This document shows, one piece after another, positions 1 to 64,000 of a DNA stretch of 64,000 bases. A program made the position numbers and the translations under genes. Numbering within the stretch: position 1 is the stretch's first letter; each line of letters opens with the position of its first letter. Location of the stretch: the NCBI GenBank assembly GCA_020832135.1, contig JAFIFG010000045.1:62001-126000 (forward strand). Reading direction: 5' to 3'. This DNA is from Clostridiaceae bacterium (GTDB lineage: Bacteria; Bacillota; Clostridia; Peptostreptococcales; Natronincolaceae). The notes beneath the pieces are model-generated. The model searched no databases, was not told where the DNA came from, and saw only the letters and a list, made by a program, of their open reading frames with translations.

Positions 1-1
1 T

Positions 2-1063
2 GCAACACCAGAAAATATTAAAGAAGCTGGCATAAATGCTATTAATAAAGGCCAAACAGGGTATACTGCTGCTACAGGGTTGCCAGAGCTGAAAAAAGTA
101 ATTTGCAAGAAGCTACAAAATGAAAACAGACTATCTTATCAGCCAGAGAATATTATTGTTTCTAATGGTGCTAAACACTCTTTATATAATGCATTTCAAG
201 CAATTTGTAATCCTGGCGATGAGGTGATTATACCTGTACCTTATTGGGTTAGTTACCCAGAATTAGTTAAAATGGCTGAAGCTACCCCTATATATGTTGA
301 ATGCAGTGAAGAAAATAACTTCAAGCTTAAAAAACAAGATTTACTAGCGGCAATAACCTCTAATACAAAAGCAATTATATTAACTAGTCCCTCTAATCCT
401 ACAGGATCTGTTTATACAAAAACAGAATTGCAGGAAATCGCAGCAATAGCGGTTAAAAATAATATTATTGTAGTGGCTGATGAAATCTATGAAAAGTTAG
501 TTTATGATGGAGAAAAACATATTAGTATTGCCAGTTTAAATGAAGATATAAAAGATTTAACCGTAGTCATTAACGGAATGTCAAAAGGGTATGCCATGAC
601 TGGATGGAGAATAGGATATACTGCATCAAATTTAGAAATTGCAAAAGTCATGGGAAATATACAAAGTCATGCTACTTCTAATGCTAATACTATTGCTCAA
701 CACGCTAGTATTGAAGGACTAGAAGGAGATCAAAGTTCCTTACGAGTAATGCTTGAAGCTTTTGACGATAGAAGAAAATATATGGTAAATAGAGTAAATG
801 AAATCAAAGATGTGTCTTGTATCACACCTAAAGGTGCTTTCTATGTCATGATGAATATTTCTAAGTGGATTGGCAAAGAAATAGAAGGAAGAAAGATCAA
901 TAACTCTGTAGATTTCGCGGAAGTATTATTAGAAAATGCTAAAGTAGCTGTTGTACCTGGATTAGCCTTTGGAGCTGACGATTTTATTCGTTTATCCTAT
1001 GCAACATCTATAGATAATATAAAAGAAGGGCTTAATCGAATTGATGAATGTCTTAATAAATAA
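2..1063 (+). CDS. Class I/II aminotransferase, aspartate aminotransferase-like (5'-partial)
   Basis: PLP-dependent aminotransferase, probably an aspartate aminotransferase of the bacterial subgroup that interconverts aspartate and oxaloacetate. The open frame runs in from the window edge, and residues before the TTG at 80 (NAINKGQTGYTAATG) match the usual N-terminal part of the family, so TTG80 is internal and the true start lies outside. Visible motifs are SNGAKHSLYN, the NPTG stretch, DEIYEKLVYDG and the PLP-lysine segment SKGYAMTGWRIGY. The C-terminal part is complete. A strong terminator follows directly, so purB is probably transcribed separately. Substrate specificity cannot be fixed by eye; aspartate/prephenate or other amino acids remain possible. 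Confidence 0.85.
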   Translation, partial: ATPENIKEAGINAINKGQTGYTAATGLPELKKVICKKLQNENRLSYQPENIIVSNGAKHSLYNAFQAICNPGDEVIIPVPYWVSYPELVKMAEATPIYVECSEENNFKLKKQDLLAAITSNTKAIILTSPSNPTGSVYTKTELQEIAAIAVKNNIIVVADEIYEKLVYDGEKHISIASLNEDIKDLTVVINGMSKGYAMTGWRIGYTASNLEIAKVMGNIQSHATSNANTIAQHASIEGLEGDQSSLRVMLEAFDDRRKYMVNRVNEIKDVSCITPKGAFYVMMNISKWIGKEIEGRKINNSVDFAEVLLENAKVAVVPGLAFGADDFIRLSYATSIDNIKEGLNRIDECLNK

Positions 1064-1090
1064 GATATGAGTACTTCTCATATCTTATTT
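1058..1090 (+). terminator. Intrinsic terminator after the first aminotransferase
   Basis: A perfect 14-bp stem (arms 1058-1071 and 1077-1090) with a 5-nt loop. The 3' arm ends in a T-rich run. The stem overlaps the stop codon of the aminotransferase. Confidence 0.75.
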
Positions 1091-1135
1091 ATTAATATAA
1101 TTAAATCTTGAGTAATTAGAGAGGAGCTATAGATA

Positions 1136-2569
1136 TTGAATTCAAATACTTATCAAAACCCCTTAGTTGAAAGATACTGTAGCAAAGATATGAATTATTT
1201 ATTTTCTGCGGATAATAAATTTATCACTTGGAGAAAATTATGGATTGCTCTAGCAGAAGCTCAACAAGAACTAGGTGTTCACATCACTGATGAACAAATA
1301 AAAGAATTAAAAGTCTTTAAAGAAAAAATCAATTACGATGTCGCTAGACAACGCGAAAAAGAAACACGACATGATGTAATGTCACATGTTTTTGCCTATG
1401 GAGAACAATGCCCAACTGCAAAGCCTATTATTCACTTAGGAGCAACCAGTGCCTACGTAGGTGATAACACAGATATAATTATTATGACGGATGCATTAAA
1501 AATCATAAAAAATAAACTAATTAACTTAATATATGTTATATCTAAATTTTGTGATGAATATAAGGACTTACCAACATTAGGATTCACACATTTTCAACCA
1601 GCTCAATTGACAACTGTAGGCAAGAGGGGAACCTTATGGTTACAGGACTTGCTTATGGATTTTGAAAATCTAGAGCATCAATTAAATAGAATGAAGCTAA
1701 GAGGTGCAAAAGGAACAACTGGTACCCAAGCAAGTTTTATGAAACTATTTAATGATGATCATAATAAAGTAAAGCTTTTAGATGCTAAAGTGGCAGAAAA
1801 GCTAGGCTTTGATACGACCTTCGCTGTTACGGGACAAACTTATTCAAGAAAATTAGATTATGAGGTATTGTCAATACTAAGTGGGATAGCACAAAGCTTG
1901 CATAAACTAACCAATGATTTAAGATTATTACAAAATCTTAAAGAAATTGAAGAACCCTTTGAAAAAAATCAAATAGGCTCCTCTGCAATGGCATATAAGC
2001 GTAATCCTATGCGAAGTGAAAGAATTGCTTCTTTAGCAAGATATATAATTTGCTCTGTTCAAAACACAGCTATGACTACATCAGCTCAATGGTTTGAAAG
2101 AACATTAGATGATTCGGCCAATAGAAGAATTGTATTGCCCGAAGCATTCATGGCCACCGATGCTATTTTAGAAATTGGAATCAATGTATGTAGTGGTCTA
2201 GTTGTTTATGAGAATATGATTAATAAACATATCGAGGCAGAGCTTCCTTTTATGGCAACAGAAAATATATTAATGGAAGCAGTAAAAAATGGTGGAGATA
2301 GACAGGACCTACATGAAAAAATAAGAATTTATTCTATGGAAGCTGCTCAGAATGTAAAGGTTGAGGGTAAAGAAAATAATTTGATTGGTAAAATTGTAGA
2401 AGACAACAGCTTTAATCTTACAAAATCAGAAGTAGGAAAAATTATGAATGCTTTCAACTTTATTGGAAGAGCTCCACAACAAGTTACTGAATTTTTACAT
2501 GAGCATATACAACCAATATTAGATGAAAATAATGCTGTAATTGGAATAGATGTCGATTTGAAAGTTTAA
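1136..2569 (+). CDS. purB: Adenylosuccinate lyase
   Basis: Splits adenylosuccinate to AMP and SAICAR to AICAR, both releasing fumarate, in purine synthesis. 477 residues, the length usual for the clostridial form. The fumarase/aspartase superfamily signature is clear: the flexible catalytic loop GSSAMAYKRNPMRSE around residues 280-295, plus TRHDVMSHV and LGATSAYVGDN upstream. Start is TTG at 1136, 9 nt after GAGGAG; no better in-frame start is present. The gene sits between terminated neighbours, with asnS 38 nt downstream and probably in the same transcript. No purine riboswitch is visible in the short leader. Confidence 0.95.
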   Translation: MNSNTYQNPLVERYCSKDMNYLFSADNKFITWRKLWIALAEAQQELGVHITDEQIKELKVFKEKINYDVARQREKETRHDVMSHVFAYGEQCPTAKPIIHLGATSAYVGDNTDIIIMTDALKIIKNKLINLIYVISKFCDEYKDLPTLGFTHFQPAQLTTVGKRGTLWLQDLLMDFENLEHQLNRMKLRGAKGTTGTQASFMKLFNDDHNKVKLLDAKVAEKLGFDTTFAVTGQTYSRKLDYEVLSILSGIAQSLHKLTNDLRLLQNLKEIEEPFEKNQIGSSAMAYKRNPMRSERIASLARYIICSVQNTAMTTSAQWFERTLDDSANRRIVLPEAFMATDAILEIGINVCSGLVVYENMINKHIEAELPFMATENILMEAVKNGGDRQDLHEKIRIYSMEAAQNVKVEGKENNLIGKIVEDNSFNLTKSEVGKIMNAFNFIGRAPQQVTEFLHEHIQPILDENNAVIGIDVDLKV

Positions 2570-2607
2570 CGAATGATTTATTTAACAAATGATGGAGGTG
2601 CAAAGCA

Positions 2608-3906
2608 ATGGCAATTTATACAACAATAGAAGAAATAAGCCAACATGCGGAAAAAGAAGTTTTGATTAGAGGGTGGTTATACAATAAACGATCAAGTGGT
2701 AAAATTCACTTTTTACAGATAAGAGATGGCTCAGGATTTATTCAAGGTGTTGTTGTGAAAAAAGAAGTAGATGAAGAGACCTTTAATGTATGTAAAGAAT
2801 TGACCCAAGAATCCTCAGTCGAAGTCGTGGGACTAGTTCAAAAAGATGACAGAGCACCTAGTGGGTATGAATTATTAATAAAAAATGTAAAAGCTGTACA
2901 TATTGCACAGGATGATTATCCTATCTCATTGAAAGAGCATGGTACCGACTTTTTAATGGACCATAGACATTTATGGATTAGAACTCCTAAACAAAATGCA
3001 ATTTTAAGAATTCGAGATGAAATTAACTTGGCTATTAGAACTTTTTTCCATGAAAGAGGTTTTGTATTAATTGAACCACCTATTATAACACCTGCTGCTT
3101 GTGAAGGTACAACAGATCTTTTTGAAATTGATTATTTTGGTGAAAATGCTTATTTATCTCAAACAGGACAGCTTTATGCAGAAGCAGCTGCTATGGCTTT
3201 TGGAAAAGTATATAGCTTTGGTCCTACCTTTAGAGCTGAAAAATCTAAAACTAGAAAACACTTAAATGAATTTTGGATGATCGAACCTGAGATGGCCTTT
3301 GTAGATTTTGAAGGTAATTTAAAAATTCAAGAAGAGATGCTAGAATATATAGTTCAAAAAGTTATAACAAATAAAAAAGCTGAATTAAAAACTCTGAACA
3401 GGGATATAGCTATCCTTGAAAAGATTAAAGCACCTTTTCCACGTATAACTTATACTGAAGCTGTAGAAATGTTAAATAAGGCAGATTTTGAATTTGAGTG
3501 GGGAGAAGATTTCGGAGCACCTCACGAAACCTATATAGCAGAGCAATTTGATAAGCCTGTATTTATAACACATTTTCCAACTAAAATGAAGGCATTCTAT
3601 ATGCAGCCGGATCAAGATAATCCAGATGTTGTATTAGGTGCTGACCTCATTGCTCCTGAAGGATATGGGGAAATTATTGGTGGTTCTGAAAGAATTCATG
3701 ACCTAGATTTGATTTTGCAAAAAATAAAGGAAGAAGATCTGCCAATGGAAATATATGAATGGTATTTAGATTTAAGAAGATATGGATCAGTACCTCATTC
3801 TGGTTTTGGATTAGGTCTTGAAAGAACAGTTTCTTGGATTTGTGGTATTGATCACATTAGACAAACTATACCTTTCGCTCGTACATTAAATAGAATTTAC
3901 CCATAG
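2608..3906 (+). CDS. asnS: Asparaginyl-tRNA synthetase
   Basis: Class II aminoacyl-tRNA synthetase charging tRNA-Asn in the cytoplasm. 432 residues, the AsnRS length (bacterial AspRS is nearer 590). It has an N-terminal OB-fold anticodon-binding domain (about residues 15-100) and a class II core with motif 2 ([22 protein letters not shown]) and motif 3 ([15 protein letters not shown]) near the C-terminus. ATG at 2608 follows GGAGGTG by 7 nt. It is probably co-transcribed with purB, since no terminator lies between them. No T-box leader is visible upstream, so tRNA-responsive control is not supported here. Confidence 0.95.
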
Positions 3907-3920
3907 AAATATAGATTATA

Positions 3921-3957
3921 AAACTAATTGTAGCTCTATTGAGTACAATTAGTTTTT
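3921..3957 (+). terminator. Intrinsic terminator after asnS
   Basis: Perfect 12-bp stem (3921-3932 with 3944-3955), 11-nt loop, and the 3' arm runs into TTTTT. Confidence 0.85.
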
Positions 3958-4018
3958 CCTTATTAAAATCATTAGAGCTACTATAGTGAAGCAACTACAT
4001 ACTAAAGGAGTGGAAAAA

Positions 4019-4723
4019 ATGCGGTTACAAAAGTTTTTAGCCTCCTGTGGAATAGCATCAAGAAGAAAAAGCGAAGAAATTATAAAAAGCGGTATAGTAG
4101 AAGTAAATGGTGAAGTGATAACGGAAATGGGGTACAAAATAGATCCTGAAAAAGATAAAATTACTGTCAAAGGGGCAGAGATTAACCAAGAAAGTGAATT
4201 TATCTATGTTTTATTAAATAAACCTATCGGTTATATTACAACTGTTTCAGATCAATTCAAACGTAAAAAAGTGACAGATTTAATAAATTCTCCTTATAGA
4301 TTGTTTCCAGTAGGAAGATTAGACTATAATACTTCTGGTCTTCTTATATTAACTAATGATGGAGAATTAACCTATAAGTTAACTCATCCTAAGTTTAAGG
4401 TAGAAAAAGTATATATAGCCAAGGTCGAAGGTAGGCTTCAGCCAAAGGAAATTCAGGATTTTGAAACTGGTTTACAAATAGAAGATTATGTTACCTCACC
4501 AGCTAAACTGAAAGTCATTAAAGAAGATACCAAGAGCAGTATACTTCAAATCAAAATAAAAGAAGGTAGAAATAGACAAGTAAGAAAAATGTGTGCCGCT
4601 ATAGGGCATCCTGTACTTCAGTTAAAGAGGGTAGCTATTGGAGACCTGAGAATAGAGGGTGTAGAAATAGGTAAATGGAGATATTTGTCAAATAAAGAAA
4701 TACAGTATTTAAAGAATTTATAG
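4019..4723 (+). CDS. rluB: RluB/RsuA-family rRNA pseudouridine synthase
   Basis: Isomerises a uridine in ribosomal RNA; by family resemblance the target is 23S U2605. An N-terminal S4 RNA-binding domain (about residues 1-60, MRLQKFLASCGIASRR) is followed by the catalytic core with GRLDYNTSGLLILTNDG, whose Asp is the nucleophile, and a C-terminal EGRNRQVRKMCAAIGHPV motif. ATG 4019 sits 6 nt after AAAGGAGTGG and is chosen over an in-frame GTG at 3986 that lacks a ribosome site. 234 residues, normal for the family. In many Firmicutes and Actinobacteria this gene neighbours scpAB; here scpAB lies 45 kb away. Confidence 0.88.
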   Translation: MRLQKFLASCGIASRRKSEEIIKSGIVEVNGEVITEMGYKIDPEKDKITVKGAEINQESEFIYVLLNKPIGYITTVSDQFKRKKVTDLINSPYRLFPVGRLDYNTSGLLILTNDGELTYKLTHPKFKVEKVYIAKVEGRLQPKEIQDFETGLQIEDYVTSPAKLKVIKEDTKSSILQIKIKEGRNRQVRKMCAAIGHPVLQLKRVAIGDLRIEGVEIGKWRYLSNKEIQYLKNL

Positions 4724-4786
4724 AGGTTTTTCAATATAAGACTAGCTGTTCTACATAAAACAGGCAAATACAGTAAAAATAACACT

Positions 4787-4814
4787 TTGTATTTCAGAAG
4801 TCAGGGTGTATAAT
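4787..4814 (+). promoter_or_regulatory. Sigma-A-type promoter for the GNAT gene
   Basis: TTGTAT at 4787-4792, a 16-nt spacer, and a perfect TATAAT at 4809-4814. The -10 lies downstream of the upstream-most in-frame start (GTG 4806), which supports the later ATG 4848 as the real start. Confidence 0.55.
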
Positions 4815-4847
4815 ACATGTAAAAGTATTAAAGGAGTGGGTATTATA

Positions 4848-5309
4848 ATGATTATTATAAAAAAAGCCAATAAAAAAGAAGAAGATAAATTATTTTCTTG
4901 TTATAAACATTGTTTATCTATAAATAATCACAATCCTTCCCACGAACAATTTGAATATATCATAGTATTAGATGGAGAATCTATATTAGGTTTTTGTGAG
5001 ATACAATTTAAATCAACTTATTTTTCTGAAATAAAATCAATCTATATAAAAAAAGAAGAAAGAAACCAAGGTTTAGGAGACGGTGTTCTACGAGCTTCAT
5101 TAAATTACATACTTAAAAATAATTATAAATATGCTCTGATAGAAGGAAATGCATATATTAATAATTTTTTGATGAAAGAAGGGATACTACTATTGAAAGA
5201 TGTAGATATGCCTAGTAATATACCTAAAAAATTTCAAAACTATGATTTTCATACTTATTTTTTTTGTGACATTAACTTATTCTTTGAAAAAGGATGTAAA
5301 CATAAATAA
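4848..5309 (+). CDS. GNAT-family N-acetyltransferase
   Basis: Predicted acyl-CoA-dependent N-acyltransferase of about 153 residues. The acetyl-CoA binding segment is seen as IKSIYIKKEERNQGLGDGVL (R/Q-x-x-G-x-G motif A) after a beta-strand that ends the central sheet. Start chosen at ATG 4848, preceded by AAGGAGTGGG; the in-frame GTG at 4806 overlaps the predicted -10. It precedes the YtqB/MnmM-like methyltransferase by 17 nt, so the two are probably co-transcribed. The substrate is unknown; nothing in the sequence separates protein, small-molecule or antibiotic acetylation. Confidence 0.75.
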   Translation: MIIIKKANKKEEDKLFSCYKHCLSINNHNPSHEQFEYIIVLDGESILGFCEIQFKSTYFSEIKSIYIKKEERNQGLGDGVLRASLNYILKNNYKYALIEGNAYINNFLMKEGILLLKDVDMPSNIPKKFQNYDFHTYFFCDINLFFEKGCKHK

Positions 5310-5326
5310 GTTATTTGAGGTGATTT

Positions 5327-5899
5327 ATGAGTAACACAGTTAAATTGAGACCTACTGAATTTGCACATATTGCTATAGAGAGCAAGATTCAAAAAGGTAG
5401 TGTTGTTATAGATGCGACCTTAGGAAATGGATATGATACACTGTTTTTATATAACATAGTAGGAAATGAAGGTAAGGTTTTCTCTTTTGATATACAGGTG
5501 CAGTCATTGCAAAATACTGAAGCTCTGTTACAGAAGCATAATCTTCAACATAGTAGTATTACATTAATACATGATGGTCATGAAAATATTAAAAAATATG
5601 TTAACGAGCGTATAGATGCTGCAATGTTCAACTTAGGCTATTTACCTAAAGGAAATAAAGATATTATTACAAAACCAGATACTACGATTAAGGCTATTTC
5701 TACAGTACTAGAACTTTTAAACAGAGGTGGTATTATTTCTATTGTTATATATTATGGACATAAGGGTGGTATTCACGAAAAAAACTGTGTCCTAGATTAC
5801 ATAGAAACTCTTACATATGAAGAATATACAGTATTACAATGTGACTACATAAACCACGAGAACAATCCACCAGTCGTATTATTAATAGAAAAAAAGTAA
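5327..5899 (+). CDS. mnmM: Class I SAM methyltransferase, YtqB/MnmM family
   Basis: Resembles the YtqB family; B. subtilis YtqB has been assigned as MnmM, which methylates 5-aminomethyl-uridine at the tRNA wobble position. 190 residues. SAM-binding motif I is VVIDATLGNGYDTLFL (about residues 26-41). The family hallmark FNLGYLPKGNKDI replaces the NPPY-type motif, followed by GGIISIVIYYGHKGG. ATG 5327 follows GAGGTGATTT. The older database name is a putative rRNA methylase of MraW-like type; the tRNA role is inferred from family membership only. Confidence 0.75.
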   Translation: MSNTVKLRPTEFAHIAIESKIQKGSVVIDATLGNGYDTLFLYNIVGNEGKVFSFDIQVQSLQNTEALLQKHNLQHSSITLIHDGHENIKKYVNERIDAAMFNLGYLPKGNKDIITKPDTTIKAISTVLELLNRGGIISIVIYYGHKGGIHEKNCVLDYIETLTYEEYTVLQCDYINHENNPPVVLLIEKK

Positions 5900-5986
5900 T
5901 TTACTAGAAATAGACGAAGAAAGCTATGGAAATTTATTATATAAATTCAAACATTAGCTATATTATAAAGGAGGCTGAATTACATT

Positions 5987-7384
5987 ATGGCAAAAGTAAA
6001 AATTACTGAAACAGTTTTTAGAGATGCTCACCAATCTCTATTGGCAACTAGAATGACAACTGAAGATATTCTGCCAATTGTAGAAAAGATAGACAAAATA
6101 GGGTATCATTCATTAGAAGTTTGGGGAGGAGCTACCTTCGATTCTTGTTTAAGGTTTCTTAATGAAGACCCTTGGGAAAGATTGAGAAGCATAAGAAAAC
6201 AAGCAAAAAATACAAAATTACAAATGCTATTAAGGGGACAAAATCTTTTAGGCTACAAGCACTATGCAGATGATGTTGTTAGTGAATTTGTTAAAAAATC
6301 TATATCCAATGGTATAGACATTATCCGAATTTTTGATGCTTTGAATGATATTAGAAACCTTGAAACAACTTTAAAGGTTACTAATAAAGAGGGTGGCCAT
6401 GCACAATGTGCTATTTCATATACAACTAGTCCTGCACATAATATAAAGTATTATGTGGAAAGATCTAAAAAAATGGAGGATTTAGGAGCAAATTCTATTT
6501 GTATAAAGGATATGGCAGGAATATTAACACCTTATGTTGCTTTTGAGCTAGTAAGCGAGCTTAAAAAGGCTATTAAGATTCCTATACAAGTACATACTCA
6601 TTATACTAGTGGAGTGGCATCTATGACTTATCTAAAGGCTATAGAAGCTGGAGCGGACATTGTAGATACTGCTATATCACCACTAGCATTAGGAACCTCA
6701 CAACCTCCTACAGAGCCTCTAGTAGCTTCTCTTAAGGATACACCTTATGATACTGGTATGGATCTAGAAGGATTAAGTGAAATAGCTGACTACTTTAAAC
6801 CATTAAGAGATAAATATTTAAAAGAAGGTCTAATTGACCCTAAAGTACTTGGAGTAGATGCTAAGGCCTTAATTTATCAAGTGCCTGGTGGTATGCTGTC
6901 AAACCTTCTTTCACAGCTAAAACAGCAAAATAAAGAAGATAAATATGAAGAAGTATTGGCAGAAGTACCTAAGGTGAGAGAAGATCTAGGTTATCCTCCA
7001 TTAGTAACACCTTTAAGTCAAATGGTGGGAACACAAGCGGTATTTAACGTTTTAGCAGGAGAAAGATATAAGATGGTACCAAAAGAGATTAAGGATTATG
7101 TTGGTGGACTATACGGTCAGCCTACTGTGCCTATTAAAGAAGAAATAAAACAAAAAATTATTGGCAATAAAGAGATAATCACTGAAAGACCTGCCAATCT
7201 CATACCTCCGCAGCTTGAAATCTTAAGGAATGAGATGAAGGAATATCTAGAACAAGAGGAAGACGTTTTATCCTATGCATTATTCCCACAGGTTGCCATG
7301 AACTTTTTTAAAGAAAGATGGGCTGAAAAATATAAAATAGAATCTTCATTGTATAATGAAGAGGAAAAAACACATCCAGTATAA
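5987..7384 (+). CDS. oadA: Carboxyltransferase, oxaloacetate decarboxylase alpha / PycB type, without biotin domain
   Basis: Carboxyltransferase catalysing transfer of CO2 between oxaloacetate and carboxybiotin. An HMGL/TIM-barrel domain (about residues 1-270) carries FRDAHQSLLATRM, the catalytic lysine segment CIKDMAGIL and the metal-binding HTH. A conserved PYC/OADA domain runs to about 450. The protein ends at residue 465 without the biotinyl-lysine (MKM) domain that the Klebsiella OadA carries, as in the transcarboxylase 5S subunit, so a separate biotin carrier is needed. No biotin carrier, biotin carboxylase or sodium-pump beta subunit is in the window. ATG 5987 follows AAAGGAGGCTG. It could equally act as a pyruvate carboxylase B subunit. 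Confidence 0.82.
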   Translation: MAKVKITETVFRDAHQSLLATRMTTEDILPIVEKIDKIGYHSLEVWGGATFDSCLRFLNEDPWERLRSIRKQAKNTKLQMLLRGQNLLGYKHYADDVVSEFVKKSISNGIDIIRIFDALNDIRNLETTLKVTNKEGGHAQCAISYTTSPAHNIKYYVERSKKMEDLGANSICIKDMAGILTPYVAFELVSELKKAIKIPIQVHTHYTSGVASMTYLKAIEAGADIVDTAISPLALGTSQPPTEPLVASLKDTPYDTGMDLEGLSEIADYFKPLRDKYLKEGLIDPKVLGVDAKALIYQVPGGMLSNLLSQLKQQNKEDKYEEVLAEVPKVREDLGYPPLVTPLSQMVGTQAVFNVLAGERYKMVPKEIKDYVGGLYGQPTVPIKEEIKQKIIGNKEIITERPANLIPPQLEILRNEMKEYLEQEEDVLSYALFPQVAMNFFKERWAEKYKIESSLYNEEEKTHPV

Positions 7385-7406
7385 AATAACATTTAATATA
7401 AAGTAA

Positions 7407-7459
7407 TTTCCAGTCTTAGTGTACTGGAGTGATTAACCTCTCATGTATATAAGTGAGAG
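7407..7459 (+). other. Two hairpins in the oadA 3' region
   Basis: Between the oadA stop and its terminator lie two further hairpins: 7408-7414 pairing with 7423-7429 (8-nt loop; one wobble pair), and CTCTCA 7438-7443 pairing with TGAGAG 7454-7459. Neither has a T-run, so they are not themselves terminators. Function unknown. Confidence 0.4.
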
Positions 7460-7497
7460 TGTAAGGGTACATTGTTGCATATGAAAAGGAAGAATCT

Positions 7498-7528
7498 AAA
7501 TAGCTCCTAGGCTTACTAGGAGCTATTT
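7498..7528. terminator. Bidirectional terminator between oadA and the convergent orphan gene
   Basis: Perfect 13-bp stem (7498-7510 with 7516-7528) and a 5-nt loop, with A-rich/T-rich flanks. It reaches the stop codon of the minus-strand gene (7527-7529), so one structure can serve both convergent genes. Confidence 0.7.
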
Positions 7529-8168
7529 AAGTACAAGTGTTATGTAGAAAAATTTTATTAAACTTATTACTATAGTATATAATGACTGCTGCAACACTAT
7601 TTTGAAGAATGTTTTCATTGCATTTAAGACAAAGTAAACTTTTGCTTTTTATAAGTTCTTTGTCATATTGAATTTGTAGGTAACCATACTTTTTCCAACT
7701 TTTCCATCCAGTTTTACATAGTAAACTGCGATTTTCATAATCTGCATAAACCCATTTTAATATTCTGTGGAAATGAAAGGGATATTTAGTGTAACTTATA
7801 AATTCCTTAGGTAGTCCTAAGCTAATAGCATAATTCTCAAATGTGGCTTCAATTTTATCCTGAAGAGGGTTTTTGATTTCTGTTCTTATAGACTTATAAC
7901 CATTCTTCTTAAACCATAAAATAACTCTATCAAACATATAGCCACGACATATTTCAATCCTTTCTTCCTTGCTGACATTTAGTTTTTTAAATAAGTTTCG
8001 TATAATTACAACAACATAATCAATGTAGGCTTTTTCTTCAAAGTTAATATCTTTATAATAATTTAAAGGAATAATGTCATATTCATATTCACCAGTCTCA
8101 ACTCTCAATACCCCTATAACAGTTCCCCCAAGCAAACTACCACTACCAGCATCATCTATTTGTATCAA
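7527..8168 (-). CDS. Unrecognised conserved-looking protein with RNase HII-like N-terminus
   Basis: 213 residues; I do not recognise the family with certainty. The N-terminus IDDAGSGSLLGGTVIG (residues 3-18) resembles the first active-site strand of RNase HII (DEAGRGxxxG), but the Arg is Ser and the second acidic residue is Asp. There is a CxxC pair (LCLKC) near residue 180 and a final HNTC, which could bind a metal. No signal peptide or membrane segment is seen. It is flanked by a shared terminator and points away from surE. ATG 8166-8168 overlaps TGATAC and follows GGTGATAC-like sequence. The function is open; a role in nucleic acid metabolism is only a guess. Confidence 0.65.
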   Translation of the reverse strand: MIQIDDAGSGSLLGGTVIGVLRVETGEYEYDIIPLNYYKDINFEEKAYIDYVVVIIRNLFKKLNVSKEERIEICRGYMFDRVILWFKKNGYKSIRTEIKNPLQDKIEATFENYAISLGLPKEFISYTKYPFHFHRILKWVYADYENRSLLCKTGWKSWKKYGYLQIQYDKELIKSKSLLCLKCNENILQNSVAAVIIYYSNKFNKIFLHNTCT

Positions 8169-8272
8169 AGTATCACCTCAACTATGAAATTTAAATTCTT
8201 TACTTAATTATAGTATATACAATATATAAAATATATATAATAAAATTACATTTTCATTAAAGGAGGAAGACT

Positions 8273-9037
8273 ATGCGTATTTTAGTTGCTAACGATGACG
8301 GCATATTTGCTGAAGGAATATATATATTATCTAAAGAACTACAAAAAATTGGCGAAGTTATTGTAGTGGCACCTAATTCTGAAAGAAGTGCTACTGGACA
8401 TGCTATTACACTGCATCAACCACTGAGAGTAGAAAAAGTTAAGTTTTTTGACACACCTATAGAGGCGTATTCTATTAGTGGAACTCCTGCTGACTGTATA
8501 AAACTAGGTGTTGAAGCCTTATTAAAGGATAGAAAACCAGATATCGTAATTTCTGGTATAAATAATGGACCTAACCTAGGTACAGATGTTATTTATTCGG
8601 GTACTGTATCAGCTGCTGTAGAAGCAGCTATAATGGAAATACCTTCTATTGCTATATCGATGGGAACTACAGAAATAACCCAATATAATGATGCCGCAAA
8701 ATTTGTTTGTCAGATAGTGAATCAAATAATGAATAATAGAGATTTAATTGATACTATTATTAATATTAATTATCCCACATGTAGTAGAGAAGAAATCAAA
8801 GGTGTAAAGGTCACTACTTTAGGAGTGCGAAAATATGAAAATACCTTCATTGAAAGAAAAGATCCTAGAGGTAATTCCTATTATTGGACATCAGGAATTG
8901 TAGCAGAAATAGAACAAAACCAAAATAGTGATATAATAGCTCTTAAAAACAATTATATATCCATAACACCTATAGATTTTGACTTAACTCATTTCAATAC
9001 TTTTGAAAAAATTAAAGAATGGAATTTTAAAATATAG
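8273..9037 (+). CDS. surE: 5'/3'-nucleotidase SurE
   Basis: Metal-dependent survival-protein family phosphatase that removes phosphate from nucleoside 5'- or 3'-monophosphates. 254 residues, the usual size. The N-terminus ILVANDDGIFAEGI supplies the two adjacent Asp metal ligands; VAPNSERSATGHAIT, SGTPADCIKLG and SGINNGPNLGTDVIYSGTVSAA complete the active site. ATG 8273 follows AAAGGAGGAAG by 5 nt. Divergent from the orphan gene at 7527-8168; the roughly 100-nt AT-rich gap must hold both promoters, but no clear hexamer pair stands out. Confidence 0.95.
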   Translation: MRILVANDDGIFAEGIYILSKELQKIGEVIVVAPNSERSATGHAITLHQPLRVEKVKFFDTPIEAYSISGTPADCIKLGVEALLKDRKPDIVISGINNGPNLGTDVIYSGTVSAAVEAAIMEIPSIAISMGTTEITQYNDAAKFVCQIVNQIMNNRDLIDTIININYPTCSREEIKGVKVTTLGVRKYENTFIERKDPRGNSYYWTSGIVAEIEQNQNSDIIALKNNYISITPIDFDLTHFNTFEKIKEWNFKI

Positions 9038-9216
9038 CCTTTTTGTCTAAGTTATATTTTTCATACTATTAGAAAATTTTTAAAATTGAAATTATAATTG
9101 CAAAAATAAAATTAGTTAAATAATAATGAAATTTAAATTGCATAACTTGTGGAAGTTTGATATTCTGATAATAGGGAATAGTTTGAAAATAATATTAAAA
9201 AAGAGGGGGATATTTT

Positions 9217-9429
9217 ATGGTTATTTCAAACACAGATAAGGAGTTAAAGATAATAGAAAAATGGTGTAAAGGCTGTGGTATTTGTGTGGAATTCTGTCCG
9301 AAAGACGTGCTAGAGGTATTAGATGAAACTATTTTCATCAGAGACCTTGAAAATTGTATAAAATGTGGATTCTGTGAACTGAGATGTCCAGATTATGCAA
9401 TTTATCTAGAGGGGGATAGCAATGAATAA
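9217..9429 (+). CDS. korD: 2-oxoacid:ferredoxin oxidoreductase delta subunit (2[4Fe-4S] ferredoxin-like)
   Basis: 70-residue iron-sulfur subunit that passes electrons from the catalytic subunits to ferredoxin. Two classic CxxCxxCxxxCP clusters are visible: CKGCGICVEFCP (about residues 17-28) and CIKCGFCELRCP (about residues 48-59). It is the first gene of a korDABC operon and its end overlaps korA by 8 nt, indicating translational coupling. ATG 9217 follows AGAGGGGGA. The 179-nt upstream gap contains no structure I can assign, only AT-rich sequence where a promoter probably lies. Confidence 0.93.
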   Translation: MVISNTDKELKIIEKWCKGCGICVEFCPKDVLEVLDETIFIRDLENCIKCGFCELRCPDYAIYLEGDSNE

Positions 9430-10564
9430 AAGACAAATAAAGTTAATGCAAGGAAATGAAGCTTGTGTAGAAGGAGCACTAGCAGCGGGTATTAAATTTT
9501 ATGCTGGTTATCCTATAACTCCATCTACTGAAATAGCAGAACTGTGTGCTGAAAAACTTCCACAAGTAGGTGGTAAGTTTATACAAATGGAAGATGAAAT
9601 AGCTGGAATAGCAGCAACCATAGGAGGTTCTTTAACTGGCTTAAAATCAATGACTGCTACAAGTGGTCCAGGTTTCTCTCTTAAACAAGAAAACATAGGG
9701 TATGCTGCTTTAGCAGAAATTCCATGTGTTATCGTTAATGTGCAAAGAGCTGGTCCAAGTACAGGTTTGCCAACAGCCCCTTCGCAAGGAGATATTATGC
9801 AGGCTAAATGGGGAACTCATGGTGATCATCCTGTTATAGCACTATCCCCTACTTCCGTAAGAGAAACTTATGATCTAACCATAAAAGCCTTCAATTTTTC
9901 AGAAAAATATAGAACTCCTGTAATATTACTATTAGATGAAATTATAGGTCATATGAGAGAAAAAGTAGAAATACCCAACAGTGATGAAATAGAGATAATA
10001 GATCGACTAAAACCAAGTGTTGAAGATGCTGACGAGTATATGGCATATAAACCTAAAAAAGGAGAGCTAGTTCCTCCTATGGCTGCATTTGGAGAAGGTT
10101 TCAATTTCCATGTTACTGGACTTATGCACGATGATTTTGGTTTTCCAACAAATGATGCAAACATATCTGATCAACTTTTGAGAAGAATTATGAAAAAAAT
10201 TGATAATAATGTTAATGATATAACAATGTATGAAGAAGAATTTATGGAAGATGCAGAATTTCTAGTTTTGGCTTATGGTGGGACCTACAGATCGGCAAGA
10301 AGTGCTGTTAAAAAGGCTAGGTTATTAGGATATAAAGTAGGATTATTTAAAGCTCTAACTATATGGCCATTTCCTGAAAAGAGGATAAGAGAAATATCTA
10401 ATAAGATTAAAAAAATATTAGTACCGGAAATGAACTTAGGTCAGTATGTTCTAGAAGTTGAACGAGTAGTTAAAAATGAAAGTGAAGTTCATCATTTAGG
10501 TAAAGTAAACGGAGAGGCTATAACTCCTGAAGAAATTTTAAGCAAAATTAGGGAGGTTCTATAA
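9422..10564 (+). CDS. korA: 2-oxoglutarate:ferredoxin oxidoreductase alpha subunit
   Basis: Alpha subunit of a CoA-acylating 2-oxoacid oxidoreductase, 380 residues. It contains the pyrimidine-binding and domain II regions of the family: GNEACVEGALAAG, the YPITPSTEIAE motif, MEDEIAGIAATIGGSLTG and TSGPGFSL, with a C-terminal transketolase-C-like domain (LAYGGTYRSARSAV to KALTIWPFPE). Subunit lengths and order (D, A, B, C) fit KorDABC, i.e. 2-oxoglutarate to succinyl-CoA with reduced ferredoxin, feeding glutamate and TCA intermediates in anaerobes. A branched-chain 2-oxoacid (VOR) substrate cannot be excluded. Confidence 0.9.
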   Translation: MNKRQIKLMQGNEACVEGALAAGIKFYAGYPITPSTEIAELCAEKLPQVGGKFIQMEDEIAGIAATIGGSLTGLKSMTATSGPGFSLKQENIGYAALAEIPCVIVNVQRAGPSTGLPTAPSQGDIMQAKWGTHGDHPVIALSPTSVRETYDLTIKAFNFSEKYRTPVILLLDEIIGHMREKVEIPNSDEIEIIDRLKPSVEDADEYMAYKPKKGELVPPMAAFGEGFNFHVTGLMHDDFGFPTNDANISDQLLRRIMKKIDNNVNDITMYEEEFMEDAEFLVLAYGGTYRSARSAVKKARLLGYKVGLFKALTIWPFPEKRIREISNKIKKILVPEMNLGQYVLEVERVVKNESEVHHLGKVNGEAITPEEILSKIREVL

Positions 10565-10565
10565 C

Positions 10566-11396
10566 ATGAATACTGGTAGCCAATTAATAAAAAATAATTT
10601 TAGAGTAGAAAAATTACCCCATATATGGTGTCCAGGGTGTGGGCATGGAATATTAATGAGGGCAGTTACAGAAGCAATTGAAAATTTAAACCTAGATAAA
10701 AAAAAGGTTTGTATTGTATCTGGGATTGGTTGTTCCTCTAGGGCTCCAGGATATATGGACTTCAACACATTACATACTACACATGGAAGAGCATTAGCTT
10801 TTGCTACGGGAATAAAGCTTGCAAAGCCTGAATTAAAAGTTATTGTTATAACAGGAGATGGTGACTGTACAGCTATAGGTGGAAATCACCTTATTCATGC
10901 TGCTAGAAGAAATATTGACATTACAACAATAGTGTTTAATAATAATATATATGGCATGACTGGTGGTCAATACTCACCAACTACTCCTAAAAATGAGTTT
11001 GGTACAACAGCACCCTTTGGTAATATAGACAAAGCTTTTGATGTATGTAAGTTAGCAGATGGAGCTGGAGCCACTTATGTTGCTAGAGGAACTGCTTATC
11101 ATGTAAAACAATTAATTAAATTAGTTGAAAAGGGGATTAATAATAAAGGGTTTTCATTAATTGATGCTATTAGTATTTGTCCTACCTATTACGGTAGAAA
11201 AAATAAAAAAGGTTTAGCTGTAGATATGATGAATTATCTAAAAGATAATGCTGTAGATGTTAAAGCGGTAAAGAAATTTCAAAAAGAAATATTAGAGGAT
11301 AAATTTGTTATAGGTGAATTTAAAAACACAACAGAACCTGAATATACAGATGAATACAATAAGATTCTAGAAAAGGTTAAACATCTACACAAGTAA
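10566..11396 (+). CDS. korB: 2-oxoglutarate:ferredoxin oxidoreductase beta subunit (TPP-binding)
   Basis: Thiamine pyrophosphate subunit, 276 residues. The N-terminal WCPGCGHGILMRAV carries cysteines conserved in the family. The TPP/Mg motif is GDGDCTAIGGNHLIHAARRN followed by FNNNIYGMTGGQ, the standard GDG-x(about 25)-NN signature. The gene begins 1 nt after korA ends, so the two are translationally coupled. The ATG has GGGAGG of the korA 3' end as ribosome site. Confidence 0.93.
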   Translation: MNTGSQLIKNNFRVEKLPHIWCPGCGHGILMRAVTEAIENLNLDKKKVCIVSGIGCSSRAPGYMDFNTLHTTHGRALAFATGIKLAKPELKVIVITGDGDCTAIGGNHLIHAARRNIDITTIVFNNNIYGMTGGQYSPTTPKNEFGTTAPFGNIDKAFDVCKLADGAGATYVARGTAYHVKQLIKLVEKGINNKGFSLIDAISICPTYYGRKNKKGLAVDMMNYLKDNAVDVKAVKKFQKEILEDKFVIGEFKNTTEPEYTDEYNKILEKVKHLHK

Positions 11397-11425
11397 TAAA
11401 CAACAAAACCAAAAGGGGAGATATT

Positions 11426-11989
11426 ATGGTGAGCCGGAAAGAAATTAGACTCAGTGGTTCGGGGGGGCAAGGCTTAATTTTAGGTGGAATTATTTTGGCA
11501 GAAGCAGCTATTCTAGATGGAAATAATGCTGTACAGTCTCAATCCTATGGTCCTGAAGCTAGAGGTGGAGCTAGTAAAGCAGAAGTAATTGTTAGTAGCA
11601 AAGCGATAGACTATCCTAAGGTAGAAAAGGCTGATGTGTTGTTGGCTCTGACACAAATTGCATATAATAAATATATTAATACCCTTGATAGTAATGGTAT
11701 TTTAATAATTGATTCAACAATAGAACATGATCATAATAGAAATATTCATAAGGTGATACAAGCACCTATCTTATCCATAGCCTCTAATAAAGTAGGTAGG
11801 GCTATGGTGGCTAATATTGTAGCTATTGGTTTGATTCAGCAACTAACCAACGTTGTTACTAAAAACTCTCTTGAAACAGCAGTTCTTAATAGAGTACCTA
11901 AGGGAACTGAGAAATTAAACAAATCCGCACTATTAGAAGGATATCAATTAGCTAAAAATAAATATTATTTAGAAGCAGCTAGTGTATAA
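11426..11989 (+). CDS. korC: 2-oxoglutarate:ferredoxin oxidoreductase gamma subunit
   Basis: 187-residue gamma subunit (POR gamma domain). The N-terminal glycine-rich GSGGQGLILGGIILAEAA and SYGPEARGGASKAEVIVS segments are diagnostic. It completes the korDABC operon. The start is ATG 11426 after AAGGGGAG; the next codon is GTG, also possible. The RpiR regulator begins 35 nt downstream with no terminator between, so it may be read through from the kor promoter. Confidence 0.92.
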   Translation: MVSRKEIRLSGSGGQGLILGGIILAEAAILDGNNAVQSQSYGPEARGGASKAEVIVSSKAIDYPKVEKADVLLALTQIAYNKYINTLDSNGILIIDSTIEHDHNRNIHKVIQAPILSIASNKVGRAMVANIVAIGLIQQLTNVVTKNSLETAVLNRVPKGTEKLNKSALLEGYQLAKNKYYLEAASV

Positions 11990-12024
11990 AACATTTTAAA
12001 ATAAAGCATAGGTGAGATGATAAC

Positions 12025-12891
12025 ATGATAGAAGATAAAAAAGATTTAATAGAAGAAATTAAGAGTAAGTTTTCAAGGTTTAGTAAAGGTCAAAAACTTA
12101 TTGGACAATATATTATCGATTATTATGATAAGGCAGCCTTTATGACAGCTTCGAAGATAGCAGAAAATGTAGGTGTAAGTGAATCAACTGTAGTTAGATT
12201 CGCCAATGCATTAGGTTTTGATGGCTACCCGGAACTACAAAGAGGTTTGCAAGATATTATAAAAGTTAAACTAACTACTGTTCAAAGGGTTGAAATGGCA
12301 AGAGACTACTCAAGTGAAGAAATGATTCTTAAAAAAATGTTCAAATCTGATATCGAAAACATTCGTTACACACAAGAAAACATGAATTTTCAAGAATTTC
12401 AAGATGTTGTTGATAAAATACTAACGGCTGAAAAAATATATATTGTAGGACTTCGCAGTTCTACCGCTTTAGCACAATATCTAGGCTTTTACTTAAATCT
12501 GATTTTAGATAATGTCAAAGTAGTAGGGTATGGAATTAGTGATATATTTGAACAAATGTTAAGGGTATCTGAGAAGGATTTAGTCATAGGTATTAGTTTT
12601 CCTAGGTATTCTAATAGGACAGTAGAAGTTATGAAATATGCAAAAGAACAAAATGCAACTCTCGTTGCCATTACAGACAGTTTCATGTCTCCAATATACG
12701 ATATTTCAACTCATCGTTTAACAGCTAAAAGCAATATGGCATCGTTTGTAGATTCACTTGTTGCTCCATTGAGCTTAATAAATGCATTGATTATATCAGT
12801 AGGTATGAAGGAGAAGGAAGAAATAACACATTATTTCAATAGACTAGAAGGTTTATGGGACAAATACAATGTTTATGATAAGGATCGATAA
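12025..12891 (+). CDS. MurR/RpiR-family transcriptional regulator
   Basis: 288 residues. The N-terminal HTH_6 domain (about residues 1-75, with VGVSESTVVRFANALGFDGYPELQ as the recognition region) is followed by a SIS sugar-phosphate binding domain (about residues 125-260, starting IYIVGLRSSTALAQYLG). RpiR regulators respond to phosphosugars. No sugar genes are nearby; the only upstream partner is korDABC, so it may control that operon or a distant one. ATG 12025 follows GGTGAGATGAT. A strong terminator follows. Confidence 0.88.
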   Translation: MIEDKKDLIEEIKSKFSRFSKGQKLIGQYIIDYYDKAAFMTASKIAENVGVSESTVVRFANALGFDGYPELQRGLQDIIKVKLTTVQRVEMARDYSSEEMILKKMFKSDIENIRYTQENMNFQEFQDVVDKILTAEKIYIVGLRSSTALAQYLGFYLNLILDNVKVVGYGISDIFEQMLRVSEKDLVIGISFPRYSNRTVEVMKYAKEQNATLVAITDSFMSPIYDISTHRLTAKSNMASFVDSLVAPLSLINALIISVGMKEKEEITHYFNRLEGLWDKYNVYDKDR

Positions 12892-12906
12892 AGTAAGAGG
12901 TAATAC

Positions 12907-12946
12907 AAGCAGGGTATCTATTTAATAGGTATTCTGCTTTTTTCTT
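12907..12946 (+). terminator. Intrinsic terminator of the kor-rpiR region
   Basis: 14-bp stem with three G-T wobbles (12907-12920 with 12926-12939), 5-nt loop, followed by a T-run. Confidence 0.85.
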
Positions 12947-13061
12947 AATTAATTATAAATATAAAATCATGTGCACTTTTAAAAAAGAGTTTAATACTAA
13001 TAGTAATAATTCTATGCTATTATGCAAATAAATAATTAAAATTACTTGAGGAGTAATGAAT

Positions 13062-13709
13062 ATGAAAAAACTATACATAGTAAGACATGGTGAAACCACT
13101 TGGAATATCGAAGGAAAAACACAAGGTGTTCAGGATTCGAAGTTAACTAATAAAGGGTTTCTACAAGCTAAACTATTGGGAGAAAGGCTATTAAAAGAAA
13201 ATATAGAAGTTATATACTCTAGCAACCTACTCAGAGCAAAATCTACAACATCAATTATAAGCAACATAATAAAGGTGCCCTACAGTTATGAAAGTAGCTT
13301 AGGTGAAATGAATTTTGGAGACTGGGAGGGGTTAACAATTAGTCAAATAAAAAGCAAATACCCTTTAGCATTTAAAAAGTGGCAGGATGCACCGCAAAGA
13401 GCCTATATACCAAAAGGAGAGAGGTTAAAACAAGCTCAAGATAGAGCTGTTAATTTCATCAAAAGAAACCTCTATAATTCTAAAGAAGATAATGTTTTAA
13501 TTATAAGCCATAGTACTATTATTAAGTTAATATTACTGCATGTTTTAAATATGGATTTATGTAATTACTATAAGCTTAAGCAAGATAATTGCAGTATAAA
13601 TATAGTTGATTTTAGAGATTATGGTCCAGTATTAATCAAGTATAACGATACTTGTTATATGGATACAGTCAAAGAAGGTGAGGAGAATAAAAAACTCCTC
13701 CATAGATAA
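13062..13709 (+). CDS. Histidine phosphatase superfamily protein
   Basis: 215 residues. The phosphohistidine motif VRHGETTWN sits at the N-terminus, ERLLKENIEVIYSSNLLRA holds the second active-site arginine, GEMNFGDWEGL the conserved acidic part, and VLIISHSTIIK the second catalytic histidine. The layout matches cofactor-dependent phosphoglycerate mutase-like phosphatases, which include alpha-ribazole phosphatase (CobC); no cobalamin genes are near, so the substrate is unknown. ATG 13062 is chosen over ATG 13056 because it lies 7 nt from GAGGAG, while 13056 is only 1 nt from it. Confidence 0.85.
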   Translation: MKKLYIVRHGETTWNIEGKTQGVQDSKLTNKGFLQAKLLGERLLKENIEVIYSSNLLRAKSTTSIISNIIKVPYSYESSLGEMNFGDWEGLTISQIKSKYPLAFKKWQDAPQRAYIPKGERLKQAQDRAVNFIKRNLYNSKEDNVLIISHSTIIKLILLHVLNMDLCNYYKLKQDNCSINIVDFRDYGPVLIKYNDTCYMDTVKEGEENKKLLHR

Positions 13710-13877
13710 TATGATTAATTATCACCATTATGAAAATTTATAAATTTTTATTAATGGAGGAAAATATAAAAGTTTTGGTAATGAAACAAACTAAAATATA
13801 AATTCCCCTAATTTAAATCAGAATATCGTAGTACATAAAACCTGAAAGCTTTATGTGAAATTCGCATTTAACAGCAC

Positions 13878-13906
13878 TTGAGTAATGTTAAAAATTAATG
13901 TATAAT
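13878..13906 (+). promoter_or_regulatory. cmk: Sigma-A promoter upstream of cmk
   Basis: TTGAGT at 13878-13883, exactly 17 nt, then TATAAT at 13901-13906. This is the best promoter match I found in the 285-nt gap before cmk. The rest of that gap (13710-13877) shows nothing I can assign. Confidence 0.65.
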
Positions 13907-13941
13907 TTCTATAGTGTGATAAGATATAGCGAATTAACTTC

Positions 13942-13974
13942 ATATAAAGACCACCCCTATTGGTGGTTTATATA
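13942..13974 (+). other. 5'-leader hairpin before cmk
   Basis: ACCACC (13950-13955) pairs with GGTGGT (13962-13967), extended by ATATAA/TTATAT with a small bulge, and followed by an AT-rich run. It lies between the cmk promoter and the ribosome site (AGGAGG at 13982). It could be a weak terminator or attenuator, or only a stabilising leader hairpin. Confidence 0.4.
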
Positions 13975-13994
13975 ATTTAATAGGAGGAATATAA

Positions 13995-14660
13995 TTGAAA
14001 AATCTACAAATAGCCATAGACGGTCCTGCAGGTGCTGGCAAGAGTACTATTGCTAAAAGATTAGCTGAGAGTCTTCAAATAACATATATAGATACTGGAG
14101 CTATGTATAGAGCTCTTACTCTTAAGGCTTTAAAAGAAAAAATCGATGTGGAAGATACTGAAAAAATAATAAAATTAGCCCAAAAAACCAATATAGTATT
14201 TTCTAAAAATATAGTTTACATTGACAATTCTTCTGTAGAGGAAGAAATAAGAAGTTATGAAGTTACTGAAAATGTTTCTTATATTGCTAAAATTCCAGAG
14301 GTTAGAAGGATACTAATGAAATTACAAAAGAAAATGGCAGAAAATGATAATGTTGTTATGGATGGTAGAGATATAGGCACACATGTATTGCCAAATGCAT
14401 CTATTAAAATATTTTTAACGGCTTCTGTTGAAGAAAGAGCACAAAGGAGATATTATCAACTTTTAGAGAAGGGACATAAGATAAACCTTAAGGAAATTGA
14501 AAATTCAATTGAAGAAAGAGATAAAATAGATAGTGAAAGAAAATATGCACCCTTAGTGCAAGCGGAGGATGCAATAATTTTAGATACAACAGGATTGACT
14601 ATTGATGAAGTGGTGAAAAAAATTATAAACTTAATAAATAAAGTTAATATTGTGGAATAA
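13995..14660 (+). CDS. cmk: Cytidylate kinase
   Basis: Phosphorylates CMP and dCMP with ATP in pyrimidine salvage. 221 residues. P-loop IDGPAGAGKSTIAKRLAE at residues 8-25; DTGAMYRALTLKA and MDGRDIGTHVLPNASIKIFLTA are family hallmarks. Start is TTG 13995, 5 nt after AGGAGGAATA. It leads the cmk-ispH-rpsA order that is common in Clostridia, although here a 109-nt gap separates it from ispH. Confidence 0.96.
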   Translation: MKNLQIAIDGPAGAGKSTIAKRLAESLQITYIDTGAMYRALTLKALKEKIDVEDTEKIIKLAQKTNIVFSKNIVYIDNSSVEEEIRSYEVTENVSYIAKIPEVRRILMKLQKKMAENDNVVMDGRDIGTHVLPNASIKIFLTASVEERAQRRYYQLLEKGHKINLKEIENSIEERDKIDSERKYAPLVQAEDAIILDTTGLTIDEVVKKIINLINKVNIVE

Positions 14661-14769
14661 TAAGAGCAGTTACATAAAAAAATAAGCTTAATAAAGAAGG
14701 ATTTTTTTATATTATATAGAATTTGTAATAGATTATTCTATAAAGAAGTGCCTAATTAGGAGGTAAATT

Positions 14770-15612
14770 ATGGAGGTAATTTTGGCAGATAACTCAGGGT
14801 TTTGTTTTGGTGTAGAAAAAGCCATGAATACTACCTTTAAAGAAATTAATAGTAATCAAGATAAAAAAAATATACTTTCTCTTGGACCACTGATTCATAA
14901 TAAACAAGTAGTAGAAGAGCTAGAGGATAAAGGTGTAAAGGTTATTGATAATCTGGAAGAAATACCTAACGGATCAGTAATCATCAGGTCCCATGGTGTG
15001 CCCGAAAAAATATACGAAGTAGCCAAAAGTAAAAAACTTAATGTTATCGATACCACCTGTCCGTTTGTTCGAAGAATACAAAAAATTGTAAAAGATTATC
15101 ATACAAAAGGCTATGAAATCGTTATTATTGGCAATCCAAAGCATCCAGAAGTAATAGGGATTAATGGATGGTGTGATAATAAGGCCACAGTCATAAAAGA
15201 AGAAGAAGATATCAATAAAATGCATAGAGTTGATAAGTTATGTATAGTAGTGCAGACGACTATGTCAGTCTCTCATTTTATAAAGATAAGTCAAGAGTTA
15301 GAAAATTATGCTGATGAAGTCATAAAATTCAATACCATTTGCTTAGCAACTAAAGAAAGACAAAAATCAGCTAGAAGTTTAGCTGAAAAGGTTGATGCTA
15401 TGATTGTCATAGGTGGATATCATAGCTCTAATACACAAAAACTAGTGTCTATATGTAAAGAAATAAAACCAAATTCAACTTATCATGTAGAAACAAAAGA
15501 AAATCTACCTATTGAACTTTTAAAATGTTATAATATTGTAGGAGTTACAGCTGGTGCATCTACACCTAAGTGGATTATTAATGAAATTGTAAAAAAATTA
15601 AATAGTATATAA
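14770..15612 (+). CDS. ispH: 4-hydroxy-3-methylbut-2-enyl diphosphate reductase
   Basis: Last step of the MEP isoprenoid pathway; reduces HMBPP to IPP and DMAPP with an iron-sulfur cluster. 280 residues. The three cluster cysteines are seen in NSGFCFGVEKAM (near residue 13), DTTCPFVRRIQ (near 97) and FNTICLATKERQ (near 192). RSHG and GNPKHPEV segments are also conserved. ATG 14770 follows TAGGAGGTAAAT. rpsA starts 21 nt downstream; in some Clostridia the two are fused into one IspH-S1 protein, but here they are clearly separate with an own ribosome site. Confidence 0.96.
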   Translation: MEVILADNSGFCFGVEKAMNTTFKEINSNQDKKNILSLGPLIHNKQVVEELEDKGVKVIDNLEEIPNGSVIIRSHGVPEKIYEVAKSKKLNVIDTTCPFVRRIQKIVKDYHTKGYEIVIIGNPKHPEVIGINGWCDNKATVIKEEEDINKMHRVDKLCIVVQTTMSVSHFIKISQELENYADEVIKFNTICLATKERQKSARSLAEKVDAMIVIGGYHSSNTQKLVSICKEIKPNSTYHVETKENLPIELLKCYNIVGVTAGASTPKWIINEIVKKLNSI

Positions 15613-15633
15613 TTATTTCAAGGAGGCTAACTT

Positions 15634-16797
15634 ATGAATAATGAAATGGAAAACTTAATGGAGGAAATAGAAAAATCTATGGTTCAGTTACATAGAGGTG
15701 ATATAGTAACGGGAAAGGTAATCAATGTTACTGATAATGAAATTATTGTTAACGTAGGCTATAAAGCTGATGGAATTATCCCCAGAACTGAAATTTCAAA
15801 TGATACTTCTATAAATCCTCGTGAAATAGTACAAAAAGATGACGAGATTAAAGTATACGTAGTAAAAGTAGATGATGGTGAAGGTAATGTACTATTATCT
15901 AAGAAGAAAGTAGATGCTGAAAAAGGATGGCAAGATTTAGAAAAAATTAATGAGACAGAATCTTTATTAGAGGCCAAAGTAACAGATATGGTTAAAGGAG
16001 GGGTAGTTGCTGTAGCAAGAGGAATTAGATGTTTTATTCCTGCAAGCCAATTATCCAATAGGTATGTAGATGATTTAAGTACATTTGTTGGAAAAACATT
16101 TAATACTAGAATTATTGAATTTGATCCAAAAAGAAATAAAGTAGTATTATCTAGAAAAAAAGTACTTCAAGAAGAACAGAAAGAAAAGAAAAATGAAATT
16201 TTTGCAGATTTACAAAAAGGACAACAACTAAAAGGTGAAGTTAAACAAATAACTAATTTTGGTGCTTTCATTGATATAGGAGGAGTAGATGGATTAGCAC
16301 ATATATCAGAATTATCCTGGGGAAGAGTTAATCATCCATCTGAAGTACTAGAAACAGGTGATATCGTTAAAGTAGAAGTATTAGATTTTGATAAATCCTC
16401 TGGCAAAATATCTCTTAGTATTAAAAATACTCAATCACAACCATGGAAAAATATAGAGGAAAATTATAAAATTGGCGATGTCATTATAGGAAGAGTAGTA
16501 AAACTAGTGGACTTTGGTGCATTTGTAGAAATAGAGCCAGGTTTAGATGGATTGGTACATATTTCTCAAATTAGTGATAAGCATATAACTAAGCCATCAG
16601 AGGAATTGACTGTTGATCAAAAGGTTAACGTCAAAATATTAGACATTAATAAAGAAGAGAAACGTTTAAGTTTAAGCATAATAGCTGCAAAAGAAAAACA
16701 AAATGAAAAAGAAGAACCTACGAATTATAGGACAGATGAAGATGCTGTAACAATTGGAGATGTTATAAATACATCTAATGAAAATAAAGAGTCTTAG
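15634..16797 (+). CDS. rpsA: S1 RNA-binding domain protein (ribosomal protein S1 homologue)
   Basis: 387 residues with four S1 repeats: about 17-86 (DIVTGKVINVTDNEIIV), 103-168 (LLEAKVTDMVKGG), 185-253 (GEVKQITNFGAFIDIGGVDGLAHISEL) and 270-340 (GRVVKLVDFGAFVEIEPGLDGLVHIS). The last two are the most canonical. The short acidic C-terminal tail is typical of four-repeat Firmicute forms, which bind mRNA less centrally than six-repeat E. coli S1. ATG 15634 follows AAGGAGGCTAAC. The 3' end of the gene forms part of the terminator stem. Confidence 0.92.
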   Translation: MNNEMENLMEEIEKSMVQLHRGDIVTGKVINVTDNEIIVNVGYKADGIIPRTEISNDTSINPREIVQKDDEIKVYVVKVDDGEGNVLLSKKKVDAEKGWQDLEKINETESLLEAKVTDMVKGGVVAVARGIRCFIPASQLSNRYVDDLSTFVGKTFNTRIIEFDPKRNKVVLSRKKVLQEEQKEKKNEIFADLQKGQQLKGEVKQITNFGAFIDIGGVDGLAHISELSWGRVNHPSEVLETGDIVKVEVLDFDKSSGKISLSIKNTQSQPWKNIEENYKIGDVIIGRVVKLVDFGAFVEIEPGLDGLVHISQISDKHITKPSEELTVDQKVNVKILDINKEEKRLSLSIIAAKEKQNEKEEPTNYRTDEDAVTIGDVINTSNENKES

Positions 16798-16811
16798 ACT
16801 CTTTATTTTTT
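16781..16811 (+). terminator. Intrinsic terminator overlapping the rpsA stop codon
   Basis: 13-bp stem (16781-16793 with 16797-16809), only a 3-nt loop containing part of the TAG stop, and a T6 tail. Translation to the stop would disturb the stem. Confidence 0.8.
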
Positions 16812-16830
16812 GCAATAAGGGGGAGATAAT

Positions 16831-17604
16831 ATGGAAGGATATTCTATTTTTAAAGAAAAAATATATAAGATGATAGGAATAGATTTATCTTGTTATAAAG
16901 AAAGACAAATGAAAAGGAGAATAGAATCTCTAATAACTCGTAATGCTTTTGATTCTTATGCAAAATATTATGATGCAATAAATAAAGACACTAAATTATT
17001 ACAAGAATTTATTAATTATCTAACTATCAATGTATCAGAATTTTATCGTAATCTTCAACAATGGGAAACTTTAGAAAAAGAAATATTACCTAAATTAATT
17101 GTAAAAAATACTAAATTAAAGATTTGGAGTGCTGCTTGTTCAACTGGAGATGAACCTTACTCTTTAGTTATGTTATTATCTAAATTCTTTCCTTTAAATC
17201 ACATTGATGTATTAGCAACTGATATTGATAAAGAAGCCATTAACAAAGCGAATATAGGTCTGTATACAAAGAAAAGTATTGAAAATTTACCACAGGAGTT
17301 TATTAATAAATATTTTAGCAAGGTGAGTAATAGCTATAAAATCTCTGATGAAATTAAATCAAGAGTTGTTTTTAAACAACTTAATCTTTTAGAGGATAAA
17401 TATCCTGATAATTGCGACTTAATTATATGTAGAAACGTTATGATTTATTTTACTGAAGAAACAAAAAGTAAAATGTATCATAAATTTCATGATTCGTTAA
17501 ATAATAATGGTGTACTATTTGTTGGTAGCACAGAACAAATTATCTTACCACACCGTTATAAACTTACACCTATTAAAACATTTTTTTATGAAAAAATGTT
17601 TTAA
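16831..17604 (+). CDS. cheR: CheR-type protein-glutamate methyltransferase
   Basis: SAM-dependent methyltransferase that methylates glutamates of chemoreceptors. 257 residues. The N-terminal CheR_N helix domain (about 1-70) ends in the NVSEFYRNLQQWE motif; the SAM fold shows IWSAACSTGDEPYSLVMLL (about 90-110), LATDIDKEAINKA and LIICRNVMIYF. ATG 16831 follows AAGGGGGAGATAAT. It stands alone between rpsA and the peptidases, with no receptor, cheB, cheA or flagellar gene in the window. Confidence 0.92.
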   Translation: MEGYSIFKEKIYKMIGIDLSCYKERQMKRRIESLITRNAFDSYAKYYDAINKDTKLLQEFINYLTINVSEFYRNLQQWETLEKEILPKLIVKNTKLKIWSAACSTGDEPYSLVMLLSKFFPLNHIDVLATDIDKEAINKANIGLYTKKSIENLPQEFINKYFSKVSNSYKISDEIKSRVVFKQLNLLEDKYPDNCDLIICRNVMIYFTEETKSKMYHKFHDSLNNNGVLFVGSTEQIILPHRYKLTPIKTFFYEKMF

Positions 17605-17627
17605 ATTCCAATGAAAGGATGCTACAT

Positions 17628-18680
17628 ATGAAAATAAAAGATATAACAAAAGTACTTTCCGAAGCATCGGGGGTTTCAGGTAATGAGAGTGATGTTGCTG
17701 AGTTAATTAAAAAATACTTTCAAGAATATGTTGATAATATAGAAATAGATAAACTAGGGAATTTAATATGTTTTAAAAAAAGTTCAAAAGAAAATGCTAA
17801 TAAGATTATGTTGGCTGCCCATATGGATGAGATAGGCTTGATGGTAAAAGATGTAGATGATAAAGGATATATAAAGTTTACAAATATTGGTGGAATTGAT
17901 CAAAGAACCTTACTATGTCAAGAAGTTATAATTCATGGAAGTGAAAAAATATACGGTGTTATAGGAGTGACACCTCCACACCTAACAACAAATGAAGAAA
18001 GAAATAAGGCACTAACCATAGAAGACTTAACTATAGACGTAGGATTGGATAAAGATGAAGTAGATAAAGTAATAAAAATAGGGGATATAATCACATTTAA
18101 ACGGAGTATTACTTTTCTTTTAAATGACTGGGTAGCTGGAAAAGCACTTGATGATCGTGCAGGTATAGTGGCACTTTTGGTCTGCTTAAAGGAATTGAAA
18201 AATCTAAAGCATGATGTAGATGTTTATTGTGTAGCTACTTCTCAAGAAGAAGTTGGTACAAGAGGTGCTATAACCTCGACTTATGGAGTTAATCCTGATA
18301 TAGGTATAGCCATAGATGTAGGATTTGGGAAAACTCCGGAATTAAATAAGTTTGACACTATTGAAATGGACAAAGGGCCTGCTATTACAATGGGACCTAA
18401 TATACATCCTAAGTTATTTAAGAAACTAAAAGAGGTGGCGAAGGAGAATTTCATAGAATATCAAATAGATGTAGAGCCTGGAAAAACTGGTACTGATGCC
18501 GCTGCAATACAAGTTAGTCAAGAAGGTGTGGCTACTGGACTTCTATCCATGCCTTTAAGGTACATGCATACTTCTGTCGAAACTATTAGTTTAAAAGATA
18601 TTGAAAAAACTGGCAAGTTACTAGCAAGATTTATTATATCTCTAAATGAAGTAGATATGGAGGAGTTATTATGTTATTAA
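17628..18680 (+). CDS. M42-family zinc aminopeptidase, copy 1 of 3
   Basis: Tetrahedral-aminopeptidase/glutamyl-aminopeptidase family, about 350 residues, cytoplasmic. Metal ligands are visible as AAHMDEIGLMV (His65, Asp67), ALDDRAG (bridging Asp), SQEEVGTRGA (catalytic and ligand Glu), AIDVG (Asp) and a C-terminal HTSVE (His). ATG 17628 is preferred to ATG 17619 because it sits 8 nt after AAAGGAT. Its 3' end overlaps the next copy by 10 nt. M42 enzymes form 12-subunit particles that trim short peptides. Confidence 0.9.
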   Translation: MKIKDITKVLSEASGVSGNESDVAELIKKYFQEYVDNIEIDKLGNLICFKKSSKENANKIMLAAHMDEIGLMVKDVDDKGYIKFTNIGGIDQRTLLCQEVIIHGSEKIYGVIGVTPPHLTTNEERNKALTIEDLTIDVGLDKDEVDKVIKIGDIITFKRSITFLLNDWVAGKALDDRAGIVALLVCLKELKNLKHDVDVYCVATSQEEVGTRGAITSTYGVNPDIGIAIDVGFGKTPELNKFDTIEMDKGPAITMGPNIHPKLFKKLKEVAKENFIEYQIDVEPGKTGTDAAAIQVSQEGVATGLLSMPLRYMHTSVETISLKDIEKTGKLLARFIISLNEVDMEELLCY

Positions 18681-19693
18681 AAAAATTAACTAGTGCCTTC
18701 GGCTTATCAGGAAATGAAGAAGAAGTACGCAATATTATTTTAGATGAAATCAAAGAAAGTGTTGATAAGGTTAAAGTTGATAGAATGGGGAATATTATTG
18801 CCGAAAAAAAATCATCTAATTCCAAATACAATATTGCTATAACAGCCCATATGGATGAAGTGGGTTTTATGGTAAAAGGAATAGATGATAGTGGACTTAT
18901 TAAATTTACACCTGTTGGGGGGATAGATGCACGAATATTAGTTTCAAAGATTGTTTTGGTAGGCGAGAAAAGAATTCCGGGAGTTATTGGAGTAAAAGCT
19001 ATCCATATGCAAAACCCTGAGGAAAGAAAAAAAGCATTGACAATCGATCAACTCTACATAGATATAGGTTCTAAAAGCAAGGAAGAAACTGAGAAAATTA
19101 TTTCTATAGGTGACTACATCGCTTTTCATAGTGAATACATAGAATTTGGTAAAAATAGAATAAAAGCAAAGGCATTAGATAATAGAGTAGGATGCAACCT
19201 TATTATTGACATTCTCAAGACTGAACTACCTGTTAATATCACCGGTGTTTTCACGGTTCAAGAAGAAATAGGATTAAGAGGAGCAGAAGTTGCTGCTAAT
19301 CAAGTTAATGCTGACTTAGTTATAGTTTTAGAAGGGACGACATGTTCAGATGTTTCAGGTGTAGAACCTCATTTTCAGGTTACTGAATTAGATAAAGGCC
19401 CAGCTATTTCAATAATGGATATGACTTCTGTTTATAGTAAGAAGTATGTTGATACTTTGATTCAAACCGCCAAAAAACATAATATCTTATGGCAATACCG
19501 AAAAACAACCTTCGGTGGAAATGATGCAGGAAAGTTTCACACGGCTAAGACGGGAACACCCTGTGTGTCTGTAGCCGTTCCATGTAGATACATACATTCA
19601 CCTGTTTCTGTATTAAGTAAAGATGATTTAAATCATACAAAACAATTAATTGTGAAATATTTGGAAGAGATTAGTAGAGGAGGTATTATTTAA
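18671..19693 (+). CDS. M42-family zinc aminopeptidase, copy 2 of 3
   Basis: 340 residues, clearly paralogous to its neighbours. Metal-site motifs are TAHMDEVGFMV, ALDNRVGC, VQEEIGLRGAE and a C-terminal RYIHSPVS. The late metal ligand, Asp in copies 1 and 3, is Glu here (VLEGTTCSD, Glu221), a substitution also known in the family. ATG 18671 has GGAGGAG... ahead, inside the end of copy 1. Copy 3 overlaps its stop by 1 nt. The motif differences suggest a different substrate or metal preference. Confidence 0.9.
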   Translation: MLLKKLTSAFGLSGNEEEVRNIILDEIKESVDKVKVDRMGNIIAEKKSSNSKYNIAITAHMDEVGFMVKGIDDSGLIKFTPVGGIDARILVSKIVLVGEKRIPGVIGVKAIHMQNPEERKKALTIDQLYIDIGSKSKEETEKIISIGDYIAFHSEYIEFGKNRIKAKALDNRVGCNLIIDILKTELPVNITGVFTVQEEIGLRGAEVAANQVNADLVIVLEGTTCSDVSGVEPHFQVTELDKGPAISIMDMTSVYSKKYVDTLIQTAKKHNILWQYRKTTFGGNDAGKFHTAKTGTPCVSVAVPCRYIHSPVSVLSKDDLNHTKQLIVKYLEEISRGGII

Positions 19694-20697
19694 TGAATGG
19701 CATAAATATAGATTTATTAAAGAACATGTTATCTACTTATTCACCATCAGGGAATGAACTTAAGATAAGCGAAGTAATAAAAAGTGAGATAAAAGACTTT
19801 GTTGATGAGATTAAAACAGATGCATTAGGCAATTTAATTGCTAGAAAAAAAGGTTCAGGTAAAAAAATTATGTTGGCTGGACATATGGATCAAATAGCTT
19901 TAATGGTGACATATATTGATGATAAGGGATTTTTAAGATTTTCAAATATAGGAGGATTTTCTCCTGCCATTACTTTATCTCAAAGAGTAATTTTTGAGAA
20001 TGGTACCATAGGTGTAATAGGAAGTGAGAAACTAGAAAGCTTAAAAGACCTAAAATTAGATAAGTTATATATTGATATAGGAGCTTCCAGTAAAGAAGAG
20101 GCAGAGCTAAAAGTGTCTATAGGAGACTCTTGTGTTTATTTTAGTACACCTCTCATTGATGATAAAAAAGTCATTTCTCAAGCTCTTGATGATCGTATAG
20201 GGTGTTTTGTTATGATAGAGGCTTTAAAAAAATTAACAGATACTAACAATGATATTTACTTTGTATTTACAGTACAGGAAGAAGTAGGGCTTAGAGGAGC
20301 TAAAACAGCTGCCTATAGTATAGATCCAGACTTAGCTATAGCTTTTGATGTTACCGCTACTGGAGACACTCCTAAGGCAAAATCTATGGCTGTGAAGTTA
20401 GGTGATGGACCAGCTATAAAGATAAAGGACAATTCTATTTTATGCCATCCAAAAGTGAAAAACTATATGATACAACAAGCAAAAGAGAATAATATACCTT
20501 ATCAATTAGAAGTATTAGAGCTTGGCGGGACTGATTCTGGAGCAATTCACCTAACAAGAAGTGGTGTGCCTTCAGGTGTATTGTCCATTCCTTGTAGGTA
20601 TTTGCATAGTGATTGCGAAATGGTATTTCTTTCTGATGTGAAAAACTCAATTGAACTAACTAAAAATATTTTAGAGAATGATTTAATACTAAATTAA
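19693..20697 (+). CDS. M42-family zinc aminopeptidase, copy 3 of 3
   Basis: 334 residues. Motifs are AGHMDQIALMV (His64, Asp66; the next residue is Gln where copies 1 and 2 have Glu), ALDDRIGC, VQEEVGLRGAK, AFDVTATGD and RYLHSDCE. TAATG overlap with copy 2 shows translational coupling; AGAGGAGG lies just upstream. It ends the operon before a terminator. All catalytic ligands appear present, so this is probably an active enzyme rather than a decayed copy. Confidence 0.9.
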   Translation: MNGINIDLLKNMLSTYSPSGNELKISEVIKSEIKDFVDEIKTDALGNLIARKKGSGKKIMLAGHMDQIALMVTYIDDKGFLRFSNIGGFSPAITLSQRVIFENGTIGVIGSEKLESLKDLKLDKLYIDIGASSKEEAELKVSIGDSCVYFSTPLIDDKKVISQALDDRIGCFVMIEALKKLTDTNNDIYFVFTVQEEVGLRGAKTAAYSIDPDLAIAFDVTATGDTPKAKSMAVKLGDGPAIKIKDNSILCHPKVKNYMIQQAKENNIPYQLEVLELGGTDSGAIHLTRSGVPSGVLSIPCRYLHSDCEMVFLSDVKNSIELTKNILENDLILN

Positions 20698-20724
20698 ATT
20701 CATTAACATAATATGTATCAATTC

Positions 20725-20750
20725 AAAAAGACATGGTTTCATGTCTTTTT
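20725..20750 (+). terminator. Intrinsic terminator of the M42 operon
   Basis: Perfect 11-bp stem (20725-20735 with 20740-20750), 4-nt loop, 3' arm ending in T5. Confidence 0.85.
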
Positions 20751-20865
20751 CTGTCTATTATTATATTGTTTTACAATAGATTGGCTGAATTTGTATTACG
20801 AAAAAATAAACATTAAAAAGGAGTTTACCCCATGGATATTGAAAAAGTCTATAGGAGGTGGAAGT

Positions 20866-21474
20866 ATGGAAACAGTAGCAGTATACTCTATTAAAGAAAT
20901 TTCAAATACAACTGGATATAAACCTCATGTGATTAGGTTTTATGAAAAGGAATTCGACCTAACTATTCCTAGAGATGAAAATAACAGGAGGTATTTTACT
21001 CCTAAAGAAGTAGAGCAATTTAAGTATATTAAAAATTTACAACAAAAGGGCTTAAGTAACAAGCAGATAAAGCAAGTATTAAATTCTCCACAACAAGAAA
21101 ATATGCTTATACAGGATACCGCGAAAGAAGAAATAGCAGCAGTTAGTAATCAGATTGAAGTGAAAAATATTGAGGATTATAGAGAGCAAAGAGATTCACC
21201 AAAGAAAGAAGAATTACAATATTTAATGGAGGAGATATTTAGTTTACTTAGTCAATTTGATCATAAAAAAGAAATTTATGAACTATCTTTAAAAATTGAT
21301 GAATTAAAGGCTCAGCTTCAAAGTCAAGAAAAAGATGTGTTGCTATGTGAAAATGCAAAGTTGAAAATGAAAATGAAAGAAAAATCATATGAGATAGCAG
21401 AATTAAAGGACAAGCTTAAAAGAGAACAGAACAAAAAAATATCTATTTTCAATAAAATATTTGGTACAAAATAA
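20866..21474 (+). CDS. MerR-type HTH protein with C-terminal coiled coil
   Basis: 202 residues. A MerR-type winged helix (about residues 6-75: VYSIKEISNTTGYKPHVIRFYEKEF, then YFTPKEVEQFKYIKNLQ) is followed by a linker and a long Lys/Glu-rich coiled coil (about 105-195). No effector-binding domain is seen. This layout resembles B. subtilis RacA, a chromosome-anchoring sporulation protein, as well as small MerR regulators; sequence alone does not decide. Start at ATG 20866 after AGGAGGTGG; the open frame extends to 20713 but that part runs through the preceding terminator. Confidence 0.8.
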   Translation: METVAVYSIKEISNTTGYKPHVIRFYEKEFDLTIPRDENNRRYFTPKEVEQFKYIKNLQQKGLSNKQIKQVLNSPQQENMLIQDTAKEEIAAVSNQIEVKNIEDYREQRDSPKKEELQYLMEEIFSLLSQFDHKKEIYELSLKIDELKAQLQSQEKDVLLCENAKLKMKMKEKSYEIAELKDKLKREQNKKISIFNKIFGTK

Positions 21475-21508
21475 AACAAGCTGAAAAATTTCTTTAACTT
21501 GTTTTATT
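21470..21508. terminator. Bidirectional terminator between the MerR gene and the aminotransferase
   Basis: Perfect 11-bp stem (21470-21480 with 21498-21508) with a 17-nt AT-rich loop, T-rich on the plus side and A-rich at its 5' side, between two convergent genes. Confidence 0.65.
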
Positions 21509-21517
21509 AATAGATTT

Positions 21518-22714
21518 TTATAAAGTTTTATTAGGATAATTTTCTAATGCAATTTTTAATGTATACATAGCTTTTTTAAGATCGTCTTCATTTAGTATGT
21601 ATGCGATTCTGGCTTCATCTTTACCTAGACCAGGTGTTGCATAGAAACCTTCTGCAGGAGCTAACATAACAGTAGCACCATCTACGTCAAAATCTTTTAG
21701 CATCCAAGTAACAAATTTTTCTGCATTATCTACAGGTAATTTAGCAACTACATAAAAAGCACCTGTAGGTTTTTTACATAATACTCCAGGGATTTCATTT
21801 AAAGCAGTGTATACGATATCTCTACGTTTTTGATACTCTGCATTAACTTCCTTAAAGTAACTATCAGGTGTTTTATACAACTCTACAGAACCTACTTGTT
21901 CTAAAGTAGGTACACATAAACGTCCTTGACATAACTTTAAGATTTGCTTTATAAGTTCCTTGTTTTTACTGGCAATAGAACCAATTCTAGCGCCACATGC
22001 ACTGTATCTCTTAGAAACACTATCTACGATGATTACTCTGTCTTCAATCTCTTTAATATTTCCGAAGCTAGTATAATCAAGCCCATCATATACAAACTCT
22101 CTATATACTTCATCAGCTATAATATATAAATTATACTCTTTAGCAAGATCAGCTAATATTTGAATTTCTTCTTTTGTATAAACAACTCCTGTAGGATTCC
22201 CAGGATTAGATAGTATAATAGCTTTAGTCTTAGGATTAATTGATTCTTCAATAAACGCTTTACTAGGTAAGTGGAAGCCTTCTTCTGCTTTACAAGTAAT
22301 AGGAGCAACATTAACATCTACAGCTGAACTAAATCCATTATAGTTAGTATAAAAAGGTTCAGGCACTAATACTTCATCTCCAGCATCTGCTACAGCTATT
22401 ATGGAAAATAAAAGTGCCTCTGAACCTCCATTTGTGATTAAAATTTCATCCTGTTCATAATGCATATCATACTTTTTATAATATTGAATTATGGAATCGA
22501 TTAATTCAGGCATACCTTGAGATAAAGAATAAGCTAATACTTTTTCATCAAAGTTACGTATAGAATCCATAAACGATGTAGGAGTTTCAATGTCAGGTTG
22601 ACCAATGTTTAAATGATAAACATGCTTACCATTTGCTTTAGCAGCTTGAGCAAATGGAACTAACTTTCTGATTGGTGACTCTTGCATTTCTGTAACACGT
22701 CTTGAAAAATTCAT
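21518..22714 (-). CDS. Pyridoxal phosphate-dependent class I aminotransferase
   Basis: 398 residues, aspartate-aminotransferase fold. Motifs are LNIGQPDIETP near the N-terminus, ITNGGSEALLF, ILSNPGNPTGVVYTKEE, IADEVYREFVYDG and the PLP-lysine segment VDSVSKRYSACGARIG. It differs from the aminotransferase at the left window edge, whose lysine segment is SKGYAMTGWRIG, so substrates probably differ. Start at ATG 22714, 8 nt after AGGAGGT; the frame is open to 22765 but without a ribosome site. The substrate amino acid is unknown. Confidence 0.87.
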   Translation of the reverse strand: MNFSRRVTEMQESPIRKLVPFAQAAKANGKHVYHLNIGQPDIETPTSFMDSIRNFDEKVLAYSLSQGMPELIDSIIQYYKKYDMHYEQDEILITNGGSEALLFSIIAVADAGDEVLVPEPFYTNYNGFSSAVDVNVAPITCKAEEGFHLPSKAFIEESINPKTKAIILSNPGNPTGVVYTKEEIQILADLAKEYNLYIIADEVYREFVYDGLDYTSFGNIKEIEDRVIIVDSVSKRYSACGARIGSIASKNKELIKQILKLCQGRLCVPTLEQVGSVELYKTPDSYFKEVNAEYQKRRDIVYTALNEIPGVLCKKPTGAFYVVAKLPVDNAEKFVTWMLKDFDVDGATVMLAPAEGFYATPGLGKDEARIAYILNEDDLKKAMYTLKIALENYPNKTL

Positions 22715-22753
22715 AAACACATACCTCCTATAGTTAATTATATGCACAATTAT

Positions 22754-22783
22754 ATGATAACACAAATTGTAAAATTAAGACAA
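22754..22783 (-). promoter_or_regulatory. Probable promoter of the minus-strand aminotransferase
   Basis: On the minus strand TTGTCT (22778-22783), 18-nt spacer, TATCAT (22754-22759), about 40 nt upstream of the chosen start. Confidence 0.45.
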
Positions 22784-22965
22784 GGGTAACATTTTCAGTA
22801 AATTCAAGTAATAACATTTTAAAAATATCGTTTGGTTTTTAAAAAGTAGTTTATTTATTATTAAGTGTTAACTAATCTTATAGTAAAAATGTAATTATAA
22901 TAGAATTCTTTTATTAATTTATGTCAATAATTCACTTAAGAGAACGTTATATAGGAGGTTTTAAC

Positions 22966-23610
22966 ATGAGAATTCCAACACATATAGGAATAATACCTGA
23001 TGGAAATAGAAGGTGGGCTGAAGGCAAGGGGTTAGCTAAGGATAGAGGATATAATGAAGGACTTGGACCAGGACTAGAGTTATTTAAACTATGCAAAGAG
23101 ATAGGAATCAAGGAAATAACTTATTATGGGTTTACAACAGATAATACAAAGAGACCTAATAATCAAAAACTAGCCTTCACTAAAGCATGTATTGATGCTG
23201 TAAAAATGCTTTCCAAAGAAGATGCATCACTTTTAGTATTGGGAAACTCTAATTCTAAAATGTTTCCAAATGAACTCAAACCCTTTACTAATCGAAAAAA
23301 ATTTGGTAAAGGTAGTATAAAGGTAAATTTTTTAGTAAATTATGGTTGGCACTGGGATTTAAACAACTTAGGTATTAATAGAGTGAATAATAAGTCAGAT
23401 CTGATGAAAGGCCTGTTTTCATCAGATGTATCAAGAATAGATTTAATTATCAGGTGGGGAGGGAGAAGGAGACTCAGCGGCTTTTTACCAGTACAGACAG
23501 TTTATTCAGACTTCTATGTGGTGGATGATTATTGGCCAGATTTCAAACCAAAGCATGTATATGATGCTCTTGAATGGTATGCTAAGCAAGACATAACATT
23601 AGGTGGATGA
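22966..23610 (+). CDS. Divergent cis-prenyltransferase (undecaprenyl diphosphate synthase family)
   Basis: 214 residues. Opens with HIGIIPDGNRRWAEGKGL, the IPP/allylic-diphosphate binding signature of UppS with its catalytic Asp. The equivalent of the usual FSTENW segment is YGFTTDNTKRPNNQ, and the C-terminal conserved block reads RWGGRRRLSGFLPVQTVYSDFYVVDDYWPDF in place of the canonical R-x-x-G-E-x-R-x-S-N-F. It is also shorter than typical UppS. It therefore looks like a paralogue, not the cell-wall enzyme. Start at ATG 22966 after ATAGGAGGTTT. It stands alone, divergent from the aminotransferase. Confidence 0.78.
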   Translation: MRIPTHIGIIPDGNRRWAEGKGLAKDRGYNEGLGPGLELFKLCKEIGIKEITYYGFTTDNTKRPNNQKLAFTKACIDAVKMLSKEDASLLVLGNSNSKMFPNELKPFTNRKKFGKGSIKVNFLVNYGWHWDLNNLGINRVNNKSDLMKGLFSSDVSRIDLIIRWGGRRRLSGFLPVQTVYSDFYVVDDYWPDFKPKHVYDALEWYAKQDITLGG

Positions 23611-23630
23611 TTTGCATGTTTTACAGGTGT

Positions 23631-23657
23631 AGGGTAATTTGAACCTACCCTTTTTTT
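23631..23657 (+). terminator. Intrinsic terminator after the cis-prenyltransferase
   Basis: AGGGTA (23631-23636) pairs with TACCCT (23646-23651), 9-nt loop, T7 tail. Confidence 0.75.
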
Positions 23658-23731
23658 ATGATTAGTTTTAGGTTATAATATAATCATAAATTGAATCTAA
23701 TGGTTGAATTGAATAGAAGGAGGAAGTAATC

Positions 23732-25162
23732 TTGAAAAGACAGAATAACCATGACATCAACTCTTTAGACCTGCAAAGACAACAGGAGATAATAGAAGAG
23801 ATTTCTCATAAAAATAGAGCACTTTATGAAAGAAGTGGCAAGGAAATGAAGGTATTGATTGTTACTTATGGTTGTCAAATGAATGAGCATGACTCTGAAA
23901 AACTACTAGGCATGCTACAAGACATGGGATATAGTGAAACATCTAAAAAGGAAGAAGCAGACCTAATTATCTATAATACTTGTTGTGTAAGAGAAAATGC
24001 AGAATTAAAGGTATATGGTAATCTAGGCTCTTTAAAACCTTTAAAACAAAAGAATAATGATTTAGTAATTGCTGTATGTGGTTGCATGATGCAACAACCT
24101 AAGGTAGTAGAAGAAATAAAAAAGAAATATAAGCATGTAGATTTAGTTTTTGGTACTCATAATTTACACAAGTTTCCTGAACTATTAGGGAATTGTAAAC
24201 AAGCTAATAATATGCTAGTAGAAGTATGGGAAAAAGAAGGAGAGATAATTGAAGGTATTCCTGCCATTAGAAAATATGAGCTAAAAGCTTTTGTTAATAC
24301 TATGTTTGGTTGTAATAATTTTTGTACCTATTGTATCGTACCCTATACTCGAGGTAGAGAACGTAGTAGAGAAGTCAAGGATATCGTGGAAGAAATAACT
24401 CACCTTGCAGCAAATGGAACGAAAGAAGTTACATTATTAGGACAAAATGTAAACTCCTATGGAAAAACACTACATAATAGAGTAGATTTTGCTTATTTGT
24501 TAACAGAAGTAAATAAAATAGATGGTATTGAAAGAATAAGATTTATGACTTCACATCCTAAGGATATATCTGACTCATTGATAGATGCTGTTGCCGAATG
24601 TGAAAAAGTTTGTGAACATATACATCTTCCATTTCAAGCAGGAAGTAATAAAATTCTTGAAAAAATGAATAGAAAATACTCTAAAGAAAGCTATTTGGAA
24701 TTAGTTGATAGAGTAAAGAAAAAAATACCAAACGTTTCTTTAACCACTGATATAATTGTAGGCTTTCCTGAAGAAACAGAAGAAGACTTTCTTGATACAG
24801 TAGACATTGTTAAAAAAGTTAGATTTGACTCTGCTTTTACTTTTTTATATTCTATTAGAGAAGGTACACCAGCGGCAAAACTAGAAGATCAGATAGATGA
24901 TAAAGTAAAACACAACAGGTTCAATAGATTAGTTAATGAAATAAATAATATAAGTGGTGAGATTAACAGTAGTTATTTAAATAAAGAAGTAGAAGTTCTA
25001 GTAGAGGGTTTAAGTAAAACCGATGAAACTAGATTAATGGGAAGGACAAGACAAAGTAAATTAGTAAACTTTCCAGGTGATCAATCTTTAATTGGAAAAT
25101 TAGTAAAGGTTAAAATAACAGAACCCAAAACTTTTTCTCTTAATGGTGAAATTATTAAATAG
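23732..25162 (+). CDS. miaB: tRNA-2-methylthio-N6-dimethylallyladenosine synthase
   Basis: Radical-SAM methylthiotransferase that adds the ms2 group to i6A37 of tRNAs. 476 residues. N-terminal MTTase domain with the three cluster cysteines in [20 protein letters not shown] and VCGCMMQQ; radical-SAM CxxxCxxC in [14 protein letters not shown]-terminal TRAM domain (about 415-476). Start TTG 23732 after AAGGAGGAAG. It acts on the product of MiaA, encoded 6 kb downstream. The gene order miaB-mutS-mutL-miaA-hfq is widely shared in Firmicutes. Confidence 0.96.
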
Positions 25163-25171
25163 ATTAAATTT

Positions 25172-25196
25172 AAAACTGGCTATATAGCCAGTTTTT
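25172..25196 (+). terminator. Intrinsic terminator after miaB
   Basis: 9-bp stem (25172-25180 with 25187-25195), 6-nt loop that is itself self-complementary, T5 tail. Confidence 0.85.
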
Positions 25197-25322
25197 CTTT
25201 GAAAATTATATACATCATAAAAAATATCATCATAAATGATAGTTCTTATGATAAAAATATGGTTTTGTTGTTTATAATTTTGCTATAATTAAAATATATA
25301 TTCTATACTAAGGAGGATTTAA

Positions 25323-27932
25323 ATGAGTACTTTAACTCCGATGATGAGACAATACATGGATATAAAGAATAAGCATACAGATGCTTTGCTTTTATTTAGA
25401 TTAGGAGATTTTTATGAGTTATTTTTTGATGATGCAATAACAGCATCTAAAGAACTTGAGATTACTCTTACAGGAAGAGATTGTGGCCTAGATCAAAAAG
25501 CAGCCATGTGTGGTGTGCCTTATCATTCAGCAACGAGCTATATTAATAAACTAGTCTTAAAAGGATATAAAGTTGCTATATGTGAACAAGTAGAGGATGC
25601 TTCTGAAGCTAAAGGTATCGTCAAGCGAGATGTTGTTAGAATAATCACACCAGGTACACTTATAGATACTGATTTATTAGAAGAAAAGAAAAATAACTAT
25701 CTGATGTGTATTTATGGTTGTAAAGAAGGATTTGGATTAAGCTATGTTGATATTTCCACCGGAGAGTTATTTTCTACTGAAATTATAACTGGAGATACTA
25801 AACAAAGACTAAAGGATGAAATTGCAAAAATTCAACCTAAAGAAATTATATACTATATAGAAAAACAAGATGCTTTGAATTTAGAATGGGACTTAGATCT
25901 CTATACTAATATATATGATGCATGGAGGTTTGAATATAAATATGCCCTTGAACAGTTAAAAGAGCACTTTAATATTCTTACTGTAGATGGCTTAGGATTT
26001 AGTAATCAGCATTTAGGAGTTAACTCTACTGGGGCTTTATTAGATTACTTAAAATCCACACAAAAAAGAAGTTTAAATCATTTGTACAAAATTGACATAT
26101 ATAACCTTAGTAAATGTATGACTTTAGATTTAACAACTAGAAAAAATCTAGAGTTAACAGAAACCATAAGAGAGAAGAGCAAAAGAGGGTCTTTACTGTG
26201 GATACTAGATAAAACTAAAACCTCCATGGGGGGAAGAATGTTAAGAAAATGGATTGAAGAACCATTACTTGACACCAAAATAATTTGTCATAGATTAGAT
26301 GCTGTAGAAGTACTAAAGGAAGATATTTTATTTAGAAGTGAACTAAAGGATAATTTAAAGAAAATCTATGATTTAGAAAGATTATGTGCTAGAATCTCCT
26401 ATGGTTCTGCTACACCTAGAGATCTTGTGGCACTAAAGAATTCCTTAACTCATCTTCCAAGTGTTAAAGCTTTGCTACAGGATAAGAACGGTAGTTTATT
26501 TAAAAACATACTGCAGCATATTGGTTTGCACTACGAAGAAAAAGAATTGATTGAAGCATCAATTTTAGATGAACCGTCTATTAGTTTAAAGGAAGGAAAT
26601 ATTATTAAGACTGGTTACGATAAGGCTATAGATGAATTAAGAATAGCTTCCACAGAAGGTAAGACTTGGATATCTAACTTAGAAAAAGAGGAAAGACAAA
26701 AAACTGGAATCAAATCACTAAAAATAGGCTTTAACAAGATATTTGGATATTTTATTGAGGTTACAAAATCTAACTTGCATATGGTACCGCAACAATATAT
26801 TCGAAAACAAACTTTGTCTAACTGTGAAAGATATATAACACCAGAATTAAAAGAAGTAGAAACAAAAATATTAGGATCTGAAGAGAAAGTAGTATTGTTA
26901 GAATACCAGCGTTTTGTTGAAGTCCGAAATAAGCTGGAAGAAAAAGTAGTTAAAATACAAAGGACAGCTAGTGCCTTAGCACAACTAGATGCACTTTATT
27001 CTTTAGCAGAAGTAGCTGCTGAAAATGGATACATAAAGCCTATTATGAATAATAAAGGAACTATAGATATACAAGGGGGAAGACATCCAGTAGTAGAAAA
27101 AATGTTAGAAAACAATATGTTTATATCTAATGATACACATCTTGATGAGGAAAGTCGTGAAGTAGCCATTATTACAGGTCCAAACATGGCCGGTAAATCA
27201 ACTTATATGAGGCAAGTAGCTTTAATAGTACTTATGGCTCAAGTGGGGTCATTTGTACCAGCTACTAAGGCTACCATAGGGATTGTTGATAGAATTTTCA
27301 CTAGAGTTGGTGCCAGTGATGATTTAAGTCAAGGGCAGAGTACTTTTATGGTGGAAATGAGTGAAATGGCTAATATTTTAAATAATGCTACCTCTAAAAG
27401 TCTATTAATACTAGATGAGATTGGGAGAGGAACCAGTACATTTGATGGATTAAGTATAGCATGGGCTGTTGTAGAGTATATTAGTAAATTTTTAAAATCC
27501 AAAACTTTATTTTCCACTCATTACCATGAATTAACTGACTTAGAAGGAACTATGAAGGGTATTAAGAACTATCGTATTTCTATAAAAGAAGACGGAGATG
27601 ATATTATATTTTTAAGAAAAGTAATAGAGGGTAGTGCTGATAAAAGTTATGGCATTCAAGTAGCAAGATTGGCTGGGCTTCCTCAACATGTAATTAATAG
27701 AGCTCGTACAATATTATCAGACTTAGAGAAAAATGATTTAAAGGAAGATAATATAAGTAATGAAAATACTAAAACTATTAATATAAAGGAAGAAGTCAAA
27801 CAATTAAATTTTATAGACTTTACTAAACAAGAAGTTATAGATGACTTGAAAAACGTAAATCTTTTAGAAACGACTCCCCTTGATGCTATTAATATCCTAT
27901 ATAAGTTACAAAAAAAAGTAAATGTTCTATAA
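25323..27932 (+). CDS. mutS: DNA mismatch repair protein MutS
   Basis: Recognises mismatches and loops as the first step of mismatch repair. 869 residues, the full length. The Phe-x-Glu mismatch-contact motif is in RLGDFYELFFDDA near residue 33. The C-terminal ABC ATPase has Walker A GPNMAGKSTYMRQ, signature DDLSQGQSTFMVEM and Walker B LLILDEIGRGTST. VKQLNFIDF near the C-terminus resembles the beta-clamp motif of bacterial MutS. ATG 25323 follows AAGGAGGATT. mutL starts 21 nt after its stop, so the pair is co-transcribed. Confidence 0.97.
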   Translation: MSTLTPMMRQYMDIKNKHTDALLLFRLGDFYELFFDDAITASKELEITLTGRDCGLDQKAAMCGVPYHSATSYINKLVLKGYKVAICEQVEDASEAKGIVKRDVVRIITPGTLIDTDLLEEKKNNYLMCIYGCKEGFGLSYVDISTGELFSTEIITGDTKQRLKDEIAKIQPKEIIYYIEKQDALNLEWDLDLYTNIYDAWRFEYKYALEQLKEHFNILTVDGLGFSNQHLGVNSTGALLDYLKSTQKRSLNHLYKIDIYNLSKCMTLDLTTRKNLELTETIREKSKRGSLLWILDKTKTSMGGRMLRKWIEEPLLDTKIICHRLDAVEVLKEDILFRSELKDNLKKIYDLERLCARISYGSATPRDLVALKNSLTHLPSVKALLQDKNGSLFKNILQHIGLHYEEKELIEASILDEPSISLKEGNIIKTGYDKAIDELRIASTEGKTWISNLEKEERQKTGIKSLKIGFNKIFGYFIEVTKSNLHMVPQQYIRKQTLSNCERYITPELKEVETKILGSEEKVVLLEYQRFVEVRNKLEEKVVKIQRTASALAQLDALYSLAEVAAENGYIKPIMNNKGTIDIQGGRHPVVEKMLENNMFISNDTHLDEESREVAIITGPNMAGKSTYMRQVALIVLMAQVGSFVPATKATIGIVDRIFTRVGASDDLSQGQSTFMVEMSEMANILNNATSKSLLILDEIGRGTSTFDGLSIAWAVVEYISKFLKSKTLFSTHYHELTDLEGTMKGIKNYRISIKEDGDDIIFLRKVIEGSADKSYGIQVARLAGLPQHVINRARTILSDLEKNDLKEDNISNENTKTINIKEEVKQLNFIDFTKQEVIDDLKNVNLLETTPLDAINILYKLQKKVNVL

Positions 27933-27953
27933 TTGAGTTAGGAGACGTGCAAA

Positions 27954-29813
27954 ATGAGTAAACTAATTAAAGTCTTAAATGATTTAACAATTAATAAAAT
28001 AGCTGCTGGTGAGGTAGTAGAAGGGCCTTATTCTGTTATAAAAGAATTAATAGAAAATGCTATTGATGCAAAAGCAACTAATATAACTGTAGAAATCAAA
28101 GAAGGAGGCAAAAAATATATTAGAATTAGTGACAACGGAGCTGGTATTTACCATGATGATATAGAGGTGGCTTTTATGAGACATGCTACCTCTAAAATAA
28201 TAGATCTAGAAGATTTAGACACTATTTCAACACTAGGCTTTAGAGGAGAAGCTTTGGCTAGCATAGCTTCTGTATCTCATGTTGAGATAGTTACCAAACC
28301 TAAAGATCAAAATTATGGTATATCAGTAAATATAGTAGGTGGAAAAATACTATCGAAAAAAGAAGTAGGTTGCCCTGATGGTACCACCATCATAGTAAAA
28401 AATCTTTTCTTTAATACACCTGCTAGACTAAAATTTATGAAAAGCCCACAAGCAGAGACAACCAAAATAAGTGAAATGCTATCAAGACTTTCACTGAGTA
28501 AGCCAGACATAGTCTTTAAGTATATTAACAATAATAATATTATGTTTACCACTCCTGGTAATAATAATTTGGGGCAAACTATTTTATCAATATTAGATAA
28601 GGATTTATTTAAAAATCTTATTCCGCTAAATGAAAGTACTAATGATATAACTATACGGGGTTTTATTAGTCAGCCTACATACGTTAGAGGAAATAGAAGT
28701 TATGAAATTTTATTTGTTAACAATAGATATATTAAAAGCAAACTGATTTATAAAGCTATAGAAGATGCATATAAAGAAAAGCTCCCTATAAATAAATTCC
28801 CCATTTGCATATTAAATATTGAAATATGTCCACGGCATATAGATGTGAATGTGCATCCTGCAAAGACAGAAGTAAAATTTCATAATGATACTGATATTTA
28901 TAATCTAATATATAATGCTGTTATTAATAAACTTTCAGAAAAAACAACACTCTCAAAATTAACTTTTGAAAATAAGCAATTTAATAATAAATCCTCTAAT
29001 GATGTTGATAATACAAGAAAAAGTGAAGACTACCTTGATACCTCTTTCAATGAGAATAAAAGCACTTATACTACGTATAATAACAACAAACCTATAGAAA
29101 CACAGATATCATTGAAAGGTGTACATAACACTAATGAATTTAGAGAAATAAAAGATATGAATATTGAGAGTGCTGTAACAGAGAAAAACTTCGATGATTC
29201 ACACCAAGAAATAACTCAAAAAAATTTTCTTGACAACCTGTTGTATAACTATAGAGTAGTAGGACAGTTATTTAATACTTATATTATCTTAGAAAAAAAT
29301 TTGTCTATGTATTTAATCGATCAACATGCAGCTCATGAAAAATTAGTATTTAATCAAATGCTACAGGAGTTTAATAATGGCAGTATAGTGACTCAAAGTT
29401 TACTAGAACCCAAGATACTAGAATTGGCACATGAAGATTTCTTAGTTGTAACTCAACATATAGATAGGTTTCAAAAACTTGGCTTCAAAATGGAATGTTT
29501 TGGGCACAATACAATTATAATTAGAGAAGTGCCACTGATCATGGGTGTTCCAAGAGATTATTCTTTTTTAATAGAGCTTCTTGATCAATTAAAAAGTGAA
29601 AACTATAGTGATACTTATTTTAATGAAACTATTATAAGAAAATCATGCCGTGAAGCTATCAAAGCGAATGATAGGTTAAATATAAGTGAAATAACAAAGT
29701 TGATAGATGACCTAAGTTCTCTAGAACCTCCTTTAACTTGCCCTCATGGGAGACCAATTATACTGTCGTTATCTAAATATGAAATAGAAAAAAGCTTTAA
29801 AAGAATTCAATAG
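27954..29813 (+). CDS. mutL: DNA mismatch repair endonuclease MutL
   Basis: 619 residues. The N-terminal GHKL ATPase shows IAAGEVVEGPYSVIKELIENAIDA, ISDNGAGI and TLGFRGEALASI; a non-conserved linker runs about 330-430. The C-terminal domain carries the endonuclease motif DQHAAHEKLVFN (456-467): Asp456 and Glu462 are kept, but the last Glu of DQHA(x)2E(x)4E is Asn467. SCREAIKAND and CPHGRP complete the metal site, and QSLLEP (481-486) matches the beta-clamp motif. ATG 27954 follows AGGAGACG. Probably an active nicking MutL like that of B. subtilis; the Asn467 change is worth noting. Confidence 0.95.
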   Translation: MSKLIKVLNDLTINKIAAGEVVEGPYSVIKELIENAIDAKATNITVEIKEGGKKYIRISDNGAGIYHDDIEVAFMRHATSKIIDLEDLDTISTLGFRGEALASIASVSHVEIVTKPKDQNYGISVNIVGGKILSKKEVGCPDGTTIIVKNLFFNTPARLKFMKSPQAETTKISEMLSRLSLSKPDIVFKYINNNNIMFTTPGNNNLGQTILSILDKDLFKNLIPLNESTNDITIRGFISQPTYVRGNRSYEILFVNNRYIKSKLIYKAIEDAYKEKLPINKFPICILNIEICPRHIDVNVHPAKTEVKFHNDTDIYNLIYNAVINKLSEKTTLSKLTFENKQFNNKSSNDVDNTRKSEDYLDTSFNENKSTYTTYNNNKPIETQISLKGVHNTNEFREIKDMNIESAVTEKNFDDSHQEITQKNFLDNLLYNYRVVGQLFNTYIILEKNLSMYLIDQHAAHEKLVFNQMLQEFNNGSIVTQSLLEPKILELAHEDFLVVTQHIDRFQKLGFKMECFGHNTIIIREVPLIMGVPRDYSFLIELLDQLKSENYSDTYFNETIIRKSCREAIKANDRLNISEITKLIDDLSSLEPPLTCPHGRPIILSLSKYEIEKSFKRIQ

Positions 29814-29825
29814 GGAGGTGGTTTT

Positions 29826-30767
29826 TTGAAAAAGAAGTTAGTAATTATAGTAGGCCCAACTGCAGTTGGAAAAACATCTACCGCTATTGAGGTAGCACAG
29901 AAATTGAATGGGGAAATTATATCCGCTGATTCCATGCAAATCTATAAGCACATGAATATAGGTACTGCGAAACCTACAACAGATGAAATGCAAGGTATTC
30001 CTCATCATCTGTTGGATATAATAAAACCAGATGAGGATTTCTCAGTGGCAGAGTTTCAACGGAAGGCAAAAGAAATTATAACTCAGATTACCACTAACAA
30101 CAAAATGCCCATTATAGCAGGTGGTACTGGTTTATATATTAATTCTATTATTTACAATATGGATTTTACGAGCACTGTTTCTAATTGGGAACTAAGAAAA
30201 CAATTGCAAGAAGAGGCAGATAAATATGGAAATGAGTACATACATAATAAGTTAAAAGATATAGATCTAGAACTAGCAAATAAGATCCATAAAAACAATG
30301 TAAAGAGAGTGATTAGGGCAATTGAAATTTTTCAAGAAAGTGGAGAGAAAATAGGAGATTTTAAAAATGATATTCAATTAAATAATGAATATGATTTTAT
30401 CATTATTGGTCTAACTAGGGATCGTGAGGAATTATACGAAAGAATAAATAAACGTGTCGATATTATGATAGAGTCAGGGTTAATAAATGAAGTGGAAAAA
30501 CTAATTGAAATGGGTTATTATGAAAACTTAATAGCTTTTAAAGGTTTAGGTTATAAGGAAATCATTAAATATTTAAAAAGAGAATATAGCTTAGAAGATG
30601 CTAAAGAAATTTTAAAAAGAGATACTAGACGATATGCCAAAAGGCAATTAACATGGTTTAGAGGATTAAAAGATATTAAATGGTTTAATTTATCCCAATA
30701 CACTTCTCAGGAAAAATTAATAAATAATATTATAGAGGATATTGAAGGACATTTTAACATCTTATAG
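29826..30767 (+). CDS. miaA: tRNA dimethylallyltransferase
   Basis: Transfers the dimethylallyl group from DMAPP to A37 of tRNAs reading UNN codons. 313 residues. P-loop IVGPTAVGKTSTAIEVA at the N-terminus; ISADSMQIYKHMNIGTAKPT with the catalytic Asp; AGGTGLYINSI; and GLGYKEIIKYL with RRYAKRQLTWFRG near the C-terminus. Start TTG 29826 after AGGGAGGTGG. It belongs to the mutS-mutL-miaA-hfq transcript and supplies the substrate for MiaB. Confidence 0.96.
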   Translation: MKKKLVIIVGPTAVGKTSTAIEVAQKLNGEIISADSMQIYKHMNIGTAKPTTDEMQGIPHHLLDIIKPDEDFSVAEFQRKAKEIITQITTNNKMPIIAGGTGLYINSIIYNMDFTSTVSNWELRKQLQEEADKYGNEYIHNKLKDIDLELANKIHKNNVKRVIRAIEIFQESGEKIGDFKNDIQLNNEYDFIIIGLTRDREELYERINKRVDIMIESGLINEVEKLIEMGYYENLIAFKGLGYKEIIKYLKREYSLEDAKEILKRDTRRYAKRQLTWFRGLKDIKWFNLSQYTSQEKLINNIIEDIEGHFNIL

Positions 30768-30826
30768 AATATTTATAATATATTAAGTAAATATCTATTT
30801 TGTATTTAATCCAAGGAGGGCAAATA

Positions 30827-31069
30827 ATGAAAACTAATATTAATTTGCAAGATATTTTTTTAAATCAAGTAAGAAAGGAAAGTGTTTCTATAACTATATA
30901 CTTAGTTAATGGCTTTCAACTAAGAGGGTTGGTAAAAGGATTTGATAACTATACTATTGTGCTAGAAACAGAGGGAAAACAACAACTTATATATAAGCAT
31001 GCTATTTCTACCATCTCTCCTAGTAACAACATAAACTTTCTACAGAACACTAAAAATAACAACAATTAA
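30827..31069 (+). CDS. hfq: RNA chaperone Hfq
   Basis: 80-residue Sm-like hexameric RNA chaperone. The Sm1 motif is in [28 protein letters not shown] and the Sm2 motif is IYKHAIST (canonical YKHAIST). [11 protein letters not shown] at the N-terminus gives the proximal-face residues. The Asn-rich tail (KNNNN) is short. ATG 30827 follows AAGGAGGGC; the open frame reaches 30800 but has no ribosome site there. It sits directly after miaA as in most bacteria. Confidence 0.96.
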
Positions 31070-31088
31070 AAAATATAATTTTTCTCAA

Positions 31089-31125
31089 AAATTCTCTACT
31101 GAAATTTAAAAGTAGAGAATTTTTT
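31089..31125 (+). terminator. Intrinsic terminator after hfq
   Basis: 12-bp perfect stem (31089-31100 with 31111-31122), 10-nt loop, T6 tail. It separates miaB-hfq from the spoVK group. Confidence 0.88.
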
Positions 31126-31185
31126 ATGTCACATTTCTTCCCCTATTTGAATATGATAAAATATCAGCTATTTTGAGGTGATATA

Positions 31186-32157
31186 ATGTCAAAAAAATTC
31201 AAAGACCATATAGACCATTTGTGTGTTTTATTACACAACGGCAAAATAGGTAGTAATGAGTTATTAAGAAACTTAATTTCAACCTCTAAGCAGGAAAAGG
31301 AAATAAATAATGACGTATCAGAGAACAGTATTCCAGAAGAGTCAATAGATGACATTTTAAAAGAATTACATCAAATGATTGGGCTTAATGAAGTAAAGAA
31401 AATAGTTGATGAGGTTTTAGCTTATGTTGACATACAGCAGAAGAGAAAACTTCAAGGACTAAGTGCAGCACCATTAGTATTACATATGATTTTTAAGGGG
31501 AATCCTGGTACAGGCAAAACTACAGTAGCTAGGTTATTAGGTAGAATATTTCGATCTAAGGAGTTGTTAGAAAAAGGACACTTAATAGAGGTGGAGCGAG
31601 CTGACTTGGTTGGCGAATATATTGGACATACAGCTTTAAAAGTCAGAGAAAAGGTAAAAGAGGCTATGGGTGGTATTCTTTTTATAGACGAAGCATACTC
31701 TTTAGCAAGAGGGGGGGAAAGAGATTTTGGAAAAGAAGCTATAGATGCTATGGTAAAGGCTATGGAAGATCATAGAGATAAATTCATTTTGATATTAGCT
31801 GGATATCAAGATGAAATGGATAATTTTATAGAAATTAACCCAGGTCTTAAATCACGCTTTCCTATACACATAGACTTTCAAGATTATAATATTGAGGAAC
31901 TAGTTGAGATAGCAGAATTAATGGTTGCTGAAAGACAATACACCATATCAAAATCTGCAAAAGCTAAACTCTTTAATATGCTTTCCTCAAAAAGAAAAAG
32001 GGATAATAAATATTCTGGCAATGCTAGACTAGTAAGAAATTTAATAGAAAGATCTATAAGAAAGCAAGCAGTACGATTGAAAGATAAATCTTTTTGCACA
32101 ATGGAGGATCTAGTTACCTTAAAACGTGAAGACTTTGAAGGGGGTGAGAATTTGTGA
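31186..32157 (+). CDS. spoVK: AAA-family ATPase, stage V sporulation protein K
   Basis: 323 residues, CbbX/SpoVK-type AAA protein. Walker A GNPGTGKTTVARLLGRI (about residues 105-121), Walker B GILFIDEAYSL, sensor I LILAGYQDEM, arginine-finger region NPGLKSRFPIHIDF and sensor II in NARLVRNLIERS. In B. subtilis SpoVK is made in the mother cell and needed for mature spores, so this supports endospore formation. Start ATG 31186 after TTGAGGTGATATA. The stop overlaps the GTG of the following GTPase by 4 nt. Confidence 0.92.
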   Translation: MSKKFKDHIDHLCVLLHNGKIGSNELLRNLISTSKQEKEINNDVSENSIPEESIDDILKELHQMIGLNEVKKIVDEVLAYVDIQQKRKLQGLSAAPLVLHMIFKGNPGTGKTTVARLLGRIFRSKELLEKGHLIEVERADLVGEYIGHTALKVREKVKEAMGGILFIDEAYSLARGGERDFGKEAIDAMVKAMEDHRDKFILILAGYQDEMDNFIEINPGLKSRFPIHIDFQDYNIEELVEIAELMVAERQYTISKSAKAKLFNMLSSKRKRDNKYSGNARLVRNLIERSIRKQAVRLKDKSFCTMEDLVTLKREDFEGGENL

Positions 32158-32759
32158 GTCACTGCATATTACTAGGAAAACCTAATGTTGGAAAAACATC
32201 TTTTTTCTTAAGTTTTATGGAATATTTAGGAGTAAATGAGTACACATTTGAATTAACTAATTTTAATGAAGAAATATCATTAAAAACTTATACATTAAAT
32301 ACGGCCAAAGCCCACCTGATAAGTTCCTCGCCTTTTAAAACAAAAGAGATATATAAGGCTAATTTATCTATACCTGTATATAAAGGAAGTGCAGACTTTT
32401 TATTTTTAGACACTAGTGGTCTAATAGATGGTATTAGTAAAGATGATAAAGTAAGACTATCTATGGCATTAACACTTAAAAATCTATATACATCTAGCAT
32501 TATTCTACATATGATAGACACTTCTTCTGTTCTCCACAATAAAATGAGTACATTAAGTGAAATAGACTATCAAATCAACGAATATGGTAAATTGACGGGC
32601 AGTTACTGTATCTTAGCTAGTAAAATGGACTTATCAACTAGTGTAGCTGGTTTTAAGTTTCTAGAAAAAGAGTTTAATGATACTTATGTCATACCTATAT
32701 CTAGTATTAAAAAAACGGGGTTTAAGGAGGTAAAGAAATTTGTTGCTAGAAATCTTTAA
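32154..32759 (+). CDS. Small P-loop GTPase of unknown role
   Basis: 201 residues. A stand-alone GTPase domain with G1 GKPNVGKTS (residues 8-16), G3 DTSG (about residue 84) and G4 ASKMD, where NKxD would be usual; the strand order fits the TRAFAC/Era-HflX-FeoB class. No extra domain is attached, unlike HflX, which occupies this place between spoVK and ynbB in B. subtilis. GTG start within the spoVK stop (GTGA), with GGGGGTGAG ahead. The 3' end overlaps the next gene by 20 nt. The overlaps suggest the gene works together with its neighbours; the actual role is unknown. Confidence 0.75.
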   Translation: MSHCILLGKPNVGKTSFFLSFMEYLGVNEYTFELTNFNEEISLKTYTLNTAKAHLISSSPFKTKEIYKANLSIPVYKGSADFLFLDTSGLIDGISKDDKVRLSMALTLKNLYTSSIILHMIDTSSVLHNKMSTLSEIDYQINEYGKLTGSYCILASKMDLSTSVAGFKFLEKEFNDTYVIPISSIKKTGFKEVKKFVARNL

Positions 32760-33303
32760 ATCTTATATATCGCTGTTACTTTTAGGACTAGTTATAAAAT
32801 TATTAGATGATGAAGTAGATGGTGATGAAAAATTAAAAAAATATAACAATAATACTTATTTACAGCTTATAGAATATAAATTTCCTTACTGTCTATTGTT
32901 TTTATCCTTAGCTATGGTTTTAACACCTGAAATATCCTTTTCTTTATTTACATCTGCTTATATGATAGGGATGTTCCACTTTTCAAATAAAAAGCTTCCT
33001 CTACAACTAAAAGGATATCATGAAATTATCATACTGATTATATTAAACTTGCTTTTAGTTGAGGTAAGGGTTTTTACTTTGGCTTTTACTTCAATGCTGT
33101 TAATTCAACTAGTGGATGATATAATGGATCATCAATATGATTTAAAGTATGGTTATAAAAACTTTGTTAATAAATTTGGCAAAGGAGAAATCATTATATT
33201 TTCAAATATTTTATTGGTACTATGTTTTATGCTATGCTGGATAGGATCAATAGTTATTTTTTCTTCTAGTTTTATAATAAATTACTTGTATTCTAAAATA
33301 TAG
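32740..33303 (+). CDS. Polytopic membrane protein with two Asp-rich motifs, UbiA-like
   Basis: 187 residues with about five or six hydrophobic segments. Two acidic motifs stand out: DDEVDGDE at residues 23-30 and DDIMDHQYD at residues 126-134. The second matches the (N/D)DxxDxxxD prenyl-diphosphate/Mg motif of UbiA-type prenyltransferases. The protein is shorter than UbiA members (usually about 280-300), so I call it only UbiA-like. TTG start at 32740 lies inside the GTPase gene, 12 nt after AAGGAGG. It is followed within 10 nt by a small membrane peptide. No other lipid or quinone gene is adjacent. Confidence 0.62.
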   Translation: MLLEIFKSYISLLLLGLVIKLLDDEVDGDEKLKKYNNNTYLQLIEYKFPYCLLFLSLAMVLTPEISFSLFTSAYMIGMFHFSNKKLPLQLKGYHEIIILIILNLLLVEVRVFTLAFTSMLLIQLVDDIMDHQYDLKYGYKNFVNKFGKGEIIIFSNILLVLCFMLCWIGSIVIFSSSFIINYLYSKI

Positions 33304-33313
33304 GAGGGATATA

Positions 33314-33535
33314 ATGTTGTATGGGTATATACTGATTTTCAGCTTAGTAATGGTACTAATAGGTTATAGTATTGGTCGTAGGATGGGTATAAAAGAAGGC
33401 ATCAAAAAATCTATGCAAAATGCTGCTATTAATTTTAAAATTCAGTATTACAATCATAAAAAATGTCCTATATGTGCCAATAAGTATAAATTAAAACCAA
33501 AGAAAAATAGAGAGGAGATAACAAATGACTCATAA
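33314..33535 (+). CDS. Small single-span membrane protein with CxxC
   Basis: 73 residues. One N-terminal membrane segment (about 4-21) ending in GRRMGIKEGI, then a basic cytoplasmic part with CPIC at 51-54 followed by a Lys-rich tail. The CxxC could bind zinc or take part in thiol exchange. ATG 33314 follows TAGGAGGGATATA. The end overlaps ynbB by 11 nt, so it is translationally linked to it. No family recognised. Confidence 0.65.
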   Translation: MLYGYILIFSLVMVLIGYSIGRRMGIKEGIKKSMQNAAINFKIQYYNHKKCPICANKYKLKPKKNREEITNDS

Positions 33536-34799
33536 TACACATTATCTACATAGTTTTTTTGGTATTGATGAAGAGTTAATTAATAAGTCACACAGTATAG
33601 AAGAAAATTTATTGGAGGAATTTAAGAAAGTAGATATTATAAAGCAACATAACCAATATAAAGTGTTAAAGACAATGCAAGAAGCTAAGCTTAGTGACCA
33701 ACATTTTAATTGGACTACTGGCTATGGTTATAATGACATAGGAAGAGATAAGTTAGAGGAGGTCTATGCTCGAGTTTTTAAAGCTGATGATGCCATTGTA
33801 AGACCAACTATTGCTAATGGCACTCATGCTTTGACTTTGTGTTTAACCTCTTTACTTAACTCCGGAGAAGAAATGATTGCAGTAACTGGAAAGCCTTATG
33901 ACACTTTAGATGAATTAATAGGTTTAAGTGGTAACTATCCTCAAAGCTTTAAAAATATAGGAATAACGTATAAACAAATTGATTTTCTAAAAAATGGTCA
34001 AGTGGATCTTGAAAGCATAGATACAGAGGTAACTACAAAAACAAAACTAGTATATATTCAACGATCCACAGGATATAGTTTTAGAAAGGCTCTAGATATC
34101 CAAACAATAAAAGAAATAGTTACAAGAGTTAAAAGTAAAAATAATAATATTATATGTATGGTGGATAACTGCTACGGAGAATTTTTAGAAACTCAAGAAC
34201 CTACAGAGATAGGTGTTGATATATTAGCAGGATCTTTAATCAAGAACCCAGGAGGAGGATTAGCTTTATCAGGTGGATATATTGTAGGAAAAAGAGATTT
34301 AATAGAACTTATATCCTATAAACTAACCTCTCCAGGAATAGGCAAAGAGTGCGGTCTTACTTTTGGACAATCTAGAATTATGTTCCAAGGGTTATTCTTA
34401 GCACCTCATATAGTTAGTGAAGCCATTAAAGGTGCCATCTTCTGTGCTAAACTATTTGAAGAAGAGGGTTATGAGGTAAAGCCTAAATATAACGATAAAA
34501 GAAGTGATATCATTCAAGCTATTAAACTAGAAGATGAAAACAAAGTCTTGGCATTTTGCGAAGGAATACAGGCTGCTGCACCAGTAGACTCTTATGTGGT
34601 TCCTGTGCCTTGGGCTATGCCTGGATATGAAAGTCCTGTTATTATGGCCGCAGGAGCCTTTATACAAGGGTCTTCTATTGAGCTTAGTGCTGATGCTCCT
34701 ATTAAACCTCCATATACTGTTTATTTTCAAGGAGGATTAACTTATGAGCATAGCAAACTAGGTGCTCTGATGGCTCTTAAAAACATAAAAAAGCTATAG
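33525..34799 (+). CDS. ynbB: PLP-dependent methionine gamma-lyase-like protein (YnbB / aluminium resistance family)
   Basis: 424 residues, PF06838-type (Met_gamma_lyase, historically 'aluminium resistance protein'). Conserved stretches are FNWTTGYGYNDIGRDKLEEVYA, VRPTIANGTHALTL and the PLP-lysine region GSLIKNPGGGLALSGGYIVG, with VDNCYGEF providing the PLP-binding Asp. In B. subtilis ynbB follows spoVK-ynbA(hflX), so synteny supports the call. The true reaction is not established. ATG 33525 follows AGAGGAGATAAC. Its stop lies inside a terminator shared with lexA. Confidence 0.88.
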   Translation: MTHNTHYLHSFFGIDEELINKSHSIEENLLEEFKKVDIIKQHNQYKVLKTMQEAKLSDQHFNWTTGYGYNDIGRDKLEEVYARVFKADDAIVRPTIANGTHALTLCLTSLLNSGEEMIAVTGKPYDTLDELIGLSGNYPQSFKNIGITYKQIDFLKNGQVDLESIDTEVTTKTKLVYIQRSTGYSFRKALDIQTIKEIVTRVKSKNNNIICMVDNCYGEFLETQEPTEIGVDILAGSLIKNPGGGLALSGGYIVGKRDLIELISYKLTSPGIGKECGLTFGQSRIMFQGLFLAPHIVSEAIKGAIFCAKLFEEEGYEVKPKYNDKRSDIIQAIKLEDENKVLAFCEGIQAAAPVDSYVVPVPWAMPGYESPVIMAAGAFIQGSSIELSADAPIKPPYTVYFQGGLTYEHSKLGALMALKNIKKL

Positions 34800-34821
34800 A
34801 GGACTCATACTCTATAGCTTT
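34790..34821. terminator. Bidirectional terminator overlapping both ynbB and lexA stop codons
   Basis: Perfect 12-bp stem (34790-34801 with 34810-34821), 8-nt loop. It covers the end of ynbB (34799) and the end of the convergent lexA (34812). Confidence 0.75.
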
Positions 34822-35441
34822 CTAAATACACCTATTACTTTCCCTAAAATAATTACATCTGTTACAATAATCGGTTCCATTGTTCTATTTTCAGGTTGTA
34901 GTCTTATACAATTATTCTCACGATAGAACCGTTTAACAGTAGCATCATTATCTAGCAGAGCTACTACAATATCTCCATTAGTAGCATGTGATTGTTTTTG
35001 AACCACCACATAATCCTTATCAAGTATTCCAGCTTCAATCATACTTTCTCCCTGAATAGATAATATAAATATATCCTGATTTGTATTATTAACAAATTCT
35101 ATAGGAAGGGGGAAAGTTTCTTCAATATTTTCCACAGCCAAAATTGGTTCCCCAGCAGTAACTTTGCCTATGATAGGAACATGAATAATCTCTTTATGTA
35201 TTTTTAAATCATAATCAGAAGAATCACTATTTAATATTTCTATAGCACGAGGTTTAGTAGGATCTTTTCTAATGTATCCTTTTTCTTCAAGTTTAGTCAG
35301 ATGTCCGTGAACAGTAGAAGTAGACTTTAGTTCAACCGCTTGGCATATTTCTCTAACAGAAGGAGGATATCCTTTCTTGTTAATTTCTTTTTTCATGTAT
35401 TGTAAAATCTGTAATTGTTTATTATTTAAATCTTCATACAT
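34812..35441 (-). CDS. lexA: LexA repressor
   Basis: SOS repressor, 209 residues from ATG 35441 (GAGAGGAG lies upstream; the frame is open to 35492 but that would begin inside the promoter region). N-terminal winged helix (about 1-70) with [25 protein letters not shown]. Self-cleavage site Ala96-Gly97 in VTAGEP; catalytic Ser133 in IQGESM and Lys170 in DATVKRFY. Expression is most likely autoregulated: a near-perfect SOS box overlaps its own -35. It lies downstream of a co-oriented tyrosine recombinase. Confidence 0.96.
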
Positions 35442-35478
35442 CGAAAGACTCCTCTCAAAAGTGATTTTATTTACTTTC

Positions 35479-35507
35479 AGTATAGCATACAATCAATCTG
35501 TTATCAA
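35479..35507 (-). promoter_or_regulatory. lexA: lexA promoter
   Basis: On the minus strand TTGATA (35502-35507), exactly 17 nt, TATACT (35479-35484). Only about 40 nt separate the -10 from the lexA ATG. Confidence 0.7.
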
Positions 35508-35519
35508 AACATTTGTTCG
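35506..35519 (-). promoter_or_regulatory. LexA operator (SOS box)
   Basis: Minus-strand CGAACAAATGTTTT matches the Firmicute SOS box CGAACRNRYGTTYG at every position except the last. Its end overlaps the first two bases of the lexA -35, which is the arrangement expected for autorepression. Confidence 0.75.
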
Positions 35520-35530
35520 CAAATTCTTTT

Positions 35531-36652
35531 TTATTCCTCATCCAACCATTCAAAATTTTTAATAATAGATCGTTTCACATCTATTTTATGAGCTGCATAT
35601 AATTGTGTAGTTGTAACATTATCATGGTCTAAAAGATTTTGAACATCATATATTGAAAACCCCTGTTGTATTAAAGAAGTAGCAGCGGTAGCTCTTAATT
35701 TATGAGGACTATATCCATTGTCACGACTAGTACCTAAGGCTAAAGCAGTATATTTCTTAACCAAATTACGAATAGAACGTATAGTCATGCGTTTTTTTTG
35801 TAAGGATAAAAACAATGCATCCTTATCTATTTCATTGAGCTCTGTTAATGCCGACCTCTCCTTAACTATATAATCTTTAATAACCTTTTCGCAGGTTTTA
35901 TTAAGAGGCATTAAAACCTCCTTACCACGTTTTCTATAAATTTTAAAATCTCCTCTATTAAAATTAAATGAAGATATATTAAGTTGTTGTAATTCACTAA
36001 CCCTCAACCCATATGTAACAAATAATACAATAATAGCCTTATCTCTAAGTTTTGTTTTTTCCCAATATTTTTTTTCTCTTTCACTAAAGATATTACCATT
36101 TTCTATAATATCTAACATTACAGCTACCTCATCAATTTCAAGCTTTTTAATAGCATCAGGTTGGGGTTTAGGTAGTCTTATAGGATTAAAGCCATCCGTA
36201 ATATTCCTTTCTATAATTTCATCTCTATAAAGAAATTTAAATAAAATAGACAGAGAAGACTTCTTCCTAGCTAGAGCTCTATTATGATTTTCCATTACTT
36301 TAACATGTTGACCTTGATCCGTAGTATATCGACTGCAATAATCACCCAAAAACCTATTTATATCTTTCGCAGTTATTTTATTGAAATCATCTACTGGAAT
36401 AACGTTAGTATTGTCTACATTACTTAGGGTAGATTCATTTATTAAATATCTACAGAAAAACAATATATCTTCTAAATAAGCTAATCGGGTAGATATAGCG
36501 ACCCCACTTTTCAGATATAAGAAAAAGTCTCGCATAAAAGCAGGTAATTGATTTTCAATCTCTAAACATCTTTCAATTATCTCGTTTTCCTTTAAAACAA
36601 TATTATCAGGCCTATCAGATTTATTATGTATATGTAATTTATTCTTGGACAT
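35531..36652 (-). CDS. Tyrosine recombinase/integrase
   Basis: 373 residues. An N-terminal SAM-like core-binding domain (about 30-160) is followed by the catalytic domain with Arg in VTYGLRVSELQ, the HxxR box as HKLRATAATSL, and LLDHDNVTTTQLYAAH supplying the last His and the nucleophile Tyr. Length and motifs resemble XerS-like chromosomal recombinases more than phage integrases. ATG 36652 follows GGGGTGTG. No attachment repeats or phage genes are adjacent, and a separate canonical XerD is at 58.4 kb. The function could be dimer resolution or an unknown site-specific inversion. Confidence 0.85.
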   Translation of the reverse strand: MSKNKLHIHNKSDRPDNIVLKENEIIERCLEIENQLPAFMRDFFLYLKSGVAISTRLAYLEDILFFCRYLINESTLSNVDNTNVIPVDDFNKITAKDINRFLGDYCSRYTTDQGQHVKVMENHNRALARKKSSLSILFKFLYRDEIIERNITDGFNPIRLPKPQPDAIKKLEIDEVAVMLDIIENGNIFSEREKKYWEKTKLRDKAIIVLFVTYGLRVSELQQLNISSFNFNRGDFKIYRKRGKEVLMPLNKTCEKVIKDYIVKERSALTELNEIDKDALFLSLQKKRMTIRSIRNLVKKYTALALGTSRDNGYSPHKLRATAATSLIQQGFSIYDVQNLLDHDNVTTTQLYAAHKIDVKRSIIKNFEWLDEE

Positions 36653-36675
36653 AAGATCACACCCCTTAATAATCT

Positions 36676-36704
36676 ATTTTAAAATGTTAGAAAGATAAAG
36701 GCAA
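36676..36704 (-). promoter_or_regulatory. Probable promoter of the tyrosine recombinase
   Basis: Minus-strand TTGCCT (36699-36704), 17-nt spacer, TAAAAT (36676-36681), about 25 nt before the ATG. The rest of the 284-nt gap (36705-36936) shows only AT-rich sequence with no clear plus-strand promoter. Confidence 0.5.
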
Positions 36705-36936
36705 TAGGTAGTTGAAATTAATTGTAAGTAATTACATCAAATAAGAAAAATTTTGAATAATCCTATTATCAAGTTATAAGGTACTATATTACCTCTAGGA
36801 TAGATGGAATTAGTGTGATATTATTAATGTTGACTGTTAACTGTAGGAAAGAAATTTTGAAGATGGTACAGTTAATTACATAAAAAAACTTTACTATATT
36901 TACATAATAAGATTTATGGATTAAGGAGGAAATAGA

Positions 36937-38931
36937 GTGTTCAAATCACAAAAACAAAATTATGGCAATGATAGCCTTTCAACATTAGAGGAAAAAGATA
37001 AAGTACGCCTCCGACCTGGTGTTATATTCGGTTCGGATGGAGTAGAGGGTTGTCAGCATACTTTAACAGAAATAGTTGGAAATTCAAGAGATGAAGCTAG
37101 TGCAGGATATGGTGATTTAATAGAGGTTACACGGTTTAAAGATAAGTCAATCGAGGTAAAGGATAGGGGTAGAGGGATACCTATAGAATATAACCCTAAA
37201 GAGAATAAATATAATTGGGAAATTGTATTTACGATCCTTTATGGTGGTGGTAAATATGACAATAACTCTAGCGATAGTAATTACCAATATAGTATAGGTT
37301 TAAATGGCTTAGGTACAGCCGCAACACAATTTTCCTCTGAATATATGGATGTAACTGTTTTAAGAGATGGTCATAAGTACCAATTGCACTTTTCAAAAGG
37401 TGATAATGTAACTGATAGTGTTGAAGGGTATATAAAAAGCAAGTGTAATTATGACTATACAGGAACCTTCATTAAATGGAAACCAGATCTTGATGTGTTT
37501 AATAGTATAGATATCCCACTAGAGTTTTTTCAAAACACACTTAAAAGACAAGCTATAGTAAATAAAGGTACTACTTTTAAGCTATATGATGAAGAAAGCA
37601 ACCAATTCTTTGAGTATGTTTATGAAGATGGGATTGTGGATTACGTTAAGGAAAATAATGAAAACAAAGGCTTTACTGATATAAAATACTATGACATAGA
37701 AACAAAAGGAAAAGACAGAGAGGATAAACCTGAATATAAGCTAAAACTAGAAATGGCTTTTTGTTTTAATAATGAAAAAAATTTATTAGAGTATTACCAT
37801 AACTCTAGTTACTTAGAGTATGGTGGAGCACCAGACAAAGCCATCAAGGCTGCTTTTATATATGCTATAGATCATGCATTAAAAGAAAGAAATTTATATA
37901 AGAAAAACGAAAAAAAGATTACCTTTACTGATATAGAAGATAGTTTAATCTTGATTAGCAACTCTTTTTCTACTATTACTAGTTATGAAAATCAAACAAA
38001 AAAAGCAATTACTAATAAATTTATTCAACAGGCAATGACGGATTTTTTGAAAGAAAAATTAGAGATCTACTTTATAGAAAACAAACTAGATACCGACAAA
38101 ATATTAGAGCAAATATTAGTTAACAAACGAAGCCGTGAAAAAGCTGAAAAAACTAGGATTGATGTAAGAAAGAAATTAAGTAAAAATGTGGATAATATTT
38201 CAAATAGAGTTAAAAAGTTCGTGGACTGCAGAACAAAAGATAGGTCCAAAAGAGAACTTTTTATAGTGGAAGGGGATTCTGCTTTAGGTAGTACAAAGAT
38301 GGGTAGAGATGCAGAATTTCAAGGCATTATGCCAGTGAGAGGTAAAATACTAAACTGTTTAAAATCTGATTATGAAAAAATATTTAAGAATGATATTATT
38401 GTAGATCTACTAAAGGTTTTAGGATGTGGTGTAGAGTTACAATCAAAACACAAAGATTTAGATACTTTCGATATAGGAAAATTGAACTGGAATAAAATCA
38501 TTATCTGTACCGATGCAGATGTTGATGGTTTTCAAATTAGAACCCTTATTTTAACCATGTTATACACTTTAACTCCTTCACTCATAGAAGAAGGGTACGT
38601 ATACATAGCAGAATCTCCCCTTTATGAAATTACTGACAATAAAGAGAATACTTATTTTGCCTTTAACGAACAAGAAAAAAAACAAATTATTAAAAACATA
38701 AAGGGTAAGCATCATATTCAAAGATCTAAAGGTCTAGGAGAGAATGAGGCTGATATGATGTGGGAGACCACAATGAATCCATTAACTCGAAGACTCATAC
38801 AAGTAACACCTACCGATGCACAAGCTACTAAAGATGCTTTTGAATTATTTTTAGGTGATAACCTGCAAGGAAGGAAAGAGTATATTGCACAATATGGTCA
38901 CGAATATATTGATGTATCTGATGTAGTGTAA
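36937..38931 (+). CDS. parE: Type IIA DNA topoisomerase subunit B (ParE/GyrB-like)
   Basis: 664 residues. The GHKL ATPase has EIVGNSRDEASAG, VKDRGRGIPIEYNP and GLNGLGTAATQFSSE. The TOPRIM domain has FIVEGDSALGSTKMGRDAEFQ and ICTDADVDGFQIRTL, with QRSKGLGENEADMMWETTM near the C-terminus. Several usually invariant positions are altered: EVVDNSIDEA reads EIVGNSRDEA, and GDSAGGSAKQ reads GDSALGSTKM. GTG 36937 follows AAGGAGGAAATA. It pairs with the A subunit 24 nt downstream; being away from oriC-type genes it is probably topoisomerase IV or a third-type paralogue rather than the main gyrase. Confidence 0.85.
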   Translation: MFKSQKQNYGNDSLSTLEEKDKVRLRPGVIFGSDGVEGCQHTLTEIVGNSRDEASAGYGDLIEVTRFKDKSIEVKDRGRGIPIEYNPKENKYNWEIVFTILYGGGKYDNNSSDSNYQYSIGLNGLGTAATQFSSEYMDVTVLRDGHKYQLHFSKGDNVTDSVEGYIKSKCNYDYTGTFIKWKPDLDVFNSIDIPLEFFQNTLKRQAIVNKGTTFKLYDEESNQFFEYVYEDGIVDYVKENNENKGFTDIKYYDIETKGKDREDKPEYKLKLEMAFCFNNEKNLLEYYHNSSYLEYGGAPDKAIKAAFIYAIDHALKERNLYKKNEKKITFTDIEDSLILISNSFSTITSYENQTKKAITNKFIQQAMTDFLKEKLEIYFIENKLDTDKILEQILVNKRSREKAEKTRIDVRKKLSKNVDNISNRVKKFVDCRTKDRSKRELFIVEGDSALGSTKMGRDAEFQGIMPVRGKILNCLKSDYEKIFKNDIIVDLLKVLGCGVELQSKHKDLDTFDIGKLNWNKIIICTDADVDGFQIRTLILTMLYTLTPSLIEEGYVYIAESPLYEITDNKENTYFAFNEQEKKQIIKNIKGKHHIQRSKGLGENEADMMWETTMNPLTRRLIQVTPTDAQATKDAFELFLGDNLQGRKEYIAQYGHEYIDVSDVV

Positions 38932-38955
38932 AATTTAATAAGCAGGAGGAAAAAA

Positions 38956-41136
38956 ATGCAAACCCATACAACACAATTAAATGTTATAGATACATTAAAA
39001 ACCAACTATATGCCCTATTCAATGAGTGTTATTGTTTCTAGGGCTTTACCAGAAATAGATGGCTTTAAGCCTTCCCACAGAAAGCTTCTTTATACTATGT
39101 ATTCCATGGGGCTTTTAAAATCAAATAAAACTAAAAGTGCTAACATAGTGGGCCAAACGATGCGACTTAATCCTCATGGTGATGGGGCTATTTATGAAAC
39201 TATGGTAAGGTTAACCCGTGGAAACGAATCCCTACTACACCCATTTATAGACAGTAAAGGAAACTTTGGAAAAAACTATTCTAGGGATATGGCTTATGCT
39301 GCACCTAGATATACAGAGGCGAAGCTAGAAAAAATAAGTGAAGAAATATTTAAGGATATCAATAAAAATACGGTTGACTTTATGCCTAACTATGATAATA
39401 CCACTGTAGAGCCAATGCTATTACCTACAACTTTCCCTAACATACTAGTCAATCCTAATTTAGGAATAGCTGTTGGTATGGCCAGTAGTATTCCTAGCTT
39501 TAATCTAAGAGAGGTGTGTACTACTACAATAAAATACCTTAATGATGAAGATGTTAAGATAGAAAAACATTTAAAGGCACCAGATTTTTCTAATGGTGGA
39601 GAATTAATTTACAATATAGATGAAATAGAGAAAATCTATAGACAGGGTAGAGGAAGTTTTATACTTAGAGGAAAATACACCTACGATAAAAAGAATAATT
39701 GTATAGATATCTATGAAATTCCTTATACCACCACTATAGAAGCTATTATTGATAAAATTACTGATTTAATTAAAGAGAACAAAATAAGAGAAATAACTGA
39801 CATACGAGATGAAACTGATAAAGATGGTCTTAAGATTACTCTTGATTTAAAACGAGGAACTAATGTAGAGCAGCTTATGACAAAACTATATAAAATGACA
39901 ACACTACAGGATAATTTTAGTTGCAACTTTAATATACTTATTAACGGTGCCCCTATGGTACTAGGAGTAAAAGAAATATTAAAAGAGTGGTCTATCTTTA
40001 GAATAAGTTGCATTAAAAGACAATTAGCCTATGATATTGACAAGAAATCTAAAGAGCTTCATTTGTTAAAGGGTCTAGAAAAGATTCTATTAGATATAGA
40101 TAGAGCTGTGAAAATCGTTAAGGATACAAGGGTTGATAAAGAAGTAATACCAAATCTAATGAAGGGATTTGAAATAGACAAATTCCAGGCAGAATATATT
40201 GCCGAGATTAAGCTGCGTAATTTTAATCAAGAGTATATTTTAAAAAAGACAAAAGATATTAAAGCTTTAGAAAAGGATATTAAAAGTCTTGATATCACCT
40301 TGAATAGTGAGAAGAAAGTTAAAAATATTATTATCAAGCAATTAGAGGAAGTTGCTATAAAATATGGACAAGAAAGAAAAACCACTATAATTGAAAAGGA
40401 AGAAGTTAAAGAATTTACAGAAGAGCTTTTAATTGAGGACTATAACTTAAAGTTCTTTATAACTAGGGATAATTACATGAAGAAAATTTCGCTAGCATCC
40501 TTAAGAGGTAATAGTGAACACAAATTGAAAGATAATGATTGTATAGTACAAGAAATTGATGGGACCAATAAGGATGACATTTTATTATTTTCAAATAAAC
40601 ATACCGTATATAAGTTGAAGGCCTATGAGATCGAGGATACAAAAGCTAGTAATCTAGGTGATTTCCTCCCTAATTTACTTCAGCTCTCAGAAGATGAAAA
40701 AATAATTTTTGTAGTCTCTACAAATAACTATGAACATCATATGTTGTTTTTCTTTGAAAATGGTAAGGCTGCAAAGATTCCTTTAAATAGTTATGAAACC
40801 AAAAAGAATAGAAAACAATTAGCTAATGCTTATTGTGATGAAGAGAAACTTGTTTATATTACTCATCTTAAAGAAGATAAAGATTTAGTTGCTATTAGTA
40901 GCTTAGATAAAGTATTGGTTTTTAATACAGAACAAATAAATCCCAAATCAACTAGAAATTCAAGAGGTGTCCAAGTATTGAAGTCTAAAAAAGGTAGTAT
41001 ACTTACTTCAATTAAATCTTTAGAGGAAGTAACTTTTGATGATATTAATTACTATAAAGGGAATATTGCTACCATTGGAACTTATTTGCGAAAAGAAGAC
41101 AGGTTAGATAACTTAGAGCAATTAACACTAGTTTAA
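38956..41136 (+). CDS. parC: Type IIA DNA topoisomerase subunit A (ParC/GyrA-like)
   Basis: 726 residues. The breakage-reunion core starts MPYSMSVIVSRALPEIDGFKPSHRK; the quinolone-resistance region is around NPHGDGAIYETMVRLTR; the DNA-cleaving Tyr is in AAPRYTEAKLEK (about residue 120). The long coiled coil (about 360-480) is followed by a short, degenerate beta-pinwheel. A true GyrA-box (QRRGGRG) is absent; the nearest string is STRNSRGVQVL. The missing box argues against gyrase wrapping activity and for a topoisomerase IV-type decatenase. ATG 38956 follows AGGAGGAAAAAA. Ends the operon before a terminator. Confidence 0.87.
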   Translation: MQTHTTQLNVIDTLKTNYMPYSMSVIVSRALPEIDGFKPSHRKLLYTMYSMGLLKSNKTKSANIVGQTMRLNPHGDGAIYETMVRLTRGNESLLHPFIDSKGNFGKNYSRDMAYAAPRYTEAKLEKISEEIFKDINKNTVDFMPNYDNTTVEPMLLPTTFPNILVNPNLGIAVGMASSIPSFNLREVCTTTIKYLNDEDVKIEKHLKAPDFSNGGELIYNIDEIEKIYRQGRGSFILRGKYTYDKKNNCIDIYEIPYTTTIEAIIDKITDLIKENKIREITDIRDETDKDGLKITLDLKRGTNVEQLMTKLYKMTTLQDNFSCNFNILINGAPMVLGVKEILKEWSIFRISCIKRQLAYDIDKKSKELHLLKGLEKILLDIDRAVKIVKDTRVDKEVIPNLMKGFEIDKFQAEYIAEIKLRNFNQEYILKKTKDIKALEKDIKSLDITLNSEKKVKNIIIKQLEEVAIKYGQERKTTIIEKEEVKEFTEELLIEDYNLKFFITRDNYMKKISLASLRGNSEHKLKDNDCIVQEIDGTNKDDILLFSNKHTVYKLKAYEIEDTKASNLGDFLPNLLQLSEDEKIIFVVSTNNYEHHMLFFFENGKAAKIPLNSYETKKNRKQLANAYCDEEKLVYITHLKEDKDLVAISSLDKVLVFNTEQINPKSTRNSRGVQVLKSKKGSILTSIKSLEEVTFDDINYYKGNIATIGTYLRKEDRLDNLEQLTLV

Positions 41137-41169
41137 AAAGGTAAGAAATCATCCATATTAAATTTACAT

Positions 41170-41203
41170 ATAAAACACCTTTTAATTATGAAAGGTGTTT
41201 TAT
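41170..41203 (+). terminator. Terminator after the topoisomerase operon
   Basis: Perfect 13-bp stem (41170-41182 with 41191-41203), 8-nt loop; the 3' arm contains TTTTAT and ATTTTA follows. Confidence 0.7.
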
Positions 41204-41371
41204 GATTTTATAATAATAGTCTACAAGATAGACTTATATACTTTTAGAAACTATCTATTATTTAGAGCTTTGATAAATAATATAAGATCTATAAAGACTA
41301 GTAATATGGGGAGTGGTAGAATCCAAAGCATAAGTTAATAATTTCAGTAAAAACATAGTTTATAAATACTT

Positions 41372-41423
41372 GACCTAACAAACTATTCCCTAAATATACA
41401 TTTAAAGAATAGTTTGTTAGGTC
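41372..41423. repeat. 17-bp perfect inverted repeat with T-run
   Basis: Arms 41372-41388 and 41407-41423 are perfectly complementary across 17 bp with an 18-nt AT-rich loop, and TTTTATT follows on the plus strand. No gene ends here. It could terminate a small RNA starting in 41204-41371, or be a remnant of a mobile element. The flanking 41204-41371 and 41424-41621 show no credible coding sequence. Confidence 0.55.
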
Positions 41424-41621
41424 TTTTATTCCAACAATCTCAGTAGATTTTACAGTGTTTTTTACTTTTCTAACTATACTCAACTACTGTCTCTATTTAC
41501 ATCAAGTTTTAACTTTAAAATTCTCCAATGTAAAAAGATTATTTTATTATAAGAATTTATGTTTATGTAAAAGATATTACTGTTAACAATATTAAAATGC
41601 TACTATAAATAAATATTGTAA

Positions 41622-41814
41622 TTTTTTCGACATCTCACGTGCTGATTTTGTCAAAAAATCCATGTTCACATATTGATCTATATGTCGATTTACTACCTTT
41701 CAAATGTCGCTTTATGTATAGTTTAATACGACAAATTTTTGCCATCTTGTCGTATTGCGCTTACGAGTTTTATAAATATGTCGATGGTATTATTCGACAT
41801 ATTTATAAAACTTG
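41622..41814. repeat. Hairpin array carrying Spo0A-box-like motifs
   Basis: Four consecutive hairpins: 41622-41632/41649-41658 (10 bp with one bulge), 41668-41673/41680-41685, 41725-41734/41747-41756 (10 bp) and 41764-41784/41794-41814 (21 bp, one wobble). Within them are eight TGTCGAA-like heptamers: perfect at 41626-41632 and 41793-41799 (minus strand); 6/7 at 41649, 41683, 41727, 41748 and 41779; 5/7 at 41705. TGTCGAA is the consensus 0A box for Spo0A~P. The block may be a Spo0A regulatory region for uvsE, a structured RNA, or a small palindromic repeat element. Confidence 0.5.
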
Positions 41815-41880
41815 CATTTTTATACATTTATATTTTACCTTTTGGGAAATAATCTATTTACTCTTTTGTTAATTGATAAT

Positions 41881-41898
41881 ATATATCATATGATATAT
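41881..41898. repeat. uvsE: 18-bp AT palindrome upstream of uvsE
   Basis: Perfect palindrome centred on CATATG, about 77 nt before the uvsE start and just upstream of a TATACT-rich stretch. It may be a regulator site; no convincing promoter spacing could be fixed around it. Confidence 0.35.
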
Positions 41899-41974
41899 TC
41901 ATTATACTATACTGCTATATTTTGTTTAATGACTCTCCTACTATTTGAGCATATTAATAATTGAGGTGATAAAC

Positions 41975-42940
41975 TTGAAAATTAGACTAGGTTATGTTGC
42001 TATTGCACTAAATGTAAATAAAGGCTCCCCTAATAAAACTGTAACTTTTAAGCAGTTTGATAAACTACCAGATAACGATACTAAGCTATATAAATTAAAG
42101 ACTTTAACAAAAGAAAATCTAGATACTACTAAAAGAATTTTATTCTACAATAAAGCTCATAATATTGCTTTATACCGTTTAACGTCTAAATTAGTACCCT
42201 TAGCTACACATCCAGAAGTACTAGAGTGGGATTACATTAAAGAGTTTGAAGATAGATACATAAATATAGGAGAATTTATCTTAGAGAACAACCTCAGAGC
42301 AAGTGCTCATCCTGATCATTTTACTCTAATCAATACTCCAGATGAAAAAGTATTTGAAGCTTCTTTACGTGACTTAGAATATCATACTAAAATTTTTGAG
42401 GCCATGAATCTATCTGAAAAAGATGCTAAATTAGTTCTACATGTTGGTGGCACATATGGAAATAAAAAAAAGTCAACAGAACGCTTTATTCACAATTTTA
42501 ATAATTTAGATGAAAGGTATAAAAATCGCATAATTTTAGAAAATGATGATAAATCGTTTACTGCTAAAGAAGTATTAGCTATTTGTCAACATCTATCGAT
42601 TCCAATGGTATTAGACATTCATCATCATTGGTGTAATAATAATCAGGAAAATATCAAAGACTTAATTTCTGATATCTTTAACACCTGGAATAACGAGAAA
42701 CATCCCCCAAAAATTCATGTTTCTAGCCCTAAGAATGATAAGAATATTCGTGCTCATGCAGATTATGTGGATTTCAATTTTCTAATGGACTTTATTAAAG
42801 CATCAAAAAAGTTTGATCATGATTTTGATATAATGATTGAAGCTAAGAAAAAAGATCTAGCATTGTTTGAGCTAATGAAAAATTTTAAAATAACTCCTGA
42901 TGTAAAAGTTATTAATGATGCTTCTATTGCATTAAATTAA
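41975..42940 (+). CDS. uvsE: UV DNA damage endonuclease
   Basis: UvdE family: nicks 5' to UV photoproducts in an alternative excision route. About 321 residues, TIM-barrel. Family segments are RLGYVAIALN at the start, HPDHFTLIN, LVLHVGGTYGNK with metal-binding His, ILENDDKSFTAKEVL with Glu, PMVLDIHHHWCN and IHVSSPK. Start TTG 41975 after TTGAGGTGAT; the open frame extends to 41945 without a ribosome site. In B. subtilis the orthologue (YwjD) helps spores repair UV damage, which fits an endospore former and gives interest to the Spo0A-box-like array upstream. Confidence 0.93.
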   Translation: MKIRLGYVAIALNVNKGSPNKTVTFKQFDKLPDNDTKLYKLKTLTKENLDTTKRILFYNKAHNIALYRLTSKLVPLATHPEVLEWDYIKEFEDRYINIGEFILENNLRASAHPDHFTLINTPDEKVFEASLRDLEYHTKIFEAMNLSEKDAKLVLHVGGTYGNKKKSTERFIHNFNNLDERYKNRIILENDDKSFTAKEVLAICQHLSIPMVLDIHHHWCNNNQENIKDLISDIFNTWNNEKHPPKIHVSSPKNDKNIRAHADYVDFNFLMDFIKASKKFDHDFDIMIEAKKKDLALFELMKNFKITPDVKVINDASIALN

Positions 42941-42987
42941 TTAAAGTAGCAGGGTGTTTTCTACTGTCTATCCCCTGCTACTTTAAT
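42940..42987. terminator. Bidirectional terminator between uvsE and the flavoprotein gene
   Basis: Perfect 15-bp stem (42940-42954 with 42973-42987), 18-nt loop, between convergent genes; AT-rich on both sides. Confidence 0.7.
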
Positions 42988-42998
42988 CAACAACCTCT

Positions 42999-44285
42999 TT
43001 ATAAGAGTCTTTCGTTATATATATTTAATAAATTTAATCTTTCAACCTTACTCTTTAATTCTTCTGTGTCAGTACTATATAGATCCATTTTCTTCATTCT
43101 CTCAAAATAATCTCCACCAGCAAATGTATATCGCCTTTTAAGTCCCTCTTCCTTCAGTATCTCTTTATTTGCATATGCAATTATATCTCCGGATGCAAGG
43201 TTTCTTGGTAGTTCTAATAAAGGCATTCCTAATAGTATCCGTACACTATTATGTCCTGCTAAACTTCCTGTTACTATTGCCTCGGTGTGCCCTACAAAAA
43301 GTCCTGCCTTTTCCCCACCACATAATAAATTTTCAAGGCCACTTACCTTCATACTATTATTTCTAGGCGCTATGGACAAATATCTAACAGAGTTTCCTAT
43401 CCCACCAGCATATGGATCCTCGAACCTAGCATTCTCTAATCCTTTGAATTCTCTTAACTTATCTAATGGATAAAAAGGTGCCATAAGTTTTGCATGACCT
43501 GTATCTAATAAAATTAAATTTTCAGCAAAATCTTTTAATGCATATTGTTGACATACCTTTACATTTAATTTATCCATGTTGATTTCTTCCTTAGGCACCG
43601 GAATGATTACAACACCTTTTTCATTTAGTTCATCTATTATGTCCTGAGATAATGAGTCTTTGTTTAATTTGCAAGAACCACTGAATGCACCAAAAGAGCC
43701 ATTTGCTCTTTGTCCAAGTATATCATCTATACCAGCTTTATGTGTCAAACTGACTCTCGGGCCAAAGGAAGGGCACCTTAATATACACATTGCACAACCA
43801 TTACCATACTTCAAACAATTCCCCATTGGACCTGTTGAACCAGTAGTTTCTATAAATACATCCCCTTCTATGATACTTTCATCCTCTAGTATGATAGCTG
43901 TTATTTTACTATTATTCTTTACTACATCTATTATTCTATGTTGAAGATATATTTGTACTCCTATATCCTCAAGAATTTTTTTAACATTAGGTTCGATAGA
44001 AGTTACATCATATAAATTAGCATGTTTATGACCAGGAAAATCTATCCCTTTATGACGAGAATATTTATCACATAATTGGAAAAGTTCATTAGCTCCTAGT
44101 AGTATTGATTCTTCTGCCGCTGTATATCTTCCATTATTCCTCATAATTCCACCGACGTTTCCTAACCCTAATAACATATCTGTTCTTTCAAATATAGAAA
44201 CCTCTGCACCAGCTTTTTTAGCTGTTAATGCTGCAGCACATCCAGCCCAACCTCCACCTATTATAATCACCTTTGGCTTTGGCAC
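42999..44285 (-). CDS. FAD-dependent oxidoreductase
   Basis: 428 residues. N-terminal dinucleotide fold VIIIGGGWAGCAAALTAKKAG and ERTDMLLGLGNVGG; a second FAD segment near the end, LLCGGEKAGLFVGHTEAI, resembles TrmFO/MnmG-type flavoproteins. A cysteine-rich stretch GNGCAMCILRCPSFGPRVS (about residues 160-178) is unusual and may be redox active. GTG 44283-44285 follows AGGGGGAATTC. It lies 92 nt downstream of a ferredoxin-reductase-like gene in the same direction; the two probably form an electron-transfer pair. Substrate unknown. Confidence 0.75.
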   Translation of the reverse strand: MPKPKVIIIGGGWAGCAAALTAKKAGAEVSIFERTDMLLGLGNVGGIMRNNGRYTAAEESILLGANELFQLCDKYSRHKGIDFPGHKHANLYDVTSIEPNVKKILEDIGVQIYLQHRIIDVVKNNSKITAIILEDESIIEGDVFIETTGSTGPMGNCLKYGNGCAMCILRCPSFGPRVSLTHKAGIDDILGQRANGSFGAFSGSCKLNKDSLSQDIIDELNEKGVVIIPVPKEEINMDKLNVKVCQQYALKDFAENLILLDTGHAKLMAPFYPLDKLREFKGLENARFEDPYAGGIGNSVRYLSIAPRNNSMKVSGLENLLCGGEKAGLFVGHTEAIVTGSLAGHNSVRILLGMPLLELPRNLASGDIIAYANKEILKEEGLKRRYTFAGGDYFERMKKMDLYSTDTEELKSKVERLNLLNIYNERLL

Positions 44286-44377
44286 AACGAATTCCCCCTA
44301 TAATATTTTTTTATATTAATTTATATTAAATAAAAGATTTTTTCATTTATATTCTCTATTGGTTACTGTGCACCATC

Positions 44378-45325
44378 CTATAAAGATTTGTCTCTAATTT
44401 GAGTTTTGCAGGTGCGTATTGGAATACCATTCACATCATGTACAGTACATGCCCCACAAATCCCTTCTCCACAACATATTTCATTACTATTTAATGTAAC
44501 TATTTTTTTGTTCTTTAAGCTTTCTATATTATTTAAAAGTTTGTTTTGTAGAAAGTTCGATGCCCCCACAAAAATAAGACTGTAATTTTTTAGAGCAATC
44601 TTCTTATCTATATAGTCAATTACCTCTAGATCATATAAGTCACATTCTTTTACAATATTTACATTTTCATTCCCATAAAACTCTTTCATAAAATTATAAT
44701 TCGATGAACCTTCATCTATGATTACATCGATTTGATTATTATTATTTAGTAGATAATTTATCAGTAACATTGCTGGTGCCTGTGCTATTCCCCTAGCTAT
44801 AATTAAGGAATTAGAGTCTTTTGTTTGCTTTAAATACTCTAAACCAAAGATACCGTTCCAATACGGTCCTCTAATAAGAATAGAATCATTTACATCTTTA
44901 ATGGATTTGGTTTTTATTCCATGAATCTCTATAGCTATTTTTATTAAATCCTTTCTAATATCCGTAGACATGATTGAAATAGGAGCATCAAAATATTGAT
45001 TAAGTTTTTTATTTCTAACAAAAATATAAGAGCCTGGTTGACTTAACTGCCTAGCCATATAATGAGGTACTTTTAACGTAAATATAGTTATATTGCTACC
45101 ATGTTCTTCTTTTTTAACAATTAATGCCTCCATATCTTCTCTTGGTACTTTCTTTTTATCTCCTTCAAAAGCAAAAGCTTGGTATATACACACACCCCTC
45201 CAATTACAATCACAAAATTCTTTTCCCTGCAAATGAGAACAAGTAATACAATCCATAGTTTCAGCTAAGTAACAAGGACAATAATCACTGCCGGCATCAA
45301 TACACTGCCATCTATAGTTCTTCAT
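44378..45325 (-). CDS. FNR-like reductase with N-terminal Cys-rich region and C-terminal [2Fe-2S] motif
   Basis: 315 residues. Eight cysteines fall within residues 8-46 (C8, C16, C18, C26, C29, C38, C40, C46), enough for one or two clusters or zinc. Then a FAD/NAD-binding reductase core (GSYIFVRN, FDAPISIMS, IRGPYWNGIFG, ARGIAQAPAMLLI), ending in CCGEGICGACTV...C, the [2Fe-2S] ligand pattern of PyrK and related sulfide-dehydrogenase beta subunits. Start ATG 45325 after AGGAGGGGAAAT; the frame is open 18 nt further upstream. It probably feeds electrons to or from the adjacent flavoprotein. No pyrD is present, so PyrK itself is unlikely. Confidence 0.72.
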   Translation of the reverse strand: MKNYRWQCIDAGSDYCPCYLAETMDCITCSHLQGKEFCDCNWRGVCIYQAFAFEGDKKKVPREDMEALIVKKEEHGSNITIFTLKVPHYMARQLSQPGSYIFVRNKKLNQYFDAPISIMSTDIRKDLIKIAIEIHGIKTKSIKDVNDSILIRGPYWNGIFGLEYLKQTKDSNSLIIARGIAQAPAMLLINYLLNNNNQIDVIIDEGSSNYNFMKEFYGNENVNIVKECDLYDLEVIDYIDKKIALKNYSLIFVGASNFLQNKLLNNIESLKNKKIVTLNSNEICCGEGICGACTVHDVNGIPIRTCKTQIRDKSL

Positions 45326-45412
45326 ATTTCCCCTCCTTTTCATGTCAACAATATACTATAATATTAGAATATTTTTTTAAGCCAATATTGTTACAAAGTT
45401 TTTTAAAATCGT

Positions 45413-45446
45413 AAGAAAAAGCGACTTATATAAGCCGCTTTTTCTT
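45413..45446 (-). terminator. Intrinsic terminator after the first D,D-carboxypeptidase
   Basis: 11-bp outer stem (45413-45423 with 45436-45446) closing a self-complementary CTTATATAAG centre with one A-C mismatch. The minus-strand 3' side is T-rich. Confidence 0.78.
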
Positions 45447-45459
45447 TATTTACAATTAA

Positions 45460-46563
45460 TTAAAATTTAAAAAATCTTTTTATTTTATCCAAAGTAGTCA
45501 ATCTTTCTATATCTTCACTAATTAACAAATCTGCTGTGCCAAGTAATTTCCCATCTAGATAAGTAGATATTTTACCAATTTTTTCACCCTTACTTACAGG
45601 TGCTTCTATAACTTCTGGTACCTGTATGATAGATATAATTTTTTCCTCCTGATTTTCTTTAATAGGCAAAACAATAGCTTTTGAAACCTCTAAGTACACA
45701 TTTTCTTTTGTACCATCCTCTACTAATATCTTTTTAACTATATCCCCTTTTTCTAAGACTTTATAGGAGCTATACTGTTCAAAAGCATAGTTCAATAATG
45801 CTTTTGTTGTATCAAACCAACTATAGTCGTTAAGTGTTATGGCTATAAACTGCATATCATCTCTTGTAGCAGAAGCTACTAAACATCTTCCTGCTTTCTT
45901 GGTATAACCAGTTTTTACACCATCTCCACCTTCACATATATTTAAAGTTTTATTTTTGTTAGCAAAGTGCTTGTACCCTTCCCTTTCTGCTGTCCAAAAT
46001 TTTGTCTGTACTACTTCTTTGAAGGTTGGGTTCCTTAGAGCCTCTCTTGTAATAAGAGCCAAGTCATAGGCGGTAGTATAATGAAGATCATGGTGTAATC
46101 CATGTGGATTCATAAAGTTAGTGTTATTAGCTCCTATCTCCCTTGCTCTAGCATTCATCAAATCTGAAAACTCTTCTACAGAGCCACTGACCTCATAAGC
46201 AATAGCTGTTGCTACATCATTCCCAGATCTCAGCATTAATCCATAAACTAAATCTATAGCTCTAATGTTTTCATTAGCTTCTAAATAGATAGAAGAACCT
46301 TCCACTCCAATAGCATTTGGATTAATTTTTATCATTTTATCTAAAGGTATGTTCTCTATTGCCAACAAAGCTGTCATAATTTTGGTAGTACTTGCCATAG
46401 GCAGTTCTTCATATATATTTTTTTCATGTAACACTAATCCCGTTTCTACATCAATTACTATAGTAGCTTTTCCTCCTACCACTGGTTCTTCAGCCCATAT
46501 TTTACTAGGAAGTAATAAACATGTAATAAATACTATTATTATCATAATTTTTTTATTATACAT
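45460..46563 (-). CDS. D-alanyl-D-alanine carboxypeptidase (PBP5 family), copy 1
   Basis: 367 residues. Signal peptide about 1-24 (hydrophobic run ending SKIWA). The S11 peptidase core has the SxxK box as STTK (about 57-60), SGN in LMLRSGNDVA, and KTG in GVKTGYTKKAG. A PBP5-type C-terminal beta domain (about 270-350) follows; no clear C-terminal amphipathic anchor. It trims the last D-Ala of peptidoglycan stem peptides outside the membrane. Could be vegetative or a DacB-like sporulation form. ATG 46563, with AGAGGTGAT 9-15 nt upstream. A second copy is at 54.3 kb. Confidence 0.9.
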   Translation of the reverse strand: MYNKKIMIIIVFITCLLLPSKIWAEEPVVGGKATIVIDVETGLVLHEKNIYEELPMASTTKIMTALLAIENIPLDKMIKINPNAIGVEGSSIYLEANENIRAIDLVYGLMLRSGNDVATAIAYEVSGSVEEFSDLMNARAREIGANNTNFMNPHGLHHDLHYTTAYDLALITREALRNPTFKEVVQTKFWTAEREGYKHFANKNKTLNICEGGDGVKTGYTKKAGRCLVASATRDDMQFIAITLNDYSWFDTTKALLNYAFEQYSSYKVLEKGDIVKKILVEDGTKENVYLEVSKAIVLPIKENQEEKIISIIQVPEVIEAPVSKGEKIGKISTYLDGKLLGTADLLISEDIERLTTLDKIKRFFKF

Positions 46564-46642
46564 TTCAATCTTATCACCTCTCTTTTAATCTTTACTCCAT
46601 TTATTATAGACAAAAGAGATGATACTCATTCCTTAAAACAAA

Positions 46643-46672
46643 AAATGATAAGTATAATGCTACTTATCATTT
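46643..46672 (-). terminator. Intrinsic terminator overlapping the MazG-like gene end
   Basis: Perfect 12-bp stem (46643-46654 with 46661-46672), 6-nt loop; the minus-strand tail is T5. The stem includes the stop codon (46667-46669). Confidence 0.8.
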
Positions 46673-47071
46673 GATTTCATGTTGTATTTCACAACCAAAT
46701 TCTTTAGCCAATTTTTCAGCTTCCTTAATATCCTCTCCACCCCAAATTGACCATCCACCCTTTAATTCTCCATCCACATAAATTTCAACTTTATTTTCTT
46801 TAAATATCATAATTTTATGATTACGCTTTTTCATTTGTTCAACTTGTTTATTAACAGCTTCTTCTACATCTACATCTAATACCTTCATTGCAATAAATAA
46901 ACAAGACATAGCATCTTGCAACTCTCTTTTAGCTTTATCTATATCACCTTTCATTAATGCCTTTAATGATTCTGCCACTTCCTCGTTTAAATGACTAATT
47001 GCAGCTTTAGGATCATCTGTAGTGTATTTTCTATTATTCCAGATGATTTCTATAGCATCTCTAATATCCAT
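46667..47071 (-). CDS. MazG-like nucleotide pyrophosphohydrolase domain protein
   Basis: 134 residues. About residues 10-85 form a MazG-type helical core with the acidic ligands in HLNEEVAESLKALMKG and KRELQDAMSCL (EExxE ... ExxD). The last 40 residues (EIYVDGELKGGWSIWGGEDIKEAEKLAKEF...) form an extra alpha/beta piece not part of the MazG core. MazG-like enzymes hydrolyse (d)NTPs to monophosphates, often damaged nucleotides. ATG 47071 follows AAAGGGGGAAAGAC. Monocistronic. Confidence 0.7.
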   Translation of the reverse strand: MDIRDAIEIIWNNRKYTTDDPKAAISHLNEEVAESLKALMKGDIDKAKRELQDAMSCLFIAMKVLDVDVEEAVNKQVEQMKKRNHKIMIFKENKVEIYVDGELKGGWSIWGGEDIKEAEKLAKEFGCEIQHEIK

Positions 47072-47200
47072 AGTGAGTCTTTCCCCCTTTTAAAAGTCCT
47101 TTAAAATACATTTACTTAATTATACATCTATATACTTTAACTTTCAAATACACAACATATGATTTTAACATTATTTTAAAATCTATTTATTATAAAGTAA

Positions 47201-47234
47201 AAAAATAATAGAGGACATGCATATATCCTCTATT
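47201..47234 (-). terminator. Intrinsic terminator of the ytfI-gerW pair
   Basis: 9-bp perfect stem (47207-47215 with 47226-47234), 10-nt loop; minus-strand tail ATTATTTTT. It overlaps the gerW stop. Confidence 0.8.
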
Positions 47235-47676
47235 CGTAAGTTATTATATTGTCTCCATTTTTCTTATTATCTTTTGTATTAAACATGCTTTGTATGCTAT
47301 TAATTACTTTTGGAGTGCTATTAATCAAATTATCTATCATATTTGCTCTTTGATCAACTGGCATTAATTTTATCTGCCCATTTCCAACCACCATAAAAGC
47401 TACTGGTTGAACAGATACACCTGCACCTGCACCACCTGCAAAAGGAAACTTTTCTTTGACTACAGGTTTTTCTTCACCCTCTTCTTCCTCCGGTAAGTTT
47501 ACATTAGTATAGTCTCCTCCACCAGATGCAAATCCAAAGGATACCTTAGAAATAGGGATGATTACTGTACCATCAGGTGTTTCAACTGCATCTCCTACAA
47601 TTGTATTAACATCAACCATTTCTTTTATGCTTTCCATTGTTGTCTTCATTAGTGCTTCAATTGGATGCTCGCTCAA
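47230..47676 (-). CDS. ytfJ: GerW family sporulation protein (YtfJ)
   Basis: About 148 residues. The hallmark opening HPIEALMKTTMESIKEMVDVNTIVGDAVETPDGTVIIPISKVSFGF is clear, followed by a Gly-rich section (GGAGAGVSVQPVAFMVV). GerW in B. subtilis is a forespore protein involved in spore germination. Start: two GTG codons at 47688 and 47685 lie inside the ribosome site AGAGGTGG, so TTG 47676 (giving an MSEHPIE start as in homologues) is preferred. It follows and overlaps the DUF2953 gene, its usual partner. Confidence 0.88.
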   Translation of the reverse strand: MSEHPIEALMKTTMESIKEMVDVNTIVGDAVETPDGTVIIPISKVSFGFASGGGDYTNVNLPEEEEGEEKPVVKEKFPFAGGAGAGVSVQPVAFMVVGNGQIKLMPVDQRANMIDNLINSTPKVINSIQSMFNTKDNKKNGDNIITYE

Positions 47677-48325
47677 TTTTCTCACCACCTCTAAATTTTA
47701 TTAAGAGAAATTTAATGCCCGCAATTATAATATATCCTATTTTTATATTGACTATACAATTAAAAGTTGTAACTAATTTAGGTGCATTATAATTTGGGTT
47801 TACATCAATTATAGCATCCTTAAGTATAAGGTTATTTTTAAGAAGCATGATTAAATTAGATTTCACACCCCACAACATACCTACTAAAATTGCTGTATAA
47901 GCTGCATCGTCAGTACCAACACTAGTTTTCCATATTACTTTATTTATTATGATCTTCTGATATATATATTTTATCGTATGCCAATATACTCTGTGTAGTT
48001 TTTTAATTCGTTTTAAAATCAGTTTTATTTCATTAGTATTGAATCGCTCTTTCCTTTCTTGGATTTTGGTTTCATTGTTCCAACTACCAATGTTTTTTTC
48101 AATTTTTGCTTTTATAAATCCATTTTCTCCATCAAATAAGTCAACAAAGGGAATTTTCGTATGATATTTTAATAAACCATTAAGTGCACATATAAATACA
48201 TTAATTTCATCATCTTGTCCTACTCTCTTTATATCCATCTCAATTTCTATATTTGAATATAAGACCCAAATAATAATTAATACTAAAACAATAATCATTC
48301 CAAATATTGTATAAACCTGTAGCAA
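47657..48325 (-). CDS. ytfI: DUF2953 protein (YtfI-like), partner of GerW
   Basis: 222 residues. A single N-terminal membrane anchor (about 5-26), then a basic, mostly helical-plus-strand body matching DUF2953, ending TFNCIVNIKIGYIIIAGIKFLLIKFRGG. The TDDAAYTAILVGMLWG motif is typical of the family. YtfI-YtfJ gene pairs are a feature of spore formers. TTG 48325 follows GGAGGTGAAG. It overlaps the gerW coding region by about 20 nt. Function unknown beyond a sporulation association. Confidence 0.78.
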   Translation of the reverse strand: MLQVYTIFGMIIVLVLIIIWVLYSNIEIEMDIKRVGQDDEINVFICALNGLLKYHTKIPFVDLFDGENGFIKAKIEKNIGSWNNETKIQERKERFNTNEIKLILKRIKKLHRVYWHTIKYIYQKIIINKVIWKTSVGTDDAAYTAILVGMLWGVKSNLIMLLKNNLILKDAIIDVNPNYNAPKLVTTFNCIVNIKIGYIIIAGIKFLLIKFRGGEKIERASN

Positions 48326-48464
48326 ACATCTTCACCTCCAACCTATATATTACTATTTTTTCCACTTTTCCAATAAATAGACTTAGTAAACTAAATTGAT
48401 ATGATTTATTAAATTTATTTTTTTAATATATAAATTATAGAAAATTTTTTTTCTGTAAAAACTA

Positions 48465-48492
48465 TTGACTTTTTTTCAAAAACCTTTATATT
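48465..48492 (+). promoter_or_regulatory. Promoter of the cupin regulator-speD unit
   Basis: TTGACT (48465-48470), 16-nt spacer, TATATT (48487-48492). The rest of the gap 48326-48464 is AT-rich and presumably holds the divergent ytfI promoter. Confidence 0.6.
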
Positions 48493-48500
48493 TAATATAG

Positions 48501-48517
48501 GTAAACAAAAAGTTTAC
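48501..48517 (+). promoter_or_regulatory. Palindromic operator, GTAAAC-N5-GTTTAC
   Basis: Perfect 6+6 inverted repeat with an A5 centre starting 8 nt after the -10, in the position of the transcription start and early leader. It is a natural binding site for the HTH dimer encoded just downstream, implying autoregulation. Confidence 0.6.
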
Positions 48518-48570
48518 TTTGAGGAAATAAGTGCATAGTATATCATGGGTCAAAAATGAGAGGTGATAGA

Positions 48571-49110
48571 TTGGATATAGGCGAAAAACTCAAGAGATTA
48601 CGTATACTAAATGAATTAACACAGGATGAACTAGCCCAAAGGTGTGATTTGACAAAAGGTTTCATCTCTAAAATTGAGAGAAACATCACCTCACCATCTA
48701 TTGCCACCTTAATAGATATTCTTGAAGCTCTAGGAACTGATATACAGAAATTCTTTAATGAAGATGTTCAAAGCAAAGTTGTGTTCTCTAAAGAAGATAT
48801 GTATGAAACAGAAAACGAAGCATTAAATCACAAAATCACTTGGCTCGTACCCAATGCACAAAAAAACTTAATGGAACCTATTTTAATAAAACTGGACAGC
48901 AATAGTAGTAGCAATATAGAGAAGCCTCATGAAGGTGAAGAATTTGGATATGTTTTGAATGGTAATATCGATTTATGTTTAGGAAATAAAAAATTTAAAA
49001 TAAAAAAAGGAGAAAGTTTTTATTTTAAATCTAATTTAATTCATTATATTGAAAACACCAGCAACAAACCAGCAATTGTACTTTGGGTGGCAGGTCCACC
49101 ATCTTTTTAA
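48571..49110 (+). CDS. XRE-family regulator with cupin domain (PuuR-like)
   Basis: 179 residues. The HTH_3 domain (about 5-60: [35 protein letters not shown]) is joined to a C-terminal cupin (about 100-178; [38 protein letters not shown]). This architecture is that of PuuR and other polyamine-responsive repressors, and the next gene is speD, so polyamine or SAM-linked control is likely. Start TTG 48571 after AGAGGTGAT is preferred over ATG 48556, which has no ribosome site. A palindromic operator lies upstream. Confidence 0.85.
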
Positions 49111-49145
49111 CTATTTTTTTATTATTGGAAGGGAGTTGTTTTAAT

Positions 49146-49559
49146 ATGAAAATGGAACAATTAGGGAGACACATTCTAGCAGAATTTTATAACTGTGATT
49201 CTGATATTTTAAATGATCACAAGTTAATAGAAAAGTACATGGTAGAAGCTGCTGAGGAAGCTAATGCCACAGTTGTTACGAGTAATTTCCATATGTTTAA
49301 TCCTTGGGGAGTTAGTGGTGTGGTAGTCATTCAAGAATCACATCTAACAATCCATACATGGCCAGAATATGGTTATGCTTCTATCGATTTATTTACATGT
49401 GGTGACGATGTAAATCCTTGGATTTCATTTGAATATCTAAAGAATAAATTGAAGGCAGAACATACAGATACAGAAGAAGTTCCAAGAGGTATTGTATCTA
49501 AAATAAGAAAGAACTCTAACAATAAATACGATGATATAAAATATAAAGTATCTGTTTAA
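49146..49559 (+). CDS. speD: S-adenosylmethionine decarboxylase proenzyme
   Basis: 137 residues, class 1b prokaryotic form. Makes decarboxylated SAM, the aminopropyl donor for spermidine. The proenzyme self-cleaves between Glu64 and Ser65 ([13 protein letters not shown]) to generate the pyruvoyl group; His70 and Cys85 (LFTCGDD) are the expected catalytic partners. Start ATG 49146 after GAAGGGAG; the frame is open into the regulator gene but without a ribosome site. Spermidine synthase (speE) is not in the window. It is 35 nt from the PuuR-like regulator and probably co-transcribed. Confidence 0.95.
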
Positions 49560-49571
49560 GAAGTAAATTCA

Positions 49572-49609
49572 GAGCCACTCTTTTAATTAATATATAAAGG
49601 TGGCTCCTT
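49572..49609. terminator. Terminator after speD
   Basis: GAGCCAC (49572-49578) pairs with GTGGCTC (49600-49606) around a long AT-rich loop; CTTTG and further Ts follow. It lies between convergent speD and scpB. Confidence 0.6.
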
Positions 49610-49612
49610 TGT

Positions 49613-50173
49613 TTATTTATTATATATATCTTTTATGTCATCAGTCTCTTCGTTGTCAAAAATTAATTCTTTCATATCTGGAAGATCTTCAATGGTTTTA
49701 AGACCAAATGACTTTAAGAAGTTAACAGTTGTTCCATAGAGTATAGGTCTACCTATTCTTTCTAATCTGCCTTGTTCTGATATTAAATCTTTGTCCATTA
49801 AGGTGCTTATTGCTTTGTCGCACTTTACCCCTCTTATTTCTTCTACTTCACCCTTAGTAATAGGTTGCTTATATGCAACAATTGCTAATGTCTCTAAAGC
49901 TGCTTGAGTCAATCCTTTACTTTGTTTAGGCTCTAATAATTTTCTTATATAGGGATAGTACTCTGGTCTTGTAGCTAATTGATAATAGTCATTCATTTTA
50001 ATAATTTCAATGCCTCTTTTATTATAATTAAAATCATCTATCATTTCTTTCAAAACACTTTCAATCTCTTTAGTATTTATAGTTAAAGTTTTACTTAGTT
50101 CCTTTGTTGATATAGGTTCAGACCAAGCAAAAAGTATGGCTTCTATAATTGATTTAATTTGAATTTTATCCAT
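49613..50173 (-). CDS. scpB: Segregation and condensation protein B
   Basis: 186 residues, two winged-helix domains. Family segments are IIEAILFAWSEPIS at the N-terminus, LTQAALETLAIVAYKQPITKGEVEEIRGVKCD in the centre and RPILYGTTVNFLKSFGLKTIEDLP. It dimerises and binds the ScpA kleisin to form the SMC-ScpAB condensin needed for chromosome segregation. The last gene of the minus-strand unit that starts at 54.2 kb, 35 nt after scpA. Confidence 0.95.
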   Translation of the reverse strand: MDKIQIKSIIEAILFAWSEPISTKELSKTLTINTKEIESVLKEMIDDFNYNKRGIEIIKMNDYYQLATRPEYYPYIRKLLEPKQSKGLTQAALETLAIVAYKQPITKGEVEEIRGVKCDKAISTLMDKDLISEQGRLERIGRPILYGTTVNFLKSFGLKTIEDLPDMKELIFDNEETDDIKDIYNK

Positions 50174-50208
50174 TATTTATTTACACCTCTACTATAATAA
50201 TATATCGA

Positions 50209-50958
50209 CTATTTTAAATGTCTATACTCTATGGTAATATCGCTAAAACATAAACTTTGAACCACTGTTACTTTTTTCATTTTAAGCAACTCTAATAGTG
50301 CTAAAAAAGTTACTATGATTGCAGTTTTATCCTCTAAGTTTTGGAATAAATCATAAAAACTTATTTGTTCTGTTTCTTGTAACTTAGTAATTATTTCTTT
50401 TGACTTATCCTCAATAGTAATAGTCTCTCGTTCTATATGTCTCACATGACTGTTTAATACATCAGTATTGCTTTTGTATTTATTTAGTAATATTTGTGAT
50501 AATACCTTTAACAAGTCATCTGCTTGCATATCTTCTATGGATTCATTATCTTTATCATGGCTTATTATAATTTCTTCCTTAGGCTTAAAATAAGTTCTAC
50601 TATAATGTTCTCCTTTTGTTTTTAACTCTTGGGCTACAGCTTTATATTTTTTATATTCTAAAAGCTTTCTTACTAAATCACTTCTGGGATCTTGCTCTTC
50701 TTTTTCTTGCACTTTACCTTCAGATGAATCTTTGGGTAGCAACATTTTAGATTTAATTTCTATTAAAGTAGCCGCCATAACTAAAAATTCACTTGTTATG
50801 TTTAAATCTAATTTTTCCATTTTATATATATACTTAAGATATTGTTCGGTGATTTCATTTATAGGGATATCATAGATATCTAATTCATTTTTTTCTATGA
50901 GGTGAAAAAGTAAATCAAATGGCCCTTCAAAAGCTTCTATTTTAATAGTATAGTTCAT
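50209..50958 (-). CDS. scpA: Segregation and condensation protein A (kleisin)
   Basis: 249 residues. Begins with the family hallmark FEGPFDLLFHLIEKNELDIYDIPINEIT and continues with EFLVMAATLIEIKSKMLLP, the SMC neck-binding N-terminal part; a C-terminal winged helix (about 175-245, VTFLALLELLKMKKV) binds the SMC cap. Start ATG 50958 follows GGAGGAGAAT. It lies between the M50 protease and scpB, an order seen in many Clostridia. Confidence 0.95.
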   Translation of the reverse strand: MNYTIKIEAFEGPFDLLFHLIEKNELDIYDIPINEITEQYLKYIYKMEKLDLNITSEFLVMAATLIEIKSKMLLPKDSSEGKVQEKEEQDPRSDLVRKLLEYKKYKAVAQELKTKGEHYSRTYFKPKEEIIISHDKDNESIEDMQADDLLKVLSQILLNKYKSNTDVLNSHVRHIERETITIEDKSKEIITKLQETEQISFYDLFQNLEDKTAIIVTFLALLELLKMKKVTVVQSLCFSDITIEYRHLK

Positions 50959-50968
50959 TATTCTCCTC

Positions 50969-51592
50969 CTAGATGATAAAAGTAACCAAAGTCATTAGTA
51001 GATTAAATAAATAGAAAACTATAGGAAATAGCACTCTATTTATAAACCCAAAATATAGTAATAGTATTAAAATAATATAAGAATACTTTTGAAACCTATA
51101 GTACTTTTCTTCAAAACTTCTTGGTAAAAGAGTTAGTATTATTTTGGATCCATCCAAAGGTGGAATGGGAAACAAGTTAAATACAGCTAAAACCAAATTA
51201 ATAAATATTGCAAAGTATAACATATTATAAACAAGTGTACTCATATCGAATTTAATTAAAAAACCTAAAATAAATGTTAAGAAAATTGATAGTAAAATAT
51301 TAGACATAGGACCAGCGATAGACACTAAGAAGTAACCAAGCTTCCTATTAGTAAAATTATTAGGGTTTATAGGTACAGGTTTTGCCCATCCAAACCTAAA
51401 GAATATTAACATTAAAAATCCTAAGATATCTATGTGCGATATAGGGTTTAAAGTTAATCTACCATAATGTTTTGCTGTAGGATCCCCTAATAAATAAGCA
51501 CTATAAGCATGTGAAAATTCATGAACAGTTAAAGCCAGTAATATACCTGGTAATGTTAATAGGATAGTATTTATATCTAGACTAAACATCAT
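50969..51592 (-). CDS. Site-2 protease family (M50) membrane metallopeptidase
   Basis: 207 residues with about five to six membrane segments. The zinc-binding HExxH is HEFSH in ALTVHEFSHAYSAYLLGD (about 23-27), and the second metal motif is NLFPIPPLDGSKI (about 140). This is the small YwhC/FtsH-like M50 form without PDZ domain. Substrate unknown; regulated intramembrane cleavage is inferred only from the family. Start 51592 overlaps the upstream DHH-CBS gene by 11 nt, so it is translationally coupled. Confidence 0.88.
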   Translation of the reverse strand: MMFSLDINTILLTLPGILLALTVHEFSHAYSAYLLGDPTAKHYGRLTLNPISHIDILGFLMLIFFRFGWAKPVPINPNNFTNRKLGYFLVSIAGPMSNILLSIFLTFILGFLIKFDMSTLVYNMLYFAIFINLVLAVFNLFPIPPLDGSKIILTLLPRSFEEKYYRFQKYSYIILILLLYFGFINRVLFPIVFYLFNLLMTLVTFII

Positions 51593-54212
51593 ATCGCTCC
51601 TTCAGATTTTCATATATAACCTTGGCATGCTTTATTTCATCATTTTTATTATGAATAGCACCCTTAACTTTACATTCTAAAATCGACTGTAATATTTCTC
51701 CATATATTGGGCCCGGAATTATATCAAGTGCTAATAAATCCTTACCTGATAAATGAACCTTAATATCTTTTAAGTGTAGCATATAATAGTTAATATAATG
51801 CTTAATATATGGATTTTTACAATCGTTGTAAAAAAAAATCAAACTTTCTAATCTATGTTTTTGTAAAGCATTGTATAAAACAAATTTATCCAAATCCTCT
51901 TGTTGAAGTAAAGTATAAATAATATTTTTCTCCTCTAAGGCAACCTGTATTTCTGCTATTGCATCCTTATTGCAAATAAATTTATAGATAATTTGTGGCA
52001 ATTTATCTGTGGGGAAATTACCTAAAAGTTGTAATACAATAATTATTTTTTTGTTTACTTCTATCGTATTAACTCCACTAAGATAATCGATAGATTCTTG
52101 GATGCTGTCTAATTTTTCTACAATTTCAGTAGATATATTTAAATCACAGTGTAAAGCTGTAAAAATATCAAAATCCCTCATCAATACTATACTTCTACAT
52201 AAATGTTTTTCAGTAATAATATATGCTATTTCCTCTCTTACCCTATCATCACTAACCTTATTAATTAAATTATTCTTTACTGCTTCAATAATAAATTTTT
52301 TTGTTTCTGATTCAATTTTAAATCCTAGCCTAGAGGAAAAGCGAACAGCACGAAAAATCCTTGTAGGATCTTCTACAAAGCTTAAATTATATAAAACTCT
52401 TATTTGTTTATTTTCAATATCCTCTAATCCTCCAAAATAGTCGATCAACCTACCAAAACTTTCTTTATTTATTTGAATAGCCATACAATTTAATGTAAAG
52501 TCTCTTCTAAAAAGATCATTCCAAAGGGAACTTTTTTCTATCTGTGGTAATGCAGCTGGAAAATGATAATACTCACGTCTAGCAGAAACAATGTCCAACA
52601 CATTACCATCACCTAACTTAATGGATGCAGTTGCAAATTTTTCATGAAGTACTAATTCGCCTTGCAATTTTTTATTTAGTTCTTGTGCAAATGCAATCCC
52701 ATCTCCTTCAATGACAAAATCTAGATCAGAATTATCTATACCTAGTAATAGATCCCTAACAAACCCTCCTACTATATAGACATTTTTATTTAGTAGGTCT
52801 CCCGTCTCTCCTATGATTTCTAGAATAGAATATATAGCAGGAGGTATATTTTTTATTTTTTCATAACAATTTAATATCTCTTCTGTTACAGAAAAATTTC
52901 TTTTATACCAATAAGGCTGATTTTTACCATGTAGCATTCTTAATAAGTCCGTTCTTGTTACAATACCAATCATTTTATTATTTTCAATTACGGGCAATCG
53001 GCCTATATTATTACTAACTAGCAAATCATTTATTGTGTTTAAAGAAGTTTCAGGACCTACTGTCTTCACTTCTCCTTTCATAAATCCCTTTACTGGTGCA
53101 TGGATCAATCCATGAATAGTAGCTTTATCAATATCTGTCCTTGAGATAATGCCTATTAATTCATCATCTTCTACTACTGGTATGCCAGTATGCCCATATC
53201 TAAGCATAATTTTACTTGCTTCTTCTATTGTTACATCTTTTGTAATAGTTTTCACAGGATAATTCATAATATCTCTAGCAGTAATTTGTGGTTTGATTTT
53301 ATGATGTAAATTTCTCATCAAAGTTTCTTTTACTTTACCTAGATCTCCTATTCCATCAAACTTTACAGCGGCAGATGCTGCCCTTAGATGCCCTGCTCCT
53401 TTAAACTCTTCCAGTATAAAAGGTATATTGATATTGTCATCTAGACTTCTCCCTACAATATAATATCTTTTCTCCATTTCTACAACTAAAAAGACTGCAT
53501 CACAATCTTTAATCTCCAGCATCTTACTTGCTATATAGCTCAACTCCCCAATATATGTATCGCATTTATACGTTGAGAGTATGATTTTATAATTATTAAC
53601 CTCTATATTTTCCATATTTAATAAAAGAGATAAGAAAAGTTGATGATGCTCATCACTAAGAGACTTTTGGATATGTTCAGTAGTGATCTCTAAATCAGCT
53701 CCTTTTCTCAGTAAATACCCTACTATTTCTGCATCTTCTGGAGTTGTGTTTGGAAAAGTTAAACAATTGGTATCTGTATATATACCTAAAACAAATAGAG
53801 TTGCTTCAAAGGGTGTAATTACTATTTGTTTTCTTATTATCTCCTCCACCAAAATTGCTGTACAGGAACCATATGGCTTGATGATTCTGTTGCCTCTTTC
53901 TATTGTGTTTTCCGATTCTAAGTGATGATCATATAGGTTTACATCAACACTTCCAATTTGTAAGTCTCTAAATTTACCCAATCTGTTTATGCTGTTGGTA
54001 TCTACTATAATTACTCCTGTCACTTTGTTAATATCTATATCCGATGCCTGTTTTATATGTAAAACATTTTTGTAGAGACTATAGAATTCTTTAACACCTT
54101 TATTTAATTTTCCAGTAAAAACCATAATAGCATCAGGGTATATTTTAGAGGCTGCTACCATACTAGCTAATCCATCAAAATCTAAGTTCACATGACTAAT
54201 TATTATCCTCAA
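51582..54212 (-). CDS. DHH-CBS-tRNA nucleotidyltransferase fusion protein
   Basis: 876 residues, four parts in order: a DHH phosphoesterase domain (about 1-300; HVNLDFDGLASMVAA, IIVDTNS, YDHH, GIYTDTNCLTF); two CBS domains (about 310-430; ARDIMNYPVKTI and MKGEVKTVGPETS); a class II nucleotidyltransferase head (about 465-600; VGGFVRDLLLGIDNSDLDFVIEGDG with the GG and DxD motifs, RRDFTLNCMA, DPTRIFRAVRFSSR); and a C-terminal tRNA-binding part. Such fusions are annotated as poly(A) polymerase or A-adding/CCA-adding enzymes. Probably repairs tRNA 3' ends; the DHH and CBS parts may hydrolyse or sense nucleotides. Start ATG 54212 after AGGAGGGGTGAAG. Confidence 0.85.
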   Translation of the reverse strand: MRIIISHVNLDFDGLASMVAASKIYPDAIMVFTGKLNKGVKEFYSLYKNVLHIKQASDIDINKVTGVIIVDTNSINRLGKFRDLQIGSVDVNLYDHHLESENTIERGNRIIKPYGSCTAILVEEIIRKQIVITPFEATLFVLGIYTDTNCLTFPNTTPEDAEIVGYLLRKGADLEITTEHIQKSLSDEHHQLFLSLLLNMENIEVNNYKIILSTYKCDTYIGELSYIASKMLEIKDCDAVFLVVEMEKRYYIVGRSLDDNINIPFILEEFKGAGHLRAASAAVKFDGIGDLGKVKETLMRNLHHKIKPQITARDIMNYPVKTITKDVTIEEASKIMLRYGHTGIPVVEDDELIGIISRTDIDKATIHGLIHAPVKGFMKGEVKTVGPETSLNTINDLLVSNNIGRLPVIENNKMIGIVTRTDLLRMLHGKNQPYWYKRNFSVTEEILNCYEKIKNIPPAIYSILEIIGETGDLLNKNVYIVGGFVRDLLLGIDNSDLDFVIEGDGIAFAQELNKKLQGELVLHEKFATASIKLGDGNVLDIVSARREYYHFPAALPQIEKSSLWNDLFRRDFTLNCMAIQINKESFGRLIDYFGGLEDIENKQIRVLYNLSFVEDPTRIFRAVRFSSRLGFKIESETKKFIIEAVKNNLINKVSDDRVREEIAYIITEKHLCRSIVLMRDFDIFTALHCDLNISTEIVEKLDSIQESIDYLSGVNTIEVNKKIIIVLQLLGNFPTDKLPQIIYKFICNKDAIAEIQVALEEKNIIYTLLQQEDLDKFVLYNALQKHRLESLIFFYNDCKNPYIKHYINYYMLHLKDIKVHLSGKDLLALDIIPGPIYGEILQSILECKVKGAIHNKNDEIKHAKVIYENLKERYDV

Positions 54213-54280
54213 GCTTCACCCCTCCTATAGTATGTTCTATTGACTATTTTAATTAATTATAACATATTAAGATATATTAT

Positions 54281-54320
54281 AAAAAGCAAAGTAGTACATC
54301 ACTGTACTACTTTGCTTTTT
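54281..54320 (-). terminator. Intrinsic terminator after dacF
   Basis: Perfect 18-bp stem (54281-54298 with 54303-54320), 4-nt loop; the minus-strand 3' arm ends in T5. Among the longest perfect stems in the window; it overlaps the dacF stop. Confidence 0.9.
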
Positions 54321-55482
54321 AATAACCTACCATTGCTTTAAACATTCTATTCATCATATTAATTACTGATGCACGCTCTACACCTTCATTAGTAACAATA
54401 TCTACTTTTCCAACCTCTCTTCCATCTAAAGTAACAATAACCTCTCCTACTTTAGCACCTTTAGCAATTGGTGCTTTCATATATTCTGGTAAAATTACCT
54501 CTTTTTTTACTTTTGATTCGTCACCTTTTTTAACTAATACATTTAGATCCTCATCGGCTACTGCTAATAATTGTTGTTCTTTCCCCTTACCAATATTTAT
54601 ATTTCCTAAACTCCCACCTTTCTCAACAATTTTTACCGTATTAAAGGTGGCAAATCCATAATCTAAAAGCTTAGCAGTTTCACTAAAACGAACTGGAGAG
54701 GTAGGTGCACCCATCACCACCGCAATGAAACTATTACTTCCCCTAGTTGCAGAAGCAGATAGACAGTACTTAGCTTCTGATGTAGAACCTGTTTTAATTC
54801 CAGTTATCCCTTTGTAAGTTCGTATTAGCCTATTAGTATTAACTAATTCTTGTGTAGAAGGTGTTTTCTTTCCTACATCTACTGTGTCCATCCAGGTAGT
54901 TAGCCATTTATGTACTTCTTTGTGCTTTAAAAGTTCTCTAGACATCAGAGCTATATCATAGGCTGATGTAACATGTCCTTCAGCAGGCAAACCATTAGTG
55001 TTAATAAAATGAGTGTTATTCATACCTAGTTCTTTAGCTCTACTATTCATTTTTTCAACAAATACATCTTCTGTGCCTGCAATGTGTTCTGCTATGGCAA
55101 CAGATGCATCATTGGCTGATCTAATAGCTATACTCTTCATTAAATTCTCTACTGTTTGTACTTCTCCTGGTTCTATATAAATTTGAGTTCCACCCATAGA
55201 GGAAGCTCTCTCACTAATAACAACTTTATCGTCTAGGGAAATTTTATTGGATTCTATGGCTTCCATCGCCAAGAGCATTGTCATAACCTTTGTTACACTG
55301 GCAGGGGGGAGAGCTTCATCAATATTCTTTTCATATAACACAGTACCAGTAGAACCATCCATCAATATAGCTGATTTAGCACTTATATCAAAGGGTTGTG
55401 CTTCAGCTGAAATAGTAGAACCGCTAAAAAAGGCCATTATTATAAATACAAAACATAAAAAGTTAGCAAAGATTTTTCTCAT
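54319..55482 (-). CDS. dacF: D-alanyl-D-alanine carboxypeptidase DacF-like, copy 2
   Basis: 387 residues. Signal peptide about 1-27 (hydrophobic run, then SAEAQ). S11 motifs are SVTK (about 63-66), SAN in IAIRSANDASVA, and KTG in GIKTGSTSEAKYC. A C-terminal PBP5-like beta domain runs about 285-370, ending in an amphipathic INMMNRMFKAMVGY tail that could anchor to the membrane. In B. subtilis drm-pupG-dacF are adjacent; here deoB-pdp-dacF keep the association with nucleoside genes. ATG 55482 follows AAGGAGGAATTTAT. Confidence 0.9.
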   Translation of the reverse strand: MRKIFANFLCFVFIIMAFFSGSTISAEAQPFDISAKSAILMDGSTGTVLYEKNIDEALPPASVTKVMTMLLAMEAIESNKISLDDKVVISERASSMGGTQIYIEPGEVQTVENLMKSIAIRSANDASVAIAEHIAGTEDVFVEKMNSRAKELGMNNTHFINTNGLPAEGHVTSAYDIALMSRELLKHKEVHKWLTTWMDTVDVGKKTPSTQELVNTNRLIRTYKGITGIKTGSTSEAKYCLSASATRGSNSFIAVVMGAPTSPVRFSETAKLLDYGFATFNTVKIVEKGGSLGNINIGKGKEQQLLAVADEDLNVLVKKGDESKVKKEVILPEYMKAPIAKGAKVGEVIVTLDGREVGKVDIVTNEGVERASVINMMNRMFKAMVGY

Positions 55483-55556
55483 ATAAATTCCTCCTTGTAT
55501 TCCTTTTTAACATTAGGTTTTCCATCTATATAATTAGTTATACAAAGAGTCATCAA

Positions 55557-55584
55557 AAGAGAAAGAGACTTTTTACAGTCTCTT
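55557..55584 (-). terminator. Intrinsic terminator overlapping the pdp stop
   Basis: 8-bp stem (55563-55570 with 55577-55584) with a 6-nt loop that holds the pdp stop codon; minus-strand tail TCTCTTTT. Confidence 0.65.
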
Positions 55585-56898
55585 GATTTCTTTCTCTGTT
55601 ACAATTCCAAATACTAATGGTTTAGTACTGGGCTTTGTTTTTTCAATATCGTAAGCAGTTTTTAATTTTTCTATGGCATTATTTCTCCTATCTATATTAT
55701 TACTATGTATGTATGCTAATACTTCTCCCTTTTTTACATAATCTCCAACCTTTTTATTTAATACTATACCTACTGACAAATCAATTACACTGTCTTTTGT
55801 ATCTCTACCTGCACCTAATATCAATGCACTCATACCTACAATATCTGCTTTTATTTTATGTATGTAGCCATCCTCAGTAACTTTTAATGGATATACTTCT
55901 TTTGCCTTTGGTAACAAATCAACATTTTCAATATAGGCTACATCTCCACCTTGATTTACAATAAATCTTTTTAATGTTTCTAAAGCTTTTCCAGAATAAA
56001 TTGCCTCTTTTATTTTAACTCTACCTTCATCCACTGAGGAAACTTGCTGTGCCAATAGTAACATATAAGAACCTAAGGTTATACATAGCTCTTCCAAATC
56101 CTTTGGACCTTTTCCTTGTAATAGTTCGATTGCTTCCTTCACCTCTAGACTATTTCCTATGGTGTAGCCTAGAGGCTGATCCATATCTGTAACTACCGCT
56201 ACAGTGTTTCTGCCCATATTAATACCTATATCTACCATTTCCTTAGCTAATTCAAAGGAATCATCAATATCCTGCATAAATGCTCCACTACCAGTTTTAA
56301 CATCTAATACTATCGCATCTGCTCCTGAAGCTAACTTTTTAGACATGATGCTCCCAGCAATAAGGGAGATATTATCTACAGTAGTAGTTACATCCCTAAG
56401 GGCATACAATTTTTTATCAGCTGGGGCTAGGTTAGCAGTCTGTCCTCCTACAGCTAATTTAACATTATTCACATTGTTTACAAACTCTTCCTTAGTCATA
56501 TCTACTGAAAAGCCTGGTATGGACTCTAACTTATCAATTGTTCCTCCTGTATGTCCTAAGCCCCTTCCTGAAAACTTGGCAACAGGAACACCACATGCTG
56601 CTACTATAGGTCCTAGGGCAATGGTAGTTTTATCACCCACACCTCCAGTACTATGTTTATCTACCTTTATTCCTTCAATATTAGATAAATCTATAACTTC
56701 TCCAGAGTTCATCATTGCTTCTGTTAAATATGCTGTTTCCTCTTTGTCCATCTTTTGAAAATAAATAGCCATTAATAAAGCTGCTGCCTGATAGTCCGGT
56801 ACACTTCCTTTGGTATATCCGTCAATAAAATGGTTAATTTCCTCCTTGCTTAAAACCTCTCCGTTTCGTTTTTTTAGAATAATATCATACATTCTCAT
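55573..56898 (-). CDS. pdp: Pyrimidine-nucleoside phosphorylase
   Basis: 441 residues, thymidine/pyrimidine-nucleoside phosphorylase family. Catalyses phosphorolysis of uridine, deoxyuridine and thymidine. The signature SGRGLGHTGGTIDKLESIPGF is at about 110-130, with the phosphate-binding KHSTGGVGDKT ahead and SGSGAFM-like GSGAFMQD later. A C-terminal alpha/beta domain (about 345-441) closes the active site. ATG 56898 follows GAGGTGAAG and overlaps the stop of the small upstream ORF (TAATG). It works with deoB, which isomerises the pentose-1-phosphate made. Confidence 0.94.
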   Translation of the reverse strand: MRMYDIILKKRNGEVLSKEEINHFIDGYTKGSVPDYQAAALLMAIYFQKMDKEETAYLTEAMMNSGEVIDLSNIEGIKVDKHSTGGVGDKTTIALGPIVAACGVPVAKFSGRGLGHTGGTIDKLESIPGFSVDMTKEEFVNNVNNVKLAVGGQTANLAPADKKLYALRDVTTTVDNISLIAGSIMSKKLASGADAIVLDVKTGSGAFMQDIDDSFELAKEMVDIGINMGRNTVAVVTDMDQPLGYTIGNSLEVKEAIELLQGKGPKDLEELCITLGSYMLLLAQQVSSVDEGRVKIKEAIYSGKALETLKRFIVNQGGDVAYIENVDLLPKAKEVYPLKVTEDGYIHKIKADIVGMSALILGAGRDTKDSVIDLSVGIVLNKKVGDYVKKGEVLAYIHSNNIDRRNNAIEKLKTAYDIEKTKPSTKPLVFGIVTEKEIKRL

Positions 56899-57080
56899 TA
56901 TATCTTCACCTCTTTAAGAATACCTTTAACCAAATTAATAAATTTAGGTCTAGTTTTGTTAGCTACTGCTACGACTTCCTCATGACTAATAGATTCTAAT
57001 TGGTCTGGTATTGCCATATCAGTTACAATAATAGACTTAGTATAACTTGCTGCTTCATGAATATTTTTAGTAATAGACAT
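56898..57080 (-). CDS. Small conserved-position ORF between deoB and pdp
   Basis: 60 residues from ATG 57080 (AAAGGGGA lies 8 nt ahead; a TTG at 57086 is possible). No membrane segment or metal motif. Sequence SITKNIHEAASYTKSIIVTDMAIPDQLESISHEE shows a mixed helical pattern with a hydrophobic patch. It sits 14 nt after deoB and overlaps pdp by 1 nt, so it is clearly in the nucleoside operon and likely real. Function unknown. Confidence 0.6.
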   Translation of the reverse strand: MSITKNIHEAASYTKSIIVTDMAIPDQLESISHEEVVAVANKTRPKFINLVKGILKEVKI

Positions 57081-57093
57081 ACACAAATCCCCT

Positions 57094-58266
57094 TTATTTA
57101 ATTATTAAGTTTTTAAAGCTTTTTCCTTTATTTGTATCTGGAATGTTTAAAGCCTCGGCAATGGTTGCTGCTATATCTGCAAAAGAACTTCTAATACCTA
57201 TGTTTACGTTATTTTTTAATTGCTTTCCATATATAACTATAGGTATATACTCTCTTGTATGATCACTACCTCTAAAAGTAGGATCATTACCATGATCAGC
57301 TGTGAAAATAACCATATCATCCGCTCTTAAGTTATCTAATATTTCAGGTACTCTTGCATCCATCTCTTCTAAAGCTTGTTTATACCCTTTAACATCCCTT
57401 CTATGACCATACTTAGAATCAAAGTCTACCAGGTTAGTAAAAATAATTCCTTTATTAGTTTTTTGCAAATATTTAATTGTTTGATCTATTCCATCCATAT
57501 TGTCCTTCGTATGTACAGCTTCAGTTATGCCCTGCCCATTAAAAATGTCCTCAATTTTACCAACTGCAATAACGTCTAGTCCTTGTTTTTTGGCTATATC
57601 TAGCACAGTCTCTTCAGATGGAGACAACGAAAAATCACGTCTATTAGAGGTTCGTGTAAAGCTTCCAGCATTACCAATGAATGGTCTAGCTATAATTCTA
57701 GCCACAGCATGCTCACCCATCATTATTTCTCTTGCCACCTTACACATTTCATATTGCTGTTCTAGGGGTATAATTTCCTCATGAGCAGCTATTTGAAATA
57801 CACTGTCAGCAGAGGTATAAACTATAGGGTAACCGGTTTTAATGTGCTCTTCACCTAACTCTTCAATGATAGCCGTCCCAGAAGCCGGCTTATTCCCTAA
57901 AACTTTTTTGCCAATCCTTTTTTCAAACTCATCAATTATTTCTTTAGGAAAGCCATTTTCATATGTCCTAAAGGGTTCTTTTAAGTGAATACCTACCATT
58001 TCCCAATGACCTGTTGTAGTATCCTTTCCTAAAGAAACTTCATCGGATTTCCCATAGCACCCTAAGGGTTGATCTATGGGTTGTACTCCTTTAATGCCAT
58101 CAATGTTACCTAGCCCTAATTTTTGGAGGTTTGGTAAATGAATGCCTCCCTCCTTCATGGCTATATTGCCTAAAGTATTGGCACCGACATCTCCAAACTT
58201 TACAGCATCTGGTAATTCACCAATGCCAACACTATCTATAACAAATAACAAAACTCTTTTAACCAT
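57094..58266 (-). CDS. deoB: Phosphopentomutase
   Basis: 390 residues, alkaline-phosphatase superfamily. Converts (deoxy)ribose-1-phosphate to the 5-phosphate. Metal ligands are seen in [13 protein letters not shown] (about residues 10-22), the active-site Thr in [11 protein letters not shown], and later ligands in [12 protein letters not shown] and [21 protein letters not shown] 58266 follows AAAGGAGGAGTTTT. First gene of the deoB-ORF60-pdp-dacF unit; a probable promoter is just upstream. Confidence 0.96.
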
Positions 58267-58287
58267 AAAACTCCTCCTTTAAAATCT

Positions 58288-58315
58288 TTTATATTATTGT
58301 ACCCTATGAAGGCAA
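58288..58315 (-). promoter_or_regulatory. Probable promoter of the deoB operon
   Basis: Minus-strand TTGCCT (58310-58315), 16-nt spacer, TATAAA (58288-58293), 22 nt before the deoB start. Confidence 0.45.
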
Positions 58316-58340
58316 TAAATTTACAAGTTTATTTAAAGAT

Positions 58341-58366
58341 AAAAACAGGGCCTGTTGCTAGGCCCT
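58341..58366 (-). terminator. Intrinsic terminator overlapping the xerD stop
   Basis: GC-rich 7-bp stem (58347-58353 with 58360-58366), 6-nt loop, minus-strand T5 tail; the xerD stop (58358-58360) lies in it. Confidence 0.78.
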
Positions 58367-59242
58367 AGGATGGGTTTTTTTGTATACATCTTTAATCTTA
58401 TTTTCTGTCAAAGTAGCATAAATTTGAGTTGTGGAAATATCTGAATGTCCTAGCATTTCTTGAACAGATTTTAAGTCTGCTCCATTCTGTATTAGGTGAG
58501 TTGCGAAAGAGTGTCTTAAAGTATGGGGGGTAATAGTTTTGTCTATGTTACATTGTTTTGTATAGTACTTTATGATCTTCCAAAACCCTTGTCGTGTTAA
58601 TCTACCACCCTGCATATTTAAAAATAAAGATTCTTCTTCGGTATTTTTTAAAAAATGCTCTCTGCCTTGTTCTAAGTAATCAGTTAAAGCCCTTAATGCT
58701 ACTGACCCTACAGGAATTACTCTTTCTTTATTATGCGTAGTACATTTAATAAATCCTAAATCTAAGTGTACATCTTCTATATTTAGTGATATTAACTCAG
58801 AGACTCTAATGCCTGTTGCATATAAAAGCTCTAACATTGCTTTATCTCTCATACCCTTATGAGTAGATTCTTTAGGTTGACTTAGCAATATATCAATTTC
58901 TTGCAAAGTAAGTATATTAGGTAACTTTTTTTTCGATTTAGGAGACTCCAAATTTAAAGTAGGATCTTTAGAAATAGTGTTATTTATCATCAAGTATTGA
59001 TAATAACACCTAATAGAAGCTATACTTCTAGAGATGGTAGAAATAGCTCTCCCTTTAGTTTGCAAGTATATAATATATGTAATTACAGTAGTTTTGCTTG
59101 TTTCAGCAATATCAGTAATCTCGTTCTCTTTTAAGTAGGATAAGTATTGCTTTATATCCCGTAGATAAGATTCTAGTGTATTGCTGGATAACTGCTTTTC
59201 ATTTGTTAAATATTCAGTATAATTAGAAATAAATTGGTTCAT
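58358..59242 (-). CDS. xerD: Tyrosine recombinase XerD
   Basis: 294 residues. Core-binding domain (about 1-85), then the catalytic domain with Arg in LLYATGIRVSELI, the HxLRH box in TPHTLRHSFATHLIQ and LGHSDISTTQIYATLT with the final His and nucleophile Tyr. It resolves chromosome dimers at dif together with a partner. Synteny next to spoIIM and NUDIX is typical of Firmicute xerD (ripX). ATG 59242. Canonical motifs contrast with the divergent recombinase at 35.5 kb. Confidence 0.94.
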   Translation of the reverse strand: MNQFISNYTEYLTNEKQLSSNTLESYLRDIKQYLSYLKENEITDIAETSKTTVITYIIYLQTKGRAISTISRSIASIRCYYQYLMINNTISKDPTLNLESPKSKKKLPNILTLQEIDILLSQPKESTHKGMRDKAMLELLYATGIRVSELISLNIEDVHLDLGFIKCTTHNKERVIPVGSVALRALTDYLEQGREHFLKNTEEESLFLNMQGGRLTRQGFWKIIKYYTKQCNIDKTITPHTLRHSFATHLIQNGADLKSVQEMLGHSDISTTQIYATLTENKIKDVYKKTHPRA

Positions 59243-59349
59243 GTTTAAAATCTCCCTTTACTCATCCTACAAATAACTATTCAACAAATGATAAGTAATT
59301 CCTGCTAAAAAATAAAATTTTAAGAATATAGTTGTAAAAATTTCTAACG

Positions 59350-59985
59350 TTAAATTATGTTACTTACTAATAGTCGAATAAATACAGGAGAGATATACCC
59401 TTCTATCAATGCAGCTAATAGTACAAAGATAAATAAAATACAATATAAGCTACTGTATACTAAAAAACGTTTAGAGTATTTAGTGGCTTTTGTTTTTTGA
59501 AGTTTATCCTTTAAAAATATAGTAGCAAAAATTATTGAAATAACAGATGATATAATAAAAACTGGTATGATAATTAAATTTTGAGGAAAAATCCCTAAAG
59601 TAAATATTAGAACACCCCATAGCTTAAATTCCTCAATTAACAAGCCTGCTGTAAATCCTATTGTAAATCCTTTAAAGCCAACAATTACTAGAACTAAAGG
59701 AGCTGTAATTATTAAAATTCCTAATATCCAGTTTAAAACTAATAATTGTATATTATTTATTAAAGATTGTTTTAAAATATTTACTCCCTGTAGTTCATTG
59801 TTATGGAATATTTGAAAAAAATCTCTTAAATAATAAAATAGCTCTTCTTTGTGATGTTTGTCTACTATTTTCACAGTAAAAGCACCTACTGATACTCCGA
59901 TTAAAAAGCATAGTAAAACTATAGAATATATAAGTAAATTTTCTTTTATATGCTTTTTCAAAAAAATAAAATTTTTGTTTATCAC
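59350..59985 (-). CDS. spoIIM: Stage II sporulation protein M
   Basis: About 211 residues with five to six membrane segments. The SpoIIM family core GFKGFTIGFTAGLLIEEFKLWGVLIFTLGIFPQNL is clear. It is part of the SpoIIDMP complex that remodels septal peptidoglycan during engulfment. Start GTG 59985, 5-6 nt after TGGAGGTTG; the frame is open to 60033 but without a ribosome site. Adjacent to xerD and NUDIX, as in many spore formers. Confidence 0.9.
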   Translation of the reverse strand: MINKNFIFLKKHIKENLLIYSIVLLCFLIGVSVGAFTVKIVDKHHKEELFYYLRDFFQIFHNNELQGVNILKQSLINNIQLLVLNWILGILIITAPLVLVIVGFKGFTIGFTAGLLIEEFKLWGVLIFTLGIFPQNLIIIPVFIISSVISIIFATIFLKDKLQKTKATKYSKRFLVYSSLYCILFIFVLLAALIEGYISPVFIRLLVSNII

Positions 59986-60058
59986 AAAACAACCTCCATT
60001 CTTATGTATATTGATATTAAAATCATTATGCAAAAGAAGGAGATTTTATGACATGTCC

Positions 60059-60598
60059 TTATGATATGCCTTGTAAATTTTTATAAGCTAGAATAGCTAC
60101 AATTGTTTTACTATCTTTAATAATACCTTTACTTATTTGTTCCATTGCTTCATTAATAGATAAGTAAATAGATTCTATATATTCATCTTCATCAGGCTCT
60201 GCATCACCTTCTTCTAGATCTTCGGCTAGATAGATATGCATAACTTCATTCGAAAAGCCAGGGGTAGTGTAGAACTCCATTAGTTTTATTATATTTTTAG
60301 TTGAGTACCCTGTTTCCTCTTTTAGTTCCCTTAAAGCACATAACTTAGTATCTTCATTAGGTTCAATTTTACCAGCTGGTATTTCTATTAATACTTCTTC
60401 AACAGGTTTTCTAAATTGTTTGACTAAAATAATTTTCTTGTCCTTTGTAACTGCTAATATACCTACAGCCCCAGCATGCTCTATAATTTCTCTTTTGGAG
60501 TACTTTTGCTTCGGTAATTCAACAGTATCTACCCTCAAATTAATAATTTTTCCTTCATAGATTCGTTCTGACTTTAGTGTTTTCTCTTCAAAAACCAT
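60059..60598 (-). CDS. nudF: NUDIX hydrolase, ADP-ribose pyrophosphatase
   Basis: 179 residues. Complete NUDIX box with GKIEPNEDTKLCALRELKEETGY (Gx5Ex7REUxEExGU) at about 75-97, preceded by VKQFRKPVEEVLIEIPAG. Such proteins split ADP-ribose to AMP and ribose-5-phosphate. ATG 60598 follows AAGGAGGGAGATT. It lies between the DUF3866 gene and spoIIM, 34 nt after DUF3866, so probably in the same transcript. Confidence 0.92.
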   Translation of the reverse strand: MVFEEKTLKSERIYEGKIINLRVDTVELPKQKYSKREIIEHAGAVGILAVTKDKKIILVKQFRKPVEEVLIEIPAGKIEPNEDTKLCALRELKEETGYSTKNIIKLMEFYTTPGFSNEVMHIYLAEDLEEGDAEPDEDEYIESIYLSINEAMEQISKGIIKDSKTIVAILAYKNLQGIS

Positions 60599-60632
60599 AT
60601 TGGAAAATCTCCCTCCTTTAAAGAAAATAAGA

Positions 60633-61712
60633 TTACTTAGTTTTCATTATACTATATCCATATTTAGCCGCTGCTGCACAAGTTAAAAAGAAATACTTAT
60701 CTTCATTAAACTCTCTGCCCATTGTTTTAACAGATAAATCAAACTTTTTAAGTGCATCTATAAGCAGAGTGCCATCTCTTTCAATAATATTATGTTTTTT
60801 TAAAATTTTCAAGTTTTTAATCTGTTTATATATAACTTCTCTTTCTTTGGATGGCATGCTATGAATAACTAGGTTGCTTCTAGTTTTGGTTATTTTATCA
60901 AATACCGTTAAGCTATGATGACTTATCCCTTTATGTCTCTCTCTTCTATCAGCAAAACTTATTCTGGCTACTCCTATAGCACTTCCCCCTAGATCATTTG
61001 CAGCATCAAGAATATACCCCTGCTCTATACCAGTAAATCCATAAGGGGTTCCCGTTCCAACGATCCCTGGCCCCATAGTTACAATAGCCACATCACACTT
61101 AGCTATTTCTTTTGCTGTAATTAGTCCATTATAAATATTAACAGCTTCAAAATCGCCTCCAAAAGCATGCCCTATAGTGATGGTGGCATCAATTAACTTA
61201 TTACTTTTTAACATATATATACTATTACTAAAATCTATTGGAAGAGCTGCTCCATCTGTCATAATATAGGCAATTTTTATATCTGAATCTATATATTTTA
61301 GTGTAGCTACTATAGGTGTCACCATACTGTGTAATTCTCCTACAATAACTGGCATCTGATGAAGAGATTCAAACTCATGGAAAATATGATGATATGGACT
61401 TTCTTGCTCTTCTGCTGCAAGAACTTTAATCTGAAATGGTGTATAACGTAGTTTCATTATATGTCCATGAGCATCACTATTATTACAGTCATTATCTAAG
61501 TTGTATATGACAAAATGATATCCTCCAGTACCTAAGCCAAGTTCTATAGCCGTAGTATTTATAATCACTTCATCTTTTTTAGTTATATCACCTGTTAGCA
61601 GATTATAATTTATAGCTTTTTCTTCTTTTCCATCTACAACTACACAAATTACTGTTTTCTCTTTTGTTGATGTTATAATTTCTTTAACTTTTCCTTTTTT
61701 CATACTCATCAT
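60633..61712 (-). CDS. DUF3866 family protein
   Basis: 359 residues of the DUF3866 family, function unknown. Conserved features include NTTAIELGLGTGGYHFVIYNL, GHIMKLRYTPFQ, GELHSMVTPIVA, ITIGHAFGGDFEAVN and MGPGIVGTGTPYGFTGIEQG; the Gly-rich pattern and paired His suggest an enzyme. No signal peptide or membrane segment. It regularly lies with NUDIX and MctB/glycosyltransferase genes in Clostridia, as here. Start at M1 61712 or M4; GAGGTGAC lies upstream. Confidence 0.82.
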   Translation of the reverse strand: MMSMKKGKVKEIITSTKEKTVICVVVDGKEEKAINYNLLTGDITKKDEVIINTTAIELGLGTGGYHFVIYNLDNDCNNSDAHGHIMKLRYTPFQIKVLAAEEQESPYHHIFHEFESLHQMPVIVGELHSMVTPIVATLKYIDSDIKIAYIMTDGAALPIDFSNSIYMLKSNKLIDATITIGHAFGGDFEAVNIYNGLITAKEIAKCDVAIVTMGPGIVGTGTPYGFTGIEQGYILDAANDLGGSAIGVARISFADRRERHKGISHHSLTVFDKITKTRSNLVIHSMPSKEREVIYKQIKNLKILKKHNIIERDGTLLIDALKKFDLSVKTMGREFNEDKYFFLTCAAAAKYGYSIMKTK

Positions 61713-61744
61713 AAATATATGTCACCTCTATAAATTCTCTTTGA

Positions 61745-62551
61745 TTAGCGTCCCAGTTGATCTAAGTAATTTAAGATGTAGTTATTTTTTATTATTTGGG
61801 ATAAGGAGTACTTTTCACAGATTAAATGTATTAATACTAAGAAAATAAATATTAAATATTTTATGTTCATAGAAAAACTCAATACAGTTGCTATGCCTAA
61901 AGTTATCCCTAAAGTATTAGATCCTGCATCTCCCATCATACTTCTCGCTTTTAAGTCTTGAGGTAAATATGCCAAACAATAGCCTATAAATATAGCTACA
62001 ATTAATCTAGATGTTCCTGTAATACCTAACATCATAAATAGAGCAGCTATAATTAAATAACCCTTCAACGCTCTACCTGGTCTTATATCTAATAGATTAA
62101 AAAAATTAGTAAATAAAGTTATAATAAATGTATTTATTAAAATAGCAATAAGTCCATCAGAAACAATAATACTAATAAATAATGCTAGCAATCCCCCTAT
62201 AGCTGCCTTCATAAATCCTGTAGTAATTTGACCCTTTAGTGCACAGCTAATATGCCCTTTAAATCCAACTGCATTCCTATTGCCGACCAAATCATCTAAT
62301 ATGCCTACAAAAGACATAGTTGTAATTCCCACTAAAAAAAATAATAAAATAGTATAGGTATCTTGATAAAATAGTATTAAAATTAAAAAGCTAATTAAAG
62401 TTACTGGCACTATTGTAATTCCCATACCTGTAGGGATTAGCTCGCCTTTGTAATTTTTGCAAACTATATCAGCCTTTGATAACATATTCATCACATACGG
62501 AATAAATATAATCGTAAAGAAAATGCTTATACCAGTTACCATAACTTCCAT
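61745..62551 (-). CDS. MraY/WecA-like polyprenyl-phosphate sugar-phosphate transferase
   Basis: 268 residues with about eight or nine membrane segments. The Asp-rich cytoplasmic loop is GILDDLVGNRNAVGFKGH and later loops are NLLDIRPGRALKGY and MMGDAGSNTLGITLG, all of the GT-4 (MraY/TagO/WecA) superfamily. It is shorter than MraY and lacks its downstream HHH motif, so it is not the main MraY. It may start a lipid-linked glycan. ATG 62551 is 3 nt from the end of the glycosyltransferase gene. Confidence 0.8.
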   Translation of the reverse strand: MEVMVTGISIFFTIIFIPYVMNMLSKADIVCKNYKGELIPTGMGITIVPVTLISFLILILFYQDTYTILLFFLVGITTMSFVGILDDLVGNRNAVGFKGHISCALKGQITTGFMKAAIGGLLALFISIIVSDGLIAILINTFIITLFTNFFNLLDIRPGRALKGYLIIAALFMMLGITGTSRLIVAIFIGYCLAYLPQDLKARSMMGDAGSNTLGITLGIATVLSFSMNIKYLIFIFLVLIHLICEKYSLSQIIKNNYILNYLDQLGR

Positions 62552-62554
62552 ATC

Positions 62555-63256
62555 TTATGTCCTCCCATACTTAAGGCTCTTAGAGGTCCTTCTCGTTAAA
62601 ACTTTTAATATGTGAACAAATTGCTTGCCTCTATGGAGAAATCCTTTTATATTTCTTTGGCTCTCGTTATGAAACATATTTACATGTATTTCTTTAATCA
62701 TATATCCTTGATTTAGTATATCTATTGTCATTCCTAATTCTATTCCATAGCCCTCATAGTCAAAGCTAGTATTTTGTAGTACTTCTTTTTTAAATGCCCT
62801 TTGTCCCGATAATGTTGTATCAAGTATTACTCCTGTATATAAATATACACCATATTTAGCCAATTTTTTTACTAAACCAAAACCACCTTTTTTTATAGGA
62901 GGTGGGAATTTTGCAATAGTAACATCCGCTTTATCATTTATGATAGGATTTATTAGCTCTGTCACTTCTTCAGCACTTTCTTTTAAGTCTGCATCTGCAA
63001 ATACAATAATATCAGAAGTATTTATGGCTTCATCAACACCTAATTTTAATGCATGACCCTTACCTTTATTTTCTTTAGATGCTATTAAGATAATATCATC
63101 TATTTTTAATACTTTTTCAACGGTAGCATCGGTAGAACCATCATCTATAACATAAATTTGTGATATAGATTTTACTTTTTTTAAAGCTAGTAGGGTTTCA
63201 ACAATTCTCTTTTCCTCATTATAGGCAGGTATAATAACGGCAATTACTTCGTTCAA
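62555..63256 (-). CDS. Glycosyltransferase family 2 protein
   Basis: 233 residues, GT-A fold. VIIPAYNEEKRIVETLLALKK at the N-terminus, the sugar-nucleotide DDGST motif IDDGSTDATVEKVL and the metal-binding VFADADLKES. DPM1/glucosyl-3-phosphoglycerate-type proteins look similar. No membrane segment. Starts 15 nt after the MctB-like gene with AAAGGAGGATAAATATT ahead. Acceptor unknown; the neighbouring GT-4 protein suggests a lipid-linked substrate. Confidence 0.88.
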   Translation of the reverse strand: MNEVIAVIIPAYNEEKRIVETLLALKKVKSISQIYVIDDGSTDATVEKVLKIDDIILIASKENKGKGHALKLGVDEAINTSDIIVFADADLKESAEEVTELINPIINDKADVTIAKFPPPIKKGGFGLVKKLAKYGVYLYTGVILDTTLSGQRAFKKEVLQNTSFDYEGYGIELGMTIDILNQGYMIKEIHVNMFHNESQRNIKGFLHRGKQFVHILKVLTRRTSKSLKYGRT

Positions 63257-63271
63257 TATTTATCCTCCTTT

Positions 63272-64000
63272 TTATTGAGTACCAATGGGAACCAATTTTT
63301 CAGCATAATCTTTTATTCCAAAAAATCCTTCTTTTCCTTCTAATACAAGCACTAAAGATATTTGACCTATAATACTATCAATATTATCTATAGTAGAAAC
63401 TCCACTGTTTTTATAATAGGGAATATGAGAATAACCTATATCTGCATTTTCTACTCCCACAGCTTTTATATTTTTACTTTTAAACTGTTTGATCAAATCT
63501 AAATCTATCTTAGTGATTTTTTCTTTTCTTTTATCTTCAGTACCACCAGCTATAATCACATAATCTATAGGTGCTTTGAAAATATTATTGTGTTTAGACT
63601 GTATAAATTCTTTGTGAAGAACATATTTTAAAAAATCAGATGATTTATCATACATTATGAAATCCACTATATCTTTATTAATTTTCATAATTATTTGGTT
63701 TTTGTCTAAATTAATATTAAATTCATGGTTTATTTCATCTATATCCTGTTTTGATAAAGAAAGTAATTTGCTATTATATACTAAATGAGTAGGGACATTT
63801 CCTCCTGCATTTTCTATACATTCTCTAATACTATTATAAGAGTAATCTTCTGATGTTTGGATAATAGCTATATTAAAATTTTTCAATTTATTTTCTGTAA
63901 ATTCTTTATAGGCATTCTCAATAAATGCAATATTTCTTGATTGTTCTAGTTCTAATTGCTCTATGGTTTGATGAAGACTTTCACTTTCCATTCTTAATTG
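63272..64000 (-). CDS. MctB-like (copper transporter/SteB-type) envelope protein, 5'-partial
   Basis: The open frame continues past the window edge (Gln-Leu-Arg precede the Met at 63991), so the start is outside. The visible part begins with a coiled coil (ESESLHQTIEQLELEQSR) that in this family follows an N-terminal membrane anchor, then an alpha/beta body with IDYVIIAGGTEDKR and GVENADIGYSHIPYYKNSGVSTIDNIDS. In Actinobacteria the homologue SteB sits with SteA, NUDIX and xerD genes and affects the envelope and division. Copper transport is only the historical label. Confidence 0.72.
   Translation of the reverse strand, partial: QLRMESESLHQTIEQLELEQSRNIAFIENAYKEFTENKLKNFNIAIIQTSEDYSYNSIRECIENAGGNVPTHLVYNSKLLSLSKQDIDEINHEFNINLDKNQIIMKINKDIVDFIMYDKSSDFLKYVLHKEFIQSKHNNIFKAPIDYVIIAGGTEDKRKEKITKIDLDLIKQFKSKNIKAVGVENADIGYSHIPYYKNSGVSTIDNIDSIIGQISLVLVLEGKEGFFGIKDYAEKLVPIGTQ

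Follow-up and report, generated by a model that had tools for sequence, protein, structure and literature searches.

In Bacillus subtilis, Spo0A, the master switch of sporulation, binds at the replication origin. The 0A-box promoters of Bacillus and Clostridioides, such as those of spo0A, sigH and abrB, carry a TGTCGAA core with A/T flanks, and Spo0A reads it with a conserved helix. The 0A box of Clostridioides difficile has the same TGTCGAA core, of which G2, C4 and G5 are needed by its Spo0A; the box lies at about −75 at spo0A and sigH, and DNA replication is among the processes regulated by Spo0A (PMC3485338). Regulator-type sites are also found on one side of the plasmid Xer recombination sites cer, with ArgR/PepA, and psi, with ArcA (PMC5357621). 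The UV-damage endonuclease UvsE (YwjD) of B. subtilis functions in spores and in cells undergoing sporulation (PMC4773242), and ywjD is listed in the sigma-G class (PMC3416734).

The locus described here lies in a window of 64 000 nucleotides (the whole stretch of DNA that was analysed), where an array of eight 0A-like boxes (41626..41799) is placed between a putative dif site and uvsE. Arrays of this kind share with 0A-box promoters the TGTCGAA core, the A/T flanks and a Spo0A with the conserved reading helix, but they differ in having two to nine boxes in both orientations over 40–230 bp, in adjoining dif and in lying 50–450 bp upstream of the gene. As at cer and psi, regulator-type sites occupy one side; in contrast, the dif is chromosomal and not on a plasmid, and the array stands at least 230 bp from the core. 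The likeness to the B. subtilis origin consists of putative Spo0A sites at a chromosome landmark and of a DnaA-box pair near the array in four relatives, although the landmark of the array is the terminus. While 0A boxes are known already, the literature searched described no dense, conserved 0A-box array next to dif and before uvsE; it contained no paper linking Spo0A with a UV endonuclease and mentioned Spo0A and dif together only incidentally.

Boxes 1 (41626–41632) and 8 (41793–41799), both on the reverse strand, are perfect copies of TGTCGAA. Six of seven positions match in boxes 2 (41649–41655, forward, TGTCAAA), 3 (41683–41689, forward, TGTCGAT), 5 (41727–41733, reverse, TGTCGTA), 6 (41748–41754, forward, TGTCGTA) and 7 (41779–41785, forward, TGTCGAT), and five of seven in box 4 (41705–41711, forward, TGTCGCT). 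The first-pass annotation had described eight copies with exactly this distribution of matches, which held for every copy in both position and quality, and its seven exact TGTCG/CGACA words in about 190 bp were counted again; they make up 7 of the 19 in the window, and other rare 5-mers reach at most four within any 190 bp. TGTCGAA by itself is not enriched in the window (3 copies against 2 expected), and the unusual feature is the clustering of the boxes, not the frequency of the word. A helical phasing of the sites near 11 bp is suggested by the jitter test on adjacent 7-mer centres (about 0.004), but it is weak without repeated spacings (0.15) and was not taken as evidence.

The host, a spore-former with a genome of 4.0 Mb, is placed in or near Natronincolaceae by its named relatives Natronincola, Anaerovirgula and Alkaliphilus. 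The uvsE gene (41975..42940, forward strand) scores 299 bits with PF03851 and 276 bits with TIGR00629, whose cut-off is 124 bits; it starts with TTG behind AGGTGA, and the same frame is already open at 41945. A second, distant uvsE-like gene of the same genome (C117:58805-59665, 38% identity) has no TGTCG sites in the 730 bp upstream.

We take CTATTCCCTAAATATACATTTAAAGAATAG (41383..41412, forward strand), a near-palindromic inverted repeat with two arms, to be the chromosomal dif site at which Xer recombination would occur. Exactly one copy, with at most two mismatches, is present in each of 20 family genomes (20/20), and the GC skew of the window changes sign at 41–42 kb. In G243 and G123, which represent two other families, the skew change is likewise marked by a homologue, here with three mismatches; in G123 the origin is mid-contig and dif is near the contig ends. 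The array stands on one side of dif, at a distance of 230–490 bp; in the host genome, dif is about 210 bp to the left of it. Across 19 genomes, the interval 150–700 bp from dif holds 48 sites on the right and 1 on the left, and in most genomes the distance from dif to the start of the array is 228–353 bp. Four genomes (L221, L232, L208 and L233, of G002, G007, G008 and G009) have, 60–150 bp before the array, two inverted DnaA-like boxes, TTATCCACA, with a spacing of 18 bp, of which one is perfect and the other differs at one position.

A gene for an Xer-type tyrosine recombinase (35531..36652, reverse strand) was recognised by PF00589 and by XerS/XerD models with scores below the cut-offs, and in several relatives such a gene directly adjoins dif. 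Between the two, the window contains a gyrB-like and gyrA-like pair (36937–41136), scoring under the curated cut-offs of the GyrB/ParE and GyrA/ParC models, which looks inserted because xer and dif are adjacent in those relatives. A lexA-like gene beside the Xer-type gene, left of dif or of uvsE, forms a recurrent terminus neighbourhood (L223, L225, L226, L055 and L058), recognised by eye from the sequence without a model search.

A search of the order gave uvsE orthologues in 57 genomes, and the upstream regions of 55 were inspected. Of the 12 family genomes with this type of uvsE, 11 carry sites, as do four from a second family, with two to seven per region; in the uvsE upstream regions of a third family none were found, except on one contig of odd composition. 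In the resulting 15 regions, from as many genomes and 11 genera, TGTCGAA is the most enriched 7-mer, with 32 occurrences against 0.67 expected. The sites have A/T-rich flanks and balanced orientations (27 to 29), and many read TGTCGWW instead of TGTCGAA. In the UvsE tree the carriers all group in a single, well supported clade, of which two members lack sites. Among close relatives the promoter-proximal sequence can be aligned well, the block only poorly. Which gene stands behind the array varies between genera; this, together with the turnover of site positions and orientations, fits an array bound by a transcription factor. Control of that gene, in the window the topoisomerase pair, was dismissed because it changes between genomes; the xer gene next to dif was dismissed as a target because xer is unlinked in many array-bearing genomes.

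Spo0A is the putative binder of the array, to judge from the motif and the protein. The host encodes it about 24 kb from uvsE, just beyond the window and beside spoIVB (TIGR02875, 433 bits), and it is present in 13 of the 13 family genomes searched. Its DNA-binding domain agrees almost letter for letter with the B. subtilis-type chains 1lq1 and 1fc3 through the NTT-SRVERAIRHAIEVAW segment. The spo0A promoters of 16 genomes, that of the host included, have one TGTCGAA each at a similar place, a positive control that the word is in use in these genomes. Few TGTCGAA boxes were seen at the spoIIAA promoters.

Based on these results, we propose a clade-specific 0A-box array to which Spo0A~P binds and through which it controls uvsE, a reading to which we give about an even chance. 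At the onset of sporulation, Spo0A~P would load on the array between dif and uvsE and would alter the activity of the uvsE promoter, by activation or repression, so that the UV-repair endonuclease would be tied to the decision to sporulate. We infer uvsE as the target, and likewise any sign of the regulation. The proposal is supported by TGTCGAA as the top 7-mer at uvsE together with the 11 of 12 family genomes and the single UvsE clade, by the changing gene behind the array, and by the 1lq1-like domain of the host Spo0A together with the TGTCGAA boxes of the 16 spo0A promoters. It is also supported by the TGTCGAA core of the C. difficile 0A box (PMC3485338) and by genomes in which uvsE away from dif keeps its sites, five in G001 and two in G123, and it fits the role of YwjD in B. 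subtilis sporulation (PMC4773242). Against it count the distance of 150–450 bp from the array to the start codon, the many imperfect boxes such as TGTCGTA and TGTCGAT, and a spore-forming sister family whose uvsE is without sites. If Spo0A does control uvsE, UV repair would in this one clade be coupled to the initial step of sporulation, unlike the sigma-G-class ywjD.

The distribution of the array with and without uvsE bears on this proposal directly. Wherever uvsE lies beside dif, the array is present (12 of the 12 genomes examined); for uvsE genes far from dif this is usually, not always, so. In G003 (L222), nine TGTCG sites, six of them perfect 0A boxes, are found at dif, and uvsE, just right of the array, is reduced to a start codon and 63 residues before a stop. 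Likewise, six sites at dif in G019 and three in G013 have no intact uvsE nearby, and in G002 four sites are at dif while uvsE, 9.6 kb off, is box-free. These four genomes count against control of uvsE, and because the array is kept at dif in several genomes that lost the gene, such control is not the only reading based on Spo0A. The first-pass annotation had found control of uvsE by Spo0A~P attractive, and its Spo0A boxes upstream of uvsE are supported by phylogenetic footprinting and by the spo0A-promoter control; it had missed that the array also adjoins dif at the replication terminus and persists in several genomes without the gene. As a whole, the distribution agrees with control of uvsE, relics having stayed after loss of the gene, and it would also allow a role at the terminus that uvsE has joined.

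In this second reading, Spo0A~P would assemble beside dif and shape the terminus during sporulation, with uvsE a mere neighbour, which we regard as a serious alternative, though of rather low probability. The complex might bridge sister termini or assist Xer recombination as an accessory complex, like ArcA at psi and ArgR/PepA at cer. In its favour are the one-sidedness and the narrow range of array starts relative to dif, the retention without intact uvsE, the boxed dif and box-free uvsE of G002, and the precedent of regulator-bound accessory sequences at Xer sites (PMC5357621). Moreover, the cohesion of termini in sporulating B. subtilis is unexplained, protein bridging being one proposed model, and in spo0A mutants the sister chromosomes, and with them the termini, separate (PMC7515245). 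However, the array is almost lost at dif in two genera without uvsE (g4 and g10, with zero to two sites) and absent at the dif of G243, and the dif of G123, 124 kb from uvsE, has a single site and a remnant of the second conserved element described below. In addition, the boxes of uvsE in G001 and G123 are away from dif, and the retention in G003 may just mean that uvsE was lost recently. Stated as a direct DNA-structural role, in which a Spo0A nucleoprotein array beside dif would hold or mark sister termini or gate Xer recombination on commitment to sporulation, the idea is more doubtful still. We favour control of uvsE over a terminus role and rate it about twice as likely. An array acting at the terminus would offer a sequence-defined candidate, in one 190-bp block, to account for the unexplained cohesion of termini during sporulation (PMC7515245), and under either reading dif and its flanking module would form a compact terminus landmark in these clostridia.

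Next in order, and likewise unlikely, some other regulator might read TGTCGAA-like sites, in which case the match to the 0A box would be coincidental. The frequent TGTCGWW sites, the scarcity of such boxes at spoIIAA promoters and a number and spacing of sites unlike those of single-box Spo0A promoters would agree with this, but the top word of the unbiased count is exactly TGTCGAA, the same as at the spo0A promoters of these genomes.

The first-pass annotation had also seen four successive hairpins in the block and had considered a structured RNA or a palindromic mobile repeat an equally good explanation. The two right-hand hairpins are solid (41725–41756 and 41766–41812, the latter a perfect inverted repeat of 19 bp that includes the last two boxes), but the two on the left are weaker, and the predicted minimum-energy fold does not contain both. 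Compared with shuffled sequences, folding of the region is much stronger on either strand (z −5.4 and −5.0), as is that of the array alone (z −6.4 and −6.2), mainly owing to the inverted repeat and the hairpin at 41725–41756. The corresponding blocks of 14 relatives have z values mostly from about +0.5 to −2.7, with two at −3.0 and −3.5. As these blocks mostly fold little better than shuffles, the strong structure, like the 19-bp repeat, is peculiar to the host's own copy, which argues against a conserved RNA. A search of the host genome with the block, where the mobile repeat would have shown many dispersed copies, gave meaningful E-values only for the block itself and its own inverted repeat, and a single-copy block is not a dispersed repeat. 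No Rfam match in the window reached the gathering thresholds, and the sub-threshold microRNA matches are implausible and were set aside as chance hairpins. A structured RNA or small palindromic mobile element, suggested by the strong folding of the host copy on both strands and by its perfect repeat, is thus very improbable given the single copy in the host genome, the shuffle-like folding in most relatives, the Rfam result and the order, position and orientation of motifs that are not kept across relatives.

Between the array and uvsE, a second conserved element of 22 bp, TGATAAYNNNTATCANNTGATA (41874..41895, forward strand), resembles a Fur box. It is the sole copy with zero mismatches in the host genome and was found in most relatives, including several that lack uvsE, and behaves much like the array; in G004–G006 it is a perfect 7-1-7 Fur box. 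A sigma-F/G-type promoter at GGGYATATTA before uvsE was rejected, as no −35 element was seen by eye, and no promoter could be placed in the uvsE upstream region.

Genome-wide box statistics were based on pattern searches. A search for dense clusters in the host genome and eight relatives recovered the uvsE array from almost every one. The other cluster shared between genomes, a TGTCG cluster common to four of them, was discarded: in the host genome it is a purine riboswitch upstream of a permease-like gene (C97; L187:1441-1542), which mimics such a cluster and is usable as a false-positive control. Two tandem TTCGACA boxes 11 bp apart, also in the host genome (C50:18570-18587; L184:1971-1988), lie between sigK and a YvyF-like gene of a flagellar region and represent a candidate Spo0A target.
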